Of a stretch of DNA of 64,000 bases, positions 1 through 64,000 are shown piece after piece. Source of the DNA: Propionibacteriaceae bacterium. GTDB lineage: Bacteria; Actinomycetota; Actinomycetes; Propionibacteriales; Propionibacteriaceae. The DNA is taken from the NCBI GenBank assembly GCA_031285845.1, contig JAITVK010000002.1, positions 1 to 64,000 of the forward strand, written 5' to 3'. Below the pieces are notes generated by a model that saw nothing but the letters and a program-made list of their open reading frames with translations, did not search any database and was not told the DNA's origin. Position 1 is the stretch's first letter, and each line of letters begins with the position of its first letter. The position numbers were made by a program, and so were the translations under genes.

Positions 1-320
<320 letters not shown>

Positions 321-494
321 TCAGTTGAGATAGCCGCTGAGGTCAGCGCGACCGGGGTTCAGGCGCGTGCAGTCGCACGGCGGACAACACCGCGGCAACA
401 ATAGCTATCGTCGCGTCAACGTGATTCATTGTCGGTCAACGCTAGGGTCAACAGTCGTGAGAAAGAGTGAAGGTCCAGTCCCCAAGGAGGCCTC

Positions 495-1181
495 ATGTCT
501 ATCGCTGCTGTCGCGGTCCGCGACTATCGGTCGTACGATTTCCCGTCATTGCCCACCAGCGCTCGGATCTCGCGCGAGTTGTCCATACTGCTGACCAGTG
601 ATTGGGACGCGTGTCAGAACGAGTACGCGGACTGGCTCGACGCCCCGACGACGTTGGGTGAGCTTCTCGCGGCCGTGTGGGCGGATCCAGATTCAGTGTT
701 GTGTGAGCTTGTCGCCGCCTGTCAGCGAGGTTTTGTGCAGGCCGGTCGGGTGATCGTTCAGGCGCTACTACCGAAGATGATGGTTCAGGGGCGGTCGTTT
801 CCGTATCCATCGCTGGAGTTGCTGCTAGCGGCGATGTGGATTCGGATCGCTCAGTATCCGCTGATGCGGCGGCCGCGTTCGGTGGCGGCGAATTTGACCA
901 TGGATGCGAAGAAGGACGTCCTGGCCGAGAGTCGGATCGTACAGTTGACGCAGGTGAGGGTGGTCGAGTCCGGGCCAACGGCCCGTTCGGTGCTTCATAC
1001 GGCTCGTCTGCTGGGTTTGGCGTCGCCCGAGTCGTTGGACATCGTCGAGTTGGTGTATCTCCAGGGGTGGTCGCCCCGCGAAGTCGCTTCGACTCTGTCG
1101 ATGACTCCGGATGCGGTTCGGCGGCGCTGTTCCGACACGATCCGTCGGTTGAGGCGGAATCGCGACCTGCTGCTGGACTGA
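495..1181 (+). CDS. Sigma-70 region 4-like helix-turn-helix protein
   Basis: A 228-aa protein. The C-terminal ~60 residues (about 165-225) look like a sigma-70 region 4 helix-turn-helix: SPESLDIVELVYLQGWSPRE, then VASTLSMTPDAVRRR and a basic end (IRRLRRNRD). The N-terminal 160 residues show no clear sigma region 2, so this is either a very divergent ECF-type factor or a regulator that borrowed region 4. The start is well supported: AAGGAGG lies 5 nt before the ATG. It stands alone on the plus strand, convergent with the LysM-protein operon. Confidence 0.75.
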   Translation: MSIAAVAVRDYRSYDFPSLPTSARISRELSILLTSDWDACQNEYADWLDAPTTLGELLAAVWADPDSVLCELVAACQRGFVQAGRVIVQALLPKMMVQGRSFPYPSLELLLAAMWIRIAQYPLMRRPRSVAANLTMDAKKDVLAESRIVQLTQVRVVESGPTARSVLHTARLLGLASPESLDIVELVYLQGWSPREVASTLSMTPDAVRRRCSDTIRRLRRNRDLLLD

Positions 1182-1325
1182 ACCGCCTCGGCTGGGCGAC
1201 TGTGTCAGCCCCGCAATGGTCCACTCTCGATCGCGGGACGGTTCGGGTAGTGCGGGGATTGTCTTATCGGATCGACGGGCCTGACCGGTCCGACTGACTC
1301 TCGTTCGGGGTTGGTGTCGCGTGAC

Positions 1326-1706
1326 CTAGGCAACTGCGCTAGCGAGGGCTCGGTCGAGGAAGTCGCGCAGGTCGCCTGTCTCTCCATCTTTGCCACCTCG
1401 TCCGACGACGAGTGGGGCTGGGGTGGGTTGCAGACGCACTCCGCGCAGACGAGCCATGAATCCTCCCGGAACGGTCAGTTGATAGTACTGACCGTCGACC
1501 CCGATGGCGACCGAGTGGTCATTGCGCAGGTACCACCCTCTCACGTCTGTTTTCACCAGATGACCCTCGAGGGTGCGTGCTTGCAGGTTGACACTGGGTA
1601 GGTTGATGGCCTGGGCCTGTTCGAGGAAGGCGTCGATCAGAAGCTGGGCTCGCTGTGACTCCAGTTGGGCCGACGACGCCAGCAACTCAGCTCGCAGGCG
1701 GGCCAC
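1326..1706 (-). CDS. Hypothetical protein downstream of the LysM/BTAD protein
   Basis: A 126-aa soluble protein of unknown function, with an N-terminal amphipathic helix (LRAELLASSAQLESQRAQLL) and a middle part likely to form beta strands (VRGWYLRNDHSVAIGVDGQY). It lies directly downstream of the LysM/BTAD gene. The GTG at 1706 has no Shine-Dalgarno. In the same frame 14 codons upstream, an ATT at 1746-1748 sits 6 nt after AAAGGAG, which overlaps the TAA of the preceding gene; translation may start there. No domain recognised. Confidence 0.6.
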   Translation of the reverse strand: MARLRAELLASSAQLESQRAQLLIDAFLEQAQAINLPSVNLQARTLEGHLVKTDVRGWYLRNDHSVAIGVDGQYYQLTVPGGFMARLRGVRLQPTPAPLVVGRGGKDGETGDLRDFLDRALASAVA

Positions 1707-1759
1707 CCTGGCGTGATCGTCTTCGTCCGCCGATCGGTTGTCGGGAATCGCAGTCTCCT

Positions 1760-4700
1760 TTATGACGGTTGTTCACTCACTGTATCGGGTTCGTCAGCCT
1801 CGGTCGAGCCTCGCACCGGTGCTGTGCCGGTAGGCGAGCCGAAGCTCGGCAGCCGAGTCACTGGCCGTTCGATGACGTCCTGCAACAAGGTGACCGTGTC
1901 AGGCAACAGGTCGATGCCGAGGTTGCGCGCGTTGCGAGTGATCCAGGACACCAGACGCTCGACTTCTGTTCGATTGCCTGCCCGGTGTTCGGTGGTCAGA
2001 CGCGCGCAGAGCAACATCTCGTCTTCCGGGGCAGCGACCAACGCCCGACTGGCCGCCCAGCGTGCGCCATCGATGTCGTTGTCGGCCAGGCAGCGGCGGG
2101 TGGCCACCACGCCGATGTCGCGGATGACACAGACCATGTCGATTCGGGCCTCCTCGATCCAATGCCACTGCCCGGGTGCGGCATCGGCCAGCGGAGCGCC
2201 ACGGACCAGTGCCAGGGCTTGGATGAGCGCAGCCGTGTCTGTGTTCTCAATGCCGGAGCCGATGAGCAGGCGCAGACGCTGCCAATCGGAGGTCACCGCT
2301 GGGTCGAGCCAAATCCGTCCGGAGTACGCCTCGGGCAGATAGGCCTTGCCTTCGGCGTCGGTTCCGAGCCAGGTCCGCAACCGACTCATGTTCGATCGGC
2401 GGGTGCCTTCCGCGATGAGCAGACCGGCGGACATCGCCATCGCAGTGGTTCCCGGGTGCTCCAGCAGCCAGCCGCAGTACTCCATGCATGATCGTTCGGC
2501 TCGTGCTGGTGGAGTGCCTTGGGTCCCGACTAGCTGGATCGGGCCGAGCAACATGAGGGTCGGGTGGCTGAAGGTCGTTCCCAGGCTCTGGTGGGTTCCG
2601 GGGCTCTCGGAGATCATGATCGACATGGGAGGGTCACTTTCGATGCTGCGGGCGGGTGGGGTGGCGGGTTCTTCATCCGGTGGTGGAGATGAGGTCGGGG
2701 CAGGGGTGTCGGGGGTCATGAGCGACGAGTCCGGCGTGGGACCGCTTGAGCTCGGATCGAGCGTCGTCGCGTCTAGCTCGTCTTCTCCGGGCAATGGTGG
2801 GAGCGGGTCGAGCGCCGTCGGTTCCACCGCGTCCGGCGACCACCAGGCCGACGTGGTGGTCGTACTGGCTGTGGTGCGAAGCAGGTCGCTCAGCGGCGCG
2901 CTGGTTTCGAGTCTCAGAGGGTGGATGCGTTCTTCGGGCGGGTGAAGCATCGCCCAATGGGCCGATTCGACACCCAGCCGGGCGACGACCATCTCATCGG
3001 CCAGACTGGCATCGGCCAAGGCCATGGTGGCGACGGCCCCCACTCCAACCTCAGCTTCGTCGAGGCGCTCTGACAACTCGCAGAATTCGGCTTCGCTCAG
3101 AGGATCGACGAAACAGAAGACCACAGGGCGCCAGGCTGATCCCAACTCGGAATCGTCGGACAGGTCGCTCCAGGTACGCCCGGCCAGCCCGGCTTGACGC
3201 TCAGCGATAAGCTCCGACAGAGTTCGTACCGCCTCGTTGAAGCTGGGGTGGATCGTGATCGAGTCGAACGTGGCGAACAACTCATCGGTGGTGACCAGAT
3301 GTACGACGAGGACATCGCGCCAACTCTCCACCGCAAGGTTCATGGCGATGCCGCAGGCCACCGGTGTGATCTCGCCAGTTGTCGGACCGCTCACGAGGAA
3401 CGGCATCCCACCGCTGACATCGACGTAGACCGCGTCTCGCTGCTCGTCTTGACCGATACAGACGGGAATCCCCGAGGTCGGGTACGACAAAATGGTCTCC
3501 ACACTCATGCTTGTCGAACCAGCAGGCGTACTTTCTGTCCATTGGATCAAGCCCGTCTCCACTGAAGATGATGGTGACTGCGCGGTCAGGCTCAGTCGGC
3601 TGATGCCTGTGACCGGGGCGTCACCGATGGTGCTCAAAACCGCTTCGAGCCGACGTGCGGATTCGCTGGGTTGAGGAAGCCGTCGGCCTAGCGGGCGAGT
3701 CCGAAGTTGATCCAGGCGTCGGCGGCGCAGCAGGACGACCAATCCTCCGGCGAGCAGGGCGCTGGCCCCAGCCCAGGTCACGGGTGATCCTGGGAAGCTG
3801 TGCGGCAGTACGGGCGTGTCCTGGGAGGAACCCAGGCCGGGGATGGTGCTGGGCGCTGGTCCCATCGCGCCGCCGGGGCCGGTTGGCTCGGTGTCAGCGC
3901 CCTGGTTTGCCGATGGTGAAGTAGGTTGACCGGCCGCCAAGCCAGGCGAGATCTGGCTGACGGGTCCCGAGTGGTTGTCCGGTGTGGCGGCTGGCTGCCC
4001 TGGGTTGCTGGCGCTCGGGTTGATTTCAGGGGTACTGACGTACCCCGGCGGAACCGACGTCGACGACGGGTCAGTGTTGGAATCCCCCGACTGAACTGAC
4101 GGTGGCGCAGGTGTGGCATCGACGTGGCCGGGTGGTGACAGCGTCGAGGTCGAACTGGCCTGAACCTCCCCGGTCGGAGCTGGGGTAGGCGTCGCAGGCC
4201 CCGTGTCGACGTAACCAGGTGGGACGGATGTCGACGGGGTAGACGTTGACGATACGGGCGCTGGCAGGACTGCCCCAGACCTGGAGCCCACGCGGTCAGG
4301 CGAGGCCCCCACCGTGTCTTCTTCCATGAGCGGGCTTTCGCTGGTGTCCGCCGGGCCGGGTACGGCCGCCGTCGTGTCGACCTCAGTGGACCCCGCAGCT
4401 TCTGTCTCCGCATCATCGGTCGAATCATCCGAGTCGCCCGCTTCGGAGTCGGACACAGGCTGATCAGGGTGATCCTCGCAGGGCAAGATCAGTTCCCACC
4501 CGGGCTGGATGACATCCGGGTCCGCCAAAAGTGCCGGGTTCGCGTCGACGATGTCGGTCCATCGGCCAGAGTCCGACAGATGTTCCTCGGCGATGTCCGA
4601 CAGTGTGTCACCGGGGGCAATAACGACTGTCTGTTCCGGGGCACAGTTCGACTCCGATTCAGGCGATCCCGCGAGTTTGACCTCGGGCGACGGAATCTGC

Positions 4701-5470
4701 AGCGTCCAGCCCGCGCGCAACATGTCAGCGGTGTCGGTGAGAACATCCGGATTGGCTTGGGCGATGCGCCACCACTGCTCACCATCGCCGTACGCTTGCT
4801 CGGCGATCGACCAGAGTGAGTCGCCCGGTGTGACGATGTGTTTCGTGGGCGTCGGCGATCCGCTCGTGTTCGGTGAGTTGGGCATGATCGGGTCCGGGGC
4901 GAGGTCCCCGCCGACGGACGTCCCATCGAGATTGAACTCCACGACCTCGGCTGGACCGCGATCAGGCGAGTTGACGAGATTCCCGCCACCATCGAGCGTG
5001 GGGGACACCTGACCAGTGTCGAGGGTGGCTGTGTGCGCAGGTGATTCCGCGACTGGCGCCCCGAGCGAAGCGTTGCTGGTTCCCAAAACGCTCAGTGCGA
5101 ACACAGCCGACACGAGCGGTCGGATCAGGCCTCTGGGCAGCCGAAGGAAGTCAGAGGGAGCTTTGCGTCGGCCGCTCGATCGGCGTTGCCGGATGGCGAA
5201 TGCGATCTCGAGGATCACACTCCACACCAGCACGCACCACGCCACCGCGCCGATGACAGTCAGGATCCCCAAGACTAGGTGACCGTCATCAGGGATCAGC
5301 AGAATCGACGGGTTGAGGACGACCTCGCGCAGGCGATCCCATTCTCCCCATTCGACCAGAAGCCACGGCACACCGAACAGCATGATGACAAGTGTCAATG
5401 ATGCGGCGACAGAGCGTACTTTCGTCATCATTCCTTCCTGTGACTTGTGATGTCGGCCTGGTGCGTCCAT
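1760..5470 (-). CDS. Large membrane protein with two LysM domains and a C-terminal BTAD-like domain
   Basis: About 1236 aa from the ATG at 5470, chosen because AAAGGAG precedes it by 4 nt; a second ATG pair at 5431/5428 also has an AGGAAGG. In order: three hydrophobic segments in the first ~140 residues; LysM 1 (~210-262, TPGDSLWSIAEQAYGDG) and LysM 2 (~280-330, APGDTLSDIAEEHLSDS); a Pro/Ser/Thr-rich linker of ~230 residues; another membrane segment (~VTWAGASALLAGGLVVLL) followed by RRRR; and a cytosolic half ending in a BTAD/TPR-like region (WLDPAVTSDWQRLRLLI, LADNDIDGARWAASRALVAAPEDEML). LysM binds peptidoglycan or other GlcNAc polymers; BTAD is usual in SARP and AfsR regulators. It may couple a wall signal to the cytosol, which is inference. 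Confidence 0.85.
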   Translation of the reverse strand: MDAPGRHHKSQEGMMTKVRSVAASLTLVIMLFGVPWLLVEWGEWDRLREVVLNPSILLIPDDGHLVLGILTVIGAVAWCVLVWSVILEIAFAIRQRRSSGRRKAPSDFLRLPRGLIRPLVSAVFALSVLGTSNASLGAPVAESPAHTATLDTGQVSPTLDGGGNLVNSPDRGPAEVVEFNLDGTSVGGDLAPDPIMPNSPNTSGSPTPTKHIVTPGDSLWSIAEQAYGDGEQWWRIAQANPDVLTDTADMLRAGWTLQIPSPEVKLAGSPESESNCAPEQTVVIAPGDTLSDIAEEHLSDSGRWTDIVDANPALLADPDVIQPGWELILPCEDHPDQPVSDSEAGDSDDSTDDAETEAAGSTEVDTTAAVPGPADTSESPLMEEDTVGASPDRVGSRSGAVLPAPVSSTSTPSTSVPPGYVDTGPATPTPAPTGEVQASSTSTLSPPGHVDATPAPPSVQSGDSNTDPSSTSVPPGYVSTPEINPSASNPGQPAATPDNHSGPVSQISPGLAAGQPTSPSANQGADTEPTGPGGAMGPAPSTIPGLGSSQDTPVLPHSFPGSPVTWAGASALLAGGLVVLLRRRRLDQLRTRPLGRRLPQPSESARRLEAVLSTIGDAPVTGISRLSLTAQSPSSSVETGLIQWTESTPAGSTSMSVETILSYPTSGIPVCIGQDEQRDAVYVDVSGGMPFLVSGPTTGEITPVACGIAMNLAVESWRDVLVVHLVTTDELFATFDSITIHPSFNEAVRTLSELIAERQAGLAGRTWSDLSDDSELGSAWRPVVFCFVDPLSEAEFCELSERLDEAEVGVGAVATMALADASLADEMVVARLGVESAHWAMLHPPEERIHPLRLETSAPLSDLLRTTASTTTTSAWWSPDAVEPTALDPLPPLPGEDELDATTLDPSSSGPTPDSSLMTPDTPAPTSSPPPDEEPATPPARSIESDPPMSIMISESPGTHQSLGTTFSHPTLMLLGPIQLVGTQGTPPARAERSCMEYCGWLLEHPGTTAMAMSAGLLIAEGTRRSNMSRLRTWLGTDAEGKAYLPEAYSGRIWLDPAVTSDWQRLRLLIGSGIENTDTAALIQALALVRGAPLADAAPGQWHWIEEARIDMVCVIRDIGVVATRRCLADNDIDGARWAASRALVAAPEDEMLLCARLTTEHRAGNRTEVERLVSWITRNARNLGIDLLPDTVTLLQDVIERPVTRLPSFGSPTGTAPVRGSTEADEPDTVSEQPS

Positions 5471-5523
5471 GGCTCTCCTTTCCCTCTCTTCCACTGTGCG
5501 AGGTTTCGGGAACCTTTGGCGAG

Positions 5524-5628
5524 TTATCCACAAGATATTCTGTCTCAGCTTTGTTGTCCACAGGAAATGATCTGTGTCGCAATTCTGGACGCGTGGCGAC
5601 CATGGTGGTGGGTATGGAATTGTTCACA
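5524..5628. promoter_or_regulatory. Cluster of three DnaA-box-like sequences upstream of trxB
   Basis: The 334-bp gap between the divergent LysM gene and trxB contains TTATCCACA (5524-5532), TTGTCCACA (5554-5562) and TTGTTCACA (5620-5628), all in the same orientation. The first fits the general box TTATNCACA and the second is the form favoured in high-GC actinobacteria. Short AT-rich stretches (AGATATTC, ACAATATTC) lie between and after them. The rest of the gap probably holds the trxB promoter. I see no dnaA or dnaN nearby, so this is not shown to be oriC. Confidence 0.6.
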
Positions 5629-5804
5629 ATATTCTTGGGGGCCAGCGCGGTCACCAGAAGGCTCGCATCCGGTGCGCGGGTGTGTTATCAGTACGCCCGA
5701 TGCTCATCCGTGGGAAGATGGAGAGGTTCGTCGGTGTTCTTTGGAAGGTCACCTCCGACGAGTCGCGCCGCGGATACTGGCCGAGGCTGTGAAAGGAAGT
5801 CAGA

Positions 5805-6755
5805 ATGTCCGAAACCCCCTTTGTCACCGAGTCGTACGATCTCATCATCGTCGGTTCGGGTCCCGCCGGTCTGACGGCAGCGATCTACGCCGGGAGGGCT
5901 GGCCTTCGCACACTGGTGTTGACCGGTGTCCTGTCGGCTGGCGGCGCGCTGATGACCACCACCGAAGTGGAGAACTTCCCGGGCTTTCCCGAGGGAATTC
6001 AGGGTCCGGATCTGATGGACAGGATGCGCGCCCAAGCGGAGAAGTTCGGCGCGACCCTTGTGTCGGAGGATGCCGTGTTCATGGAGCTCACCTCCGCGAC
6101 GAAGACGGTGTTGGACACCGCTGACGCCCGCCACAGCGCGCGCGCTGTCATCTTGGCGATGGGGTCTGACTATCGTCGGCTTGGGATCGTCGACGAGACT
6201 CGGCTGTCGGGCCACGGAGTGTCGTGGTGCGCGACCTGCGACGGGTTCTTCTTCCGTGACAAGGACATCGCCGTGGTCGGTGGCGGCGATTCAGCGATGG
6301 AGGAAGCCACGTTCTTGACGCGGTTCGCTCGCTCGGTCACCATCATTCATCGCCGCGACGAGTTGCGCGCGTCAGCGATCATGCAGCAGCGAGCCCGGTC
6401 GAATCCCAAGATTCGCTTCGAGTGGAACGCGGAAGTCGTCGGAATCGAGGGCGACACTGCAGTCACCGGCGTCAAGCTGCGTGACACGGTCTCGGGTCAG
6501 GAGCGCGGACTGGATGTCGATGGTGTCTTCATCGCCATCGGCCACGAGCCGCGCAATGATCTGGTGACTGGCCAGGTCGAGCTCGGGCCGACCGGCTACG
6601 TGGTGGTCGATCATCCGAGCACCGTCACCAGCGTGGAAGGCGTGTTCGCCTGTGGCGATCTCGTAGACAACGTCTATCGCCAGGCGGTGACTGCGGCGGC
6701 GTCGGGCTGCCGGGCCGTGTTGGACGTCCAGGACTTCCTAGCCGAGGCTGCCTGA
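5805..6755 (+). CDS. trxB: Thioredoxin reductase
   Basis: A 316-aa NADPH- and FAD-dependent thioredoxin reductase of the low-molecular-weight type. FAD motif GSGPAG near residue 17, redox pair CATC within [11 protein letters not shown] (~145), NADPH motif GGGDSA (~165) and the C-terminal FAD signature VFACGDLVD. It passes electrons from NADPH to thioredoxin in the cytosol; the next gene is thioredoxin. Start: GAAAGGAAG lies 5-8 nt before the ATG. Length is normal for the family. Confidence 0.97.
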
Positions 6756-6803
6756 TCCAGACGCATCGAAGGTCGCAGGCGCGGTCGAGGCTGTCTGCTT
6801 TGG

Positions 6804-6829
6804 GACGCCGGTCCTGTCAAGACGGCGTC
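6804..6829 (+). terminator. Stem-loop between trxB and trxA
   Basis: GACGCCG and CGGCGTC form a perfect 7-bp stem with a 12-nt loop in the 173-bp trxB-trxA gap. No T-run follows, so it is a weak terminator or processing hairpin at best. Confidence 0.35.
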
Positions 6830-6928
6830 GAGGCCAGATCAGGGGTACGATGTGACGCCGATTCGCTCGTGGTGTCAGGCCGCGACGAGTGAGTTTCGTA
6901 CGAACGAGATGAGAAAAGAGGAGAAGTA

Positions 6929-7252
6929 ATGTCGAATCTCAAGCCAGTCACTGACGCGACTTTTGCCGCCGAGGTCCTCGCCGGGGAACTGCCGGTGTTG
7001 GTGGACTACTGGGCGGATTGGTGTGCGCCCTGCCGTCAGTTGGCTCCCGTGCTGGACGAACTGGCCCGTCAGTTCGAGGGTCAGGTCAAGTTCGTCTCGG
7101 TCGACACGAACGAGAACACGGCTGTCGCGGCCGCCCAAGACGTCCGGACGTTGCCGACGGTCCAACTGTTCGTCAGAGGTCAGTTGGTGGACGCGTTGGT
7201 CGGATCGGTGACGAAGATGAAGCTTCGTCAGAGTCTGGAGAACCTCGTCTGA
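6929..7252 (+). CDS. trxA: Thioredoxin
   Basis: A 107-aa thioredoxin with active site WCAPC (DYWADWCAPCRQLAPVLDEL) and the cis-proline region RTLPTVQLF. It reduces disulfides of client proteins and is itself reduced by TrxB encoded upstream. GAGGAG lies 6 nt before the ATG. The gap after trxB is 173 bp and contains a hairpin, so trxA may have its own promoter. Confidence 0.97.
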   Translation: MSNLKPVTDATFAAEVLAGELPVLVDYWADWCAPCRQLAPVLDELARQFEGQVKFVSVDTNENTAVAAAQDVRTLPTVQLFVRGQLVDALVGSVTKMKLRQSLENLV

Positions 7253-7259
7253 GGCTGCC

Positions 7260-7901
7260 TCAGTCAGGCGCGACTCGGGAGGTCGCCAGTCCGATCACGG
7301 GTCTGGGCGACCACTGCGCGACTCGATCACGATCTCGTCGTGCCACGGTGGTGTCGAAATCCATCCGATAGTGGTTGATCGGGTAGCGCATGGGTTGGAA
7401 TCCCATGGTGGTCAGCCAGCGCCGTGGTGGACTCAGCGTGGTGGCGAGACGGGAGTACGGCGCGGCACGCGCTTCGAGGCCACTGGCCAGCGGGCGCAGG
7501 CGTGCGACCAGGTCGGCGCACAGTTGCCGACTGAGCGTGAGCGACGATGAGGGGATGTAGACCAGGGCGAGTCCGGCCGTGGCGGCGTCAATGCCGCCGA
7601 GAGACAGGGGATGGCTTCGTGGCAAGCCATGAGAGGGTGCGATAAGGATGACAGCTGTCCATGAGGGTGCATCTGTGGCGGTCGACGTCGGTGTTTCGCG
7701 GCGTCGAGCCGCTGTTCCGGCGCGCGTTCCGACGCCACAGAATCCCCACGTGTCCATCGCCGTGTCGGCGACCAGCGCCCTGTCGTGTGGTGACATCGCC
7801 GCGACCTGGCCGAGCAGGGCGGCGGCCGTGATGGCGGTCACGGGCACGACTGGCTGGCTGCCCGGATTCGACAGTTTCGTTGTGACCACGATGCGTGCCA
7901 T
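7260..7901 (-). CDS. Conserved hypothetical protein
   Basis: A 213-aa protein from the ATG at 7901 (MARIVVTTKL); an upstream start at 7940 would overlap the divergent aminotransferase gene. It is rich in Ala, Ser and Thr, and ends with a more distinctive part (PRRWLTTMGFQPMRYPINHY, RMDFDTTVARRDRDRVAQWS). No motif lets me assign a function. It converges with trxA: only 7 bp separate the stops, and TGAGGCTGCCTCA there could form a small hairpin. Codon use matches its neighbours. Confidence 0.6.
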   Translation of the reverse strand: MARIVVTTKLSNPGSQPVVPVTAITAAALLGQVAAMSPHDRALVADTAMDTWGFCGVGTRAGTAARRRETPTSTATDAPSWTAVILIAPSHGLPRSHPLSLGGIDAATAGLALVYIPSSSLTLSRQLCADLVARLRPLASGLEARAAPYSRLATTLSPPRRWLTTMGFQPMRYPINHYRMDFDTTVARRDRDRVAQWSPRPVIGLATSRVAPD

Positions 7902-7938
7902 ACCAGCATCGTACGACGTGTTAAGGCAGAGTTGACCC

Positions 7939-9309
7939 ATGAGTGTTCCGGAAAAACGAGTGAAGACCCGGATTGACCCGTACGTCGACGCGTACGCTGG
8001 TCGGACTCAGGGGTTGAAGGCTTCGGCAGTACGGGCGCTGTTCGCCGTGGCGAATCGGCCCGAGGTGGTGTCGTTGGCAGGAGGAATGCCGAACATCTCC
8101 GATTTGCCGCTCGACGTCATCGGCGACGTGCTCGATGAGCTTGTGCGTTCCCGTGGGCCGCAGATCATGAATTACGGTTCAGCCCAGGGCGAGGAGCGGA
8201 TTCGGGAGCAGATTTGCGAAGTGATGAGTTTGGAAGGTGTCAACGCCTCGCCTGACGACATCATTGTCTCCTGTGGTTCACAGCAGGCTTTGGACCTTGT
8301 CACGAGGACATTCGTTGATCCTGGTGACGTGGTTTTGGCTGAAGCTCCCAGCTATGTGGGGGCCTTGGGGACGTTCGCGGCCTATCAAGCTCAGGTCGTC
8401 CAGGTGGCGATGGATGAGAACGGAATCCTACCCGAAGCTTTCCGCGCGGCCACGACTGCGGCCAGGGCGGCAGGTCGCAAGGTGAAGTTCCTCTACACCA
8501 TCCCGAACTTCAACAATCCGTCGGGGATCCTGATGTCCATCGAGCGTCGTCGTGAGTTGTTGGCCGCCGCGCGCGAACTGGATGTGCTGATCGTGGAGGA
8601 CAATCCGTACGGCTTGCTGGCCATCGACGTCCCGCCGCAACCGGCCATCCGGTCGATGGACGCCGAGCAGGTCATCTATCTCGGGTCGTTCTCGAAGACT
8701 TTCGCGCCCGGTTTCCGGGTCGGCTGGGCATTGGCGCCCTCGCCGGTGTTGAAGAAACTGGTCTTGGCGCAAGAGTCGGCGACGCTGTGCCCGCCCGTAT
8801 TCTCCCAATTCGCCGTCTCGGAGTATCTGAGCCACTGGGATTGGCGCGCTCAGATCGAAGACTTCCGTGCGATGTACACCCAGCGTCGTGACGCCATGTT
8901 GCGCGGACTGGAAGATCACATGCCCGCAGGGACCACATGGACTCATCCGGTGGGTGGATTCTTCGTCTGGGTCACTCTGCCCGAGGGCTTCGACGCGGAT
9001 CAGATGAGCGCTCGTGCCACCTCACACCGAGTGGCGTACGTTCCCGGTAGTGCCTTTTATGCTGACGGTCTCGGTTCTCGGAACATGCGTCTCAGCTACT
9101 GTTTCCCGACGCCAGAGCGCATTTATGAGGGGACCCGCCGTCTGGGCGAGACCTTGCGCGAAGAAATGGAGCTGCGCTCGACTTTCGGCTTCATGAGTTC
9201 CAGCACTGCGCGGCGACTGCCGTCGGGGGCACATCAAGACAAGTCACGTACGACATCACGATCAACGGGGAACCCACTAAACACATCACAACCCACAGGA
9301 GGTGACTGA
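7939..9309 (+). CDS. PLP-dependent aminotransferase, class I/II (2-aminoadipate transaminase-like)
   Basis: A 456-aa fold-type I aminotransferase. The internal-aldimine lysine is in GSFSKTFAPGFRVGW, the PLP-binding Asn/Tyr region in TIPNFNNPSG and VEDNPYG, and the C-terminal Arg region in RNMRLSYCF. It resembles LysN and the aminotransferase half of MocR proteins but lacks the GntR domain. About 50 C-terminal residues beyond the usual end (from ~405) are polar and probably disordered. The substrate is not evident; aromatic amino acids or 2-aminoadipate are typical. The next gene begins after one base, so the two are probably co-transcribed. Confidence 0.88.
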   Translation: MSVPEKRVKTRIDPYVDAYAGRTQGLKASAVRALFAVANRPEVVSLAGGMPNISDLPLDVIGDVLDELVRSRGPQIMNYGSAQGEERIREQICEVMSLEGVNASPDDIIVSCGSQQALDLVTRTFVDPGDVVLAEAPSYVGALGTFAAYQAQVVQVAMDENGILPEAFRAATTAARAAGRKVKFLYTIPNFNNPSGILMSIERRRELLAAARELDVLIVEDNPYGLLAIDVPPQPAIRSMDAEQVIYLGSFSKTFAPGFRVGWALAPSPVLKKLVLAQESATLCPPVFSQFAVSEYLSHWDWRAQIEDFRAMYTQRRDAMLRGLEDHMPAGTTWTHPVGGFFVWVTLPEGFDADQMSARATSHRVAYVPGSAFYADGLGSRNMRLSYCFPTPERIYEGTRRLGETLREEMELRSTFGFMSSSTARRLPSGAHQDKSRTTSRSTGNPLNTSQPTGGD

Positions 9310-9310
9310 G

Positions 9311-10252
9311 ATGGCTCAGCATGTCATCGTCGTCGCGGGCGGCCTGTCCCATGAAAGAGAAATCTCGCTCGAATCGGGCCATCGGGTGGCCCGGGAGTTG
9401 ACCCGAGCCGGCTTCGACGTCACTATGTCGGACATGCAGCCCGGCCTGATCGACCTCATCTGCTCGCTCGATCATCCGGTCGTCTTCCCGATGTTGCATG
9501 GGGGCGCTGGTGAGGATGGCGCGGCTGGGGAAGTCTTCGAGCTCGTCGACGTTCCGTACGTCGGTTCGACCGCTGTGGCTTGTCGGGCCAGCTATGACAA
9601 GGCGTTGGCGATTCCAGCAGTGGCGCGCAAGGGACTGTCCGTCCCCAAGCGGGTCGTTCTGCCCCACGACATGTTCCGCGATCTGGGGGCCTCGACTCTG
9701 CTCGACTTGATCGAGGACCGTCTGGGGTTGCCGCTGTTCGTCAAGCCATCCGCTTCCGGTTCGGCGCTCGGAACCTCCAGGGTCGACCGGATCGAGGATC
9801 TGCCGACCGCGATGGTCAACGCCTACAGCTACGGTCGGGTGGCCGTGGTGGAAGAGCACATCGCCGGAACAGAGGTGGCGGTTCCCGTTTTCGACTTGGG
9901 CGACGGTCCGATCGCTTTCCCGCCGGTGGAGATTCGTCCCGCGTCCGGCAGGTACGACTTCGAAGCGCGTTACACCGCGGGCGCGACGACGTACGTCTGC
10001 CCAGCCGAATTGGACGAGATGACCATCGCCGCTTGTCAGGACATGGCGGTCCAGGCTCATCTTGGCTTGGGGCTGCGTGACTTCTCGCGAGCGGACATCA
10101 TCGTGCGTGACGGTCGCCCGGTGTTCATCGAATCCAGCGTGGCGCCGGGGATGACCGACACATCGTTGGTCCCGCTGTCACTGGCGTCGGCTGGTCAGAA
10201 TCTGACCGAAGTCTTGGCGCAGCTGGTCCGCATGGCGGCTCAACGGAGCTGA
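9311..10252 (+). CDS. D-alanine-D-alanine ligase-like ATP-grasp protein
   Basis: A 313-aa ATP-grasp protein. N-terminal AGGLSHEREISLESG matches the D-Ala-D-Ala ligase pattern GGxSxEHxVSxxSG; MLHGGAGEDG matches its LHG.xGEDG, and KPSASGSALGTSR its KPxxxGSSxG. Near the end, where Ddl has NTxPGMT, this has ESSVAPGMTDTS, so the usual Asn is changed. It is also shorter than normal Ddl (~350). Either a divergent Ddl for peptidoglycan or a dipeptide ligase of other specificity. AGGAGG lies 7 nt before the ATG. Confidence 0.8.
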   Translation: MAQHVIVVAGGLSHEREISLESGHRVARELTRAGFDVTMSDMQPGLIDLICSLDHPVVFPMLHGGAGEDGAAGEVFELVDVPYVGSTAVACRASYDKALAIPAVARKGLSVPKRVVLPHDMFRDLGASTLLDLIEDRLGLPLFVKPSASGSALGTSRVDRIEDLPTAMVNAYSYGRVAVVEEHIAGTEVAVPVFDLGDGPIAFPPVEIRPASGRYDFEARYTAGATTYVCPAELDEMTIAACQDMAVQAHLGLGLRDFSRADIIVRDGRPVFIESSVAPGMTDTSLVPLSLASAGQNLTEVLAQLVRMAAQRS

Positions 10253-10255
10253 GAG

Positions 10256-11257
10256 ATGGCTCGGCGGGCGCTGACCGATACCTGCCTGAGGCTGGTCCAA
10301 CGCGTCGAGGCTGTCGTCGGTTCGGCGGTGGCCGCGACCGGTGCGACGACCTGTCGGGTCGGACTGTCTGGCGGCGCCGACTCGCTGGCGCTGACAGCGG
10401 CCATGGCTTGGGCGGTTCATCATCGCGCCGGACCGTTGAACGGGATCGGTCTCAGCGCAGTGATCGTCGACCATCAACTGCAGCCCGGTTCAGCCGAGGT
10501 CGCCACCCGCGCTCAAGCGCAGGCGATCAGCCTTGGCGTCGCAGCCGAGGTGGTCACGGTCACGGTCGCCGATGGGCGTGACGGCGTCGAAGCGGCGGCT
10601 CGACAGGCGCGTTACGCGGCGCTCGACACCGACGACTCGCTGATCTTGCTCGGTCACACCCAAGATGATCAGGCGGAGACTGTCCTGCTCGGTTTGGCGC
10701 GTGGTTCCGGGGTTCGTTCCCTGGCCGGGATGGCCGAGCGCCGGGGCCGGATCGTACGACCCTTTCTGACAGTACGCCGCATCGACACCGAACAGGCTTG
10801 TCGCGACTGGAATCTGACGTGGTGGGACGACCCGACCAACCAGGACGGTCGGTTCGCCCGCTCCCGCTTGCGGCAGGCGATGGGCACGCTCGAAGTCGCG
10901 CTCGGACCGGGCCTGGCGCAGAGTCTGGCTCGGACCGCTGATCTGTGTCGGGCCGACGCCGACCTGCTCGACACCATGACCGACGCGATCGGCCTCACCC
11001 CGACCTCGAGCGACCTGCCAGTCGACCAGTTGAGTGAACATCCTGCGCCGATCCGCCAGCGCTTTCTGTTGGCGTGGCTACGGACCGTCGGCGGTGACGA
11101 AGTCACGCGCGCTCACGTCGGCGCCGTCGACGCTCTGATCACCGATTGGCACGGTCAGCGGTCCATCAGCGTGCCAAAAGCCCAGGTCACTCGCCGATTC
11201 GGACGGTTGTTCCTCGATGTACGAGCACCCGATCACGTGGAGCGGGACGAGAACTGA
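10256..11257 (+). CDS. tilS: tRNA(Ile)-lysidine synthetase
   Basis: A 333-aa N-type ATP pyrophosphatase with the P-loop SGGADSLAL (~38-46) and the family motifs HTQDDQAETVLLGLARGSG and WWDDPTNQDGRFARSRLR. TilS converts C34 of the CAU-anticodon tRNA(Ile) to lysidine so that it reads AUA; it is essential in most bacteria. It begins 3 bp after the ligase gene. The short C-terminal domain is normal for actinobacterial TilS. Confidence 0.93.
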   Translation: MARRALTDTCLRLVQRVEAVVGSAVAATGATTCRVGLSGGADSLALTAAMAWAVHHRAGPLNGIGLSAVIVDHQLQPGSAEVATRAQAQAISLGVAAEVVTVTVADGRDGVEAAARQARYAALDTDDSLILLGHTQDDQAETVLLGLARGSGVRSLAGMAERRGRIVRPFLTVRRIDTEQACRDWNLTWWDDPTNQDGRFARSRLRQAMGTLEVALGPGLAQSLARTADLCRADADLLDTMTDAIGLTPTSSDLPVDQLSEHPAPIRQRFLLAWLRTVGGDEVTRAHVGAVDALITDWHGQRSISVPKAQVTRRFGRLFLDVRAPDHVERDEN

Positions 11258-11452
11258 AGCACCGGAACGCAAGCCATCGCAGATTCCCGCGTGGTCGCCC
11301 CGTCCGGGTCGCGGCCGAGGTTCACGACCAAACTGGGACCGACATCGACCGCTGGTTGTCCGACGCCACTCGCTGGTCGCTGTCAGTCGTCCCGCACCTA
11401 GTCCGGCTAGTTCGAAGCCCGCAATCGTACCCACCTGGACTGCTTGACGCTG

Positions 11453-13315
11453 TCAGTCGTCCCACACCTCGTCGGGCCAGCTTTCATGACCGGGCGGCAG
11501 CAACGCTGGGTCGGTCGCGTCGAGTGTAGTGCGCAGCGCACTGCGGGCCGTCAGAATCGCTTGTGCACGCTCCGCTCCGTCCGCAGTCGCAGTGTGCTCC
11601 CCGCTTCGCAGTGGTTCCCGCCAGCTATGACTTTCAGATGAGGTTGAACCTTGAGCGTCATGCCTTTCGGCCGCGCTTGGAGCCTGAACCGGGGCGCTGC
11701 TCGTTCCGACCGCGTTGCGCGCCGTACGCTCGGCGACACCGACCACGCCGCGCACCGCCCGCTCAGCCACTCCAACCAAACCTCGTGCCGTACGCCCCTG
11801 GCTATCGCCCGGCACGGCCACGTCCACCTCAACCGAGTCGACGGACTGCGCCCCGGCAAGCACGTGTTCGCGCCACTGGTCGTCGGCGGCGGTTTGCAGA
11901 TGATAGAGCGCCAAGCGGGCCTCGATGATCGCTTGGCTGGCGGTCGACCCGGCGCCGGTGATCTCTTCGGCGGCCCGCATCCATCCGTAATCCCGGTTGA
12001 TGCGCAGCAGACCGCGCCGAATGGTGAGTGAACTGTGGACGTCGATCAGCGGCTCGATCACTGTCGCCCCGGCCCGTCTGGCCCAGGCGATCTCGTCGCG
12101 GACCGTCTCGTCGAGCAGGATCGAGAAACTGCGCGACATGATCGAGACCATGTCGCGGGCCTCGAAGTCGCTGGCTGACACGCCCGCCGGAGTCGACGAG
12201 ATGACGTACGGCCGCGTGACGCCGAGGTTCGTGACCGACATTTCGACCGGAACGTTGTCTCGTACTCCGCCATCGACGTACATCTCGTCGCCCAGTTTGA
12301 CTGGACGGAAGATCCCCGGCAAAGCGCAGGACGCCCAAATCCCTAGTGAGAGATCGAATTGGTTGGTTGTGACCGGCTGATCGGAGTCGTCGACGACCAC
12401 GCCGTCTTGACGCATGAACCGCAACTCGCCCGAATTCAGGCCGACGAAGGCCATGCGAAGTTGAACTCCGGAGTCGCGCACCGCTTGGCGTGAAAAACCG
12501 GATTCGAACAGCAGGCGATAGACGATCGGGCCTGGGCGGTACGCCGAGGCCGCTCGTTCGGCCCCCCGCAGGCTCGTCGCCAAGGTGGCGCCGACTCGCC
12601 CGATTCGTCCCAGCGAGCCGAGCATGCCCCACAACATCGACAGCGAGAAATCGTTGCCGGTCGACGGGTCGGCGTTCAACGCCTCTTTGACGACCTGCTC
12701 GGGATCGGACACGTTGGCGTCGACGAAGACGGCCTCGGCGTCTTCGACTTCGGGGATGAATCCGGCCAAGTCATCCCACTGTTCGCGCAGCTTCGTGAAC
12801 CAATACTGTTCGGCGAACATCTCGTCTTGGCTCGACATGGCCAGCCAATAGCGTTCGAGCACGTCCAAGGCGCGCGACTGTTCGGCCGGGTCGCTCGACT
12901 GGGCGAGCATGGAGGCGACGATCGATCCGGCCGAGGTTCCAACCATTGAGGTTGGTGCGATGTGGCAGATGTCGTAAAGATAGCGCAGCGCGCCGATGTG
13001 GAAACTGGCCCGCGATCCGCCGCCGGAGAGCACCAGCCCTTCAGAGTCGGAATCGGATGGCGCCAAGTGCGCCAAAGACAACAGACGGTCGAACCACGAG
13101 TATTTTCCCACGTCGTCCAGTGTACGGGGTGGGGGAAACACCACCTGATCGATGTGATAGCGTGTCGCGGCGATCGCGCCCTGCTTCGTCCGGCAGGGGC
13201 TCGGGTCGCGCGGCGGTCCTGAATCCCGTGTCGCCGCGGTCGGAGGGGAGTGCCGCGGCTCGGGCTTCGCGGCGGTCGGAGCGGAGTGCCGCAGGGGGCC
13301 GTGCCCCCGCTTCAT
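11453..13315 (-). CDS. Patatin-like phospholipase
   Basis: Up to 620 aa. The patatin core starts near residue 95: oxyanion motif GLVLSGGGSRASFHIG, nucleophile elbow GTSAGS (Ser of GxSxG) and the catalytic Asp in YVDGGVRDNVP. Such enzymes hydrolyse phospholipid acyl esters through a Ser-Asp dyad. The N-terminal ~60 residues from the ATG contain a duplicated Arg-His-Ser-Pro/Ala-Pro-Thr-Ala-Ala segment from a two-copy DNA repeat (13229-13300) and may not be translated; a start near 13150 is possible. The C-terminal 120 residues are low complexity. A short copy of the 3' end (CGCTGTCAGTCGTCCC) recurs 70 bp downstream. Confidence 0.85.
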   Translation of the reverse strand: MKRGHGPLRHSAPTAAKPEPRHSPPTAATRDSGPPRDPSPCRTKQGAIAATRYHIDQVVFPPPRTLDDVGKYSWFDRLLSLAHLAPSDSDSEGLVLSGGGSRASFHIGALRYLYDICHIAPTSMVGTSAGSIVASMLAQSSDPAEQSRALDVLERYWLAMSSQDEMFAEQYWFTKLREQWDDLAGFIPEVEDAEAVFVDANVSDPEQVVKEALNADPSTGNDFSLSMLWGMLGSLGRIGRVGATLATSLRGAERAASAYRPGPIVYRLLFESGFSRQAVRDSGVQLRMAFVGLNSGELRFMRQDGVVVDDSDQPVTTNQFDLSLGIWASCALPGIFRPVKLGDEMYVDGGVRDNVPVEMSVTNLGVTRPYVISSTPAGVSASDFEARDMVSIMSRSFSILLDETVRDEIAWARRAGATVIEPLIDVHSSLTIRRGLLRINRDYGWMRAAEEITGAGSTASQAIIEARLALYHLQTAADDQWREHVLAGAQSVDSVEVDVAVPGDSQGRTARGLVGVAERAVRGVVGVAERTARNAVGTSSAPVQAPSAAERHDAQGSTSSESHSWREPLRSGEHTATADGAERAQAILTARSALRTTLDATDPALLPPGHESWPDEVWDD

Positions 13316-13326
13316 CCGCCGAGCGC

Positions 13327-14286
13327 TCAGCCGCGTTCGACCAACTCGATCAGATCGCCGTACCCTTGCTCAGCCATCTCGGCTAGGGGCACGAAGCGCA
13401 ATGCGGCGGAATTGATGCAGTATCGCAGTCCGCCACGTTCGGGCGGGCCGTCGGGAAACACATGGCCCAAATGTGAGTCGGCTTCACCTGATCGTACTTC
13501 GACGCGCTCTCGGCTCAACCGATGATCGGGGCGCTGGGTCAAAGCTGACGGGTCGATCGGGCGGCTGAAGGCTGGCCAACCGCAGCCGGAATCGTACTTG
13601 TCGGTGGAGGAGAACAGCGGCTGACCACTGACGATATCGACGTAAATGCCCGGTTCGAAGACGTGGTCGTACGCGTTGGTGAACGGCTGCTCGGTGTGGT
13701 CTTGTTGGGTGACGGCGTATTGGAGCGGGGTGAGTGCGCGGATGGCCGACAACTGTGCCGCCTTCTTGGCGACCTGGGCGATCGTGGTCGACGGGATGTG
13801 ACAATATCCACCAGGATTCTTGTCGAGATAGCACTGATGGTAGTTTTCAGCGGGATAGAAACGGTCTATCGGTCCGATCTCGGTCACGATCGGTTGATCG
13901 TAGTGGGTCTGGGTTTGCGCGATCGCCGCTTCGACGATGGGTTGATCGGCGGGGTCGACCCAGTAAACGCCGGTGCGGTACTGGGTTCCCACGTCGTGGC
14001 CCTGCCGGTCTTTCACGGTCGGATCGATCACTTCGAAGAAGAGGGAGAGCAGATCCGCCGTGGCGACAGTCTGGGGATTGTAACGAACTTCGACGGTCTC
14101 AGCGTGATGAGTCTCGCCTGAGCAAACCTCGGGGTAGGTCGGAGCATCGGTGGTGCCATTGGCATAGCCGACACGAGTGGACACTACCCCGGGGATCGCT
14201 CGTACGTAGGCCTCCAGGCCCCAAAAACATCCTCCGGCTAGGTATAACGTAGACGGACTTGCGGATGGGGCTCCGGAGGCGGGCAT
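13327..14286 (-). CDS. msrAB: Bifunctional peptide methionine sulfoxide reductase MsrA/MsrB
   Basis: A 319-aa fusion. The N-terminal half is MsrA with GGCFWGLE (catalytic Cys). The C-terminal half, from about residue 175, is MsrB with the zinc pair in [12 protein letters not shown] and the catalytic Cys in [11 protein letters not shown]. Together they reduce S- and R-methionine sulfoxide using thioredoxin. The ATG at 14286 is used; a TTG precedes it. The gene begins 12 bp after the stop of the small RHH gene, so the two may be one transcript. Confidence 0.95.
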
Positions 14287-14297
14287 CAACAGCTGGG

Positions 14298-14531
14298 TCA
14301 GCGGTAGGGGATGGCCGGGGGACGACCTGGGCGACGAACTGGTTGGGCGTCGGAGGGCATGCGCTCGGCATCCTTGAGGTCCTGACGCAGCAAGAGTTCG
14401 ATGTGGGAGTTCAGACTACGAGAGTCTTCCTCGGCCCACTGAGCCAATGCGCGATGGACGGCGGGATCGAGACGCAGAAGCATTGCCTTCCGGGTCTGTG
14501 CAGTTGTCGCTTCCGTTACTTCAGTTGTCAT
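14298..14531 (-). CDS. Small ribbon-helix-helix (Arc/CopG-like) protein
   Basis: A 77-aa protein with an Arc-type ribbon-helix-helix: strand [20 protein letters not shown], then [17 protein letters not shown]. The C-terminal 20 residues are Pro/Arg rich. Such proteins are DNA-binding dimers, often antitoxins, but no toxin lies next to it; the downstream partner is msrAB. It may regulate msrAB, which is inference. AAGGAC lies upstream of the ATG. Confidence 0.75.
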
Positions 14532-14782
14532 GAATTTCAGTCCTTATCCGTGAGTGTCAATATGGTCGTTTGTGTATCCCCGCTTGCTATCTTACACACA
14601 TACACAAGCTTTTCCCACGACGCTGGTCCAATTCCGGCAAGTTGGCTCATTACACCGTCGGATTCGGTGTCAACTTGCCCGATATGGCAGAGTGTACCTG
14701 GTGTCGCGAGCCTGACCGACGATCCCCCCAGGGTTGACTGTTTCGGGCGTTCTACCTCGCGACAACGTGAGAAGGAGAAACC

Positions 14783-15934
14783 ATGTCAATGGGAAGCGAT
14801 TCCGGTTCGTCCAGCTCAGACGCGGCGGCGGCTCGCAGTGGCGCCCACCACGGCGCGAGAGCACTTGATTGGAAGAAATGGTTGATCATTGCTATAGCAG
14901 CAGTAGTCGTTGTTGGGGGTGGAACCGCGCTTGCCTTCAACCTGGGCTCGCGTGGCGCTCCGGTGGCCACACCAAGTCCCACCCCGACTCCGACGCCGAC
15001 ACCCACCCCGACGCCAACCCCCACCCCGACTCCGACGCCGACTCCTGAGCCGGGTTGGCCGTTGACGGGCATGACTGGTGACATTCCGGAGCGTCCGGCC
15101 CTGGTGGTCAAAGTGGAGAATTCGATCGATGCCCGGCCCCAAGAAGGCCTCGACTCGGCGGACATCGTGTTCGAAGAGATGGTCGAGGGCGGCATCTCGC
15201 GCTACGTCGCGTTGTTCCATTCGACCATTCCGTATCACATCGTCCCCGTACGTTCGATCCGCCCGATGGATGGCCCGATCGCCGGGTGGACCCATGGCGT
15301 GATGGTGTACGCCGGCGGACAGGCCCCGTTCGAAGAACGTGCTCAAGCCGACGGACTGCAGTTGATCTCCGGTGGCGAGGGCTTGGGCCGTACCGATGAC
15401 CGTTACGCGCCGCACAACCTGGCCGCGAACCCGGAGAAGCTGTTGACGAGGGCCGATGGTGACCATCTAGCCGCCCCGCCGCAGTTCGCCAGCTTCGTGA
15501 CGGCCGATTCGACCGCTCAGACGGTCGGCGCTCCGGCGGGAACCTTGTCGGTCACGATCTCGCCGATCGCGACGCCTGAGTGGGCTTGGGACGCGAACGC
15601 GGGGGCGTGGATGCGCTGGGAGGATGGCGACCCGGCGGTCGTCGTCGACGGAACTCAGTTGTCGGCTACGAATGTGTTGGCTCTGTCGGTCGATGTCACG
15701 ATGCTCGACTTCACTGACGCGGCCGGGAGCCACGTTCCGGAGACGATCGTCGTCGGATCCGGTTCCGGCGTGGTGATGTCCGGCGGCGCGTCTGCCCCGA
15801 TCACGTGGCAGAAGGATTCCGAGACCGCGCCGTGGCAATTCTTCGACGCCACCGGCGCTCCGCTGAAACTGCTCGCGGGCAACACCTGGGTCGAGCTGGT
15901 TCCTGCCGGCTCGGGCTCTTGGACGGTCTCCTGA
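14783..15934 (+). CDS. Membrane-anchored DUF3048 (YerB-like) protein
   Basis: 383 aa. One transmembrane segment (~33-52, WLIIAIAAVVVVGGGTALAF), a Thr-Pro linker (~60-90) and an extracellular DUF3048 domain: ALVVKVENS, ARPQEGLDSADIVFEEMVEG, ALFHS, VPVRSIRP. DUF3048 is the family of Bacillus YerB; its molecular role is unknown to me, possibly wall related. The start is supported by GAAGGAG 5 nt before the ATG. The linker comes from a CCGACN-type microsatellite and may vary in length between strains. Confidence 0.88.
   Translation: MSMGSDSGSSSSDAAAARSGAHHGARALDWKKWLIIAIAAVVVVGGGTALAFNLGSRGAPVATPSPTPTPTPTPTPTPTPTPTPTPTPEPGWPLTGMTGDIPERPALVVKVENSIDARPQEGLDSADIVFEEMVEGGISRYVALFHSTIPYHIVPVRSIRPMDGPIAGWTHGVMVYAGGQAPFEERAQADGLQLISGGEGLGRTDDRYAPHNLAANPEKLLTRADGDHLAAPPQFASFVTADSTAQTVGAPAGTLSVTISPIATPEWAWDANAGAWMRWEDGDPAVVVDGTQLSATNVLALSVDVTMLDFTDAAGSHVPETIVVGSGSGVVMSGGASAPITWQKDSETAPWQFFDATGAPLKLLAGNTWVELVPAGSGSWTVS
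14979..15047 (+). repeat. Thr-Pro coding microsatellite
   Basis: Imperfect 6-bp repeats (ACCCCG, ACTCCG, ACGCCG) encode 11-12 Thr-Pro pairs in the linker of the DUF3048 protein. The third positions have diverged, so the repeat is not freshly expanded. Confidence 0.85.
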
Positions 15935-16028
15935 GCTTTCGCTGGGACGGGAGTACGGTCGGCGGAGCCGATCTTTGCCACCTGCTCGATCGGCAGTCGT
16001 CGTACGCCAACTGTGGCATGCTGAGACC

Positions 16029-17009
16029 ATGAAAGCGATCACGGTTGAGGCGCCCGGTGGGCCCGAACAGTTGAGATTCTCGGATGTGGAGACCCCCGAT
16101 CCTGGTCCTGGTGAGGTACGGGTGCGTGTGACGGCGGCCGGGGTGAATCGGGCCGATCTGTTGCAGCGACAGGGGTATTATCCGCCGCCCGCTGGGATCA
16201 GTCAGATCCTCGGGTTGGAGGTCGCCGGAGTGGTCGACGCGGTCGGCTCTGACCAACCGAGCGGGTCGCCAGTGGTCGGCGATCAGGTGGTCGCGCTGTT
16301 GGCTGGCGGTGGCTACGCGCAGTACGCCGTGGCGCCGGCCGGGCAGTGCGCGCCCGTTCCCACCACGATGAATCTGAAACAGGCGGCCGGGATCATGGAG
16401 ACAGCTGCGACGGTGGTGTCGAACTTCGACCACATCGGCGTGCGACCTGGTGAGACGATTCTGATCCATGGTGGAACCGGCGGCATCGGCTCGTTCGCCA
16501 TCCCTTACGCCAAGCATCTGTGGCTGCGCGTGATCACGACCGTCGGCTCGGCGGAGAAGGCCGAGTTGGCTCGCGACGCGGGCGCAGAAGTGGCGCTGGA
16601 TTATCACCAGGATTGGGAGCAGGGCGTGCGTTCGGCGACTGATGGAGCTGGTGTGGACGCGATTCTTGACATCATCGGCGCGAAGTATTTGGAAGCGAAT
16701 GTGCGTTGCCTGGCGCGCGGCGGTCGGATGACGGTCATCGGTCTGCAAGGCGGGACCAAAGCGACGCTGGACATCGGTCGGTTGTTGTCGAAAGCGGCGA
16801 CGATCACGGCGACGAGTCTGCGGTTTCGTCCTCTGGCGGAGAAGGCCGCGATCGTACGACAGGTTCAGGCCAGAGTGTGGCCGCTGTTCGAGTCAGGTGC
16901 GATTCCGCTGGCGCCCCTGACCACGTTCAGACTGGATCAGGCCGCCGAAGCGCATGACTTGTTGGCGTCGGGCCGCTCGTTCGGGAAGATCGTCCTGACC
17001 GTCGACTGA
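16029..17009 (+). CDS. NAD(P)H:quinone oxidoreductase, PIG3/QOR family
   Basis: 326 aa from the ATG at 16029 (MKAITVEAPG). Medium-chain dehydrogenase/reductase without structural zinc cysteines. GroES-like half: GVNRADLLQRQGYYPPP (PIG3/TP53I3 signature). Rossmann half: IHGGTGGIGSFA. Ends with GKIVLTVD. Probably reduces quinones with NADPH. The 94 bp before it has no other gene. Confidence 0.9.
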   Translation: MKAITVEAPGGPEQLRFSDVETPDPGPGEVRVRVTAAGVNRADLLQRQGYYPPPAGISQILGLEVAGVVDAVGSDQPSGSPVVGDQVVALLAGGGYAQYAVAPAGQCAPVPTTMNLKQAAGIMETAATVVSNFDHIGVRPGETILIHGGTGGIGSFAIPYAKHLWLRVITTVGSAEKAELARDAGAEVALDYHQDWEQGVRSATDGAGVDAILDIIGAKYLEANVRCLARGGRMTVIGLQGGTKATLDIGRLLSKAATITATSLRFRPLAEKAAIVRQVQARVWPLFESGAIPLAPLTTFRLDQAAEAHDLLASGRSFGKIVLTVD

Positions 17010-17064
17010 GGTGGTTGGCGTTCCCGATTGCCGGCGTATGTCAGCTCGCAGCGTCGTACTGCGC

Positions 17065-18273
17065 TCAGGGCAACGGTTTGTCAGGGTTGATCAAGTCGAC
17101 GATGTCGACTCGCCGGTCGGAATCTTCGAGAAAGACGTCGACGAATCGCCGCATGGCGTCGTGGTCGGCCACCCCGGCGACCATGTCGGCGACGAGCTGG
17201 TCGGGCGTCGAGTAAATGGTCGACGGGAATTCGGTCGGGGGAACATAGAAGCCGCGTGCCTGTTCGTACTCATGAATGTCGTGAGCGTAGAAGTAGACCG
17301 GGATGTCGCGCAGGTAGGCTTCGTAGGCGATGGCGGAGTAGTCGGTGATGACCGCGTCGGCCAGTGTCAACAGTTGGAGGGCGGAGAAGTCGGGGGCGTT
17401 GACCGCCTGCTCGGGGAAGACGGCTCGCGGTTTCTCGCCGCGTACGGGATGAGGTTTGACGATCAGAGCCCAGTCGACGCCGGCGATCGCGTCGACCAGG
17501 GCGATGATGGGGGCGGTGTCCATGGCAGTACGGCGGATTGTCGGAGCGTAGAGGACGACCTTGTGACCGGCCAATTCGGGGTGGGCGGCGATGATGTGGT
17601 GGCGAAGATTGGACACCATCTCCTCGTCGCGCAGCGCGTCGACTCTGGGCAGCCAGGCGACGTGGAAGATCGATGGGTCGGCGTGAAAGGCGTCAGTGAA
17701 GTGGGGGATCGCGCCGGAATAGCTGACGACACCGGCGGTGTAGCCCTCATGCATGTGGAGGATGCCAGCCAGTGTGCGAGACGGGATGTTCGACTGGGCC
17801 GACCAGCCTTCCGACTTGTCAACGATCGACCAACCGAACTTTTTGAACGATCCGAGCGCATGCCAGATCTGGACGACGCGCAGGCTGGGACGGTGTTTCA
17901 GGATCGAGGCGAGAACACAGTAGGCGTCGAGGACCAACACTTCGCTGGTCGCCATCTCGTACATTTGACGCAGCATGTGGAAGAAGTACGAGATGTAGTT
18001 GAGAACGCCGGGCCGTAGTTCGCGGCAGAGCATGACAGTTTTGGGGGGATGCGGCAAAGCGGCCAGGCGTTCAGCGAGCAGACGGAAATCGAGGGTGACC
18101 CGGTTGGAATCCCAGGTGATGAACACCACTTTGTGGCGTACGGGCAGCAGTTTCAACACGGCGTAGGTCAGGTTCGACGCCTTGACGAAAGCGCGTAACA
18201 GGACGCGTTCAACAGTCAATCTCGCTGAGCGGGAAGCGGAGCGAGTATGTGGTTGGGGATGGGTTTCCTCCAT
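17065..18273 (-). CDS. CDP-glycerol/CDP-ribitol glycerophosphotransferase-like enzyme (TagF/TarL family) 2
   Basis: 402 aa. Family motifs: QIWHALGSFKKFGWS (~135), KPHPVRGEK (~255) and TDYSAIAYEAYLRDIPVYFY (~310), then YEQARGFYV. These enzymes polymerise glycerol- or ribitol-phosphate for wall teichoic acid or capsule, at the inner membrane face. Last gene of the minus-strand wall-polymer cluster, separated by 226 bp from its paralogue, so it may have its own promoter. Which alditol is used cannot be read from sequence; the nearby TarI-type gene suggests ribitol. Confidence 0.88.
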   Translation of the reverse strand: MEETHPQPHTRSASRSARLTVERVLLRAFVKASNLTYAVLKLLPVRHKVVFITWDSNRVTLDFRLLAERLAALPHPPKTVMLCRELRPGVLNYISYFFHMLRQMYEMATSEVLVLDAYCVLASILKHRPSLRVVQIWHALGSFKKFGWSIVDKSEGWSAQSNIPSRTLAGILHMHEGYTAGVVSYSGAIPHFTDAFHADPSIFHVAWLPRVDALRDEEMVSNLRHHIIAAHPELAGHKVVLYAPTIRRTAMDTAPIIALVDAIAGVDWALIVKPHPVRGEKPRAVFPEQAVNAPDFSALQLLTLADAVITDYSAIAYEAYLRDIPVYFYAHDIHEYEQARGFYVPPTEFPSTIYSTPDQLVADMVAGVADHDAMRRFVDVFLEDSDRRVDIVDLINPDKPLP

Positions 18274-18499
18274 CGGTGTCGCACGTGTCCTTAGCTGGGC
18301 AATAGCAGGTGTCAGAACAAACCTACCCTACCGTGATGACTTGACGCCACCGCCGTGCCTTCCGCGAGAAGACAGTGTTGAGGCTTGTGGGAATGGAGAT
18401 AGCAGTGTCGGTTTGGTGGCGATATGACCTGGGAGTCCACCCCGATCCAGTGACGTCACGCATGATCGCGCAGATGGACCCCAACACTGCATGATCGCC

Positions 18500-19696
18500 C
18501 TAGGTGGGGTCAGGGTGTGTGCCGTCTGACGCCTTTTCGACGCCGAAGATTTGGCGCATGAAGCGTTCGGTGGCGTGGCCGTCGCAGCGGTTGAGGAATC
18601 GTTGGCAGAACTCGGCCAGGCGCTCGTGGTCGACGGTGGTCGTACTCAGCGCGGCGATCAGTTCGTCGGTGTCGGTGGTGACCGGGCCGTAGCAGTATTG
18701 GCGGAAGTCGTAGTAGAAGCCACGTTCGAGGATGTAGTTCGCCAGATCGGGGGCGTGGAACACGACCGGACGGTCGAGCAGCGCGTAGTCGAAGACGGCC
18801 GAAGAATAGTCGGTGACAAGGACGTCGGCCAGCAGGAGTAGGTGGTTGAATTCGGGGTACGAACTCAGGTCGATCATCTTGTCGCGGTGTCGTCCCGGAA
18901 TGCGTGTCGCCGCAGTGACGAAGGGGTGCATCTTGATGACGAGCAGGTCGGTGTCGTTCAGGGAGTCCCCGAGGCGTTCCAGATCGACGAAATCAGCGGG
19001 GTACTTGGCATGCCGTTTGTCGATTCCGCGGAAGGTCGGAGCGAACAGGATGATTCGACGGTCACGCAGACGCGGGATGCGTTCGCGAAGATCGTCGACG
19101 ATCAGTCGGCGGGCTTCAGTGTCGAAGAACAGGTCGGTTCGGGGAACTCCAGTGGCTCGTACGACCTGAAGCGAGACGCCAAAGGCTTCGGCGTAGTTGG
19201 AGCGGATCGAGTCGGCGCTGACAATCACATCGGTGTAATTCTTGTGGGAGATCGAGGTCATCGGCGGGCCGCCATTCCTGCCCGCTCGACTGTAGCCGAC
19301 CCGTTTGAAGGCTCCGAGCGCGTGCCAGACTTGAACCAGGCGCGCGCCGGGACGCAGATGCGCCGGGTAGACCAAAGGCAGAAAGTCGTCGACGATCGTG
19401 TACTTCGTCTGAGCCATCGCCCAAATGAATCGCAGACTCGGGCCGAGCCGACCCAGAATAGTGGTCTGACGACGCGCGAAACTGTAGGTCGTGACGTCAT
19501 AGGTCTTCCGATCAAGCGCCGCTTCGATGTACGCCAGGTTGTCGCTGATGTCGCGTGCACGAACCGTGGCCAAGATGACCGCGTTCTCGCGCATCGGTCG
19601 CAGGCGCGCGCCGAGCCAGTACGTCGCGGTGTAGAGCGAGTTTCGCGCTCCTTGGAGCAGAGGGTAGACGAGGTCGCGCAGCGCGGTGAGCATCAT
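18500..19696 (-). CDS. CDP-glycerol/CDP-ribitol glycerophosphotransferase-like enzyme (TagF/TarL family) 1
   Basis: About 398 aa from the ATGATG at 19696/19693; the first ATG overlaps the TGA of the upstream SDR gene and GGGAGG lies 7 nt before it. Motifs match the neighbour: QVWHALGAFKRVGYS, KMHPF (replacing KPHP) and TDYSSAVFDYALLDRPVVF. Probably adds alditol-phosphate units during teichoic acid or capsule assembly. Overlap with the SDR and TarI-type genes indicates one operon. A longer N-terminus would run deep into the SDR gene in another frame and is unlikely. Confidence 0.9.
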   Translation of the reverse strand: MMLTALRDLVYPLLQGARNSLYTATYWLGARLRPMRENAVILATVRARDISDNLAYIEAALDRKTYDVTTYSFARRQTTILGRLGPSLRFIWAMAQTKYTIVDDFLPLVYPAHLRPGARLVQVWHALGAFKRVGYSRAGRNGGPPMTSISHKNYTDVIVSADSIRSNYAEAFGVSLQVVRATGVPRTDLFFDTEARRLIVDDLRERIPRLRDRRIILFAPTFRGIDKRHAKYPADFVDLERLGDSLNDTDLLVIKMHPFVTAATRIPGRHRDKMIDLSSYPEFNHLLLLADVLVTDYSSAVFDYALLDRPVVFHAPDLANYILERGFYYDFRQYCYGPVTTDTDELIAALSTTTVDHERLAEFCQRFLNRCDGHATERFMRQIFGVEKASDGTHPDPT

Positions 19697-20796
19697 GGGA
19701 GGACCTCCCGCAAGACGGTCAAGGTCGACTCGATCGCTTCGTCGAGGGTACGGCGCGGAGCCCATCCGAGGGTTCGCAGTTTGGCGGCGTTCATCACGGC
19801 TCGGGTCGCGGTCGAATATCCTCGACTCTCCACGTCGTCTGGTGTTTCGAAGACCACCTCGGTCGCGCACTGATCGGCGATCAGTGCAGCCAAGTCGCGC
19901 AATCGGATGTCGAATCCCGGGTCGGCCACATTGTACGCCTGACCGGGTTCGCCGCTGAGAAGCGTGGTCAGGATCGCGGAGACGGCGTCGGCGACATGAC
20001 AGTACGAATAGAACTGCTGGCCGTCCGATCTCAGGACGATGTCGCGACCATTCATGCCGGCGAACAGGAACTGCGAGCTGGCTTTGGAGTCATCGGCGCG
20101 TAACGTCGGGCCGAAGACACGCGGCAATCGGGTGGCGACGACCTCCAGGTCACGCTCGGCGGCGAAGGCTTGACCCAACGCTTCACTGACCCGCTTGGCT
20201 TCGGGGTACCCAGCGCGCAGCGTGTTGCAGTCGATGTAGCCGAGGTCGGTCTCTTTCAGGCGTTCGAGGTGGTCGCGATTCTCTCCATAGATTTCCACCG
20301 ACGAGATGAGCAGGGCTCGCCGGGCGTTGGCGCTCGCCGCGAGATCGAGCATGGCGTACGTTCCTTGGACATTGGTCATGATCGTGTCGATCGGCTCGCT
20401 AGCGTAGGCCCGCGGGTGGGTGACACTGGCGGCGTGGATGACATAGTCGATCCGCCCGGGATCTGGATCGATCTCGTCGACTCCTGCGCCAGTGAGGAGG
20501 CCCCGAAGTCCGATCCCCATCGCGAGGTCGCGGGCGCCGAGGTTGAGTCCAGGGTTGTCGCCGTAGATGTCGAATCTTTCAAGCAGCCGATCCATGTCAC
20601 GGGCCAAAGCCCAGATCGTACAATTCAACCGATGGGTGGCGTTGCGACGCATGATCACGTCGACCAGGAAGGTTCCGATCAAACCGGATGCGCCAGAGAT
20701 CACGATCACCGTGTTCTCGAGGGCGTTCCAGTTCAGCGACAGTTCGGCGATGTCATCAACTTCCGCGCAATAGGTCGCGGATTCTAACCGATGCAC
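19693..20796 (-). CDS. Extended SDR, NAD-dependent epimerase/dehydratase
   Basis: 367 aa. Rossmann glycine motif SGASGLIG (~34-41), then TNVQGTYAMLDLA and the catalytic SSVEIYGEN with Tyr-x3-Lys in GYPEAKR (~190). NAD-sugar or NAD-alditol oxidoreductase of the extended SDR type. It lies 10 bp after tarI and overlaps the phosphotransferase gene. In Bcs1-type loci the cytidylyltransferase partner is a reductase making ribitol-5-phosphate; this SDR might fill that role, though TarJ proper is a zinc enzyme. A nucleotide-sugar epimerase is the alternative. Confidence 0.82.
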   Translation of the reverse strand: MHRLESATYCAEVDDIAELSLNWNALENTVIVISGASGLIGTFLVDVIMRRNATHRLNCTIWALARDMDRLLERFDIYGDNPGLNLGARDLAMGIGLRGLLTGAGVDEIDPDPGRIDYVIHAASVTHPRAYASEPIDTIMTNVQGTYAMLDLAASANARRALLISSVEIYGENRDHLERLKETDLGYIDCNTLRAGYPEAKRVSEALGQAFAAERDLEVVATRLPRVFGPTLRADDSKASSQFLFAGMNGRDIVLRSDGQQFYSYCHVADAVSAILTTLLSGEPGQAYNVADPGFDIRLRDLAALIADQCATEVVFETPDDVESRGYSTATRAVMNAAKLRTLGWAPRRTLDEAIESTLTVLREVLP

Positions 20797-20806
20797 GCCG
20801 TGCCTT

Positions 20807-21541
20807 TCAGATCAGCTGGTTGGCGACCGCCGGAGCACTACGTTCGACGAGGAGGGCCCGGAAGAGCGAAAGGTCGTCTGGGGTTGTCAGCTTGATGTTC
20901 TTGTCCGATCCGGTGGCGAAGTAGAGCCGCTCGCCCAGGTCGACCATCATCGTGTTGGTGTACGACGAGGGGCCGATGCCGATGTTCTTCTCGAACGCCT
21001 CGCGGTAGCGCTCAGACAGGATGCCGTAGTGGTAGGCCTGGGGTGTGGCCACTCGCCGCAGGTTGTCACGCGGAATGTACGACACCGTGGAGTAGGGATC
21101 CTCGACATCGAGTTGAAAGATCTGTTCATTGTACGGCAACGCAGCCACACCGTTGCCGTACTTGGTGCACATAGCCAAGACGTCGGAGATGACCGCCTTT
21201 TCGACCAGCGGTCGGATGCCGTCGTGGATGACGACGATGTCGTCAGATTGGCAGAGTCCATCGAGGTGGAGGACGCCGTTGTGAATCGATTCTTGAGCGC
21301 TGGCGCCGCCGGAAATGACCCAATCAAGCTTCGTGATGCCCCACATCGCGGCGTAGTCACGCAGAATCTCATGCCACCCGTCGATGCAGACGACGCCGAT
21401 CGAGTCGATGCTCGGGTGCGTCTCAAAAGCTTCAAGAGTGTAGATGATTACTGGCTTGTCATCGACTAGTGCGAATTGTTTGGGGACATCAAGCCCCATA
21501 CGTGATCCGCTTCCCCCAGCGACAATAATCGCAGTATTCAC
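20807..21541 (-). CDS. TarI/IspD-family cytidylyltransferase, probably D-ribitol-5-phosphate cytidylyltransferase
   Basis: 244 aa. AGGSGSRMGLDVPKQFALVD and KPVIIYTLEAFE fit TarI/Bcs1 better than IspD (which usually has PKQY and HTL). VVIHDGIRPLV and GVAALPYNE are the catalytic and metal regions. It would make CDP-ribitol for the neighbouring phosphotransferases. First gene of an operon with the SDR and phosphotransferase genes; the ~200 bp upstream probably holds the promoter. IspD is a less likely alternative. Confidence 0.85.
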   Translation of the reverse strand: MNTAIIVAGGSGSRMGLDVPKQFALVDDKPVIIYTLEAFETHPSIDSIGVVCIDGWHEILRDYAAMWGITKLDWVISGGASAQESIHNGVLHLDGLCQSDDIVVIHDGIRPLVEKAVISDVLAMCTKYGNGVAALPYNEQIFQLDVEDPYSTVSYIPRDNLRRVATPQAYHYGILSERYREAFEKNIGIGPSSYTNTMMVDLGERLYFATGSDKNIKLTTPDDLSLFRALLVERSAPAVANQLI

Positions 21542-21743
21542 ATCGCCCCCAACGGCATTCGCTACTTCGTTCCCACCGGCGACACCATCTCAACGCTCAT
21601 AGCCCTGCGCTGGAACGTTAAGAAATCGCTGAGAAACACCCTACCCGGCGCTTGAGCTGTTCTCAAGTTTCTTCAGTGTCAGTGGAGAGTGGGGAGGTGG
21701 GGTGTTCTGATCCTCGTCCGGCGGCCACTCTCGTCACCTGGAC

Positions 21744-22949
<1,206 letters not shown>

Positions 22950-23164
22950 CTAGCAGGAAAGAGGATCGGAGTGCTCACTGCCTGTGCCCGTCGTCCTTGC
23001 CGCCCTGGCTTCCGAACCCACACCCTGATCCGAAGCGTCTATCGGCGTAACCTCTAAACTTGCCTCATGACAACGTACTCATCGGCGGAACGGAGGCGAG
23101 AAGCCGTGTTCACCTGGGGTGGCCTGACTGTCGATCCCGTTCCCAGCACCCCGGTCGGGATGCG

Positions 23165-23749
23165 ATGATGAGTGGCCGCCTGGGACAGTCTTACCGCCGG
23201 TTGCGGCACGGCATTGGGCGCGGCGTACGTCGAATCGTCCGTCCGTCGATGTGGCAGACGTTGCAGCAGGCCCGCTCGTCGGCGCGTGGAATTCTGGCTC
23301 GCGTGTCGATGCCGAAGTATCCGGGCATGCCATTGTTGTCGATCGTGATGGCGTCCTACAACACAAAGGAGTACGTCGCCGAGGCGCTGAGGAGTCTGCT
23401 CAACCAGCAGTGGCGTGAAGTCGAGGTGATTGTGGTCGACGATGGGTCGACCGACGGAACATGGGAAGTGGTGGAGTCCTTCGCGGGCACTCATCCGAAG
23501 GTCCGGGCCGTACGTCAGACCAATTCGGGGCCGGGGTCGGCGAGAAACCGCGGAGCAGCGTTGGCTCGCGGGAAGTACGTGGCGTTTTTCGACTCGGATG
23601 ATGTGGCTGACCCGTTGATGATGAACTGCTCAGCGCGCGCTGCATATGCATATCGATCTCATGACGAATGGTGTTCCACGGTTCGGGGGCAAGTTTCCAT
23701 TCATCAATCAGCCGAGGAGCTGGCCCGGAGAAGAGATCAGTTGGATTGA
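23165..23749 (+). pseudogene. Truncated family 2 glycosyltransferase
   Basis: From the ATGATG at 23165: about 60 basic residues, then the GT2 start LLSIVMASYNTKEYVAEALR, VIVVDDGSTDGTW, NSGPGSARNRG and FFDSDDVADP (DxD metal site). Similarity ends at about codon 155, near 23632. From there the plus frame only reads antisense of a degraded ATPase gene and stops at 23749. The acceptor-binding half is gone, so it is almost certainly non-functional. Divergent from glf, it is probably the old right edge of the wall-polymer cluster. Confidence 0.88.
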
Positions 23750-23937
23750 GTTCTGCCACGCGATGTAGGTCTGGTATCTGATTAAGGTGGACGCCGCTTC
23801 TGCTTGTTGACAGGCGGTCTCCGACTTCTCACAGGCTCGCGGTCCTTCGATCGGTGCCCGCCCATGGCTGAAAGATGGTCCGCCAGCTGGTCATCCACCG
23901 TTCGTCTCACGTGGTCCACGCGCTCGCTATAGGTCAT
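23632..23937 (-). pseudogene. 5' remnant of an AAA ATPase-DUF4143 gene, frameshifted and cut
   Basis: Minus strand from ATG 23937: MTYSERVDHVRRTVDD in one frame, then, after a shift, a degraded Walker A region IEGPRACEKSETA (family: GPRACGKT), then after a second shift VHLNQIPDLHRVAELNPTDL and the Walker B/partner region PRLIDEWKLAPEPWNTIRHE. Similarity then stops in the truncated glycosyltransferase gene. It matches the same region of the copies at 49341 and 54178. Two frameshifts plus the Gly to Glu change in the P-loop show it is dead. Confidence 0.85.
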
Positions 23938-23990
23938 TTCGCAAGGGTTTCATCTACGTTTCTGCAATAGTCTCAGGGACTGTTTTGCAA
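23922..23990 (-). repeat. Three 23-bp direct repeats at the start of the ATPase remnant
   Basis: On the minus strand, units at 23990-23968, 23967-23945 and 23944-23922 begin TTGCAAAA, TTGCAGAA and TTGCGAAA. The period is exactly 23 bp. The third unit contains the ATG of the remnant at offset 8. Beyond the first 8 bp the units are more diverged than in the other two arrays, as expected of a decaying locus. Confidence 0.7.
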
Positions 23991-24062
23991 CTGTGACGCA
24001 AGGCCGCCGCTCGGGCTTGGTGTCTACGCAAGGATCCTTCCGTTGCCGGGGAGGCTAGGATT

Positions 24063-25136
24063 ATGTCCATGAGTTCACGGCGGGATTTCAAGCAGGTTCA
24101 AATCGGCGAACACTTAATCGGCGAGGATTGTCGGCCTTTTGTTGTGGCTGAGATGTCTGGTAACCACAATGGCGATTTGAGTCGAGCTTTGGCGATTGTT
24201 GATGCCATTGCTGACAGTGGAGCGCAGGCGGTCAAGCTGCAGACCTATCGGGCAGACACCATCACGATTGATGTGGACGAGCCTGCTTTTCGAATCAGCG
24301 ATAGCCACGAATTGTGGAGTGGAGCCAACCTATACGGCCTCTACGACAAGGCTCATACTCCCTGGGAGTGGCATCAGCCGATTTTTGAACGCGCGCGCGA
24401 GCGCGGGCTGGTGGCGTTTTCTAGCCCGTTCGATGCATCGGCGGTTGACCTCCTGGTGGACTTAGATGCCCCCGCTTTCAAGATCGCTTCGCTGGAGATC
24501 GGCGATCTCCCTCTGATTCGCCGGGTCGCACAGGTCGGCCGACCGGTTATCTTGTCGACAGGCGCGGCAAACGTCGCCGATATTGATCGCGCTGTTCGGA
24601 TGATTCGCGCGGAGGGGAACGACCAGATCGTGGTGCTCGGGTGCACGTCGTCGTACCCAGCGTCGCCGGCAGAAACCAACCTGCGCACGATTCCCGCCAT
24701 TCGTGACGTCTGGCGAGTGGTTGCTGGGCTGTCTGATCACACCGCAGGGATCGGGGTCGCAGTCGCTGCGGTGGCCCTCGGAGCCGCTATGGTAGAGAAG
24801 CACGTCACGCTTGCCAGGGCCGATGGGGGAGTGGATGCGGACTTCTCGTTGGAACCTGCTGAGCTGCGCTTGCTGGTCGATGAGACGCAGAGGGCTTGGC
24901 AGGCTTTGGGTGAGGTGAGGTTCGAACCGACTCAGGGTGAATCCGAGTCGTTACGGTTGAGGCGGTCGTTGTACGTCGTCAAGGATGTGGCCGCTGGCGA
25001 ATTGGTCACTTCAGAGAACGTCCGTTCGATTCGTCCGGCGGGCGGGCTGGAACCGATCATGATGGACACTGTCGTGGGTAGAGTCTTTCGACGGGATGCT
25101 CGTAAGGGAACGCCATTGACGTGGGACATCGTTTGA
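24063..25136 (+). CDS. pseI: Pseudaminic acid synthase
   Basis: 357 aa, NeuB family. VVAEMSGNHNGDLSRALAI and LYDKAHTPWEWH are hallmarks of PseI rather than sialic acid synthase. KLQTY, KIASLEIGD and GLSDHT complete the TIM barrel; the C-terminal SAF (antifreeze-like) domain includes RRSLYVVKDVAAGELVTSEN. It condenses the released 2,4-diamido-trideoxy-altrose with phosphoenolpyruvate to give pseudaminic acid. GGAGG lies 9 nt before the ATG. It opens the variable island and is followed by an ATP-grasp gene in the same direction. Confidence 0.95.
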   Translation: MSMSSRRDFKQVQIGEHLIGEDCRPFVVAEMSGNHNGDLSRALAIVDAIADSGAQAVKLQTYRADTITIDVDEPAFRISDSHELWSGANLYGLYDKAHTPWEWHQPIFERARERGLVAFSSPFDASAVDLLVDLDAPAFKIASLEIGDLPLIRRVAQVGRPVILSTGAANVADIDRAVRMIRAEGNDQIVVLGCTSSYPASPAETNLRTIPAIRDVWRVVAGLSDHTAGIGVAVAAVALGAAMVEKHVTLARADGGVDADFSLEPAELRLLVDETQRAWQALGEVRFEPTQGESESLRLRRSLYVVKDVAAGELVTSENVRSIRPAGGLEPIMMDTVVGRVFRRDARKGTPLTWDIV

Positions 25137-25214
25137 CCCGGCTTCTCAGCGGGACGAGGTGGGTTCTGGTTTGATGAACCTGACGGAGCACTGATCGTGA
25201 TTGGAAAGAGGATC

Positions 25215-26408
25215 ATGGATTCCATTGTGGTGGGCGCGAGCGCGGAGTCGATTCATGCGATCAGAGTTGCACACGACTTGGGGCTTCAAGTCGAGGCATT
25301 CGACGGGGACTCCAATGCGGCTGGGCTGACTGTGGCGGACCACGCCCAGGTGGTCGACATCACTCGACCGGAGACGGTGATTCGGTCGCTGTCGGAGCCA
25401 CCGGGTGTGATATTGCCTGTTCCTATCGGGAGGTATCTCACGTCGACTGGCGCGCTGAATGACTACTATGGTCTGCCCGGTGTGACCGAGCAGGCAGCGA
25501 TCAATTGCACGGACAAGTACCTCTTCAGTCAGATCATGACGCAAAGTGGTCTGCGTTCGTCACCCAGTATTCTGGTCCCGGCTGGGGCCGCCTCTTTTGT
25601 GTCTCCAATCAGTTTTCCGGTGGTGCTCAAACCGAGGTACGGCTCAGGTAGTCGAGCAGTGAGCATTTGCGAGACTGCGGGAGATTTAGACCAAGCGTTG
25701 CGCGTCCTTCTGCCTTCAGCCGAGGATTTTCTTCTTGAAGAGTACGTTGAAGGTGCGGAGTACGGCTTGGATGCGGCCGTGATCGATGGCGAGTTCCAAA
25801 TGATTCTGTTACGAGAGAAGATCAATACTCCGCCACCCTTCCGTCAGGCAGTGGGCTACTACTCTGTGGTTCAGGGCGAGCAGGTTGAGCTTCAACGTGC
25901 TGCTCAGGAAATGATGAGCCGTGCGGTCGCTGCACTCGGCCTGGCGAATTGTCTGCTTCACGCGGATCTGCTCTGGGATGGCCGTGGGCTTTTCGTGATT
26001 GAAGTTTCTGCACGGCCGTCGGGGCATCATCTGCATGACCTTTTCACTCCAGCGTGTACGGGAATTGATCCGGTGAAGGAATTCGTGAAATTCGCTATGC
26101 CGTCACTGAGGCAACCTTTCTTGTTTACACCCGGACACGTGCGCCACATGTTGATCCGGTTTTTCGATTTTGCGAACTGCACGGTGGTCGGGGCCCCGGC
26201 TCCGGCGCGCCTTCAGAGTGAGTTCCATTTGTTCGCTTACGAGGAGCATTGCCTTGGGTTGCATATGGATCCGGTATCGAACGGCCCGGAGTTGATGAAG
26301 CGAGGTTTCTTCGTCCTTGAGGGGACCTCTCGATCGGAGTTGGAAGAGGGCAGCGCCCGCTTGTTGAGTCTGTTCTCACTGAAAGGAGACAAGAATGAGC
26401 CGGTTTGA
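25215..26408 (+). CDS. ATP-grasp ligase in the pseudaminic acid locus
   Basis: About 397 aa from the ATG at 25215 (MDSIVVGASAES). ATP-grasp pattern: PVVLKPRYGSGSRAV (phosphate loop), DFLLEEYVEGAEYGLDAAV and the metal-binding LFVIEVSARPSG. It belongs with carbamoyl-phosphate-synthetase-like amino acid ligases, forming an amide from a carboxylate and an amine with ATP. It sits between pseI and a class III aminotransferase, overlapping the latter by 14 bp, in a locus without pseH. I infer it acylates an amino group on the sugar or makes a substituent for it. Confidence 0.88.
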   Translation: MDSIVVGASAESIHAIRVAHDLGLQVEAFDGDSNAAGLTVADHAQVVDITRPETVIRSLSEPPGVILPVPIGRYLTSTGALNDYYGLPGVTEQAAINCTDKYLFSQIMTQSGLRSSPSILVPAGAASFVSPISFPVVLKPRYGSGSRAVSICETAGDLDQALRVLLPSAEDFLLEEYVEGAEYGLDAAVIDGEFQMILLREKINTPPPFRQAVGYYSVVQGEQVELQRAAQEMMSRAVAALGLANCLLHADLLWDGRGLFVIEVSARPSGHHLHDLFTPACTGIDPVKEFVKFAMPSLRQPFLFTPGHVRHMLIRFFDFANCTVVGAPAPARLQSEFHLFAYEEHCLGLHMDPVSNGPELMKRGFFVLEGTSRSELEEGSARLLSLFSLKGDKNEPV

Positions 26409-27648
26409 TTACTTGATTCCCGTCGTGCCATTCGCTAACCAGGTCATGGTTCGCGGTGAGGGCAGCCATCTGTACGACGCGGCTGGGCGAGCATACCTGG
26501 ATCTGACCTCCGGGCAGTTCTGCACGGTTCTAGGTCATAGCAATCCGGAAGTCTTGAAACGCTTGGAGGCCAAGACGGCGCGGATCCTTCACACCAGCAC
26601 TTCGGTGGTGTCGCAGGAGGTGATCGACTGCTCTGAGGCGCTTCATCGCATCAGCGGGGAGATGCAGGCTTACAGCATCGTCTTGAGCACTGGAGCAGAG
26701 GTTGTGGAGTTCTGCCTGCGGTATGCCAAGGCCATGAAAAGAAAGCCCGGCGTGCTTTGCTTCGAGAAGGGATACCACGGATTGACCCTTGGAGCTCAGA
26801 GCGTGACTTTTGCCGGGCGGTATGCCAGACCTCTGGTGGAGAACATCTACTCAGTGCCGATCCCTCCAACGCGCGCGGATGCGGCGCAGGTCGAAACATC
26901 CTTGTCCGAGGTCGAGCAGGCCTTGGCGACTCATCAGGACATCGTCGCCTTCATTGTTGAACCCATCGTGTCCGTCGGCGGCATGGTTTTCCCGCCAGCG
27001 CAGTGGTTCCGGTCTGTACGGGAGCTGTGTGACAAGTACGGCGTGTTCCTCGTTCTGGACGAATGCCAGACGGGGTTTGGGCGTACTGGCGAATGGTTTG
27101 CTTACCAGGCGTATGGGTTTGTGCCGGATATGGTCGCTGTTGCCAAAGGCATTGGTCTGGGATATCCGGTGGCCGCCGCGTTGTTCCGAGATCAGATCAT
27201 GACGCAGGTCGATCTTCCGATCACCCACTACAGTTCGCATCAGAACGACCCATTTGGCGCGGCAGTGATTAACGTCGGCATCGACATAGTCGAAGCGAAC
27301 GACATCTTGGCGCGAGTGAAGCGGGCCGGCGCTGAGATCCTGAGAGAGTTGGATCTGGTCACGCAGGGTAGCGAGCACCTGACTTTTGCCCGTGGGCTGG
27401 GCATGATGCTTGGTGTTGATCTACGCTTCGATGGGGTCACCAACTACCGTGCGATCTACCATCGCTTGTCTGAGCTGATGATGGAGCGCGGGGTGTTGCT
27501 TCAGGGCACGGACGGCGGGCACACATTGCGTTTCCTTCCGGACTACCTCATTGAGGTTTCGGATGTGGCTTGGGCGCTGCGAACCCTCGCTGAAACGCTG
27601 CAAAGCGACGAATTAGCTACTTTGGCCGCTGCCCAAGTCTCGCGCTAG
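26395..27648 (+). CDS. Class III aminotransferase
   Basis: 417 aa, PLP fold type I, class III. VLSTGAEVVEFCLRYAKAM and EKGYHGLTLGAQ precede the PLP site LVLDECQTGFGRTGEWFA and the lysine motif VAVAKGIGLGYPVAAAL. Related enzymes use omega-amino acids, ornithine, diaminobutyrate or glutamate semialdehyde. AAAGGAG lies 6 nt before the ATG and the gene overlaps the ATP-grasp gene, so they are translationally coupled. It does not replace PseC, which is a DegT-type enzyme at 34131; it more likely makes the amino compound used by the ATP-grasp ligase (inference). Confidence 0.88.
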   Translation: MSRFDYLIPVVPFANQVMVRGEGSHLYDAAGRAYLDLTSGQFCTVLGHSNPEVLKRLEAKTARILHTSTSVVSQEVIDCSEALHRISGEMQAYSIVLSTGAEVVEFCLRYAKAMKRKPGVLCFEKGYHGLTLGAQSVTFAGRYARPLVENIYSVPIPPTRADAAQVETSLSEVEQALATHQDIVAFIVEPIVSVGGMVFPPAQWFRSVRELCDKYGVFLVLDECQTGFGRTGEWFAYQAYGFVPDMVAVAKGIGLGYPVAAALFRDQIMTQVDLPITHYSSHQNDPFGAAVINVGIDIVEANDILARVKRAGAEILRELDLVTQGSEHLTFARGLGMMLGVDLRFDGVTNYRAIYHRLSELMMERGVLLQGTDGGHTLRFLPDYLIEVSDVAWALRTLAETLQSDELATLAAAQVSR

Positions 27649-27686
27649 GTGACTGTGCTCAGGGAGGCCATTCACCATTCCGGAGC

Positions 27687-28697
27687 TTAACGGGTGCCCT
27701 GATCCCAAGCGGACACGATTCGCTCCACTCCGCGGCCATCAACCAAGGCCTGGCCGCGGCGAGCCATAGAGAGGAGTGTTTCGGGGCGGTTGTTCATCAC
27801 GTCCGCTAGGGCCGCGAGGCGCACTTCGAGGTGGTCATGTGGTGGCTGACCGAGACTGAAGCCAAGGTGTGACCGGATGACACGCTGGAATGGCTCGACC
27901 TGGTTGTCGACAATGCAAAGCACAGCCATCGGAATGCCCATGCAGAGGAAGTCCCACATCGACGTGCCCGCAGCAGTGATCACAAGATCATGGTCAGCGG
28001 CCAGACCAGGCAGATCGTCAGCAAAGCTGACAATGGTCTGGGCGACGCCAGAATTGGTCAGCTCGAGGCGCTGGCCCACAGTGAGGTTGGGCGCCACTAA
28101 TGTGACGATTGAGGACGGCATCGCGTCCCGCAGTCTAGTTGCTAAGACGGCACTGAGATTGAAGGCGTCAGTTCCGCCCAGAACGACCAGGACGCGTGAG
28201 GGTGCGGCAATCTGGCGAGGTTCCCGCCTTCTGCGGCGCACTTGCTGCCGGATCGGGCAGTAGCTTATCCCTCGCAGGCTTCGCGATCCGCTGGCGATCC
28301 TCTCGCGGTCGGCTTCAGCTCCAAAGTTTGGGTCAATCAGCAGGTCCGCTCGGCGTAAACCGAATCGACCGTCGTGCATGTTGCTGAGCAAATGATCCCC
28401 TCTGGGGATGTCCGGGCCAGAGAGGGTGTAGGTGTCCAAATGGACGACACTGGGCCGAAGCGCTTCTGCGCAGTGCTGGAGGCATTCTCCGATGGTCTCT
28501 GGTTTGACCGTTGTCACGCCAACAGCGGCTTCGCTGCGAGAAACGTAGTCAACTCCCTGTTTTTCGATGGCGCCCACGAGGCTGACGTCCCAGCCTTGGT
28601 GACTCGCTTCTTCGGCCAAGGCGACGCACCGCATCAGATGTCCCAGACCGAACAATCCACCGGCGTTGCAGTGCAAGAGCACAGACTTGCGAGCCAT
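27687..28697 (-). CDS. pseG: UDP-2,4-diacetamido-2,4,6-trideoxy-altropyranose hydrolase
   Basis: 336 aa, GT-B fold. N-terminal FGLGHLMRCVALAEEA is the PseG/SpsG signature (G-x-GH-x-x-R); C-terminal half VVLGGTDAFN, ITAAGTSMWDFLCMGIP and VDNQ. It removes UDP before PseI acts. GGAAGG lies 5 nt before the ATG. It is on the minus strand, convergent with the class III aminotransferase. Confidence 0.92.
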   Translation of the reverse strand: MARKSVLLHCNAGGLFGLGHLMRCVALAEEASHQGWDVSLVGAIEKQGVDYVSRSEAAVGVTTVKPETIGECLQHCAEALRPSVVHLDTYTLSGPDIPRGDHLLSNMHDGRFGLRRADLLIDPNFGAEADRERIASGSRSLRGISYCPIRQQVRRRRREPRQIAAPSRVLVVLGGTDAFNLSAVLATRLRDAMPSSIVTLVAPNLTVGQRLELTNSGVAQTIVSFADDLPGLAADHDLVITAAGTSMWDFLCMGIPMAVLCIVDNQVEPFQRVIRSHLGFSLGQPPHDHLEVRLAALADVMNNRPETLLSMARRGQALVDGRGVERIVSAWDQGTR

Positions 28698-28968
28698 GGA
28701 TTCCTTCCCTCAGTTGCGAGTTGTGCATCTCGCGTTGTGTCACCAGCCTAGTCTAGGCGCCAGATCAATCGTTCGATATGAGGAGATGTTCGACGCGCGA
28801 ACTGTGGCAAGCCATCATGCTGCCACGGCCGCGGGGTCAGCGTCCGATTAACCGCAGCAGGGAAAGCATGTATGCTTTTGACCGGAACTCTCAGTGCGTT
28901 GCGGGTCAGCGACACAAAACTTGCCCGTTCGCCGAAGCGTATTTAATTAAACATGAGATGAGGCTGTT

Positions 28969-29958
28969 GTGTCCGTGCTTTCGGGGTCAAGCATTCTAGT
29001 CACTGGTGGTACCGGTTCTTTTGGAAAGAAGTTCATTCGAACTGTCTTGGATGAGCTGTCACCGAAACGCGTGGTGATCTATTCCCGCGACGAGCTGAAA
29101 CAGTACGAAGTAAGGAACGCCTTTCACAATGATTCGAGGCTGCGCTGGTTCATTGGTGATATTCGAGATGATCGGCGCTTGTTGAGGGCGATGCACGGTG
29201 TGGACTACGTGGTCCACGCAGCCGCGCTCAAGCAAGTGGATACAGCGGAGTACAATCCGTATGAGTTCGTCAAAACGAACGTCGTTGGTAGTCAAAACGT
29301 CATTGAGTCTGCTATTGACGCAGGCGTGAAGCGAGTTGTCGCCCTGTCAACAGACAAGGCCTCGAGCCCGATCAACCTCTATGGTGCAACGAAGTTGACT
29401 GCAGACAAGCTCTTCATTGATGGTAATCATTATGCCGCCGCGTACCCGACACGGTTCTCGGTGGTTCGTTACGGCAACGTGATGGGCAGTCGTGGGTCGG
29501 TCATCCCCTTTTTCAAGAAGTTGGCTGAAGAAGGAAAACCGCTCCCGATCACTGACATGCGGTGCACGCGTTTCCTCATCACCTTGTCTCAAGCTGTGCG
29601 CATGGTGACTGGGCTGTTCGACTTCATGCAGGGTGGAGAGCTTCTCGTGCCGCACATTCCGTCGATGAAAATCGTCGATCTCGCCCAGGCTATCGCACCG
29701 GGAGCCCAGATGACGGATGTTGGCTTACGACCAGGAGAGAAGCTCCACGAAGAGATGATCAGCCCCGAAGAGGGACGTAGGGCGCTGTCTATCAAGGATG
29801 GTCGCTACTTCGTCATTCAGCCTGATCTCGCGACGTGGGGGTACGAGCCGTTGGAAGACGGAGTTCCAGTCCCGGAGGGGTTCGCCTATCGGTCGAACAC
29901 CAACGATCTATGGTATTCACCGGAGCAGATCGCTAGAGTTCTCTCGACCGAGGAGTGA
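28969..29958 (+). CDS. pseB: UDP-N-acetylglucosamine 4,6-dehydratase (inverting)
   Basis: 329 aa, extended SDR of the PseB/FlaA1 type. SILVTGGTGSFGKKF, YSRDELKQYE, HAAALKQVDTAEYNP, then the catalytic YGATKLTADKLF and DMRCTRFLITL. It performs the first committed step from UDP-GlcNAc. Start GTG at 28969 with AGATGAGG upstream. The 270 bp before it separates pseG and pseB and contains an AT-rich stretch (ATTTAATTAAAC) that may be the promoter. Confidence 0.95.
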   Translation: MSVLSGSSILVTGGTGSFGKKFIRTVLDELSPKRVVIYSRDELKQYEVRNAFHNDSRLRWFIGDIRDDRRLLRAMHGVDYVVHAAALKQVDTAEYNPYEFVKTNVVGSQNVIESAIDAGVKRVVALSTDKASSPINLYGATKLTADKLFIDGNHYAAAYPTRFSVVRYGNVMGSRGSVIPFFKKLAEEGKPLPITDMRCTRFLITLSQAVRMVTGLFDFMQGGELLVPHIPSMKIVDLAQAIAPGAQMTDVGLRPGEKLHEEMISPEEGRRALSIKDGRYFVIQPDLATWGYEPLEDGVPVPEGFAYRSNTNDLWYSPEQIARVLSTEE

Positions 29959-30002
29959 GACTTCATCGGGCGAGGTGTTCAAGATTTGGCGGCGTTTGTC
30001 AA

Positions 30003-33000
30003 CTATCGAATGAGACGCCTAAGAACTCCACGCAAGCCGATTCGGTGGGCCTTTTTGGCGAGGCGCGGCCAATCCTTCGGAGTGGCCAGGGCCTGGCCGA
30101 CAGAGAAGTGTTTTGTAGTCGGTGCTAGGGTTGGGGCGATTGAACTCGAGACGGTCACCGCCGTGCTTTGCACCGCGGTGACATCGGAATGGGGAGCGAC
30201 GGCCAATACAGACGGAAGCTTGGGCGTGCCTGCTTGCGGGGGTTCCCATTCTGCATCAGTGATGGGATGCCCCAGCGCTTCCGCGAGCCTGTCCCGCCAA
30301 GCTTCTTCGGTGCTCCACAGACGAATCGCGTAAGTGATCTCTTGTTTATCCTCGAATTGGTCGTCGAAAAGCCGAATCTTCACAGTCGGGCCTCGCAGAG
30401 TCTCAATAGCCGAGGAACCGAATGTCACCGCCGCACTGATGTCCACGTTAGCGAGCTCCAACACTTCGGAAGGCGTGTTCTTGTCTAGGACTGTCAACCC
30501 CCAATTTGCATATGGCATCGTGTCTGCAGGATGGGGTTTGACTACAACCCTTCGATTGCCCCAGCCGTGCGTGAGATTGCGATAGAGCCTCTCCTGCTCA
30601 GCCATCGTGCATAGGCCAATGCGGGCAAGCGGCTGGGTGAGCAAAAGCACTGCGTCGGTGAGATCACCAGTCAAATCCGTGACCTGGTAGAGATCCTGAA
30701 CGACCCGCATATATTCGTAGTTGTGGCTGTCGCGGAGGCGCCAGTAATCCAGCACGGTGACGGGAGCGACGACATCGGCGGGGACCCCTTCGGGCGTGGA
30801 GAAAAGCCAGATTCCTTCCAAGCGCGATGACCTGTACTGCATCTTCGGATAGATGTCCGAAATCTGCGCGTGCAGATCACCCCAAACGCCAGAGAGTTCA
30901 GTTTCCGAGAATCGGACCTCTCGGCTGAAAGAATCGTAGGCGTCTTCAAGCCGGTAGAGATGTGTGAATCGGCGACAAAGGTAATAGAACACCGGAAGGT
31001 TGTCCTGAAAGAAAAAGACGGTGTCCTCTGGTTCACAATCACTGAAAGTCGGGTCATAGCAGCTGTTGAAGACATCGGGTACATAGAATTCACGTGTCGC
31101 GGTCCCCTGCCTCAGCGCGTTGGCGAGTTTATCGAGAACTCCTGAGTTTCCAAAAGCCACCACCTCGACCACCGAGTGGATCTGTCGCAGGGTAGCAATG
31201 AGCTCTGGCCCAAATGACTGGTACTCCGTGTAGAGAAAGAGTCGTGCCCGACGTGGACGCCGTTCCAGAATGAGGAGCAAGGAGATGAGGAGGTGGTAAT
31301 GGGTGGAGATGACATAGTCATCTTGAGACCCATCGTGCGAGGATGGGTGGGGATAGTTCGAAATAAACTGCGCGGCCTGCTTCGTGTCTCCTTGGCGGGC
31401 CAAACGACTGATCAAGTTCGGGAGCATGTCGGTGGTGGCAGTCAAGAGTCCCTCATTCTCTTTAGCGAATCGCATGAGGGACTCCAGGAACAGTGGGCGC
31501 TCCTGCTCGGTGAACTCGGCATTGCGGGTGAGGAACGGAGCAAAGTCATTTGAAATCGCTTGAGCAACGCGTAGTCGCTGCGACTCATGCGGAAGCACTG
31601 TGAGGGACTGCCGCACTGCGTGAACCTTTGCCTCGAAGTGCTTCAAGTCTACTGTAGAGGAGATAGTGTCGTTGGACGGATACTTTACCCAGTAGTATGT
31701 TGGCTCATTGATGAAATGATACCTACTCACCCGCGTGTACAGCCGCGCGGAGAAGTACGAATCCTCGTAGTATCCCGGCTCAAACCACAGGTCGTATTGT
31801 TCAAAAGCGGTCCGCTTCACAAGTTTGGCCTGACCCATTTGTGCGTGGATTGAAGCGTTATCGGGTTGGCTACTCGAGTAGGAACGATAAACCTGTCCGA
31901 ACAGAGTCGGTAGAGAGAGTCGCAACACCTTGAGGTCTGGATCGCAGATGACCATTACGCCAACTACGCAATCCAGGTTCAGTAGCGACGCATGAGCCAG
32001 GAGCACTGGAATGGATGATCCGATGATCGCGTCGTCGGCGTCGAGGAATGTGACGTACTCGCCACTGGCATGGCGTACCCCGGTGTTTCGAGCAGGGCCA
32101 AGCCCCTGGTTCTCCTGGCGTATGTACTTTAGCCGCGCGCCAAGATCGTCCTTGAAGTTGAGTCGCAGCCACTTGTCGAGGGGCTCATCGGAGCCATCGT
32201 CAACTAGTACTACTTCGATGCTGGGGTGAGGCGAATCCAGTGCAGAGCGTAGGCTCCGCAGGAGCAGGTCTGGATCAGTGTTGAACGTGCAGACGATGAC
32301 GGAGACGACCGTGTCTTGAATCGTCTTGCTCTCCCTATACTTGCTCATCAGGACTGACCGATACAAGGGCAGGGCCTCGGTGCTCGTGGGAAGATTGCAT
32401 GTGGTATCGACGAAGTCCTCCACACTGGAGTTCAAGAAGAACTGCTTGAGGATCTCGGGATTGCCGACATCGAAAAGATTGTCCTCGGTTTGGCTTCCGG
32501 TGGGAGCAGCCAGGTGTTTTCGAGTGAAGTCCTTGCCGTAAGCGCCGCATGGAACGACGATGGCGTTGGAGGTACGGATGATATTGCGAGCCCAACTGAT
32601 GCCGTGGGGTGAACTCAGTGAGATGGTGGCCGTGAAGAGGTTCGTGAGCTTGTCGTGTGACCTCTCCTCACAGAAAAGGAAAACATTCGAGTACCCCTGT
32701 GTGCGACATGCCTCGAGGAAAGGCAAGATGTTGTCGACAGAGTCGGCGATCTCATTGGCTGACTTCGCGACAACGACGACAGGTCTGGCGCACGATGGGG
32801 ATGTGGCTGTCCTAAAATCGATGGCGTCGACTACTCGCCGTGGTGGAGTATCCGATCGGTTGGACCGGAGGTGGAGGCTGCGGACACCGAACCCTTCAAG
32901 CCAAATGGGATTGTCCTCATCAGCGAAGGTGACCACGGTCGAGATAGATTGGTAGGCGGAACCGACTCGTTGATAGTCAGATAATGTGTTACTGGTTGGT

Positions 33001-33335
33001 GGGACTCTCCTGAGCCCGAGAGAGACAACGTTCTGTGTGGAGTTGTGTCGGTACATGTTGACGCTGTCGTCTAGAAGGAAGACGGTAGAGGCAGTGAAAA
33101 CCCAAGAGATGTATTGCTCACTGTTTTTCGGCGTGATCATACATCGACGTGCGACTCTGTCGAGGGCTTCCAGTGAGCTGAGCCGGTCGCCAGAGACGCA
33201 GACGTCGAAGCGCCCCGAGAGCTTTCTCACACAGGCGACGACGTAATCGATATTGCTCGCGACGCCCATGTCGCCGATGATCAGCAGTCTCGGCAGATTC
33301 ACCAGACTGGATGCCTTCTCGGTCCTCATCCCCAT
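30003..33335 (-). CDS. Multidomain glycosyltransferase: unknown domain, GT2 and GT52/polysialyltransferase-like
   Basis: About 1110 aa from ATG 33335 (33329 and 33431 are alternatives). Residues ~10-330 are a Rossmann-like region I cannot name. Next is a GT2 domain: VSVIVCTFNTDPDLLLRSLR, VLVDDGS, GLGPARNTG and FLDADDA. The C-terminal ~400 residues begin STHYHLLISLLLILERRPRR and contain LLLTQPLARIGLCT, VVKPHPADTMPY and VTFGSSAIE, a GT52/polysialyltransferase-like pattern. It probably adds two kinds of residue, one perhaps a nonulosonic acid (inference). It begins 68 bp after the pseF-like gene. Confidence 0.85.
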   Translation of the reverse strand: MGMRTEKASSLVNLPRLLIIGDMGVASNIDYVVACVRKLSGRFDVCVSGDRLSSLEALDRVARRCMITPKNSEQYISWVFTASTVFLLDDSVNMYRHNSTQNVVSLGLRRVPPTSNTLSDYQRVGSAYQSISTVVTFADEDNPIWLEGFGVRSLHLRSNRSDTPPRRVVDAIDFRTATSPSCARPVVVVAKSANEIADSVDNILPFLEACRTQGYSNVFLFCEERSHDKLTNLFTATISLSSPHGISWARNIIRTSNAIVVPCGAYGKDFTRKHLAAPTGSQTEDNLFDVGNPEILKQFFLNSSVEDFVDTTCNLPTSTEALPLYRSVLMSKYRESKTIQDTVVSVIVCTFNTDPDLLLRSLRSALDSPHPSIEVVLVDDGSDEPLDKWLRLNFKDDLGARLKYIRQENQGLGPARNTGVRHASGEYVTFLDADDAIIGSSIPVLLAHASLLNLDCVVGVMVICDPDLKVLRLSLPTLFGQVYRSYSSSQPDNASIHAQMGQAKLVKRTAFEQYDLWFEPGYYEDSYFSARLYTRVSRYHFINEPTYYWVKYPSNDTISSTVDLKHFEAKVHAVRQSLTVLPHESQRLRVAQAISNDFAPFLTRNAEFTEQERPLFLESLMRFAKENEGLLTATTDMLPNLISRLARQGDTKQAAQFISNYPHPSSHDGSQDDYVISTHYHLLISLLLILERRPRRARLFLYTEYQSFGPELIATLRQIHSVVEVVAFGNSGVLDKLANALRQGTATREFYVPDVFNSCYDPTFSDCEPEDTVFFFQDNLPVFYYLCRRFTHLYRLEDAYDSFSREVRFSETELSGVWGDLHAQISDIYPKMQYRSSRLEGIWLFSTPEGVPADVVAPVTVLDYWRLRDSHNYEYMRVVQDLYQVTDLTGDLTDAVLLLTQPLARIGLCTMAEQERLYRNLTHGWGNRRVVVKPHPADTMPYANWGLTVLDKNTPSEVLELANVDISAAVTFGSSAIETLRGPTVKIRLFDDQFEDKQEITYAIRLWSTEEAWRDRLAEALGHPITDAEWEPPQAGTPKLPSVLAVAPHSDVTAVQSTAVTVSSSIAPTLAPTTKHFSVGQALATPKDWPRLAKKAHRIGLRGVLRRLIR

Positions 33336-33402
33336 CCCCTCGTCGTGGTTCCGCGTGGAACTTGGTCTTGAACGATCATTATTGCGGACAACACTCTTGT
33401 CG

Positions 33403-34134
33403 TCACTCACCCAGCTTCTTTTGCTCGACATGTCTGTTGATTGACGCCAGATCCGGGTGCGCTGCCAGTACTGAGACAATGCCTTCCACTGTGAGAGCTT
33501 CTCCTTCGTAATCCTCTATCAACCTTTTGAGTAGGGCGTAGTCCTCAGGGGTATCCAGGGTCACCCTGTAGGCGGACATGTCGGAGGAACCTGCGATGTT
33601 CTCCAACCTGATGCGGGGGTCCCCCATCTGATAGAAGAAAGGAGTGACGTGTTCCCGCTGGTAAGTCGCTGTCGCCTTGTTGTTTGCAAGCTGAAGGGCT
33701 CGGCGGCTGAATACTTCGAAGTCCATACCTCGAGGGTATGTCCTCGTCAGAGCGTTGGAGACGTATAGCCAGGGATCATTCCTGTCACAGAATGCTTGGA
33801 CTCCGCGGATGATGAGCGCAGGGTCGATGAGTGGGCAGTCGGATGTCACCCGCACGATAGCGTCGAATTCGAACGCCTCGGCGGCGCCGACAAAGCGCGA
33901 CAAAACATCCTTTTCACTGCCACGAAAAACCGACACTTTTCGCCGATTCGCGAGATCAACGATTGGATCGTCAGTGTCGTTAATGGTGGTTGCCAGCACA
34001 ATCGGCAACCCAGCGTCTTCGAGTCGATCGAGGTGGTGGTCCAGCATGGTTGAGTCGCCCGCTGGCAGGAGAACCTTGCCGGGAAGACGCGACGAGGTCA
34101 TTCTTGCTTGGGTGATGATGCCGATTCGAGTCAT
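33403..34134 (-). CDS. Cytidylyltransferase of the SpsF/PseF-like family
   Basis: 243 aa. GIITQARMTSSRLPGKVL is the nucleotide-binding N-terminus of SpsF-type NTP transferases; VRVTSDCPLIDP is the metal and CTP region; MDFEVFSRRAL follows. In pseudaminic loci such a protein forms CMP-pseudaminic acid. The ATG overlaps the TGA of pseC (ATGA), so the two are coupled. It is SpsF-like rather than NeuA-like, so specificity for pseudaminic acid rests on context. Confidence 0.85.
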   Translation of the reverse strand: MTRIGIITQARMTSSRLPGKVLLPAGDSTMLDHHLDRLEDAGLPIVLATTINDTDDPIVDLANRRKVSVFRGSEKDVLSRFVGAAEAFEFDAIVRVTSDCPLIDPALIIRGVQAFCDRNDPWLYVSNALTRTYPRGMDFEVFSRRALQLANNKATATYQREHVTPFFYQMGDPRIRLENIAGSSDMSAYRVTLDTPEDYALLKRLIEDYEGEALTVEGIVSVLAAHPDLASINRHVEQKKLGE

Positions 34135-35255
34135 TTGAGCGCTCCGATAAGGACGTCGATCACGTGGTCAACTTGCGAGCCCGTTAGGTCGGGGAAAAGA
34201 GGAAGTGACAGCTCTTCAGCATAGAAATCTTCTGCACGCGGGCACATCCCTCGCTTATAGCCCATGTCCTCATACACTGGGTGCCAATATACCGGAATAT
34301 AGTTGACCTGGACTCCAATTCCAGCTGCCCGCATCTTGTCGTACACCTCACGTCGTCTGCCGTCGAGCACTCTCAGGGGGTAGAGGTGCCACGCCGGGTC
34401 GACATCTGGTCGTTGCGTCGGCGTTCTTAGGCCATCCACCGCTGACAAAGCTTCGTTGTAGCGAGCAGTCAACTCAGCTCTTCGGGCCTTGAACTGTCGT
34501 AGGCGAGCGAGCTGCGACAGCCCGAGCGCGCATGCCATGTCATTGAGTCGATAGTTGAGCCCGAGGGCGCGGACCTCGTAATACCATCCTTCATCATGAG
34601 GCGAGCGGAATTGTGTGCTGTCGCGGGTCATGCCAATCGTGTGAAACATTCGCGCCCTTTCGGCGACGGCTTGTTCCAGGGCAACAACCGCGCCGCCTTC
34701 GGCAGTGGTGACGGTCTTCGTAGGGAAGAAGGAGAAGGTGGTGATATCAGCCAACTCACCCACCAGCCGCCCACGATACACGCTGCCGATCGAGTGCGCG
34801 GCGTCGTCGAGGATCCGGGCGTCCATGCGCACGGCGGTTTGGCGCAATGCGTCATAGTCTGCTGGGTGACCCGCATAGTCGACGGCTGCGATGACTCGTG
34901 TTTTGGAAGTGGCGAGCGCATCGACGATGGCGGGATCAATCAGCCCTGTGTCATCTTCAGTATCCGCAAACACGAGCTTCGCACCCCACAGTGACGCGGC
35001 TGAAGCCGTTGCCACGAATGTCATCGGCGTGACGATGACTTCATCCCCTCGGCCCAGTCCGAGCGCGTTGTATGCGATATGGAGCGCGGCGGTTCCTGAT
35101 GTGCAGGAAACGGCTGGGTGGCCTCCGGCGGCTGCTGACACGGCGGCTTCGAAACATGCTACCGTTGGGCCGGTGGTCAACCAGTCGCTCTGCATCACGT
35201 GAGTGACTGCCGCCACATCTGCGTCGGAAACCGATTGTTTTCCATAAGGTAACAC
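34131..35255 (-). CDS. pseC: UDP-4-amino-4,6-dideoxy-N-acetyl-beta-L-altrosamine transaminase
   Basis: 374 aa from the GTG at 35255, which gives MLPYGKQSVSDADV, the usual PseC start; GAGAGG lies 8-9 nt upstream. DegT/DnrJ/EryC1 fold: SCTSGTAALHIAYNALG, ILDDAAHSIGS and the PLP lysine in FFPTKTVTTAEGG. It transaminates the PseB product. The next step would be PseH acetylation, for which no gene is seen. Divergent from the rfbF operon. Confidence 0.93.
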   Translation of the reverse strand: MLPYGKQSVSDADVAAVTHVMQSDWLTTGPTVACFEAAVSAAAGGHPAVSCTSGTAALHIAYNALGLGRGDEVIVTPMTFVATASAASLWGAKLVFADTEDDTGLIDPAIVDALATSKTRVIAAVDYAGHPADYDALRQTAVRMDARILDDAAHSIGSVYRGRLVGELADITTFSFFPTKTVTTAEGGAVVALEQAVAERARMFHTIGMTRDSTQFRSPHDEGWYYEVRALGLNYRLNDMACALGLSQLARLRQFKARRAELTARYNEALSAVDGLRTPTQRPDVDPAWHLYPLRVLDGRRREVYDKMRAAGIGVQVNYIPVYWHPVYEDMGYKRGMCPRAEDFYAEELSLPLFPDLTGSQVDHVIDVLIGALK

Positions 35256-35531
35256 TAGTGACGCCTCTCGCTTGTCCGGACTCCAGTGGTCCCGTCGCAG
35301 TTCACTCCGCGGTGCGGTCCAAATTGACGAATCGGGGCAGTGGAGCAGCACTATTGCTCTCGAACACGAAGTTTACTCCACGTCGGTTGAATCTCTCCAA
35401 TGTTCGGCGGCACCTGGTTTGGAGTCTGGTGGGCTGACAACCCAAAACACCAAAACGACCATCAGTTGGGAGTGTTGGAATCTCGTGAACGCACCACCTT
35501 TCCTTGCCGTGGGGCCGGAGGAGAATCCTCG
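35256..35531. other. Intergenic region between pseC and the rfbF operon
   Basis: Divergent promoter region of about 300 bp for pseC (minus) and the rfb genes (plus). No gene is recognisable in it. Confidence 0.5.
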
Positions 35532-35552
35532 ATGAAGACTCCATTCGTGTAG
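35532..35552 (+). CDS. Possible leader peptide ORF before rfbF
   Basis: ATG AAG ACT CCA TTC GTG TAG encodes MKTPFV. It has the best ribosome site in the area (GGAGGAGAA, about 6 nt before the ATG), whereas rfbF itself has none. The stop is 10 nt before the rfbF GTG, and the frame differs. Translation of rfbF by reinitiation is possible; the peptide may have no function of its own. Confidence 0.35.
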   Translation: MKTPFV

Positions 35553-35562
35553 TGTGGATCGT

Positions 35563-36336
35563 GTGAAAGTCGTCATTTTAGCTGGTGGATTTGGGACTCG
35601 GATCAGCGAGGAAAGTCATTTGCGGCCGAAGCCCATGATTACCATTGGGGGCCGCCCGATACTATGGCATATTATGAAATCATATAGCGCCCAAGGCTAT
35701 AACGACTTTGTGATTTGCGCGGGGTATAAGCAAGAGTTTATCAAGGAGTGGTTCGCCAATTACATGGTAAACGTCTCGGATGTGACTTTCGACTTCACGC
35801 GCAACGGTGAGGTGCAGCTTTTGGGGGCAACGCCAGACCCTTGGCGTGTGACGGTGGTGGATACGGGTTTGGGTACGATGACCGGGGGCAGAGTCCGACG
35901 GATCCGTAGCTTTGTCGGCGATGAGCCTTTCATGTTGACGTACGGCGATGGAGTCAGTGATATCGATCTGTTCGCACTGGAGGCGACTCACAAACGCGGT
36001 GGCCAGACGGTGACCGTCTCGGTTTATCGAACCGGCCAAACTTTTGGCGTCATTGACCTTGACAGTGATGGCTATGTCACAGAGTTTCGTGAGAAAAGTC
36101 GGTCTGATGGGAGCTTGATCAATATCGGTTTCATGGTGGTCAACCCGGGGGTTTTTGACTACCTTGATTCGGACTCGACCATCCTAGAGCAGGATGCGCT
36201 ACGTCAGCTGTCGCTGGACCGTCGGCTCGGGGGCTACGTGCATTCGGGGTTCTGGCATTGCATGGACACGCAGCGTGATCGGCAAGTGCTGGAGGAGATG
36301 TGGCAGAACGGGGCGGCACCGTGGAAGAACTGGTGA
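35563..36336 (+). CDS. rfbF: Glucose-1-phosphate cytidylyltransferase
   Basis: 257 aa from GTG 35563 (MKVVILAGGFGTRISEE; an in-frame GTG is 9 nt earlier). KPMITIGGRPILWHIMK, ICAGYKQEFIKEWF, LTYGDGVSD and ending AAPWKNW are diagnostic of RfbF. It makes CDP-glucose from CTP and glucose-1-phosphate. It overlaps rfbG by 4 bp. The area is noticeably AT-richer than the chromosome around it. Confidence 0.95.
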   Translation: MKVVILAGGFGTRISEESHLRPKPMITIGGRPILWHIMKSYSAQGYNDFVICAGYKQEFIKEWFANYMVNVSDVTFDFTRNGEVQLLGATPDPWRVTVVDTGLGTMTGGRVRRIRSFVGDEPFMLTYGDGVSDIDLFALEATHKRGGQTVTVSVYRTGQTFGVIDLDSDGYVTEFREKSRSDGSLINIGFMVVNPGVFDYLDSDSTILEQDALRQLSLDRRLGGYVHSGFWHCMDTQRDRQVLEEMWQNGAAPWKNW

Positions 36337-37394
36337 GAGAGTCGGTGCTGGGCTCTTTCTCGGGCCTCAGGGTTTTGGTCACGGGCCACACTGGATTCAA
36401 AGGCGCATGGTTGTCTTGGACTTTGGCCCGAGCCGGGGCGAGCGTTGTCGGCTACTCGTTGGATCCACCCACTTCCCCGAACCTGTTCGAACAGTCGCGC
36501 CTCAGCGATCATATGGCATCTCACATTGGTGACATCCGGGATTTGAACTCCCTCGACCGAGTGTTCCGAAACAGTTCACCCGATGTGGTCTTTCATCTCG
36601 CGGCGCAGCCGCTGGTACGCCGATCTTACGCTGATCCTGTGGGAACATATTCGACCAATGTGATGGGGACTGTGAACGTGCTGGAGTGTGTGCGACAGTG
36701 CCCTAGTGTGCGTAGTGTGGTCAATGTGACCACCGATAAGGTCTATCTCAATCAAGAATGGGAGTGGCCGTATCGTGAGAACGATGCCCTGGATGGCTAT
36801 GATCCGTACTCAAATTCGAAATCGTGCTCGGAGCTGGTGACCGGGGCCTACTCGCGATCATTTTTGCGGGATCGCGGCGTCGCTGTCAGCACGGCCCGAG
36901 CGGGAAACGTCATCGGAGGTGGGGATTATGCCCAGGACCGGATCATCCCCGATTGTGTTCGTGCAGTCCAATCCGGTGAACGGATCTTGGTTCGGTCACC
37001 AGAATCGACCCGCCCTTACCAGCACGTGCTCGATCCGGTGTTCGCCTACTTGTTAATCGCGTCCGCTCAGTTGTCAAATCCTTTGTTGGCTGCGGAGTGG
37101 AACATCGGGCCAAGTGTGGATGACGTTGTGGCGACAGCGAAGCTTGTTTCTTATTTCTGTCAGGCATGGGGAGTCGGGGCCTCGTGGGAGGTCATGGCAC
37201 CGCAGGGGCCAGTGGTGCATGAGGCGAGCCGACTCGCACTCGATTCCACACGGATCGCTGCGCTTCTGGGATGGCGACCTAGGTGGCGCACGCAAGCGGC
37301 GGTCGAGCGAGTGGTTCGTTGGGCCAAGGATCAAGCTCGGGGCATACCGGCGCGGGACCTCATCGATCGCGATCTTCGCGAGTACATGGGGTAG
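36333..37394 (+). CDS. rfbG: CDP-glucose 4,6-dehydratase
   Basis: 353 aa from the GTG at 36333, whose GTGA overlaps the rfbF stop and has GGAAG upstream. Extended SDR: VTGHTGFKGAWLSW, HLAAQPLVRRSYADP, VTTDKVY and YDPYSNSKSCSELV with the catalytic Tyr and Lys. Converts CDP-glucose to CDP-4-keto-6-deoxyglucose. It is 1 bp from the next SDR gene. Confidence 0.95.
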   Translation: MRESVLGSFSGLRVLVTGHTGFKGAWLSWTLARAGASVVGYSLDPPTSPNLFEQSRLSDHMASHIGDIRDLNSLDRVFRNSSPDVVFHLAAQPLVRRSYADPVGTYSTNVMGTVNVLECVRQCPSVRSVVNVTTDKVYLNQEWEWPYRENDALDGYDPYSNSKSCSELVTGAYSRSFLRDRGVAVSTARAGNVIGGGDYAQDRIIPDCVRAVQSGERILVRSPESTRPYQHVLDPVFAYLLIASAQLSNPLLAAEWNIGPSVDDVVATAKLVSYFCQAWGVGASWEVMAPQGPVVHEASRLALDSTRIAALLGWRPRWRTQAAVERVVRWAKDQARGIPARDLIDRDLREYMG

Positions 37395-37395
37395 C

Positions 37396-38319
37396 ATGCG
37401 AATTCTTGTCACCGGAGCTTCTGGCTTCATCGGGCGTCGGTTGGTGCCGCGTCTGACGCGGGATGGCCACCAGGTGGTGGCCATCACTGAACCAGGACAG
37501 GAGGATCCGGGCTTCAGTGGAGGTGTGACGATTGTGTCTGTTGGGTTTGACAGACTGCTCGATCACATTGACGAGTTTCGCGACATGGATCTCATTGTTC
37601 ATCTCGCGTGGGCTGGGGTGTCGTCTGCGGCGAAAGATGATGTTGAGGTCCAGACTTCCAATATCACCTACGCGGCCCAGATCGTAGGTCTTGCCAGAGA
37701 GGCCGGAATCCCGCGGATCCTATGCACCGGGTCGACTTCTGAGTTTGCGCACAACGAGGGTCCGATCACTGGAGTTGAGGCGTCGACGCCCAGTGACGTC
37801 TATGCTGCGACAAAAGTGGCAGTGAGGATGATTCTCTCTGTGCTTTGCGCGCAGAGCGGGGTCGCCCTGGCGTGGGCAGCGATCACGAGCGTCTACGGCC
37901 CTGGTCGGACAGATAACAACCTCATCACCTACTGCATTCGATCGATGCTGGCTTCTCAACCAGTGCGGGTCACGAAACTGGAGCAAGTGTGGGATTACCT
38001 GTATGTGGACGACCTGATTGAGGCTTTGGCGCTTCTTGCTGAGAACTATAGCGAAGGGGTCTATCCGGTCGGGTCGGGCACCGCGCGGCCTATGGCTGAG
38101 TATGTGCGAGTGATTGAGCAGACAGTTGGGTCGGCGTCATCGGTGGATATCGGCGCGGTTCCGTATAAGGGGGCCCGTGTGGACAACTCAATCGTCGATA
38201 TTAGTCGACTGTCGTCGCAAACTGGTTTCACCCCGCGAGTCTCATTCGAGGTGGGGATTTCTCGCACGGTTGAGTTTTTTCGGGAGTTAGCTGCTCCAGA
38301 GTCGAATGTGACCGTGTGA
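37396..38319 (+). CDS. NAD(P)-dependent SDR, probable CDP-4-keto-6-deoxyhexose reductase
   Basis: 307 aa from ATG 37396. MRILVTGASGFIGRRL; HLAWAGVSS; CTGSTSEFAHNEG; catalytic YAATKVAVRM; then WDYLYVDDLIEAL. It resembles abequose/paratose synthases (RfbJ/RfbS). RfbH, needed for 3-deoxygenation, is absent, so the simplest product is a CDP-6-deoxyhexose rather than a 3,6-dideoxyhexose. The stereochemistry cannot be told. Confidence 0.85.
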   Translation: MRILVTGASGFIGRRLVPRLTRDGHQVVAITEPGQEDPGFSGGVTIVSVGFDRLLDHIDEFRDMDLIVHLAWAGVSSAAKDDVEVQTSNITYAAQIVGLAREAGIPRILCTGSTSEFAHNEGPITGVEASTPSDVYAATKVAVRMILSVLCAQSGVALAWAAITSVYGPGRTDNNLITYCIRSMLASQPVRVTKLEQVWDYLYVDDLIEALALLAENYSEGVYPVGSGTARPMAEYVRVIEQTVGSASSVDIGAVPYKGARVDNSIVDISRLSSQTGFTPRVSFEVGISRTVEFFRELAAPESNVTV

Positions 38320-38344
38320 AGTCGACGATGGAAGTGAGGTTAAG

Positions 38345-39529
38345 ATGAGTCTGGAATGGGACGCTCTTATCGTGGGATCGGGGTTGTCAGGTGCTACGAT
38401 CGCTCGGGTTCTGGCGGAGCGATACGGATTTCGCGTGCTCGTGGTCGAGCGCAGAGGAGTTGTAGGCGGGAATGTCTATGACGAGTATGACGAATCGGGG
38501 GTATTCGTTCAGCGCTACGGACCGCACGCGTTTCACACAGACAACCTCCAGGCGTGTGACTTCATCACTCGGTTCTCGGTGTGGACCCCTTGGGAGCTGA
38601 CAAGCTTTGCTGATCTCGGTGGCGGTGTTCGGTGCCCCGTCCCCTTTGGCCTTTCGACAATTGACCATGTGTATTCGTCGATGGCTGCTAGGAATCTTCG
38701 CGAGCGGCTGCGGAGCGAATTCGGAGCGACGCCCGCTGTTCCCGTGCGCTTGCTGCTCTCTTCCGCAGATCCTTGGGTGACGGCATTTGGTCGTACTCTG
38801 GTGGAACTGGATTACCGTCCATATACATCTAAGCAGTGGAATATGTCGCCAGAGTCTCTGGATGTTAGTGTGTTCGATCGAGTTCAGGTATCTCTCGACG
38901 GCGAGCTTCGCTATTTTCGTGACGCTTGGCAGCTTATGCCTGTGACCGGGTTTGGTAGTGTGGTCACGGAAATGCTGCGCCACCCGCTGATTTCGGTGCG
39001 GACCTCAACGGATGCTCGATCAGTGATTCGAGTTTCGGATACTGCTGTTCTTCATGCAAACGGCGACTCATCCGAACTGGGCCTACCCGTAGTTTACACA
39101 GGTCCAATCGATGAACTCCTGGACTACCGCTTTGGCCGTTTGCCGTGGAGGTCATTGACGTTTGAGTACCAGACGCGTGATCGCGCGAACGGCGAGCCAG
39201 CTCCCGTGGTCGCCTATCCCTTAGCAGAGGGATTCACGCGGATTACGGACTTTGGGCAGTTCCCTTACCAGCACCGGACGACCGAGAGAACGACTGTCGC
39301 AGTGGAATACCCCCATAGCGTTGACGAGTCAACCAATCTGGAACCTTATTACCCGGTGCCGTCGGAGGAGAGCCGAGCGCAGTACGAGCGGTACGCCGCC
39401 GCGGTCCGGCGTGTCAATGGCCTGTTTCTCGCCGGTCGGTTGGCTGACTATCGATACTACAACATGGACCAGGCCGTTCAGCACGCGCTGGAAGTCGCTG
39501 AAAAGATTGGGAGCATGTATGTCCGATGA
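38345..39529 (+). CDS. UDP-galactopyranose mutase-like NDP-sugar mutase (second copy)
   Basis: 394 aa flavoprotein. VGSGLSGATIARVLAE, VVGGNVYDEYDESG, QRYGPHAFHTDNLQ, DYRPYTSKQW and FLAGRLADYRYYNMDQA place it in the UGM family, but it is clearly different from the copy at 21744 (HAFHTDN versus HLFHTSN). It is the fourth gene of the rfbF-rfbG-SDR run, so its substrate may be the CDP-6-deoxyhexose made there. A plain UDP-Galp mutase is the alternative. The downstream gene overlaps it by 11 bp. Confidence 0.85.
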   Translation: MSLEWDALIVGSGLSGATIARVLAERYGFRVLVVERRGVVGGNVYDEYDESGVFVQRYGPHAFHTDNLQACDFITRFSVWTPWELTSFADLGGGVRCPVPFGLSTIDHVYSSMAARNLRERLRSEFGATPAVPVRLLLSSADPWVTAFGRTLVELDYRPYTSKQWNMSPESLDVSVFDRVQVSLDGELRYFRDAWQLMPVTGFGSVVTEMLRHPLISVRTSTDARSVIRVSDTAVLHANGDSSELGLPVVYTGPIDELLDYRFGRLPWRSLTFEYQTRDRANGEPAPVVAYPLAEGFTRITDFGQFPYQHRTTERTTVAVEYPHSVDESTNLEPYYPVPSEESRAQYERYAAAVRRVNGLFLAGRLADYRYYNMDQAVQHALEVAEKIGSMYVR

Positions 39530-41015
39530 GATTGTGGAAGAGGGCATGGGAACCCGGCAGGAGGGACAGCCATTCATTACGAGTAAGATCCTCGTGGCTT
39601 TTCGAACCCATGTGTGGAACGACGTGGTCGCGCTACACGCGAGGCGGTTGCGAGGGGCGTGCGAGGGGCTTCGGTTCGTGGTTGCTGCAAACGAGACCTA
39701 CGGGGCTCTGGACACCTATCCCTTCGAAAAGATTGCCATGACGGATGAGGGTGATTTCAGCGACCTGCCTCGTGTTCCCGCCGATAGGGTTCTGTGGTAT
39801 AACACCGATTACCCATTATACGCACTGCGACGGAAGTATCCTGATGTTGATTTCTTTGTCACGGTGGAGAACGATGTGCAGGCCGAGTTTAATCTCGGTC
39901 AAGTCTTCATCGACGCTTTGACGGACTCTGTCGACTTCCTCGCGAGCGGACTGTCAGACTCCTTCGTTTCGTGGCCGTGGGATGGGACTGGCGAGCTCCT
40001 CGATCTCCCGCGCAAGAAGGCGCACGTTCAGGTGCTGGGCGTGTCCGCACGTGGAGTCGATCTGTTGGAGGAAAAGCGGTGTGAGGTTGCCACGCGTTGG
40101 AATGGAGATATTGGTAGCTGGCCGTTTTGTGAACTATTCATTCCGACCGTTTTGACCTCAAGCAAGGAATTTCTCTATCGAGACCTAGGGTCAGCGGCGA
40201 GGAAGTCAACGCCGAACCTCTCAATGCGCCACTACTCAACCTATCGCCCGGTCGCTTTCTGTGATCCGCGGGCGATACAACCCGGAGCTCTAGTTCACCC
40301 GTCTCTGAATGCGAACTCCGCAGCTCTGCGGTGGCTCAACACATCGGCCACGTACGCTAACGTCGCCGTTGACCTCTTCGACCCAGACTCCGAGCTGAGA
40401 GCGTTGTTGGCGTGCGCCGACCCGAAGGTGTTTCTGCCCGATCTGAGTCGGCGGCTGGCGCAGGTATTCCCCGATGCCGAGTTTCTCCAGCGTTGCAACG
40501 GTTATTTCTATAGGTTGGGATGGGTTTCCCAAATCCCCCAGACAAACTGGGCTCTTGGTCAACCCGCCCGCATGTCGTCGGTGCATCAGCCTCGAGTCTC
40601 GCTGCGCTCGAATGCTGAGGAAGCTTCCCAAGGAAACAACGCGAGGCTGGTGCCTTCATCGGGTTTCCACACCGCGTTAGAACAAGACCCGTGGTGGGAG
40701 GTCGACTTGGGTCACCTGATTCGTCTCACTTCTGTGGTCTTGTATCACCGCCCCGGCCCGACTGCGATGCGGACGCTTCACCTTGACCTCATGGCGGGAG
40801 CCAATCCACCCGGCGACCTTCATGTTATTGCGCAAAAGACGGACCAAAAGCCGTTCGGCGGCGAAGATGGCCCGTTCGTCTTCTCCCTTGATGGAGGAGA
40901 CGTGGCGCGCCGAGTTCGTGTGACTCTACGGGCTAAGGAGGTTTTTCATCTCGATGAAGTCGAGGTTTACGGTGACCCACTTCCGGGGGCTATTGTTCTG
41001 GGAGATATTAGGTAG
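39519..41015 (+). CDS. Putative glycosyltransferase-like protein with C-terminal discoidin-like domain
   Basis: 498 aa from ATG 39519, preceded by GGGAG and overlapping the mutase gene. The N-terminal ~330 residues (KILVAFRTHVWNDVVALHAR, VLWYNTDYPLYALRRKYPDV, FFVTVENDVQAEF) look like a nucleotide-sugar transferase with a possible acidic metal site, but I cannot name the family. The C-terminal ~130 residues (DPWWEVDLGHLIRLTSVVLY, MRTLHLDLMAG) are F5/8 type C-like, a carbohydrate-binding fold usual in extracellular proteins. No signal peptide, so it is probably cytosolic and binds the growing polymer. Confidence 0.8.
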   Translation: MSDEIVEEGMGTRQEGQPFITSKILVAFRTHVWNDVVALHARRLRGACEGLRFVVAANETYGALDTYPFEKIAMTDEGDFSDLPRVPADRVLWYNTDYPLYALRRKYPDVDFFVTVENDVQAEFNLGQVFIDALTDSVDFLASGLSDSFVSWPWDGTGELLDLPRKKAHVQVLGVSARGVDLLEEKRCEVATRWNGDIGSWPFCELFIPTVLTSSKEFLYRDLGSAARKSTPNLSMRHYSTYRPVAFCDPRAIQPGALVHPSLNANSAALRWLNTSATYANVAVDLFDPDSELRALLACADPKVFLPDLSRRLAQVFPDAEFLQRCNGYFYRLGWVSQIPQTNWALGQPARMSSVHQPRVSLRSNAEEASQGNNARLVPSSGFHTALEQDPWWEVDLGHLIRLTSVVLYHRPGPTAMRTLHLDLMAGANPPGDLHVIAQKTDQKPFGGEDGPFVFSLDGGDVARRVRVTLRAKEVFHLDEVEVYGDPLPGAIVLGDIR

Positions 41016-41090
41016 AGGGGACTGGCAAGGGACAGCAAAGCGTCTCTGGGTGGCAGTCCGCAGCGACGGGGCCTTGTCCCTTCGGCCCCA

Positions 41091-42365
41091 TCACCATCGC
41101 CCGGTGAGAACCGTGTCTGAAACGCATCGGGCCATAAGGTTAGAGATGGCAAATTGCTGTGATGTGTTCGGGGCTCCAGCGTAGGGTCTCAGCTTAAACA
41201 GTGAGATTTCGCTTGGGCAGGTCCAAAGCCACTCAAAGTGGGTCCATTCTGATGTGCTGGTCGTCTGGCAGGCCGGCGAAAAGTAAGAGGAGCGCTGATC
41301 GGTTTGCAGGCTCTCTCGGCTTTCCACGAAGAACTTGAATCCGCTTCCGGCGACCTGTGACAGCTGGAGGAGATCTACGGAGAAACAGTACGTCTCCCCC
41401 GGTTGTGCAACGATCTCTCGGTTGGTGTTGATCGCGTTCCCGGTGATGACACCAGCGGTTTGGATCCCGGCCGGTGGCGGGGCATCGAAGTCATGCACTG
41501 ACCGGTTGAGCACGACGGACTGGGAGGCAGGTGTTGTGGAGGTGCTCCAGCCGTCTACATCAGATGCGAACTGCGGATCATGGATAAGTTGTCCCTCTTC
41601 TGGCTCCTGGGAAGGCTCAGAGCCGTTGACTCGGTCTCTGCCGGTCGTGTCCCAGCTCAGGAGCGTTTGGCGAATCAGGGCAAGAGCGCCCCTTTTTGAT
41701 AACGCGGAATGGCCCCGGACGAGAGAAGTGACCGTGAGCGAGCGCTCAGCTTGTTGGTTGACGTCCCTCATGATCGATAGCTGCTGCATGAAGTCAAGTT
41801 GTTCGCTCAGGCCGGGATCGACTGCATTGGTCAAAAGTGTGAAGCGGGGGACGAAGCCAGTATAACGAAAGCGGTCAAGCACACTGACTCTCTCGGGGTG
41901 ACGGCATCGGAGCGCAGTCAACGACTCTCGTGTGATCAAAGCCTCAATTAGGTCGAGCCAACTTGGTACCGTCCACCGCTGGACGTCAAGCTGAGGAACC
42001 TCGGCCAGGACTTGTACCCCGGGTAGATGGGCTCCGATACTCAAGCCCGCGTAACCCCCAACAGAGGAGCCGTAGAGGAGCACTCCGCGTCGAGTCACGT
42101 TGAGATCTTCGCGGACTCGGTCGATGAGTGTTGCGATCTCTCTGATGACGTCGACACGCGGGTGAATGAACCATGCCGCCGGAAGTCGCTCATCCGAACT
42201 CATCACTGGGTCCGCGACCACCAGACAGCTCGCCTCAGAAAGGTCCACGGCCCAGTTAAAACGTGGGAGGTAAGGTCGATGGCGTGGTTCTGCCGCATGC
42301 GCACTCGGAAGGAAAACGATGAGATACGGGGACTCAGTCCGAATTGTTATCTGATAATGAATCAC
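41091..42365 (-). CDS. Alpha/beta-hydrolase-like protein with C-terminal carbohydrate-binding-like domain; probable true start at 42426 across a poly-C tract
   Basis: 424 aa as read from GTG 42365. Alpha/beta hydrolase half: LIVFLPSAHAAEP, GVLLYGSSVGGYAGLSIG (nucleophile Ser in GxSxG) and a possible catalytic His in VRGHSALSKRG. From ~265 a beta-rich region (TYCFSVDLLQL, FKFFVESRES) resembles a carbohydrate-binding module. It may remove acyl groups from polysaccharide (inference). GTG 42365 has no ribosome site. An ATG at 42426, 6 nt after the -10-like TAAACT, would give MTTPPPTLLSHIEN and fuse in frame if the C-tract had 10 rather than 11 residues. Confidence 0.8.
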   Translation of the reverse strand: MIHYQITIRTESPYLIVFLPSAHAAEPRHRPYLPRFNWAVDLSEASCLVVADPVMSSDERLPAAWFIHPRVDVIREIATLIDRVREDLNVTRRGVLLYGSSVGGYAGLSIGAHLPGVQVLAEVPQLDVQRWTVPSWLDLIEALITRESLTALRCRHPERVSVLDRFRYTGFVPRFTLLTNAVDPGLSEQLDFMQQLSIMRDVNQQAERSLTVTSLVRGHSALSKRGALALIRQTLLSWDTTGRDRVNGSEPSQEPEEGQLIHDPQFASDVDGWSTSTTPASQSVVLNRSVHDFDAPPPAGIQTAGVITGNAINTNREIVAQPGETYCFSVDLLQLSQVAGSGFKFFVESRESLQTDQRSSYFSPACQTTSTSEWTHFEWLWTCPSEISLFKLRPYAGAPNTSQQFAISNLMARCVSDTVLTGRW

Positions 42366-42408
42366 GAGATCTGGGTCCGGCGAGTTCTCGATGTGTGATA
42401 ACAGCGTC

Positions 42409-42419
42409 GGGGGGGGGGG
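42409..42419. repeat. Homopolymer G11 (C11 on the coding strand), possible phase-variation tract
   Basis: Eleven consecutive G on the plus strand. On the minus strand it lies 7 nt inside an ORF starting ATGACCA at 42426. With 11 C this ORF ends after ~31 codons; with 10 or 13 it joins the hydrolase frame without a stop. Confidence 0.85.
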
Positions 42420-42479
42420 TGGTCATAAGGGCAGTTTAGCACCCAGAGAGTGGCAACGTTAGTTTTATGCGCGGGTCCA

Positions 42480-44582
42480 TCACGATTTCCCATATCGTGC
42501 GAACCTCAATGCCTTTCTTCGGAAGCCTTTGGAGCGCAAACGGCCGAGGATGCGTCGAATTCCCTCTCGTTTTAGCACACTGCTCATTCGTTTCATGCGA
42601 TTCACATAACTTGCGTTCTCGGATCCGCCAAGGTTACCTTTCGCGTAACGGCTTCGATCCATGGCCAGGCTGAGGGCCTGTGTAGTTAGTGCGACAACCA
42701 TCTTGGATTCTAGGAAGTCGGTGTACTGATACTTGAGATCTAATGGCTGGCAGGCCCACCTCATCAGCCAGAAGATGAAACCAATAAGTGTAGTGTGGTA
42801 GGCCTTTTGTTGTGATGTGGGTGCCGATTGAGAGCGCTCATCAATGTGAGAGCATACGCGAAGCTGCTGAGCGAAGGAGTAGTGGCGATAGTTCATCGGC
42901 CAGTTCAGGGTGAGCGAGGATTCTGATGAGAACTGGGCGCTGGCCGTGAGAACTCCCTTGTCAGAAGCACAAAGCGTAACTACTTCGAGGTAAAAGCATA
43001 GGTCGGCGATGTCATCGGATACGCCGGTTGTTGCGCCAATTGCCTGTTCAAGGAGGTCTCTCCGAAAGAATTTATTCTGAAAGAAGTAAGGCTGAATATC
43101 GAGGGGAATATCATAAAAATATCTCGACGAAATCTCTTGGTTCTCGAAGGTCTGCCTCAGCCCGATGTGAACACAGTCGTAGTTCGACCTTTCCAGCGTC
43201 TGCGACACCTCCAAGTGAGTCCTCCGGGACACTGCGAAGCCTGCGGTTGTCAGTAGCACGTACTCGGAGCGCACTGCCCGTAAGGCCTTCCTCTTGCGTT
43301 CTAGTGCGGAGTCGCTCGGGTTGCAGTGGACAAGACTCGCATGGATCCGGGTTGGGAGGGGGGGATCCAGGGGCGCAGAGCCCATCATGAGCAGAATTTC
43401 TGCGGTGGGCGAAAGGTCCATTGCTGCAAGGGAGACAAGGGTCTCAGATACTTGCTTCGAGGTAGCCTCAACGCAGTCTACACAGTACGCAATGCTAACA
43501 CTTGAAGTCTTGGTGTAATCTGTTATCGCTGCAGTCACGTCCTCGCTGGTGAAGGGGTCCTTGTTGAAGAGATACTCAGCCTGACGAACGTATTTCGCGT
43601 CTCTCAGGGCGGTCGAGCCGAATGTCACGCCAAGCCGGAATTGGATGTCAGTGAACTCTAAGACGTCGATAGGAAAGCCCTTGTCGAGAATCTTAACTCC
43701 ACGTCTTTCTAATCCCGCATAGTCGACCTTGTCGGCCGGATGTGGCTTGAGAAACACAGCGTCATCCTGCTCGTGCTTTCGACAGAGGGCGTCGTACAGC
43801 TCGTACTGCTGCCGGCGGGTGCAGTAGCCAGCCCGGGCCAACGGCTGCGTGAGCACAAGCACACTTCGTTCAGGAATCGCCAAACGATCCAAAGCGAACA
43901 TTCGCATGGCCGCGTCGGCGAATGGGCCGCCGAGCCGGTCAAACAGCTTGCGAATGTCGAGCACTGTCAGTTTGTCGCGGTACTCCTCCGGGATGCTCTC
44001 GCTCGGTTCACTCACAACGATTGCGCTGAGCTTAGGCGAGCGAGTTTTCAGGACGGGGAAGCCCCGGCCTTCGATCTTGTGAAGCACATGCCGTTTACCT
44101 CCGAGACGATGGACAGTCAGCTCTTGGGGGAAAGACTTGTAGCCGTCCTCGACTTTGACGAGTTGGTCAAACAGCTGTTCGATGTAATAGTAGTAATGCT
44201 GCATCTCGTTGAAGACGAAGCAGAGATCGCGGGCCGAGCAGCCTTTGAAGACTCTCGAGTAAAGTGGATCGAAATTGCGTCGAAGTGCTGCTGCGATGTC
44301 TTCGGGGCGGGTGTACGCCCCGAGTTCCAACTCCCTGTAAAACGCCGCGACTGAAAGGCGTTCGGAGAAGAAGGTGACTGAGATAAAGACTCCGGTGGAC
44401 CGGATGTGGTCGGACAATTCCCTGTCCATGTCGAGGTAGTCCGTCAGAACGTATAGCTTAGCGGGGCGATCTCTCCACATCGCCAGTGCGGTAGCTACCA
44501 GGATTTGGTAATGGGTCATTGCTACGAATACGTCGCAGCTTCCGGGGATCCCGTTGCTACGTAACTCCTTGGCGTCGATCAC
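42480..44582 (-). CDS. Fused glycosyltransferase: GT52/polysialyltransferase-like plus GT2-like domain
   Basis: 700 aa. N-terminal ~370 residues: VFVAMTHYQILVATALAMWR, FVFNEMQHYYYYIEQL, VLVLTQPLARAGYCTRRQQY, VFLKPHPADKVDY and GVTFGSTALRD, homologous to the C-terminal part of the protein at 30003 and to GT52/polysialyltransferases. The C-terminal half (ALRAVRSEYVLLTTAGFAVS, FFQNKFFRRDLLEQA) looks like a GT2 domain without an evident DxD. It probably transfers a nonulosonic acid plus another sugar. It is downstream of the ABC exporter genes on the minus strand. Confidence 0.83.
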   Translation of the reverse strand: MIDAKELRSNGIPGSCDVFVAMTHYQILVATALAMWRDRPAKLYVLTDYLDMDRELSDHIRSTGVFISVTFFSERLSVAAFYRELELGAYTRPEDIAAALRRNFDPLYSRVFKGCSARDLCFVFNEMQHYYYYIEQLFDQLVKVEDGYKSFPQELTVHRLGGKRHVLHKIEGRGFPVLKTRSPKLSAIVVSEPSESIPEEYRDKLTVLDIRKLFDRLGGPFADAAMRMFALDRLAIPERSVLVLTQPLARAGYCTRRQQYELYDALCRKHEQDDAVFLKPHPADKVDYAGLERRGVKILDKGFPIDVLEFTDIQFRLGVTFGSTALRDAKYVRQAEYLFNKDPFTSEDVTAAITDYTKTSSVSIAYCVDCVEATSKQVSETLVSLAAMDLSPTAEILLMMGSAPLDPPLPTRIHASLVHCNPSDSALERKRKALRAVRSEYVLLTTAGFAVSRRTHLEVSQTLERSNYDCVHIGLRQTFENQEISSRYFYDIPLDIQPYFFQNKFFRRDLLEQAIGATTGVSDDIADLCFYLEVVTLCASDKGVLTASAQFSSESSLTLNWPMNYRHYSFAQQLRVCSHIDERSQSAPTSQQKAYHTTLIGFIFWLMRWACQPLDLKYQYTDFLESKMVVALTTQALSLAMDRSRYAKGNLGGSENASYVNRMKRMSSVLKREGIRRILGRLRSKGFRRKALRFARYGKS

Positions 44583-44630
44583 TGCGGGTTCCCTTCGTGC
44601 TAGAGGTGTCGAGAGAGCGGTAGGGCGACA

Positions 44631-45398
44631 CTATTGTGTTATTTTTTTGTAGAAGCTCACGCCTTTTGCAACAGGGCCATCGAAGGCCAATGCGCCATGG
44701 TTGATCACCAAGGCCCGTTTGCAGAACTTCTCTGCCGATGCCAGTGCATGTGTGACGAACAAGAGAGTCACACCGTCCTGAGCCATGATCTCTTGCATTC
44801 GGGCAAGACTCTTGCGGGAGAATTCTCGGTCGCCCACTGCTAAGACCTCATCGAGAATCAGAATGTCGGGACGAAGTGAGGATGCGAAGGCGAAACCGAG
44901 TCGAGCTTTCATTCCGTTGGAATATGTTCGCATCGGTTGACCCATATACTTGCCAATTTCCGCGAACTCGATGACCTCCGGCAAGAGGTTCTTGATCTCG
45001 GTGTCGGTGAGTCCCCAGAGTCGACCCCTAAGTATCAAGTTCTCTTTTCCAGTCAGTTGGGGATCAAAACCGGAGGAGAGGTCGAGTAGCGCGCTGACCC
45101 GACCGTGAACCTCCACCGTTCCCGATGTTGGCGTGGTCACTCCGGTGATGATTTTGAGCGCCGTGCTCTTGCCAGCCCCATTGTGTCCAAGGAAAGCCAC
45201 CGATTCGCCGCGTCGGATCGTGAAACTGAGGTCGTTGTTCGCGTAAACCTCGTCATACTTTACTCGAGGAGCGAAAGTGGAAAGAAATCTTTGGCGATCA
45301 TTGCGAAAGAGGCGATACACCTTGGTCACGTGGTTGAAGCGAACGGCCACGATACTGCGCGAGGCTCGTGTTCCGATAAAACGAGTGCTAGAGGACAT
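44631..45398 (-). CDS. ABC transporter ATP-binding protein for polysaccharide/teichoic acid export (TagH/Wzt-like)
   Basis: 255 aa. Walker A GHNGAGKST, the specific TYSNGMKARLGFAFA signature of polysaccharide exporters and Walker B ILILDEVLAVGD, then the switch histidine in LFVTHAL. It has no C-terminal Wzt carbohydrate-binding domain. It drives export with the permease whose gene overlaps by 11 bp. Substrate: the polymer made by this island. Confidence 0.93.
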   Translation of the reverse strand: MSSSTRFIGTRASRSIVAVRFNHVTKVYRLFRNDRQRFLSTFAPRVKYDEVYANNDLSFTIRRGESVAFLGHNGAGKSTALKIITGVTTPTSGTVEVHGRVSALLDLSSGFDPQLTGKENLILRGRLWGLTDTEIKNLLPEVIEFAEIGKYMGQPMRTYSNGMKARLGFAFASSLRPDILILDEVLAVGDREFSRKSLARMQEIMAQDGVTLLFVTHALASAEKFCKRALVINHGALAFDGPVAKGVSFYKKITQ

Positions 45399-46197
45399 CG
45401 GCCACCTCCAGGCTGAGACGCTTCTGTGTCACGAGGGCGAAAACAAAGGTTAAGGCGAGCACGCCAACGAACAGCCAGAGCATCTGGGGCCTCTCCCAGA
45501 TCCAGTAGTTTTCACCGAAGCAAGCCCGGATGCTGCTGACGAAGAAGGCGATTGGGTTGAGGAGGAAAGCTGTTTTGAGCCAGGAAATGTGCATCGAATC
45601 AATATTGAAAAAGACTCCCGAAACCCAGAATAGCGGGGTGCTGAGGGTTCGTAACAAAGAGTGAAAGTCCTTGCTGAGGGCTGAGAGCGGCGAGGTGAGC
45701 ATTGACCAAGAGAACCAGAAAAAGTACATCAGGATGACGACCACGGGGAACTGGGCAGCATGGATGGTGAAAGGAGTATGCGTCGCGACCATGATGATGA
45801 TGACTGGAACCATCGTCAATAGGAAGACTAAGAGACCCGCCAGCACATAGAAGCCGGAGATCACTGAGAGCGGAAAACGCAGTCGGTTCACCAGATAGGG
45901 GTACCGTCGATAAACATTCGAACCGCCGGTGATCATTCCTGAACAAAACTGCCACGGAATAACCCCCGCCGCCAGCCACGTGATGAACGGGACTCCATCC
46001 ACTGCGGATGTAACCCTTAGGCCTATCGCGAAAGCCAGCCACAGCACCCCGATATACATCGCTGGGGTGATGAGTAGCCATAGCCAGCCCAGAACCGACC
46101 CGCGCACTTCTTTTCTAATCTCAGTAAGGGCCAGTGGCCACATCTGACTGCGCCAGTCCCAGTTGTCGCGGATGATCTCCCTTAGTGTGTCAAACAC
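45388..46197 (-). CDS. ABC transporter permease for polysaccharide/teichoic acid export (TagG/Wzm-like)
   Basis: 269 aa from GTG 46197 (MFDTLREIIRDNW), chosen because GAGGTGA lies 5 nt upstream; the longer frame to 46296 has no ribosome site. ABC-2 family with about six membrane segments (LGWLWLLITPAMYIGVLWLA, VISGFYVLAGLLVFLLTMVP, VVVILMYFFWFSWSMLTSPL, MLWLFVGVLALTFVFALV). LFWVSGVFFNI is typical of TagG/Wzm. Works with the ATPase encoded next to it. Confidence 0.92.
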   Translation of the reverse strand: MFDTLREIIRDNWDWRSQMWPLALTEIRKEVRGSVLGWLWLLITPAMYIGVLWLAFAIGLRVTSAVDGVPFITWLAAGVIPWQFCSGMITGGSNVYRRYPYLVNRLRFPLSVISGFYVLAGLLVFLLTMVPVIIIMVATHTPFTIHAAQFPVVVILMYFFWFSWSMLTSPLSALSKDFHSLLRTLSTPLFWVSGVFFNIDSMHISWLKTAFLLNPIAFFVSSIRACFGENYWIWERPQMLWLFVGVLALTFVFALVTQKRLSLEVADVL

Positions 46198-46379
46198 CCG
46201 CTCACCTCGGGAAGGGAAGGCAGGATGGACGCAGACAAACGATACCTCACTGAAAGGTGACTCACTCAAGAGATTACACGGTAATCCTCGCATCATACCA
46301 TCTGTTGGCCATCAGGTTGCCGAGTGGTTGCGCGCCCAGGCAGAATTGAACCGGTCTTCTCGTGTCGGTAAGGGGTGGG

Positions 46380-47627
46380 ATGAGGATCTTGCTCAGGGCT
46401 CACAAGAATCCCTTTCGGGTCGCCAGCGCCTTTCGAACACTATCTGGAGACCTGATTGGGGGGAACGTTGGCAATCTTGTTTTTTCGCAAGCGGTCTGCC
46501 GCCTGCTGTCGACCAGCGAGTCGCAGATTGATACGAGTAAGTTGCGGGGATTGAGTCCCAATCAAGTCAACGCGAAGTACGACCAGGTCGTTATCCCTCT
46601 GGCGAATGCGTTTCGGCCCAGTTTCGCCGATGAGCTGGCCGAACTGACGAACTTGATCGCTTGCCTGGACATACCGGTAGTGGTGGTCGGGTGCGGGGTT
46701 CAGGCGCCGTTGAGTGGACAAGTGGCGCCTTCCTCACTCGATGAGACAGTGGCGGGATTCGTTTCGGTGGTGCTCGAGCATTCAGCCACCATTGGTGTGC
46801 GCGGCGAGATCACTGCGGCGTATCTCAAGAGGCTGGGGTTCGGCGATGACGCGGTTGATGTGGTGGGGTGCCCCTCCATGTTCATGTACGGCCCGCAGCT
46901 GAGTCTCACCCAGACGGGGCGGGGCATCACACGTGAGTCTCGGGTCTCGCTCAATGTGTCACCGTACCGCCCGGAAATGGCTGCCGTCTGTCTTGACCAC
47001 GCTGATCGTTACCCCAACTTGGTTTATACGGCGCAGGATCGAACGACTCTTGAGCTGATGATCACGGGAGAGTGGGATAGTCGGGTTCGGCGCCCACCAG
47101 GCTCGCTTACTTCCCTTGAGCATCCTCTGTTCAGGCAGAACCGGGTCCGCTTTTGCCTCGACCCGACGACATGGATGGAGCACTTGCGAAGCTTCGAGTT
47201 TTCATTCGGAACCAGAATTCATGGCAACATCACGGCGCTGCTTGCAGGTGTGCCCGCGGTCGTTTTGGCCCACGACTCGCGCACCCTCGAGTTGGCGCAG
47301 TATCACCAGATCCCTCACCGAGCGCTCAGTCGTGACCATGCCAACATGGATGCCGTCGAGCTTTTCTCTCACGCCGATTGGACACAAACGGTCAGCGGTC
47401 ACGCCGAGCGTTGGTCCCGTATGGCAACGTTTCTCGAACGAAACGGATTGCGTCACATAGATCAGCCAGGTCAGGCTCTTGGCGGTTTCGATGACCGCCT
47501 GGGGCGCACACACTTTCCGACCCCGATCCAGGTGGGTGGAACCTGGTTGAGTCGCCGTGAGGCAACCCTGCGAAGATGGATGAAGGCCACGTTAGCCCGC
47601 ACTGATCACACGACTGAGGAAGGCTAG
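46380..47627 (+). CDS. Polysaccharide pyruvyl transferase family protein
   Basis: 415 aa from ATG 46380, with AAGGGG 4-9 nt upstream. GGNVGNLVFSQA, IPVVVVGCGVQA, IGVRGEITAAYLKRLG and the C-terminal FSFGTRIHGNITALLAGVPAVVLAHDSRT are the pattern of the polysaccharide pyruvyltransferase family (CsaB-like). It may add pyruvate ketals to the polymer, giving negative charge; some members have other functions. It is divergent from the ABC permease and 12 bp before a GT2 gene. Confidence 0.88.
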   Translation: MRILLRAHKNPFRVASAFRTLSGDLIGGNVGNLVFSQAVCRLLSTSESQIDTSKLRGLSPNQVNAKYDQVVIPLANAFRPSFADELAELTNLIACLDIPVVVVGCGVQAPLSGQVAPSSLDETVAGFVSVVLEHSATIGVRGEITAAYLKRLGFGDDAVDVVGCPSMFMYGPQLSLTQTGRGITRESRVSLNVSPYRPEMAAVCLDHADRYPNLVYTAQDRTTLELMITGEWDSRVRRPPGSLTSLEHPLFRQNRVRFCLDPTTWMEHLRSFEFSFGTRIHGNITALLAGVPAVVLAHDSRTLELAQYHQIPHRALSRDHANMDAVELFSHADWTQTVSGHAERWSRMATFLERNGLRHIDQPGQALGGFDDRLGRTHFPTPIQVGGTWLSRREATLRRWMKATLARTDHTTEEG

Positions 47628-47639
47628 ACTGAGCCCATC

Positions 47640-48746
47640 ATGCAGGACTCACTCCCAATGACGCCACTGAAGCTGAGCTTTTGTGTGCCGGTCTACAACC
47701 GGGCGAACAGTCTCCGGAGATGTCTGGAGTCGCTGCTTGATCAGTCCATGCCGGATCAAGAATACGAGATTGTCGTCGTCGATGATGGGTCGACTGACGG
47801 GAGCGCCGATGTTGCGCGCACTCTGTTCATGGAGAGGGGATTTGCGCAGGGAAGGGTCTATAGGCTGCCGGGCAATTCGGGTGGGGCTTCAGTTCCGCGA
47901 AATGCGGCAGTTGGGTATGCTCGGGGCGAGTTCATGTTTTTTGTCGACTCAGATGATTATGTCAGCGTCGATCTCGCCGATCGGATTCACGCCTGCGCCA
48001 CACAGAATCGGTCTGACGTTGTATACGTTCGATATGGTGTTGTCGGCGATGGATTGCTTCCACCGAAGGGATTCAGCGGCCGGGGCAATCGACCACTGGC
48101 TGACCTCATCAAGGATCATCTTCTTTACGCCACAATGGTGCATAAAGCTTTCAGGCGGTCCGAGTGGGAGCGGCTGGGGATTGTGTTCGACTCCACAATC
48201 CGGGTGTATGAGGACATGCTAGCCACGGTGTCGTTCCTCATGGGAACAACCCGTTACTCCGTGCTTGCTGATCAGGAATACTACTTCCTGACGAATCAAG
48301 AGCCAACACGCTTACACGAGGCCGCACAGTCAATCGACGCGACATTCGATGTCTACGCGCGCGTTCTGGACGCCATCGCAGGCGGTTCCACGCACGACAC
48401 CCGAGTCAAGCTTGCCGCAGGCGCTGTGATCGTGAGTCGTGTCATGGCGTACGGCCCGGCGTCGGCGCACTCGTACCTTCGTCGAGACTGCCCGAGCGGC
48501 GTGGTCCGGCAATGGATGGATTTGTGGCAGTCATTCCTAGTGGGTCACCTGCCGCAAAACGCGGATCAGTTCATTAACCCTCGCGTCCGGCGTCAGGCTC
48601 AGGCGCTGCGCATCGGCAGTGTACTGCTGGCGCGCGCGGCGGCCACGATCGAGCGATTCAGAACAACCAATCTGGTTCTCGCGCGAGTTTTGGGCCGCGG
48701 GTTTGACGCTGGGATGCTCGTGCTCAGATGGATCAGGTCTCGTTAG
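47640..48746 (+). CDS. Family 2 glycosyltransferase
   Basis: 368 aa. LSFCVPVYNRANSLRRCLES, IVVVDDGSTDGSADVAR, NSGGASVPRNAAVGYARGEF and the metal site FFVDSDDYVS; MVHKAFRRSEW is the usual later GT2 motif. The donor cannot be told. Last complete gene of the island; to its right lie ATPase remnants. Confidence 0.92.
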   Translation: MQDSLPMTPLKLSFCVPVYNRANSLRRCLESLLDQSMPDQEYEIVVVDDGSTDGSADVARTLFMERGFAQGRVYRLPGNSGGASVPRNAAVGYARGEFMFFVDSDDYVSVDLADRIHACATQNRSDVVYVRYGVVGDGLLPPKGFSGRGNRPLADLIKDHLLYATMVHKAFRRSEWERLGIVFDSTIRVYEDMLATVSFLMGTTRYSVLADQEYYFLTNQEPTRLHEAAQSIDATFDVYARVLDAIAGGSTHDTRVKLAAGAVIVSRVMAYGPASAHSYLRRDCPSGVVRQWMDLWQSFLVGHLPQNADQFINPRVRRQAQALRIGSVLLARAAATIERFRTTNLVLARVLGRGFDAGMLVLRWIRSR

Positions 48747-48888
48747 CGACGGGTCATCCCTATGGCGTGGAGTGGGTTTCGTTCGCGTTAAGGCTAGGGA
48801 CGGTGCGCGAGCCTTGGTCACAGTTCTGAGCACGCATTGATGAGGACTCGCCGCTTCTGACGCGCTCCCGTCCTGGCTTCAAGTGCCC

Positions 48889-49125
48889 TCATCCCATACC
48901 CCATAACGCTGGCACGGGCATTCCCCAAATCTTGTCGCCCATCGCGACCGCGTCTTGAGCCAGGGTGCGGACGGCCCCGCCGAGGAAGCGGTCGCCAAGT
49001 TTCCCGGACGGCATACGGATGGATGGGCTTGACTTGACTGGTAGGTCTGGTTGGCTTTCATTTCGATGAGGAAGACTGGACCATCGGCGTAACTCAATGA
49101 CACGATCGACCTCGAGCGATCTCAG
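48889..49125 (-). pseudogene. 3' remnant of an AAA ATPase-DUF4143 gene
   Basis: Minus strand: EVDRVIEL, then after a one-base shift SYADGPVFLIEMKANQTYQS, then after another shift KLGDRFLGGAVRTLAQDAVA and IWGMPVPALWGMG with stop at 48889-48891. It is nearly the same as the last ~75 residues encoded by the broken copy at 51170 (KASQTYQSSQAKSIR, KIWGMPVSALWEMG). Two frameshifts and loss of everything upstream show decay. It marks the right edge of the polysaccharide island. Confidence 0.85.
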
Positions 49126-49250
49126 GCGGAGGCTTGGCGGCGCCTGCTCGCTGGGAGGAGCTTCTTTCCATTGTCGTGCTCACCGCGGGGCTGGGCTTGT
49201 CAGACAGCCGTTGGCCGGCGGGACACTGGCGCAGGGCGGTCGTGTTCTCG

Positions 49251-49342
49251 GCTAGAAGTACAGTAGAAATCCGGCTAAACGGCTAATAGAACTCAGGCTA
49301 TACGGATAGTAGAACTCAGGCTAGAGGTCCAATAGCTGTCAT
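49251..49342 (+). repeat. Four 23-bp direct repeats running into the start codon of an ATPase-DUF4143 gene
   Basis: Units 49251-49273, 49274-49296, 49297-49319 and 49320-49342 all begin GCTA. Units 2 and 3 share GCTA..ACGG..TA.TAGAACTCAG almost fully; unit 1 has AGTAGAAATCCG in the same place; unit 4 is more diverged (GCTAGAGGTCCAATAGC) and its last two bases are the first two of the ATG at 49341. Each unit holds a TAATAG/TAGTAG/CAATAG hexamer that resembles a -10 box. No Shine-Dalgarno is present. Confidence 0.88.
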
Positions 49343-50614
49343 GGACTACCTGCCTCGACTGTTCGACGCCTATCTGCCGGATCTGATGTCCGTCTTCCCG
49401 GCCTGCGCGATTGATGGTCCCAAGGCGGTCGGCAAGACAGCGACTGCCTCGCGCTTGGTCGCGGCGACCGTACGTCTCGATCGACCAGCGGAGGTTCAGG
49501 CTTTCCGACAAGATCCAGATCGCCTGTCGCGGCTGGCTCGGCCGCTGCTGATCGATGAGTGGCAGATGTATCCGCCAATATGGATCTGGTTCGACGCGCT
49601 GTGGACGATGGGGCGCCTGCTGGTTCGTTTCTTCTCACCGGCTCAGCCACGCCGCAGCAAGCTCCTCGCCACTCGGGCGCTGGGCGGATCATTCATCTGC
49701 GCATGCGCCCGTTTTCCCTCGTGGAACGCCAGATGGACACGCCGGCGGTTTCCCTTGCCGAGCTTCTTGCCGGTTCGCGCCCAGCGATATCGGGCCAAAG
49801 CCACGTGTCCATTCAAGCGTACGCGGACGAGATCACCCGTGGTGGACTGCCAGGTCTGCGCGCGGTTCCTGCTCGGTTTCGTAGCACGGCCTGGGACGGG
49901 TATCTTTCTGAGGTTTTCGACCGTGATCTGCCGGAACTGGGACGCGTGGTGCGTCGGCCAGACACGCTACGGAATTGGCTGCGCTCGTACGCGGCGGCCA
50001 CGGGCTCGATCGCCAGTTACACCGACATTTTGGACAACGCCTGTCCGAACGAATCCGACAAACCTACCAAAGCGACCACTCTCGCCTGGCGGGAGGCGCT
50101 CGGCAAAATGTGGCTGCTCGATCCATTGTCTGCCTGGGACGACCCTCTCCATCATCTCGGTCGTCTGGTCTCCGCCAGCAAGCATCACCTGGCCGATCCA
50201 GCGTTGCCAGCGCACCTGCTCGGCGTCACCGCTGACACGCTGCTGTCCTCCCCTGTCCCCGACAGTCCGAAAACCCCTCGGCTTGGAACGTTGTTCGGGG
50301 CCTTGTTCGAGTCGCTGGTCACTCTGTCGATCCGCGCCTACGCGACCATCATTGGCGTACGGGCGTCCCACTTGCGTACGCGCAATGGCGACCGAGAGAT
50401 TGACCTCATGTTGACTAGGGCCGATGGTCGATCTGTCGCCATCGAGGTCAAGTCGTCCGCTGACATCAACGCGCGAGATGTCCGCCACTTGGTCTGGCTG
50501 CGTGGTCGGATGGGTGAGGATCTGCTTGACGCCATCGTCATCAACACTGGCCCAGCAGCGTACCGCCGCGGCGACGGGATCGGCGTCATCCCCGCGAGCC
50601 TCATCGGAGTGTGA
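49341..50614 (+). pseudogene. AAA ATPase-DUF4143 protein, single-base frameshift
   Basis: The first part reads MDYLPRLFDAYLPDLM, Walker A CAIDGPKAVGKTATASRL and LLIDEWQMYPPIW, then leaves frame near 49583. The frame one base away continues DLVRRAVDDGAPAGSFLLTG with no loss of residues, so one G is missing in what should be TGGGAT. The rest is intact: SGQSHVSIQAYADEITRGGL, LRNWLRSYAAATGS, then the PD-(D/E)XK-like HLRTRNGDREIDLML and VAIEVKSS. With the base restored it would be ~424 aa, like the copy at 54178. Either a recent pseudogene or a sequencing error. Confidence 0.88.
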
Positions 50615-51169
50615 GAGGTGAGGATGCGCTGACTAGGGATGGTGGCCATGCCGACCGTGACGGATGGCCGCCCGGTTTTGCGGCGTCGGCACCGGCTCTC
50701 CTTCGCGCTATTAGAGAGGTGTCGGCACGATATTCTTGCACTGTGAATGCTGATGTCTAGGTGAATGCATTCAGTCTGTACCATGGAGGCGAAGTCTTTG
50801 TGGCCGCGGAACGCAGGGGTGGCGCTGGCTGGACGTTCGGGGCCTAAGTCACGCCGCTAGTGGGTTGGTCTGGCGCCCCAGAGCATGAGACCGCCGTTGA
50901 TAGCTCCACGGTGATTCGGAAGAACCGGTCCCAGGTGAGCCCAATCTGGCACTCGCCTGAGCGTTGGGCGGCGGGTTCGACGTGACAATGCTTGGATGCG
51001 GATAGGTGAAACATCGATTGTGACCCGTGATCCGAGGTAGAGTCCGGGGTCTGCTTAGTGTCAGGGCTTGGCGAAGTCTGTGAACTTTGTCTGCAGGTCA
51101 ACACATATTTCAGGAGGACTGACCATGTGGTGTCCTGGTGGTTTGGGTGCTGCGGTCTTCCCGGTTCCG
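50615..51169. other. Intergenic region with no recognisable gene
   Basis: 555 bp between two convergent ATPase-DUF4143 copies. I see no ORF with a ribosome site or a family motif, and no clear repeat. Confidence 0.5.
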
Positions 51170-52176
51170 TCATCCCATTTCCCACAACGCCGACACGGGC
51201 ATCCCCCAAATCTTGTCACCCATCGTGACTGTGTCGTGAGCCAGGGTGAGAACGGCTCCGCCGAGGAAGCGGTCCCCGAGTTTCTCGGCCAGCGTACGGA
51301 TGGATTTGGCTTGACTCGACTGGTAGGTCTGGCTGGCTTTGACCTCGATGAGGAAGACTCGACCGTCGGCGTACTCGATGACAAGATCGACCTCGACGCC
51401 GCCGCGATTCCGGTAGTGATAGAGGTTGAGATCTTCACTGGACCATGTCTTTTGTTTCATCAGCTCGCTGACGACGAACATCTCAAGCAGTCCACCGAGG
51501 TGTGTGCTCGTTTCGGGTGTTTCAAGCGCGGCAACGTTGACTCGGCCGAGATGCATCGCCAGCGCAGAGTCACTCACCGAGAGTTTGTGGCGGCCGATCT
51601 CGCGAGTCGTCAGGTTCGGGGTCCACGGGGGAAGGTCGTCGATCAAGTGGAGGGTGCGCAACGCGGTCAAATACGCTCCGATGGAGGAGGCGGGCATGCC
51701 AAGATCATTCGCCATTCTCGTCGGAACGGTCTCACTGCCGTGAGCGGCCGCGACCAGGCGCAACACTTCGCTCAGTCGGTTCGCCGCCAAGCTGCTCGAT
51801 ATTTCGGGAAGATCGCGAGTGACCATTCGACCGAGGTAGCCCTCCATCCAGTATCGGCGAACCCGGGGATCCAAGGTCAAAACCTCGGGGTAGCCACTAG
51901 CCCCGAGCGCGTTGGCGTACGTCGAACGATTCCAGTCGGAGATGTGGTGAGGGGACGCCAGGAGGTCACGCGCTGCGGCTGCGAAGTCATCCCAGTGGCT
52001 GTGGATCTCCCCCTGACTGAGGCCGCTCAAGCGCAACGTGACGGCTCGGCCCGCCAGGGAATCCGGCAGAGCGTTGACTTTCCCACCTGACGCGCGCCTT
52101 CGATGATCAAGACGCGGAAGGATCGGAGCAGTTCGCGCCCTGTCGGCAGAATGTGGCGGTCGATGAGGGTCGTCAT
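51170..52176 (-). pseudogene. AAA ATPase-DUF4143 gene with internal deletion of the Walker B region
   Basis: From ATG 52176: MTTLIDRHILPTGRELLRSF, VLIIEGARQVGKSTL (Walker A), then immediately, with a frame change near 52065, DSLAGRAVTLRLSGLSQGEI, which in this family lies ~60-70 residues further on. The Walker B, DEVQ and sensor segments are therefore missing. The rest is complete: SGYPEVLTLDPRVRRYW, a helix-turn-helix-like MANDLGMPASSIGAYLTALR and the PD-(D/E)XK-like EVDLVIEYADG...FLIEVKAS. Different subfamily (GARQVGKST) from the copies at 49341 and 54178, and no 23-bp repeats precede it. Confidence 0.85.
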
Positions 52177-52675
52177 AGGGCCGTGGTAGCGGAGTAGAAG
52201 GCTGGTGCTACGCAAAACGACAGGGTGATCGAAATTTTGGCAGAAACTTGTGGGCCCCAGGGCGGAACTGGGAACTGGGACTTCCAGTCGGCAGTGCACT
52301 CTGTCGCAAACCATGGCGCCGATCACGGCGAAGTTCAGGCCAGAGGAGAAAACTGAGTTTTGACGGTCGCGGAGTCGATTGGAGCGACGCCGTCCAACGC
52401 GATTCGAATGTTTGTCGCTGCGTTCAACAAGCGTGGGGGATTTCCATGTGGCTCAGCAAACCCGAACGGCTTCAGCCAGGAAACCCTCGCCGCCATGGAT
52501 GCCGCTGTTCACCGCTGAAACTTAATCGGCCCGTTCGACACCACCGACGAAATGTGGAGCGAGGTCCTGGCTGGTGATGACGCGTCGGCTTGAGATCACC
52601 AGCCGCTTCGCGAAAGACGCCAAATTGACTATTGACATATCTCAAGAGTGAGGATGGTCTCGTTTTGACTGCCGT
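52177..52675. other. Intergenic region with no recognisable gene
   Basis: About 500 bp upstream of the deleted ATPase copy. No gene, tandem repeat or hairpin stands out; it presumably includes the old promoter of that gene. Confidence 0.45.
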
Positions 52676-52835
52676 GTGGTGAGGATGAGGGCGATCTCGT
52701 GGTCGCCGTTGCGGGTACGAAGATGAGCCGCACTGGCCTCCGCTCTTAGAGCGTGCACCCCGACGCTGAGTGTGACCAGTGATTCGAACAACCGCCCAAG
52801 CAGCGTGCCCTGTTGCGGGCCCAGGGTGGTGCCTG
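52676..52835 (-). pseudogene. Duplicated internal fragment of the ATPase-DUF4143 gene
   Basis: 160 bp that repeat 53091-53250, inside the intact gene, in the same orientation and about 94% identical by eye. Encodes LLGRLFESLVTLSV, then SAAHLRTRNGDHEIALIL; the catalytic Asp of EIDL is Ala here. The offset is 415 bp. It has neither start nor end of the gene and is a duplication scar that could serve as a recombination partner. Confidence 0.88.
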
Positions 52836-52894
52836 TTTCATGCCTGCAGTGTGGTTGTACACACCAACCCGGTTCTCCACGCGAGGCCAGGTTT

Positions 52895-54178
52895 TCACGG
52901 CCCCAGTAGCGCAAGCGGGATGACGCCGATACCATCCGGGCGGCGGTACGCGATAGGCCCGGTGTTGATGATGACTCGATCCAGAATGAGATCCCCATAA
53001 ATGGAACGCAGCCACGCGAGGTGTCGGACATCGTGGTCCGAGACCGTGTTTGAGAGTTTGATCTCGATGGCGAGGATTTTCCCAGTCGTGGTGGTGAGGA
53101 TGAGGTCGATCTCGTGGTCGCCGTTGCGGGTACGAAGATGAGCCACACTGGCCTCCGCCCTTTGAGCGAGCACCCTGACGCTGAGTGTGACCAGTGATTC
53201 GAACAACCGCCCAAGCAGCGTGCCCTGTTGCGGGCCCAGGGTGGCGCCCGACCCGTCGAGCAAGGACTCACGAGTCAACCCCAACAGGCGTGCGGCGAGC
53301 GCGGGATCAGCCAGATGGTGCGTGGGAGTCTGGCTAAGGCGAGCAAGTTCATTCCCCAGGGGCGACCAGGACGGAAGGGGGTCGAGAAGCCAGATATGCT
53401 GCAACGCGTCGCGATAAGCGGTGGTTGTCGAACGAGCGGGTTTGCGGGACCAGCCCGCTGTTGCTGCGTCGAGGATCTGGGTGTAACTGGCCGTGCTCCC
53501 CGTCGCGGCGGCGTACGCGCGCAGCCAGTCAAGGAGGACGTTTGGGCGGCGTACAGACAAGCCTTGGTCGGGAATATCCCGATCCACGGCGTTGCGCAGA
53601 TAACTATCAAGTTCGCCCCTGAGGAGGCGGTCTGGCAGTCCGCGCAGTCCAGGGAATCCCGACCCCATGATCTCGTCGACATAGTTCGCCAAGCCAAAAT
53701 CGACGTGACCTTCCAGTGGAGCCCGTGAGCCCGCGAGGAGTTGCGTCAGACTCACGGTGGGCACCGCCAGATCGCGCTCGCTGAAAGCAAGTGGCCGCAT
53801 GCGTACTCGGGTGATCCGACCGGCGCCGGTGTGGGACGTGGCGCCGATCGCTGGGCTGGCGCTGCCCGTGAAGAGAAATTGACCAGGAGACCGGTCGTCA
53901 TCGACAGCTCGACGCACGACATCCCACACCTCGGGAACCTTTTGCCACTCGTCGAGAAGGATCGGACGTTCCCTTGTCAGGATCGCTGTCGGATCGGCGC
54001 TGACTGCTTCGCGAACCGCCTTCGAGTCGAGAAGGATTGTGGAGGTCGCTCGCTTACGGGCTGTCGACGTCTTCCCAATCGCTTTGGCCCCGTCGATCAA
54101 CACTGCCGGGAGCGCGCTCAAGAGCAAGTCGAGCTCGTCGTCTAGCACGCGGCGTACGTATTCCACGTGTCGAATCAT
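52895..54178 (-). CDS. Intact AAA ATPase-DUF4143 (PD-(D/E)XK-like) protein
   Basis: 427 aa from ATG 54178 (MIRHVEYV); a TTG at 54205 is in frame but inside the upstream repeat. Walker A VLIDGAKAIGKTSTA (~27-40), Walker B and partner LLDEWQKVPEVW, sensor FLFTGSASP, a middle helical/HTH-like part (LLDWLRAYAAATGSTASYTQ), and a C-terminal nuclease-like fold HLRTRNGDHEIDLIL..LAIEIKLS with Asp, Glu and Lys in PD-(D/E)XK order. Function unknown for this family to my knowledge. The only undamaged copy in the window. Confidence 0.92.
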   Translation of the reverse strand: MIRHVEYVRRVLDDELDLLLSALPAVLIDGAKAIGKTSTARKRATSTILLDSKAVREAVSADPTAILTRERPILLDEWQKVPEVWDVVRRAVDDDRSPGQFLFTGSASPAIGATSHTGAGRITRVRMRPLAFSERDLAVPTVSLTQLLAGSRAPLEGHVDFGLANYVDEIMGSGFPGLRGLPDRLLRGELDSYLRNAVDRDIPDQGLSVRRPNVLLDWLRAYAAATGSTASYTQILDAATAGWSRKPARSTTTAYRDALQHIWLLDPLPSWSPLGNELARLSQTPTHHLADPALAARLLGLTRESLLDGSGATLGPQQGTLLGRLFESLVTLSVRVLAQRAEASVAHLRTRNGDHEIDLILTTTTGKILAIEIKLSNTVSDHDVRHLAWLRSIYGDLILDRVIINTGPIAYRRPDGIGVIPLALLGP

Positions 54179-54233
54179 ACCAACAGCAGGAGGCGAATCA
54201 TACAAATAGCAGGACTTGAATCATACAAAGAGC
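54165..54233 (-). repeat. Three 23-bp direct repeats overlapping the start codon of the intact ATPase-DUF4143 gene
   Basis: On the minus strand, units at 54233-54211, 54210-54188 and 54187-54165 read GCTCTTTGTATGATTC, GCTATTTGTATGATTC and GCTGTTGGTATGATTC at their starts, then diverge before CCT. The start codon (ATG ATT C) is itself the repeated GTATGATTC of the third unit. TATGAT in each unit also resembles a -10 hexamer. Confidence 0.9.
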
Positions 54234-54507
54234 ATGAATTGAGTTGAGGGAATGGTCGCTACTGCGTGCGGGGTTTAGCGCGCGGGGACCGGTCGTACTC
54301 CCGATCCAGGCTCCCCGCATCGCCGAACTGCTTGCTCAGCAGGTACTTCATTGCGCGCTGAGCAAGCAACGGACTGCGGCGTATGCACATTATGAGATCT
54401 AGTTCATGTCTTCCCAGAATCGCCGTCCGTACCGATTCTGACGGAGGTTTTGCTAGTTTCGCGACTTCGCTTTCCGTGGTCGGGGGTTGGTTCCGTATAC
54501 TGCGGTC

Positions 54508-54996
54508 ATGATGGAGTGGATTCTGGCCCAGCCGTTCGCGGTGGCGGCGGTCTTTCTGACCGGTGTCGCGGCCGTACGCTCCCAATGCACCTATTGGCTG
54601 GGGCGCGGGATTCGCGCCGGTGTCATCCAGACGACGTGGGCTCGTCGGCTCACGCAAGACAAGACGGTACGGGCGCGCGCCCAGTTGGAACGGGTCGGTT
54701 GGCCGATCATCCCACTCAGTTTTCTGACCGTCGGGTTGCAGACCGCGATCAACCTCAGTGCCGGTTTGATCGGCTGGAACTGGCTTCGATACACCCTGGC
54801 CGCCGTCGCCGGATGGATCCTGTGGGGCTGCGTCTACGCCGCAGGCGGACTAGCCGTGTTCGCTGGCGCGACCGCCTTGGCCGCCCGGTCGCCTTGGCTC
54901 GTCGTTCTCGTCGGCCTGGTGATCGCGGTGATCGTGATCGCGATCGTCCTACGCCGTCGACGCCAACGTGCGAACGCGCCAGTGGCTGTCGAGTGA
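54508..54996 (+). CDS. Small DedA/VTT-family membrane protein
   Basis: 162 aa from ATG 54508 (MMEWILAQPFAVAAVFLTG). Several membrane segments: N-terminal, PIIPLSFLTVGLQTAINLSA, RYTLAAVAGWILWGCVYAA and WLVVLVGLVIAVIVIAIVL with a basic end RRRR. The order and the GW.IWG.VY region resemble DedA/SNARE-associated proteins, thought to move lipids across the membrane. TATACT lies exactly 6 nt before the ATG and there is no ribosome site, so it is probably leaderless. Confidence 0.78.
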   Translation: MMEWILAQPFAVAAVFLTGVAAVRSQCTYWLGRGIRAGVIQTTWARRLTQDKTVRARAQLERVGWPIIPLSFLTVGLQTAINLSAGLIGWNWLRYTLAAVAGWILWGCVYAAGGLAVFAGATALAARSPWLVVLVGLVIAVIVIAIVLRRRRQRANAPVAVE

Positions 54997-55039
54997 GAGC
55001 GGTCGCGGAGAGTGTGGGTCTCGCCGCAGGCCAAGGTGA

Positions 55040-55141
55040 GGTGTGATGTTCAGAGGCCGTTGGCCGTTCGACGGTTCTGCCAGTGGGGCGGCCGTCAATG
55101 TCCAGGAAGTCCCAGAACTCAGGGTTGAGTATGGCTTTCAC
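55040..55141 (-). pseudogene. Possible 5' fragment of a NUDIX hydrolase gene
   Basis: From GTG 55141: VKAILNPEFWDFLDIDGRPT, then GRTVER. The part EFWDFLDIDGRPTGRT resembles the N-terminus of isopentenyl-diphosphate-isomerase-like NUDIX proteins (WDIYDENRxPTGRTHxRG). No NUDIX box follows; the frame then runs antisense to the DedA-like gene. Short, so tentative. Confidence 0.3.
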
Positions 55142-55332
55142 GACACGCCCCATGGGTCGTGCGGGTCGTGCGGTGAGGTGCTCTGGGCGTAGGTGGAGGC
55201 CTCGGGCACTCTGCGGTCGCAATTCGGTCCGCGCGACCCTGCCTGGGTTGGGCTCGGATGCCCGGGGGTGACCGCCACAGGCGGACGTACGGTCGAGACT
55301 GGACAGTGGCGGGTGGGGCTGGGCAGTCCAAC

Positions 55333-55492
55333 TGACATAACCCTGCCCAAGTTGGGCGTGTCGACCCGGTGTCGGTGACTTGGTGAGGGTTGTGTCACCG
55401 ATTTGGCCCCGACACGCCGAGAATCAGTGACAGAACCCTCCCCAAGTTCACCTGGGACCGTTTTCAGACGCAACTTCGGCAGGGTTGTGTCG
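55333..55492. repeat. Four alternating 20-bp inverted repeats (two stem-loops)
   Basis: Copies: TGACATAACCCTGCCCAAGT at 55333-55352, its inverse ACTTGGTGAGGGTTGTGTCA at 55378-55397, TGACAGAACCCTCCCCAAGT at 55428-55447 and the inverse ACTTCGGCAGGGTTGTGTCG at 55473-55492. Orientation alternates forward-reverse-forward-reverse with spacing 45-50 bp, giving two possible hairpins of ~17-20 bp. Part of a 905-bp region (54997-55901) without a convincing gene; a looser ~85-bp imperfect duplication follows at about 55591-55745. Confidence 0.8.
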
Positions 55493-55901
55493 GCACGAAG
55501 TCACCACCCGTCGGGACGCACCGCATCACGCTTGTACGCCGACCTATCACCAGTTTGTACGCCATGGCGACATGTAGGAAGTGAAAGACCCGCGACCAGC
55601 GGCCAACACGGGCCACCGGGCTGACGACCTGCGACGGTTTTGTACGCCAATCCAGCCCGTACGACGGGAGATACTCGCGACTGACCGCCAACGCCGGCCG
55701 CTGCCCCGCGACCTGCGACGACTTCGCACGCCGCTGCAGCTCAGACGACTGAAGAAACCCGGGGCCATCCATCGACACGAGTGCCAACTCGACCGACTGT
55801 GACGAATTCCTCGCCCACCGCAGGCGCTAACCTCACCATTGAGGGCAGAACACTGATTCGCGTTGGCTGTGCTCATCGAAACCGACGGCTTCGGGCCCGA
55901 C

Positions 55902-56579
55902 TCAGGACTCGGTGGCCTGCGATCCACTGAGTAGGTTGATTCGGTAACTGGCTAAGAATTCTTCTGCTTCTGCAACCTCACCGAAAATGTACGCCCGGGC
56001 GAGCAGATCATTGAAGTGGCGCACCGCCTCTTGTCCACTCGACTGATCCCTCGTGGGAAGGGACAGCAACTGGTCACTTCGATGATGAAGCAGATAGCCT
56101 TCGGCAACGAACAGCGCCGTACGTTTGTTCCCATCCATGAACGGTTGGGCTGCTGCAAGCGCGACGAACAGAGCTGCAGCCTGTCCGATCAAATCCTCGT
56201 GCCGGAGCAAAGAGCTTCGGATGATGGCGGTCAGATCGGCCTTGGTCACCGGGGGAGGTTAATGGCGACCATAAGGGGTGTCGACGCCGATGTGGTCAGT
56301 TTTGGTTCGCAGTTGGCCCGGGATGAGCGCGCCGCTGCGAGTCATCGCGGAGTTGACTGCGATGACATAGTCGAGGTCAACCGGTTGCTCGGTGTGAGAC
56401 GCGACATAATGTGCCACATCTTTCAGGTCCTCGAGTAGCGCCAGGTCGGCTCGCGACGTCACACCTTTCGTACTGCCTGTCGCGAGGAAATCCCTCGTGT
56501 CAAGCCGATTCGCGGACAGGCCATTGAACACGCTGCCGGAAGCGTAGACGACATCGGCCAAGTCTTCGATACGAATCAT
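55902..56579 (-). pseudogene. Fic/Doc-family protein interrupted by an in-frame stop
   Basis: The N-terminal part from ATG 56579 (GGAAGGTGG upstream) reads MIRIEDLADVVYASGSVFNG ... AMTRSGALIPGQLRTKTDHI, GVDTPYGRH and then TAA at 56261-56259. The same frame goes on PPPVTKADLTAIIRSSLLRH ... AAAQPFMDGNKRTALFVAEG to 55902. A single stop codon thus splits one ~225-aa Fic protein. Fic enzymes transfer AMP or another nucleotide part to proteins. The usual motif is HPFxDGNKR; here His is Gln (QPFMDGNKR), as I recall in some Fic subfamilies. The 3' part could only restart at a GTG without ribosome site. Confidence 0.85.
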
Positions 56580-56630
56580 CGGGCGCCACCTTCCGTGTCT
56601 TCGGCGATCGATCCATCCTATCGAGCCCGG

Positions 56631-57680
56631 TCAGTACTCGACGATGACGCGGCGTGAACCGGTGAGCACTGTGGCTAAACCGCCGTTGGGGATGATCACT
56701 TGCGGGTCGGTGTGACCGAAATCGAGGTTTTGAACGATCGGGATGGTCGGGTTGTACGAGCGGACAGCGGAGCGTACGGCTTCGCGTTGAGCCACGGGAT
56801 AGGCCGTACGTTCCCCTGACTCGCGGGGCTTGTCGAACGCCCAGGCTTTCGCCCGCCCGACCAGGATCGCGCTGAAACGGTCAAGCCAACCTCGTTCGCC
56901 GAATCCGGCCAGCAAGTAGCCGACCATGAACGGATCGAGGATCACCTCCGAGGTCTCCAGGTAGAGCACGCCGCCGGCCAGGTCGTCGTCACCCGGCATC
57001 GGATGGCCGGCCGCGAGCATCCCATGGAGGACCTCGCAACATCCGCCCCACAACACCCCGGCGACCTCATCGGGGGTTTCGTCACTGACATCCCAGTCCG
57101 GTCCGTCGTTGGGCTCCATCTGATGCGGACGAGTCGGGTTCGCCCGATCTGACCAATCCCATTCCACTTCAGTGAACTGTTCTGCGGTGGGAATCTCGTA
57201 GTCGCCCGACTCGAACAAGGCCCGCTTCAGCGAGTCGAAGGTCAGCGGATCCGGCGTCGGCATCGCCAGCTGGACCATCGTTGAGCAGCCATAGTACGAC
57301 CGGACACCCAGCCGCCACAGGAAGTTGTGGAGGTTGGTGTTGTCGGAGTAGCCGAAGAACGGTTTCGGGTGGTCCCGAAACACCTCAGGATCGAGATGTT
57401 TGATCAGTCCGATCTCGTCGTCTCCCCCAACTGTGGCGATCACGGCCGCGATCGTCGGATCAGCGACCGTGTCCATCAGGTCACGGGCGCGATCGGCGTG
57501 AGACGCGCCGACTTGGCGAGTCGTCGGATATTCCACTGGCTCGACGCCGACCACGCGCCGCAGGCGTTCCACACCGAGTTCATGGACCCATGGGAACACG
57601 CCGGCTGGGCCCGCCGATGGCGACAGCACGGCCACGCGATCGCCGCGATGGGCTTTCGGCAGCCGGGGAAACCGTTTCAT
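56631..57680 (-). CDS. Peptidase S66 (LD-carboxypeptidase / MccF-like)
   Basis: 349 aa. RVAVLSPSAGPAGVFPWVHE; VIATVGGDDEIGL; the nucleophile in PFFGYSDNTNLHNFLW; GVLWGGCCEVL; GVLYLETSE; and a C-terminal DFGHTDPQVIIPNGG with the catalytic His. Long loops typical of MccF, which cleaves microcin C7-like peptides, rather than the shorter LdcA. Either a murein recycling enzyme or self-immunity. Cytosolic; no signal peptide. Confidence 0.92.
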   Translation of the reverse strand: MKRFPRLPKAHRGDRVAVLSPSAGPAGVFPWVHELGVERLRRVVGVEPVEYPTTRQVGASHADRARDLMDTVADPTIAAVIATVGGDDEIGLIKHLDPEVFRDHPKPFFGYSDNTNLHNFLWRLGVRSYYGCSTMVQLAMPTPDPLTFDSLKRALFESGDYEIPTAEQFTEVEWDWSDRANPTRPHQMEPNDGPDWDVSDETPDEVAGVLWGGCCEVLHGMLAAGHPMPGDDDLAGGVLYLETSEVILDPFMVGYLLAGFGERGWLDRFSAILVGRAKAWAFDKPRESGERTAYPVAQREAVRSAVRSYNPTIPIVQNLDFGHTDPQVIIPNGGLATVLTGSRRVIVEY

Positions 57681-57850
57681 GGGTGAAGTCTAGTTGGCGG
57701 GTACGCTGGGCGGTGCGGCGACGAAGTGAACAGCTATGATACTGATCACAACGACGACCGGTGGTTGCTGGTCGATGAACTGCTCGCGTGCCGTCGGTCG
57801 TACTGGCGGCGCCTTGACCCTCGTCGTGTGGCGCGCTGGTCAGCGGGTGC

Positions 57851-58816
57851 TCAGCGCGACGACGGCTGGCTGTCTTCCCCAGCGAGGAAGTCCGCGGTCT
57901 CGGGCAGAGTGATGGCGTTGAGTGCGAAAGTACGTTCGACCAGCGACACCTGTTTGTCCCGCAAGAACCCCCAAGATTCCTCGCCGAGGCTCGTCATGAC
58001 GGCGGCGTACGGATCGGTCAGGCGCAGAACCGACCACTCGTCGATCGGGCTTCCGTCGGTGAAACGCCAACCAATCATGGTGAGCATTCCAGCGACGAAA
58101 TCCCGCTTGGCACGACGACCAGCGGCTGTGAACACCAGGTCGATGATGATCGCGTCGCGCCCGGCTCCACTGAGCGCGGCGTCCAACACCTGCAACCCCA
58201 GCCAATGCCACAGCCACTGCGGGTCGGCCAGCGCGCGCTTGCCGTGAGCGGTCAGCCGCAGAGTGCCCTTGTATTTGCGGAGCAGTCGAAAACGCATCAT
58301 CATCTGCCGGAATTCCGCCACCGGCCTGGTGTGGTCTTCACGGTTCTTCTTGCCGAACCACTGCTTCGCGGCCGGCAACAGGTCGGCCAAAGTCGTGACG
58401 TCCGCCGGTTTGAGGTAGCCGGCCGTCGTCAGCGGCAGACCGTCGCGAGCACGTTCGAGAATCCATCGGTACGGCGCAAGCGCGGCGAGGATGGCGTCGT
58501 CTTCGGCTAGCACCGGTTGGTTCATCGCTCTGATCAGGGTGTCGAGTACTGTCCTGTCGCCGCCGTGCTCCATCAGGTCACGAATCGTGGTCGCGACCGT
58601 CGTTCGAAGGGGAAGTTTCAGCGGGTCAGTGTCCCCCAAGCGCAAGAAGCCACCGTCTTCGTCCACACCGATCGCGACACGAATGTTGGCCTCTGGAGTC
58701 AACGTCGAGTCGAATCCGTCGGCTCCGATGGTGTTCTCCGGCGCAGGGCGGCGGCCCGTACTGTTGCTGAACCGTGGGTCCTGTGACAATGGTCGTCCGA
58801 AAGCGTCGGTTTCCAT
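57851..58816 (-). CDS. Conserved hypothetical protein (actinobacterial)
   Basis: 321 aa, soluble. Recognisable stretches: LTTAGYLKPADVTTLADLLP, MMRFRLLRKYKGTLRLTAHG and WHWLGLQVLDAALS. The middle resembles a helical region I know only from uncharacterised actinobacterial proteins, some linked to pRiA4b ORF-3-like proteins. No catalytic motif. It stands alone, convergent with nothing, 45 bp after the VapC stop on the same strand. Confidence 0.75.
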   Translation of the reverse strand: METDAFGRPLSQDPRFSNSTGRRPAPENTIGADGFDSTLTPEANIRVAIGVDEDGGFLRLGDTDPLKLPLRTTVATTIRDLMEHGGDRTVLDTLIRAMNQPVLAEDDAILAALAPYRWILERARDGLPLTTAGYLKPADVTTLADLLPAAKQWFGKKNREDHTRPVAEFRQMMMRFRLLRKYKGTLRLTAHGKRALADPQWLWHWLGLQVLDAALSGAGRDAIIIDLVFTAAGRRAKRDFVAGMLTMIGWRFTDGSPIDEWSVLRLTDPYAAVMTSLGEESWGFLRDKQVSLVERTFALNAITLPETADFLAGEDSQPSSR

Positions 58817-58861
58817 GGGGAACAGTCTAGGCGTCGGATTGATCGGGCCTCATCACCCCTG

Positions 58862-59299
58862 TCATAACCGAACATCGGCGAGACTGTCACTGGTCGCGAG
58901 TCCCAAACCTGTCGCCGCGCTGAGGAGCGCCTGATCACCCGAGATGACGACCAAATCGGGGGCCCGGACTGCCACAGCGGTGGCGGCATGAACGGCGTCG
59001 TACCCGCGCAAAGACTGGCTGAGCGCCAGTTCTGCGGCCAAGTCGACGATCTCACGAGTGGGGCTGACGAGGTCGAGTTCGTTCAAGCGTCGGTTCAGCA
59101 GGGCGACGGCTGACCTGTGCTCAACGGCCGTGAGGCGTTCTATGCGTAGCGCGAGAGCCAGCGCGGCATGGGCTTCCGCAACGACAAGCATGGATGCGAC
59201 ACGGATGTCGCAGGCCGTCCACAATTGGGCGCAACGCGCGCTGCCTGGTTCCGCGATGACAAGCGGCACGATGGCCGAGGTGTCGAAGTAACCGATCAT
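58862..59299 (-). CDS. vapC: VapC-type PIN-domain toxin
   Basis: 145 aa PIN ribonuclease. Acidic residues in YFDTSAIVPLV (Asp 6), VVAEAHAAL (Glu), GYDAVHAATA (Asp) and VISGDQALLSAA (Asp), the usual metal-binding set. VapC toxins cut tRNA or rRNA. The ATG overlaps the antitoxin stop (ATGA), so the two are coupled. Confidence 0.93.
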   Translation of the reverse strand: MIGYFDTSAIVPLVIAEPGSARCAQLWTACDIRVASMLVVAEAHAALALALRIERLTAVEHRSAVALLNRRLNELDLVSPTREIVDLAAELALSQSLRGYDAVHAATAVAVRAPDLVVISGDQALLSAATGLGLATSDSLADVRL

Positions 59300-59580
59300 C
59301 GGCGCTGTTCGTCGATGAGGTCGCTGACTGTCCCGCTCGCTGTCACTGGGGGGTCGAGGTCGACGGCTGAGTCGCGAGCCGGGGTGATCACGCCGCGGGC
59401 GACGAGACGCTCGTAATTCGACCGGGCCGTCACGGGAAGCAGACGCGCCACCGGTCGCCCGTGCTCAGTCAAGGTGTACGAATGGCCGGCTTTGATCGAA
59501 CTGATGACAGCCGAGAGGTTGACCCGAAGATCCTTCAGACCGACGCCAGTCCCCACCCCACTTGTTGTAACATCTGTCAT
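59296..59580 (-). CDS. Phd/YefM-type antitoxin
   Basis: 94 aa from ATG 59580 (MTDVTTSG). GLKDLRVNLSAVISSIKAGH and TLTEHGRPVARLLPV form the Phd DNA-binding domain; the acidic C-terminus (VDLDPPVTASGTVSDLIDEQ) would bind VapC. TACACT lies exactly 6 nt before the ATG, inside the palindrome 59586-59597, consistent with leaderless transcription and autorepression. Confidence 0.92.
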   Translation of the reverse strand: MTDVTTSGVGTGVGLKDLRVNLSAVISSIKAGHSYTLTEHGRPVARLLPVTARSNYERLVARGVITPARDSAVDLDPPVTASGTVSDLIDEQRR

Positions 59581-59585
59581 GGCAT

Positions 59586-59597
59586 AAGTGTACACTT
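59586..59597. promoter_or_regulatory. Palindromic operator candidate of the phd-vapC pair
   Basis: AAGTGTACACTT is a perfect 12-bp palindrome. It overlaps the -10-like TACACT of the toxin-antitoxin operon, as expected for autorepression by a Phd dimer. Confidence 0.65.
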
Positions 59598-59664
59598 CGG
59601 GGACGCGACAGATGGTCCACTGTGGAGTCGGGAGCGATGGTCAACCCGGGGTCGAGAGCGAGGG

Positions 59665-59823
59665 TCACCAGCAGTATTTGCCGTGTTCGGGGCAGACGAG
59701 GCACTTGCCGTCGCAGGTGCTGCAGGTGATGTGACCGCCGACGAAAGCCGAGTAGTAGCCGGTGCCCCGGCACTCCGGGCAAGTGATCAGCGTCTTGGTG
59801 CACAGGGAATTGTGACACATCAT
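59665..59823 (-). CDS. Small cysteine-rich (zinc-ribbon-like) protein
   Basis: 52 aa from ATG 59823, chosen because AAAGGAG lies 8 nt upstream: MMCHNSLCTKTLITCPECRG and later HITCSTCDGKCLVCPEHG. Eight Cys in CxxC pairs plus His; CPECRGTG and CSTCDGKCLVC recall the DnaJ zinc-finger repeat CxxCxGxG. Probably binds two zinc ions; role unknown. Monocistronic between the TA pair and the GH94 gene. Confidence 0.75.
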   Translation of the reverse strand: MMCHNSLCTKTLITCPECRGTGYYSAFVGGHITCSTCDGKCLVCPEHGKYCW

Positions 59824-60007
59824 GATAAACACTCCTTTGGTCATCACGCACTGATGTTGTGCGTGAGACTCACGGTACGCCGAAGGTGCCTTCTCGGCGA
59901 TGCCCAAGTGGCCACACTTTCCATCGAAAGGCCCGACAACGAGGTTAAGCTCGTCGATATGTACGGACGTTGTACGGCGTGAGGCGGCACGCTCAGGGCG
60001 CCCGCGC

Positions 60008-62476
60008 CTACGCGCCCTCGGGCAGTCCGCGCCATTCGACCATCACCGTACTGCCCGCGGCCGCGACCGGGATGACGCCGGACTCGACCGTGCGACCATC
60101 GACCGTCAAGGTGGCTGGCGGTTCGGCCCCACTGTGCGTCGGATCGTACGACCCGGAACCAACGATGTGAATGATGTACGTCGCGCCGCGGTAACGTCGC
60201 GTCACCGTGTATTCGCCAAAGTCGGCTGGCATTCGCGGTGAGACGATCAGGCCGTCGAGCGACGGGCGGACTCCGAGCAGCCAGCAGGTGGCGGCATGCC
60301 AGGTCCAGGCGGCCGTGCCGGTCAGCCACGAGTTCTTCGCCTGGCCGAAGCGAGGCGCGGTTGGTCCAGCGATCATCTGCGAATAGACGTACGGCTCGGT
60401 CATGTGAGTCTCCGAGATGGCCTCCCGATAAGCCGGAGTGATGCGTTTATAGTAGTCAAATGCCAGATCTGGCGTCCCAGCGATCGTCTCAGCGATGATG
60501 ATCCAGGGGTTGTTGTGACAGAAGATGCCGCCATTCTCCTTGTAGCCGGGCGGGTAGGAGGTGATCTCACCCAATTCGACGTGATACGTGGTGTACGGTG
60601 GCGCGACCAAGGCCACACCGTGCGGGCTCGCCAGAAGCTTGTTGACCGATTCCAGCGCCGTGGCCGCCCGTCCATCGGCCAGGCCAGCCCCACCCATGAC
60701 ACACATGCCCTGCGGTTCGATATAGATCTGGCCTTCGTCGTCGCTGATCGATCCGACCGGCGCGCCCATCGCGTCGTACGCCCGGCGGAACCAGGCGCCG
60801 TCCCAGCCATGGTCATCCACTGCCACGCGCATTGCCGCCACCGATCGCCGGACTTCTTCGGCCAAGTCAGCCTCGCCTCGGCGCTGCAACAGGTCGGCCA
60901 GGTCGGGGCAGGTCGCCAACGCCATCCCGGCGATGAACACCGACTCAGCCACGGTTCCGGCCTGATTGGTCGTCGTTTGGAATGACTCGCCCGGGGTCGT
61001 GGTGAAAGCGTTGAGGTTCAGGCAGTCGTTCCAGTCGGCCCGTCCGATCAGGGGCAGGCCATGCGGACCGAGGTTGTTCACGACATGCCGCCACGAGGCG
61101 ACCAGGTGATCGATCAGTGGCCGCGCCAAGGATTCATCGTTGTCAAAGGGCACATTCTCGTTGAGGATCGCGAAGTCGCCGGTCTCTTTGATGTACGCCG
61201 CGACACCCCAGATCAGCCACAACGGATCGTCGTTGAACCCTGAGCCGAGGTCATGGTTGCCGCGCTTGGTCAGCGGTTGATACTGATGATAGGCCGAGCC
61301 GTCCGGGAACTGCGTCGCCGCCAGGTCGAGAATCCGCTGGCGTGCCCGATCAGGCACCATCGCGACAATGCCGAGCAGATCCTGATTCGAGTCACGGAAA
61401 CCCATGCCGCGCCCGATCCCAGTCTCGAAGTACGACGCGGAGCGCGACAGGTTGAAGGTCACCATGCACTGATACTGGTTCCACATGTTCACTTCGCGGT
61501 TCATCTTCTCGTCGCCAGAGTCCAGATGGAATTGCCCCAGCAACTGCCGCCAATGGGCCTTCAGCCGGTCGAGTTCGGCGGTGGCCTTCTGCGTCGTGTC
61601 GAAACGGGCGATCAGCTCCACAGCGGGGTCTTTGCGGACGACTCCTGGGCCGGCCCATTTGTCGTCGGCAGGGTTTTCCGCGTAGCCGAGAACGAACACC
61701 AGGTCGCGGCTCTCGCCCGGGGCCAGCGTCACTTTCAGGCAGTGCGACCCGATCGGGTACCATCCCGACGCGATCGAGTCACCAGGCTCTCCTGTACGAG
61801 GCACGGCAGCGGTGGCGAGCGAATGCCACGGCCCACCGATGAACCTGTCCCGGTCGGTGTCAAAGCCGTCGATCGGGGCGTTGACCGAGAAAAACGCGTA
61901 GTGGTCGCGGCGTTCCCGATACTCGGTCACGTGATAGATCGTCGAGCCGACGACTTCGACTTCAGCCAGCGACAGGTTGCGCTGCAAATTGAGCATGTCG
62001 TCCAACGCGTCCCACAAACACCACTCGACATAGCTGAACAGAGTCAAGTCTTTGGTGTACGCCGACGTGTTGGTCAGCCGAACCTGCTGCACTTCCGCGG
62101 TCGCGTCCAGCGGCACGAAATAGGTGACCGAGGCTTCGACGCCATCCCTGGCCCCAGTGATCGTCGAATAGCCCAGCCCGTGACGGCATTCGTACTCATC
62201 CAGCGGGGTCTGGGTCGGCGCGCAGGTCGGCGACCAGACTTCCCCACCATCGTTGATGAACAGATACCGTCCGTCATTGTCGGCCGGAATCGACTGGTAA
62301 CGGAACCGTGTCAGTCGGCGCAGCTTGGCGTCGCGGTAGAAGCTGTAACCTCCGCCGCGGTGGCTGAGCAGTGAGAAGAAATCCTGACTGCCCAGGTAGT
62401 TGATCCACGGCAGTGGGGTGTCAGGTGTCGTGATGACGTATTCCGCGGCCTCGTCGTCGAAATGTCCGAACTGCAT
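60008..62476 (-). CDS. GH94 glycoside phosphorylase (cellobiose phosphorylase-like)
   Basis: 822 aa, the normal length. MQFGHFDDEAAEYVITTPDT, PLPWINYLGSQDFFSLLSHR, GGYSFYRDAKLRRLTR and RYLFINDGGEVWSP are typical of cellobiose phosphorylase. The catalytic acid Asp is in GRADWNDCLN. It splits cellobiose (or a related beta-glucoside) with phosphate to glucose-1-phosphate and glucose, in the cytosol. A LacI-type operator lies in its promoter. No sugar transporter or LacI gene is in the window. Confidence 0.93.
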   Translation of the reverse strand: MQFGHFDDEAAEYVITTPDTPLPWINYLGSQDFFSLLSHRGGGYSFYRDAKLRRLTRFRYQSIPADNDGRYLFINDGGEVWSPTCAPTQTPLDEYECRHGLGYSTITGARDGVEASVTYFVPLDATAEVQQVRLTNTSAYTKDLTLFSYVEWCLWDALDDMLNLQRNLSLAEVEVVGSTIYHVTEYRERRDHYAFFSVNAPIDGFDTDRDRFIGGPWHSLATAAVPRTGEPGDSIASGWYPIGSHCLKVTLAPGESRDLVFVLGYAENPADDKWAGPGVVRKDPAVELIARFDTTQKATAELDRLKAHWRQLLGQFHLDSGDEKMNREVNMWNQYQCMVTFNLSRSASYFETGIGRGMGFRDSNQDLLGIVAMVPDRARQRILDLAATQFPDGSAYHQYQPLTKRGNHDLGSGFNDDPLWLIWGVAAYIKETGDFAILNENVPFDNDESLARPLIDHLVASWRHVVNNLGPHGLPLIGRADWNDCLNLNAFTTTPGESFQTTTNQAGTVAESVFIAGMALATCPDLADLLQRRGEADLAEEVRRSVAAMRVAVDDHGWDGAWFRRAYDAMGAPVGSISDDEGQIYIEPQGMCVMGGAGLADGRAATALESVNKLLASPHGVALVAPPYTTYHVELGEITSYPPGYKENGGIFCHNNPWIIIAETIAGTPDLAFDYYKRITPAYREAISETHMTEPYVYSQMIAGPTAPRFGQAKNSWLTGTAAWTWHAATCWLLGVRPSLDGLIVSPRMPADFGEYTVTRRYRGATYIIHIVGSGSYDPTHSGAEPPATLTVDGRTVESGVIPVAAAGSTVMVEWRGLPEGA

Positions 62477-62564
62477 GGTGCCCCCGTCTAGGTCGCCGAA
62501 TGTTGTCGTCGACCCGCCGTGGGTCTGATCCGGCCTCGCCTAGACTAGTCTAAAGTCGCCATCA

Positions 62565-62580
62565 GTGGAAGCGGTTCCAC
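62565..62580. promoter_or_regulatory. LacI-family operator candidate upstream of the GH94 gene
   Basis: GTGGAAGCGGTTCCAC has perfect 6-bp arms around GCGG and is about 90 bp before the phosphorylase start. LacI-family regulators of plant sugar use bind sites of the type TGGAA-N4-TTCCA. A second palindrome, TAGACTAGTCTA (62541-62552), lies downstream and contains a possible -10 (TAGACT). Confidence 0.6.
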
Positions 62581-62623
62581 AACCTTTCCGCGACAGGAAT
62601 CGTTTGTCTGTTTCGACTCCGGA

Positions 62624-63829
62624 TCACACGCGTGGGAAGCTCGCCGCGAAAGTTGTTCCCTCACTCGATGTCGACTCGACACGGATGTCGCCACCATAGC
62701 GATGCGCCACTTCGGAAGCCAACGCCAGGCCCAACCCGAAACTGCGCTTGCGACCCGTCTCCGAGCCGTGGGCGAACCGATCGAACACTTGGCTCGGATC
62801 CACTCCGGCGATACCCGGGCCTTGGTCGCGTACTCGGATGATGACCGTACGATCCACTGTTTCCGCGCTCAAATCGACTCGGGATCCGGCCGGCGAATGC
62901 TGGATGGCGTTGTCCACGATCGCGACCACAGCCCGTGTCAGCGAGGTCTCGGGCGCGGCGACGAACATATCCGAAGCGGCCTGGCAGGTCAGCGTGACAT
63001 CGCACTGCTCTGCCATCGGACTCAGCGAAGTGATCGCCTGGCGCAGGCATTCCACGACCGAAGTGCGGGTTCCTTCGACCAGCGGCGCGCCTTCCACCGT
63101 CAACAACATGTCGTCCAACACTCGCGCCATGTTCGTCGTGTCGGCGTGGAGCGAACGAGCGACATCGTCGATCGGCTTGCCGGAGTCGAGACGACGCTGC
63201 AAGATTTGGACTCTCGACGACAACGCTGTCAGCGGGGTACGAAGCTCGTGGCTGGCGTCGGCCACGAAATGGCGCTGAAGCCTAAGCGCCTCAGCCATCG
63301 GTTTGACCGCGCGGCGTGCCATCACCCAAGCCACAATCGGCGTGGTGATCAAGCTGACCAGCGCCAGGATCGCCACCGCCCAGATGAACTGGTCGGCGTT
63401 GAGCCAACCCCAGCGCGGCGGGCGCGGCGTGAACGTGATCCGTCCGCGCTCAAGATCGATGTTCGGTTCCATTTCTGATGGCAGTTGTACGGCGTTGGTG
63501 ACGGACAACACGATCAGGACGACGCAGCCGATCAGGATGACGGACCCCGACACCGCCGCGACTGCCACACCGACCGACATCGCGGCGTGCCGTACTTTCA
63601 GATCGTCTTGAGCGGCCGCGGTCAGGGATCGCGGCCGACGGCGAGCGCGGGTCCGGGTCGGCTGACTGGGTGCAGTCGGCGGAATCGTCCCGGACGGAGC
63701 GCGCGTCGGAGCCGGTGTTGGGGCAGGGGTTGGGACCGCGGGGTCGAAAGCCGGCCGGTCAGAAGATGTGGCTGAGCCGGCCACCGATCGCGCGTTCTCG
63801 GGATCGGTTGGTGGAGTTGGCGAGGTCAT
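62624..63829 (-). CDS. Sensor histidine kinase
   Basis: 401 aa. Pro/Thr-rich N-terminus, two membrane segments (SVGVAVAAVSGSVILIGCVV; FIWAVAILALVSLITTPIVA) with a short ~35-residue outside loop, then the phospho-acceptor in ADASHELRTPLTAL, N box VDNAIQH, G1 RDQGPGIAG and G2 FGLGLALASEVAHRYGG. The ATG overlaps the stop of the response regulator gene (ATGA), so they form one two-component operon. The signal is unknown. Confidence 0.95.
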   Translation of the reverse strand: MTSPTPPTDPENARSVAGSATSSDRPAFDPAVPTPAPTPAPTRAPSGTIPPTAPSQPTRTRARRRPRSLTAAAQDDLKVRHAAMSVGVAVAAVSGSVILIGCVVLIVLSVTNAVQLPSEMEPNIDLERGRITFTPRPPRWGWLNADQFIWAVAILALVSLITTPIVAWVMARRAVKPMAEALRLQRHFVADASHELRTPLTALSSRVQILQRRLDSGKPIDDVARSLHADTTNMARVLDDMLLTVEGAPLVEGTRTSVVECLRQAITSLSPMAEQCDVTLTCQAASDMFVAAPETSLTRAVVAIVDNAIQHSPAGSRVDLSAETVDRTVIIRVRDQGPGIAGVDPSQVFDRFAHGSETGRKRSFGLGLALASEVAHRYGGDIRVESTSSEGTTFAASFPRV

Positions 63830-64000
63830 GAACCGTCTCCGAGTCGATAGCCCTGCGATCGCACAGTTTCGATCAGATTGTGTTCCGTCTTGCGTCTGAT
63901 GTAGTGAACATAGGTGTCCACGGTTCCGGGCGTGTCATCGGCGGAGAAGATCGTTTTCAAGATCTCTTGACGAGAGAAGATGTGTTCTGGTGACTCGGTC
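63826..64000 (-). CDS. Response regulator, OmpR family (C-terminal part only)
   Basis: The last 57 residues of a winged-helix output domain, cut by the window end: TESPEHIFSRQEILKTIFSA, then TPGTVDTYVHYIRRKTEHNL and TVRSQGYRLGDGS, the OmpR/PhoB recognition helix and wing. The receiver domain lies outside. Overlaps the kinase gene by 4 bp. Function: transcription factor of the adjacent kinase. Confidence 0.92.
   Translation of the reverse strand, partial: TESPEHIFSRQEILKTIFSADDTPGTVDTYVHYIRRKTEHNLIETVRSQGYRLGDGS

What the first reader, a model, noticed from the sequence alone, without database searches (positions are those of the whole stretch)
49251..54233. ATPase-nuclease genes each preceded by locus-specific 23-bp direct repeats that run into the start codon
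Three members of one AAA ATPase-DUF4143 subfamily (49341, 54178 and the remnant at 23937) each have 3-4 tandem direct repeats of exactly 23 bp, in gene orientation. The repeat sequence differs between loci (units begin GCTA, GCTnTTnGTATGATTC, TTGC), yet period, position and overlap of the last unit with the ATG are the same. No gene has a Shine-Dalgarno, and units hold -10-like hexamers. The proteins join an ATPase, an HTH-like segment and a PD-(D/E)XK-like fold. The constant architecture with changing sequence suggests a self-recognised element: each ATPase-nuclease may bind, copy or cut its own repeats, or the copy number may set expression. I know of no described system with this layout.
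Basis: partly seen in the sequence, partly recalled or inferred. Interest (0 to 1): 0.82.

Follow-up and report, generated by a model that had tools for sequence, protein, structure and literature searches.

The report
ATPase-nuclease reads its own promoter repeats
A very common but uncharacterised family of bacterial ATPase-nuclease genes (a leading anti-phage defence candidate) carries, right at each gene's own promoter, a 23-bp repeat array whose sequence differs from gene to gene and changes in step with three amino acids of the protein, so each protein appears to recognise only its own gene.

Summary
Genes A (49341) and B (start GTG 54166, not ATG 54178) carry four and three 23-bp direct repeats over their promoters. 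The 23937 remnant shows only a decayed trace. The genes belong to PADLOC candidate defence family PDC-S01 (STAND-like ATPase + winged HTH + DUF4143 PD-(D/E)XK nuclease). In 154 non-redundant homologues down to about 30% identity, from several phyla, lag 23 was the strongest of lags 10-45 in 138; mean autocorrelation was 0.50 at 23 and 0.42 at 46 against 0.25 elsewhere. Unit sequence differs by locus, yet protein and repeat covary. Residues 245 and 246 (HTH recognition helix) track unit bases 8 and 12-13; residue 347 (hairpin beside the nuclease active site) tracks bases 2-4. The pairs were found on 127 loci and ranked 1-4 of 9,706 on 38 fresh ones. Over tree-independent pairs 27 switches went the predicted way, none the other. 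In the host's genome each unit occurs only in its own array. Best reading: each protein binds its own array, whose last unit usually holds the -10, and represses itself. Self-recognition is strongly supported by sequence; repression, the trigger and any cutting are inferred.

The parts
49250..49341 (+). Array A: four 23-bp direct repeats GGCTAGAAGTACAGTAGAAATCC / GGCTAAACGGCTAATAGAACTCA / GGCTATACGGATAGTAGAACTCA / GGCTAGAGGTCCAATAGCTGTCA; last base is the A of the ATG
   Evidence: unit occurs nowhere else in the 2.68-Mb genome with up to 3 mismatches
49341..50614 (+). Gene A, DUF4143 ATPase-nuclease; one frameshift near 49560 (49341-50414 frame then 49559-50614 frame)
54166..54234 (-). Array B: three 23-bp direct repeats TGCTCTTTGTATGATTCAAGTCC / TGCTATTTGTATGATTCGCCTCC / TGCTGTTGGTATGATTCGACACG; last base is the G of the GTG start
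   Evidence: only three matches in the whole genome at up to 2 mismatches, all here
54174..54179 (-). -10-like hexamer TATGAT (unit positions 10-15) of the last B unit, 7 nt before the GTG: leaderless promoter (inferred)
   Evidence: sequence; TANNNT at unit 10-15 in 118/169 last units against 148/387 other units
52895..54166 (-). Gene B, 423-aa ATPase-wHTH-nuclease (PDC-S01 / DUF4143)
   Evidence: AF2 model pLDDT 92.3
54068..54091 (-). Walker A of B (residues 26-33, GAKAIGKT)
53396..53434 (-). HTH recognition helix of B (residues 245-257); R245 tracks unit base 8, S246 tracks bases 12-13
53114..53131 (-). Hairpin tip of B nuclease domain (residues 346-351); R347 tracks unit bases 2-4, N348 bases 2-4, D350 base 23
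53057..53107 (-). PD-(D/E)XK active-site residues of B: D354 ... E368-x-K370, invariant in 103 homologues
23921..23989 (-). Decayed three-unit array before a remnant gene
   Evidence: weak
23782..23919 (-). Remnant of the 5' end of a homologue (GTG start, MDHVRRTVDDQLADHL, then out of frame)
51170..52178 (-). Third DUF4143 gene of the window, another subfamily, broken by a frameshift; no 23-bp array seen before it

Best explanation
Each gene encodes a DNA-binding STAND-like ATPase-nuclease that recognises only the 23-bp direct-repeat array at its own promoter. One protein unit reads one 23-bp repeat in two places on one DNA face about a helical turn apart. The N-terminus of the HTH recognition helix (residues 245-246) reads bases 8 and 12-13; a hairpin next to the nuclease active site (residues 347, 348, 350) reads bases 23 and 1-4. 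Bases G9 and T15 are shared by nearly all members. Copies bind side by side at fixed 23-bp steps. The last unit usually contains the -10 element and, in Actinobacteria, ends at the start codon of a leaderless gene, so occupancy should shut off the gene's own transcription. Homologues drift in specificity, so many (up to 21 or more per genome) can coexist with little cross-regulation. Shown by computation: the array, its fixed spacing and position, selection on its core, its absence elsewhere in the host's genome (three units searched), and residue-base covariation. Inferred: physical binding, oligomer on the array, repression, release of repression or nuclease activation on a trigger such as phage attack.
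For: Lag 23 top in 138 of 154 homologues; mean autocorrelation 0.498 at 23, 0.418 at 46, about 0.25 at other lags including 22 and 24. Same in most of 107 fresh loci including 31-40% identical ones, and in Bacteroides, Prosthecochloris, Collinsella and Mycobacterium plasmid homologues. Covariation found on 127 loci: 245-8, 347-3, 246-12, 347-2, 246-13; on 38 independent loci ranks 1-4 of 9,706 are 246-12, 245-8, 347-4, 347-3. K245 goes with G8 50/62 and 19/23, R245 with T8 54/59 and 12/15; T246 with G12 34/38 and 16/16; R/K347 with C3 66/71 and 17/17. Tree-independent pairs: 27 switches as predicted, 0 opposite, over six partly overlapping tests. Signal persists using only the unit farthest from the promoter and is absent from flanking DNA at these residues, except D350 with the base just before the array. 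A 30-44% identity set again puts 245 and 246 in three of the top six pairs. Orthologues: core 77%, spacer 45%, flank 29% identical. Units absent elsewhere in own genome. Residues 245-257 are a helix, 346-351 a hairpin tip.
Against: No binding, transcription or cleavage data exist. Repression is inferred from position only; activation by the array is not excluded. In many non-actinobacterial homologues and some others the array ends 15-60 bp before the start, so overlap with the start codon is not essential. Catalytic residues are invariant, so an autorepressor role alone cannot be the whole function. Gene A departs from the code at base 8 (K245 with C8, seen in 6/62 K cases). The rules for 347-2 and 348-4 did not clearly beat the majority-base baseline in the validation set. 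Phasing used a common profile, which favours shared G9/T15.
Confidence: 0.72

Rival explanations
1. The array is the nuclease's own cleavage or nicking target, used for homing, exclusion of incoming copies, or array turnover; promoter overlap is secondary.
For: The hairpin that tracks bases 2-4 carries the strand of catalytic D354, so DNA should lie near the active site; D354, E368, K370 are invariant in 103 homologues.
Against: Units occur only at the gene itself, so cutting would destroy the gene; copy number is stable between relatives (55/59 pairs); no excess of unit copies elsewhere in 404 kb of flanks (2 hits, control 1).
Confidence: 0.12
2. Iteron-like or Orc1/Cdc6-ORB-like system: the protein is a replication or maintenance initiator and the array its origin, autoregulated as in plasmid Rep genes.
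For: Direct repeats of about 20 bp directly upstream of an autoregulated winged-helix gene are the iteron layout (own knowledge); AAA/winged-helix folds such as Cdc6/Orc1 are among weaker fold matches.
Against: The genes sit singly on large chromosomes and contigs, often many per genome, not beside replication initiator genes in the records looked at, though one lies some 1.7 kb from a ParA gene on a plasmid; a nuclease active site is invariant.
Confidence: 0.06
3. The array binds a separate host factor or is merely a stack of sigma-70 -10 promoters (23 bp = 6 + 17, the -35/-10 register), and the protein does not read it.
For: TANNNT falls at unit 10-15, and the 23-bp step equals the hexamer-to-hexamer distance.
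Against: Covariation with protein residues at the recognition helix and hairpin, also for the unit farthest from the promoter; unit sequences differ between paralogues of one genome, which a common host factor would not produce.
Confidence: 0.04
4. The cognate protein binds the array but activates its own gene (positive feedback) rather than repressing it.
For: Multiple upstream units could act as an activating array (inference; the units lie upstream of and over the promoter).
Against: The last unit normally covers the -10 and start site itself, a repressing position.
Confidence: 0.06

Closest known systems
PDC-S01 (PADLOC phage-defence candidate), DUF4143 / AAA_14 proteins
   Same: The window proteins are members by profile (PDLC04790 E=9e-74; PF13635, PF13173). 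The family is described as ATPase fused to PD-(D/E)XK and the fourth most common defence candidate in prokaryotes, not validated (PMC12988326).
   Different: No paper found mentions promoter repeats, self-recognition or a DNA code for this family.
Archaeal STAND-like ATPases PABY2304 (2QEN) and SSO1545 (2FNA)
   Same: Best fold matches over the ATPase and winged-helix part (Z 14.4 over 251 and 12.6 over 249 residues).
   Different: 18-20% (2QEN) and 11-14% (2FNA) identity; the aligned range ends near residue 296, before the nuclease domain; no DNA array known to me.
Plasmid iterons with Rep initiators (own knowledge)
   Same: Direct repeats near 20 bp upstream of the gene for the winged-helix protein that binds them, with autoregulation.
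   Different: Here an ATPase-nuclease, mostly chromosomal, many per genome, no sign of replication; specificity split between a recognition helix and a nuclease hairpin.
Archaeal Orc1/Cdc6 with ORB repeats (own knowledge)
   Same: ATPase plus winged helix with repeats beside its own gene.
   Different: Only a weak fold match; nuclease domain; array lies over the promoter, not an origin.
Autoregulated toxin-antitoxin and restriction controller operators (own knowledge)
   Same: Locus-specific operators that avoid cross-talk between paralogues.
   Different: Usually short palindromes and a separate regulator; here one protein holds ATPase, DNA reader and nuclease and uses direct repeats of strict 23-bp period.

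Membership tests
PDC-S01 / DUF4143 (PF13635) | Profile match to PADLOC PDC-S01 and PF13635 | tested here: met
PDC-S01 / DUF4143 (PF13635) | Anti-phage activity | not testable with these tools
   described as unvalidated in PMC12988326
PD-(D/E)XK nuclease superfamily | Catalytic D ... ExK in a beta-hairpin/strand arrangement | tested here: met
   D354, E368, K370 invariant in 103 sequences; strands 340-345, 352-358, 364-369
STAND NTPases | Walker A/B P-loop ATPase followed by winged helix | tested here: met
   GxxxxGKT and DEWQ conserved; fold matches 2QEN, 2FNA, NLR, CED-4, Avs4
STAND NTPases | Oligomerisation and activation on ligand | not testable with these tools
   none
Iteron / Rep initiator systems | Direct repeats upstream of the gene of the protein that reads them | tested here: met
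   (reading inferred from covariation)
Iteron / Rep initiator systems | Acts as replication initiator at a replication origin | not tested
   chromosomal, multi-copy occurrence argues against it
Autoregulated promoter-operator systems | Operator overlaps the gene's own promoter | tested here: inconclusive
   -10-like hexamers in the last unit next to the start, but the promoter is assigned by consensus only and the sigma-70 scan found none at B
Autoregulated promoter-operator systems | Protein changes transcription of its own gene | not testable with these tools
   needs reporter assay

The most novel reading that the evidence does not exclude
A self-addressed defence element: each ATPase-nuclease polymerises along its own repeat array, which acts both as an off-switch and as the platform that holds the nuclease inactive next to DNA. 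When a phage disturbs the complex (by depleting ATP or displacing or mimicking the protein), transcription and the nuclease are released together. Homologues diversify their DNA address through a readable three-residue code, so that many independent sensors can coexist in one cell. Related DUF4143 subfamilies use locus-specific palindromes in the same place.
Probability: 0.3. Interest if true: 0.95.

Novelty: new variant of a known kind. Interest (0 to 1): 0.86.

Why it matters
PDC-S01 is reported as the fourth most common defence candidate in prokaryotes, with tens of thousands of copies and no known mechanism (PMC12988326). Finding that its members carry a self-specific DNA address, and which residues read which bases, gives an immediate handle: the likely target DNA is known for every member of this clade, so binding, regulation, nuclease activity and triggering can be assayed at once. 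The residue-base rules (245, 246, 347) also give a natural recognition code that predicts unit bases from the protein and could be used to test and reprogram specificity.

Tried and rejected
Third example at 23937 as independent support: too decayed. Phage carriage: no relative in viral contigs with the close-family profile, four distant hits in unannotated faecal 'phage' scaffolds only. Regulon: no further unit sites in the host's genome or in 404 kb of flanks. Copy-number switch: stable between relatives. Units as palindromic sites in this clade: inverted repeats not enriched (0 of 60). Known structure by sequence: none. Literature: DUF4143, COG1373, PF13635/PF13173, PDC-S01, 23-bp repeats gave no functional report. 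A profile of very diverse sequences was too loose for the genome scan. Sigma-70 consensus scan found no promoter with a -35 at B, as expected if actinobacterial promoters are mainly defined by the -10.

Full report
WHAT IS THERE. Gene A (49341, +) is preceded by four units of exactly 23 bp (49250-49341) and gene B (-) by three (54234-54166). Both reach p<=0.0005 against shuffles, and nothing else in the window comes near. B most plausibly starts at GTG 54166, seven bases after the TATGAT in the last unit: a leaderless gene, which explains the missing Shine-Dalgarno. A starts at ATG 49341, whose A is the last base of its fourth unit. A is frameshifted near 49560. The case at 23937 is a remnant with a decayed array and is weak on its own. 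The host's genome holds eight DUF4143 hits. The one at C29:139635-140900 is an intact member of the same subfamily with four clear 23-bp units. The window's middle DUF4143 gene belongs to another subfamily and shows no such array.

WHAT THE PROTEINS ARE. B matches PF13635 (DUF4143) and PF13173 (AAA_14) and PADLOC's single-gene candidate PDC-S01 at E=9e-74. PMC12988326 calls PDC-S01 the fourth most common defence in prokaryotes, an ATPase fused to a PD-(D/E)XK domain, not yet validated. A 103-sequence alignment keeps Walker A and B and D354, E368, K370. The AlphaFold2 model has pLDDT 92.3 and pTM 0.92. Its ATPase and winged-helix part is closest to the archaeal STAND-like ATPases 2QEN and 2FNA, then to NLRs, CED-4 and Avs4. 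No solved structure is found by sequence.

THE ARRAY IS A FAMILY TRAIT. Homologues were collected from the genus (19 genomes, up to 21 copies each), family, phylum, class, GTDB genomes (80 loci) and plasmids. In 154 non-redundant upstream regions lag 23 was the strongest of lags 10-45 in 138. Mean autocorrelation was 0.498 at 23 and 0.418 at 46, and about 0.25 at all other lags, 22 and 24 included. Several exceptions visibly hold 23-bp units further upstream. Most of 107 later loci, many only 31-40% identical, behave the same. So do homologues from Bacteroidota, Chlorobiota, Planctomycetes, Gammaproteobacteria and Coriobacteriia. Outside Actinobacteria the array tends to end farther from the start codon, so it is tied to the promoter rather than to the ATG. 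TANNNT lies at unit positions 10-15 in 118/169 last units and 148/387 others. The 23-bp step equals the -35 to -10 hexamer register (6+17), which may or may not be coincidence.

THE UNIT. Phased over all loci, G9 and T15 are nearly universal and A5 common; other positions differ between loci. Within an array positions 23 and 1-17 are alike and 18-22 are not. Between orthologues 75-98% identical, the core is 77% identical, the spacer 45% and the ungapped flank 29%. The core is therefore under selection.

THE PROTEIN READS IT. Mutual information between protein columns and unit positions over 127 loci gave 245-8, 347-3, 246-12, 347-2 and 246-13 on top (the columns there are numbered one lower). 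Lysine 245 goes with G8 (50/62) and arginine with T8 (54/59); T246 with G12 (34/38); R/K347 with C3 (66/71) and H347 with G3 (16/18). These pairs were then tested on 38 fresh loci less than 85% identical to the first set. Of 9,706 pairs the top four were 246-12, 245-8, 347-4 and 347-3. With a tree built without those regions, path-disjoint pairs showed 27 base switches in the predicted direction and none opposite, over six partly overlapping tests. Using only the unit farthest from the promoter gives the same leaders. DNA outside the array gives none of them, apart from D350 with the base directly before the first unit, which is the position 23 contact again. In a separate 30-44% identity set three of the top six pairs are again 245 and 246. 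In the model residue 245 opens the recognition helix (245-257) and 346-351 is the tip of the hairpin whose second strand carries catalytic D354. Two contacts about ten base pairs apart would lie on one face of the DNA. The window genes obey the code, with one exception: B (R245/T8, S246/T12 G13, R347/G2 C3) fits fully; A fits at 246 and 347 but has C8 with K245.

IT IS PRIVATE. The B unit occurs in the 2.68-Mb genome only at its own three sites with up to 2 mismatches. The A unit occurs only in its own array. The C29 unit occurs in its own four sites plus one two-mismatch hit, within the control level. Flanks of 65 loci (404 kb) hold 2 stray matches against 1 in the control. So this is not a regulon and not a dispersed repeat.

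MECHANISM. The most economical account is cooperative binding of the protein to its own direct repeats, covering the -10 and start site, hence autorepression, with homologue-specific addresses that prevent cross-talk. Binding is strongly supported by covariation but not shown; repression is inferred from position. The invariant nuclease site says that control of transcription is not the whole function. The nuclease hairpin itself appears to read the DNA, so the array probably also positions or restrains the nuclease. Cutting of the array, an origin-like role and positive feedback are kept as rivals.

WIDER. Other DUF4143 subfamilies lack the 23-bp array. They more often have locus-specific inverted repeats near the start (arms of 10 or more in 11/40 against 0.55 expected; the 23-bp clade has 0/60) and in some cases 22-bp repeats. 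Self-addressed promoters may thus be a habit of the whole superfamily.

LIMITS. No experiment; many loci come from metagenome assemblies; start codons and promoters are predicted; unit counts have a floor of three in the method; the literature search covers open-licence papers only.

Noticed in passing
window 52663-52839 (-): A partial copy of the B nuclease end (81% identical, residues 318-376) lies just downstream of B; its reading frame shows HEIALILTT, that is the catalytic D354 replaced by A.
   Followed up: no
window 51170-52178 (-): Third DUF4143 gene of another subfamily (MTTLIDRHILPTGRELLRSFRVLIIEGARQVGKS), broken by a frameshift, between A and B; three DUF4143 genes or pseudogenes lie within 5 kb.
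   Followed up: partly
L291, L293, L302, L304, L323, L327, L337, L347 (upstream of start): Other DUF4143 subfamilies carry long locus-specific inverted repeats over the promoter (for example TACCATGAAATTCCGCTAttggaTAGCGGAATTTCATGGTA), 11 of 40 against 0.55 expected.
   Followed up: partly
L296, L299, L099: 22-bp rather than 23-bp direct repeats (or lag 22) before some DUF4143 genes of other subfamilies; lag 22 is top in 8 of 40.
   Followed up: no
L001, 830-960 (own genome C19): Distant DUF4143 paralogue with two palindrome-like copies of ACTCCATGTACTtggcAAAGTACATGGAGT at 33-bp spacing before its start.
   Followed up: no
L071 and L073, between array and start: A hairpin CCCTCTG...CAGAGAGGG lies in the leader between the 23-bp array and the start codon in two related loci.
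   Followed up: no
window 1-205: 22.8 copies of the 9-mer GGGGTGACC (96% match) at the window's left end.
   Followed up: no
L003 (own genome C29:83192): A further degraded homologue whose upstream still shows lag 23 as the top lag (GGTGCAAAACCATGAGTCTCCAG and two more units).
   Followed up: partly
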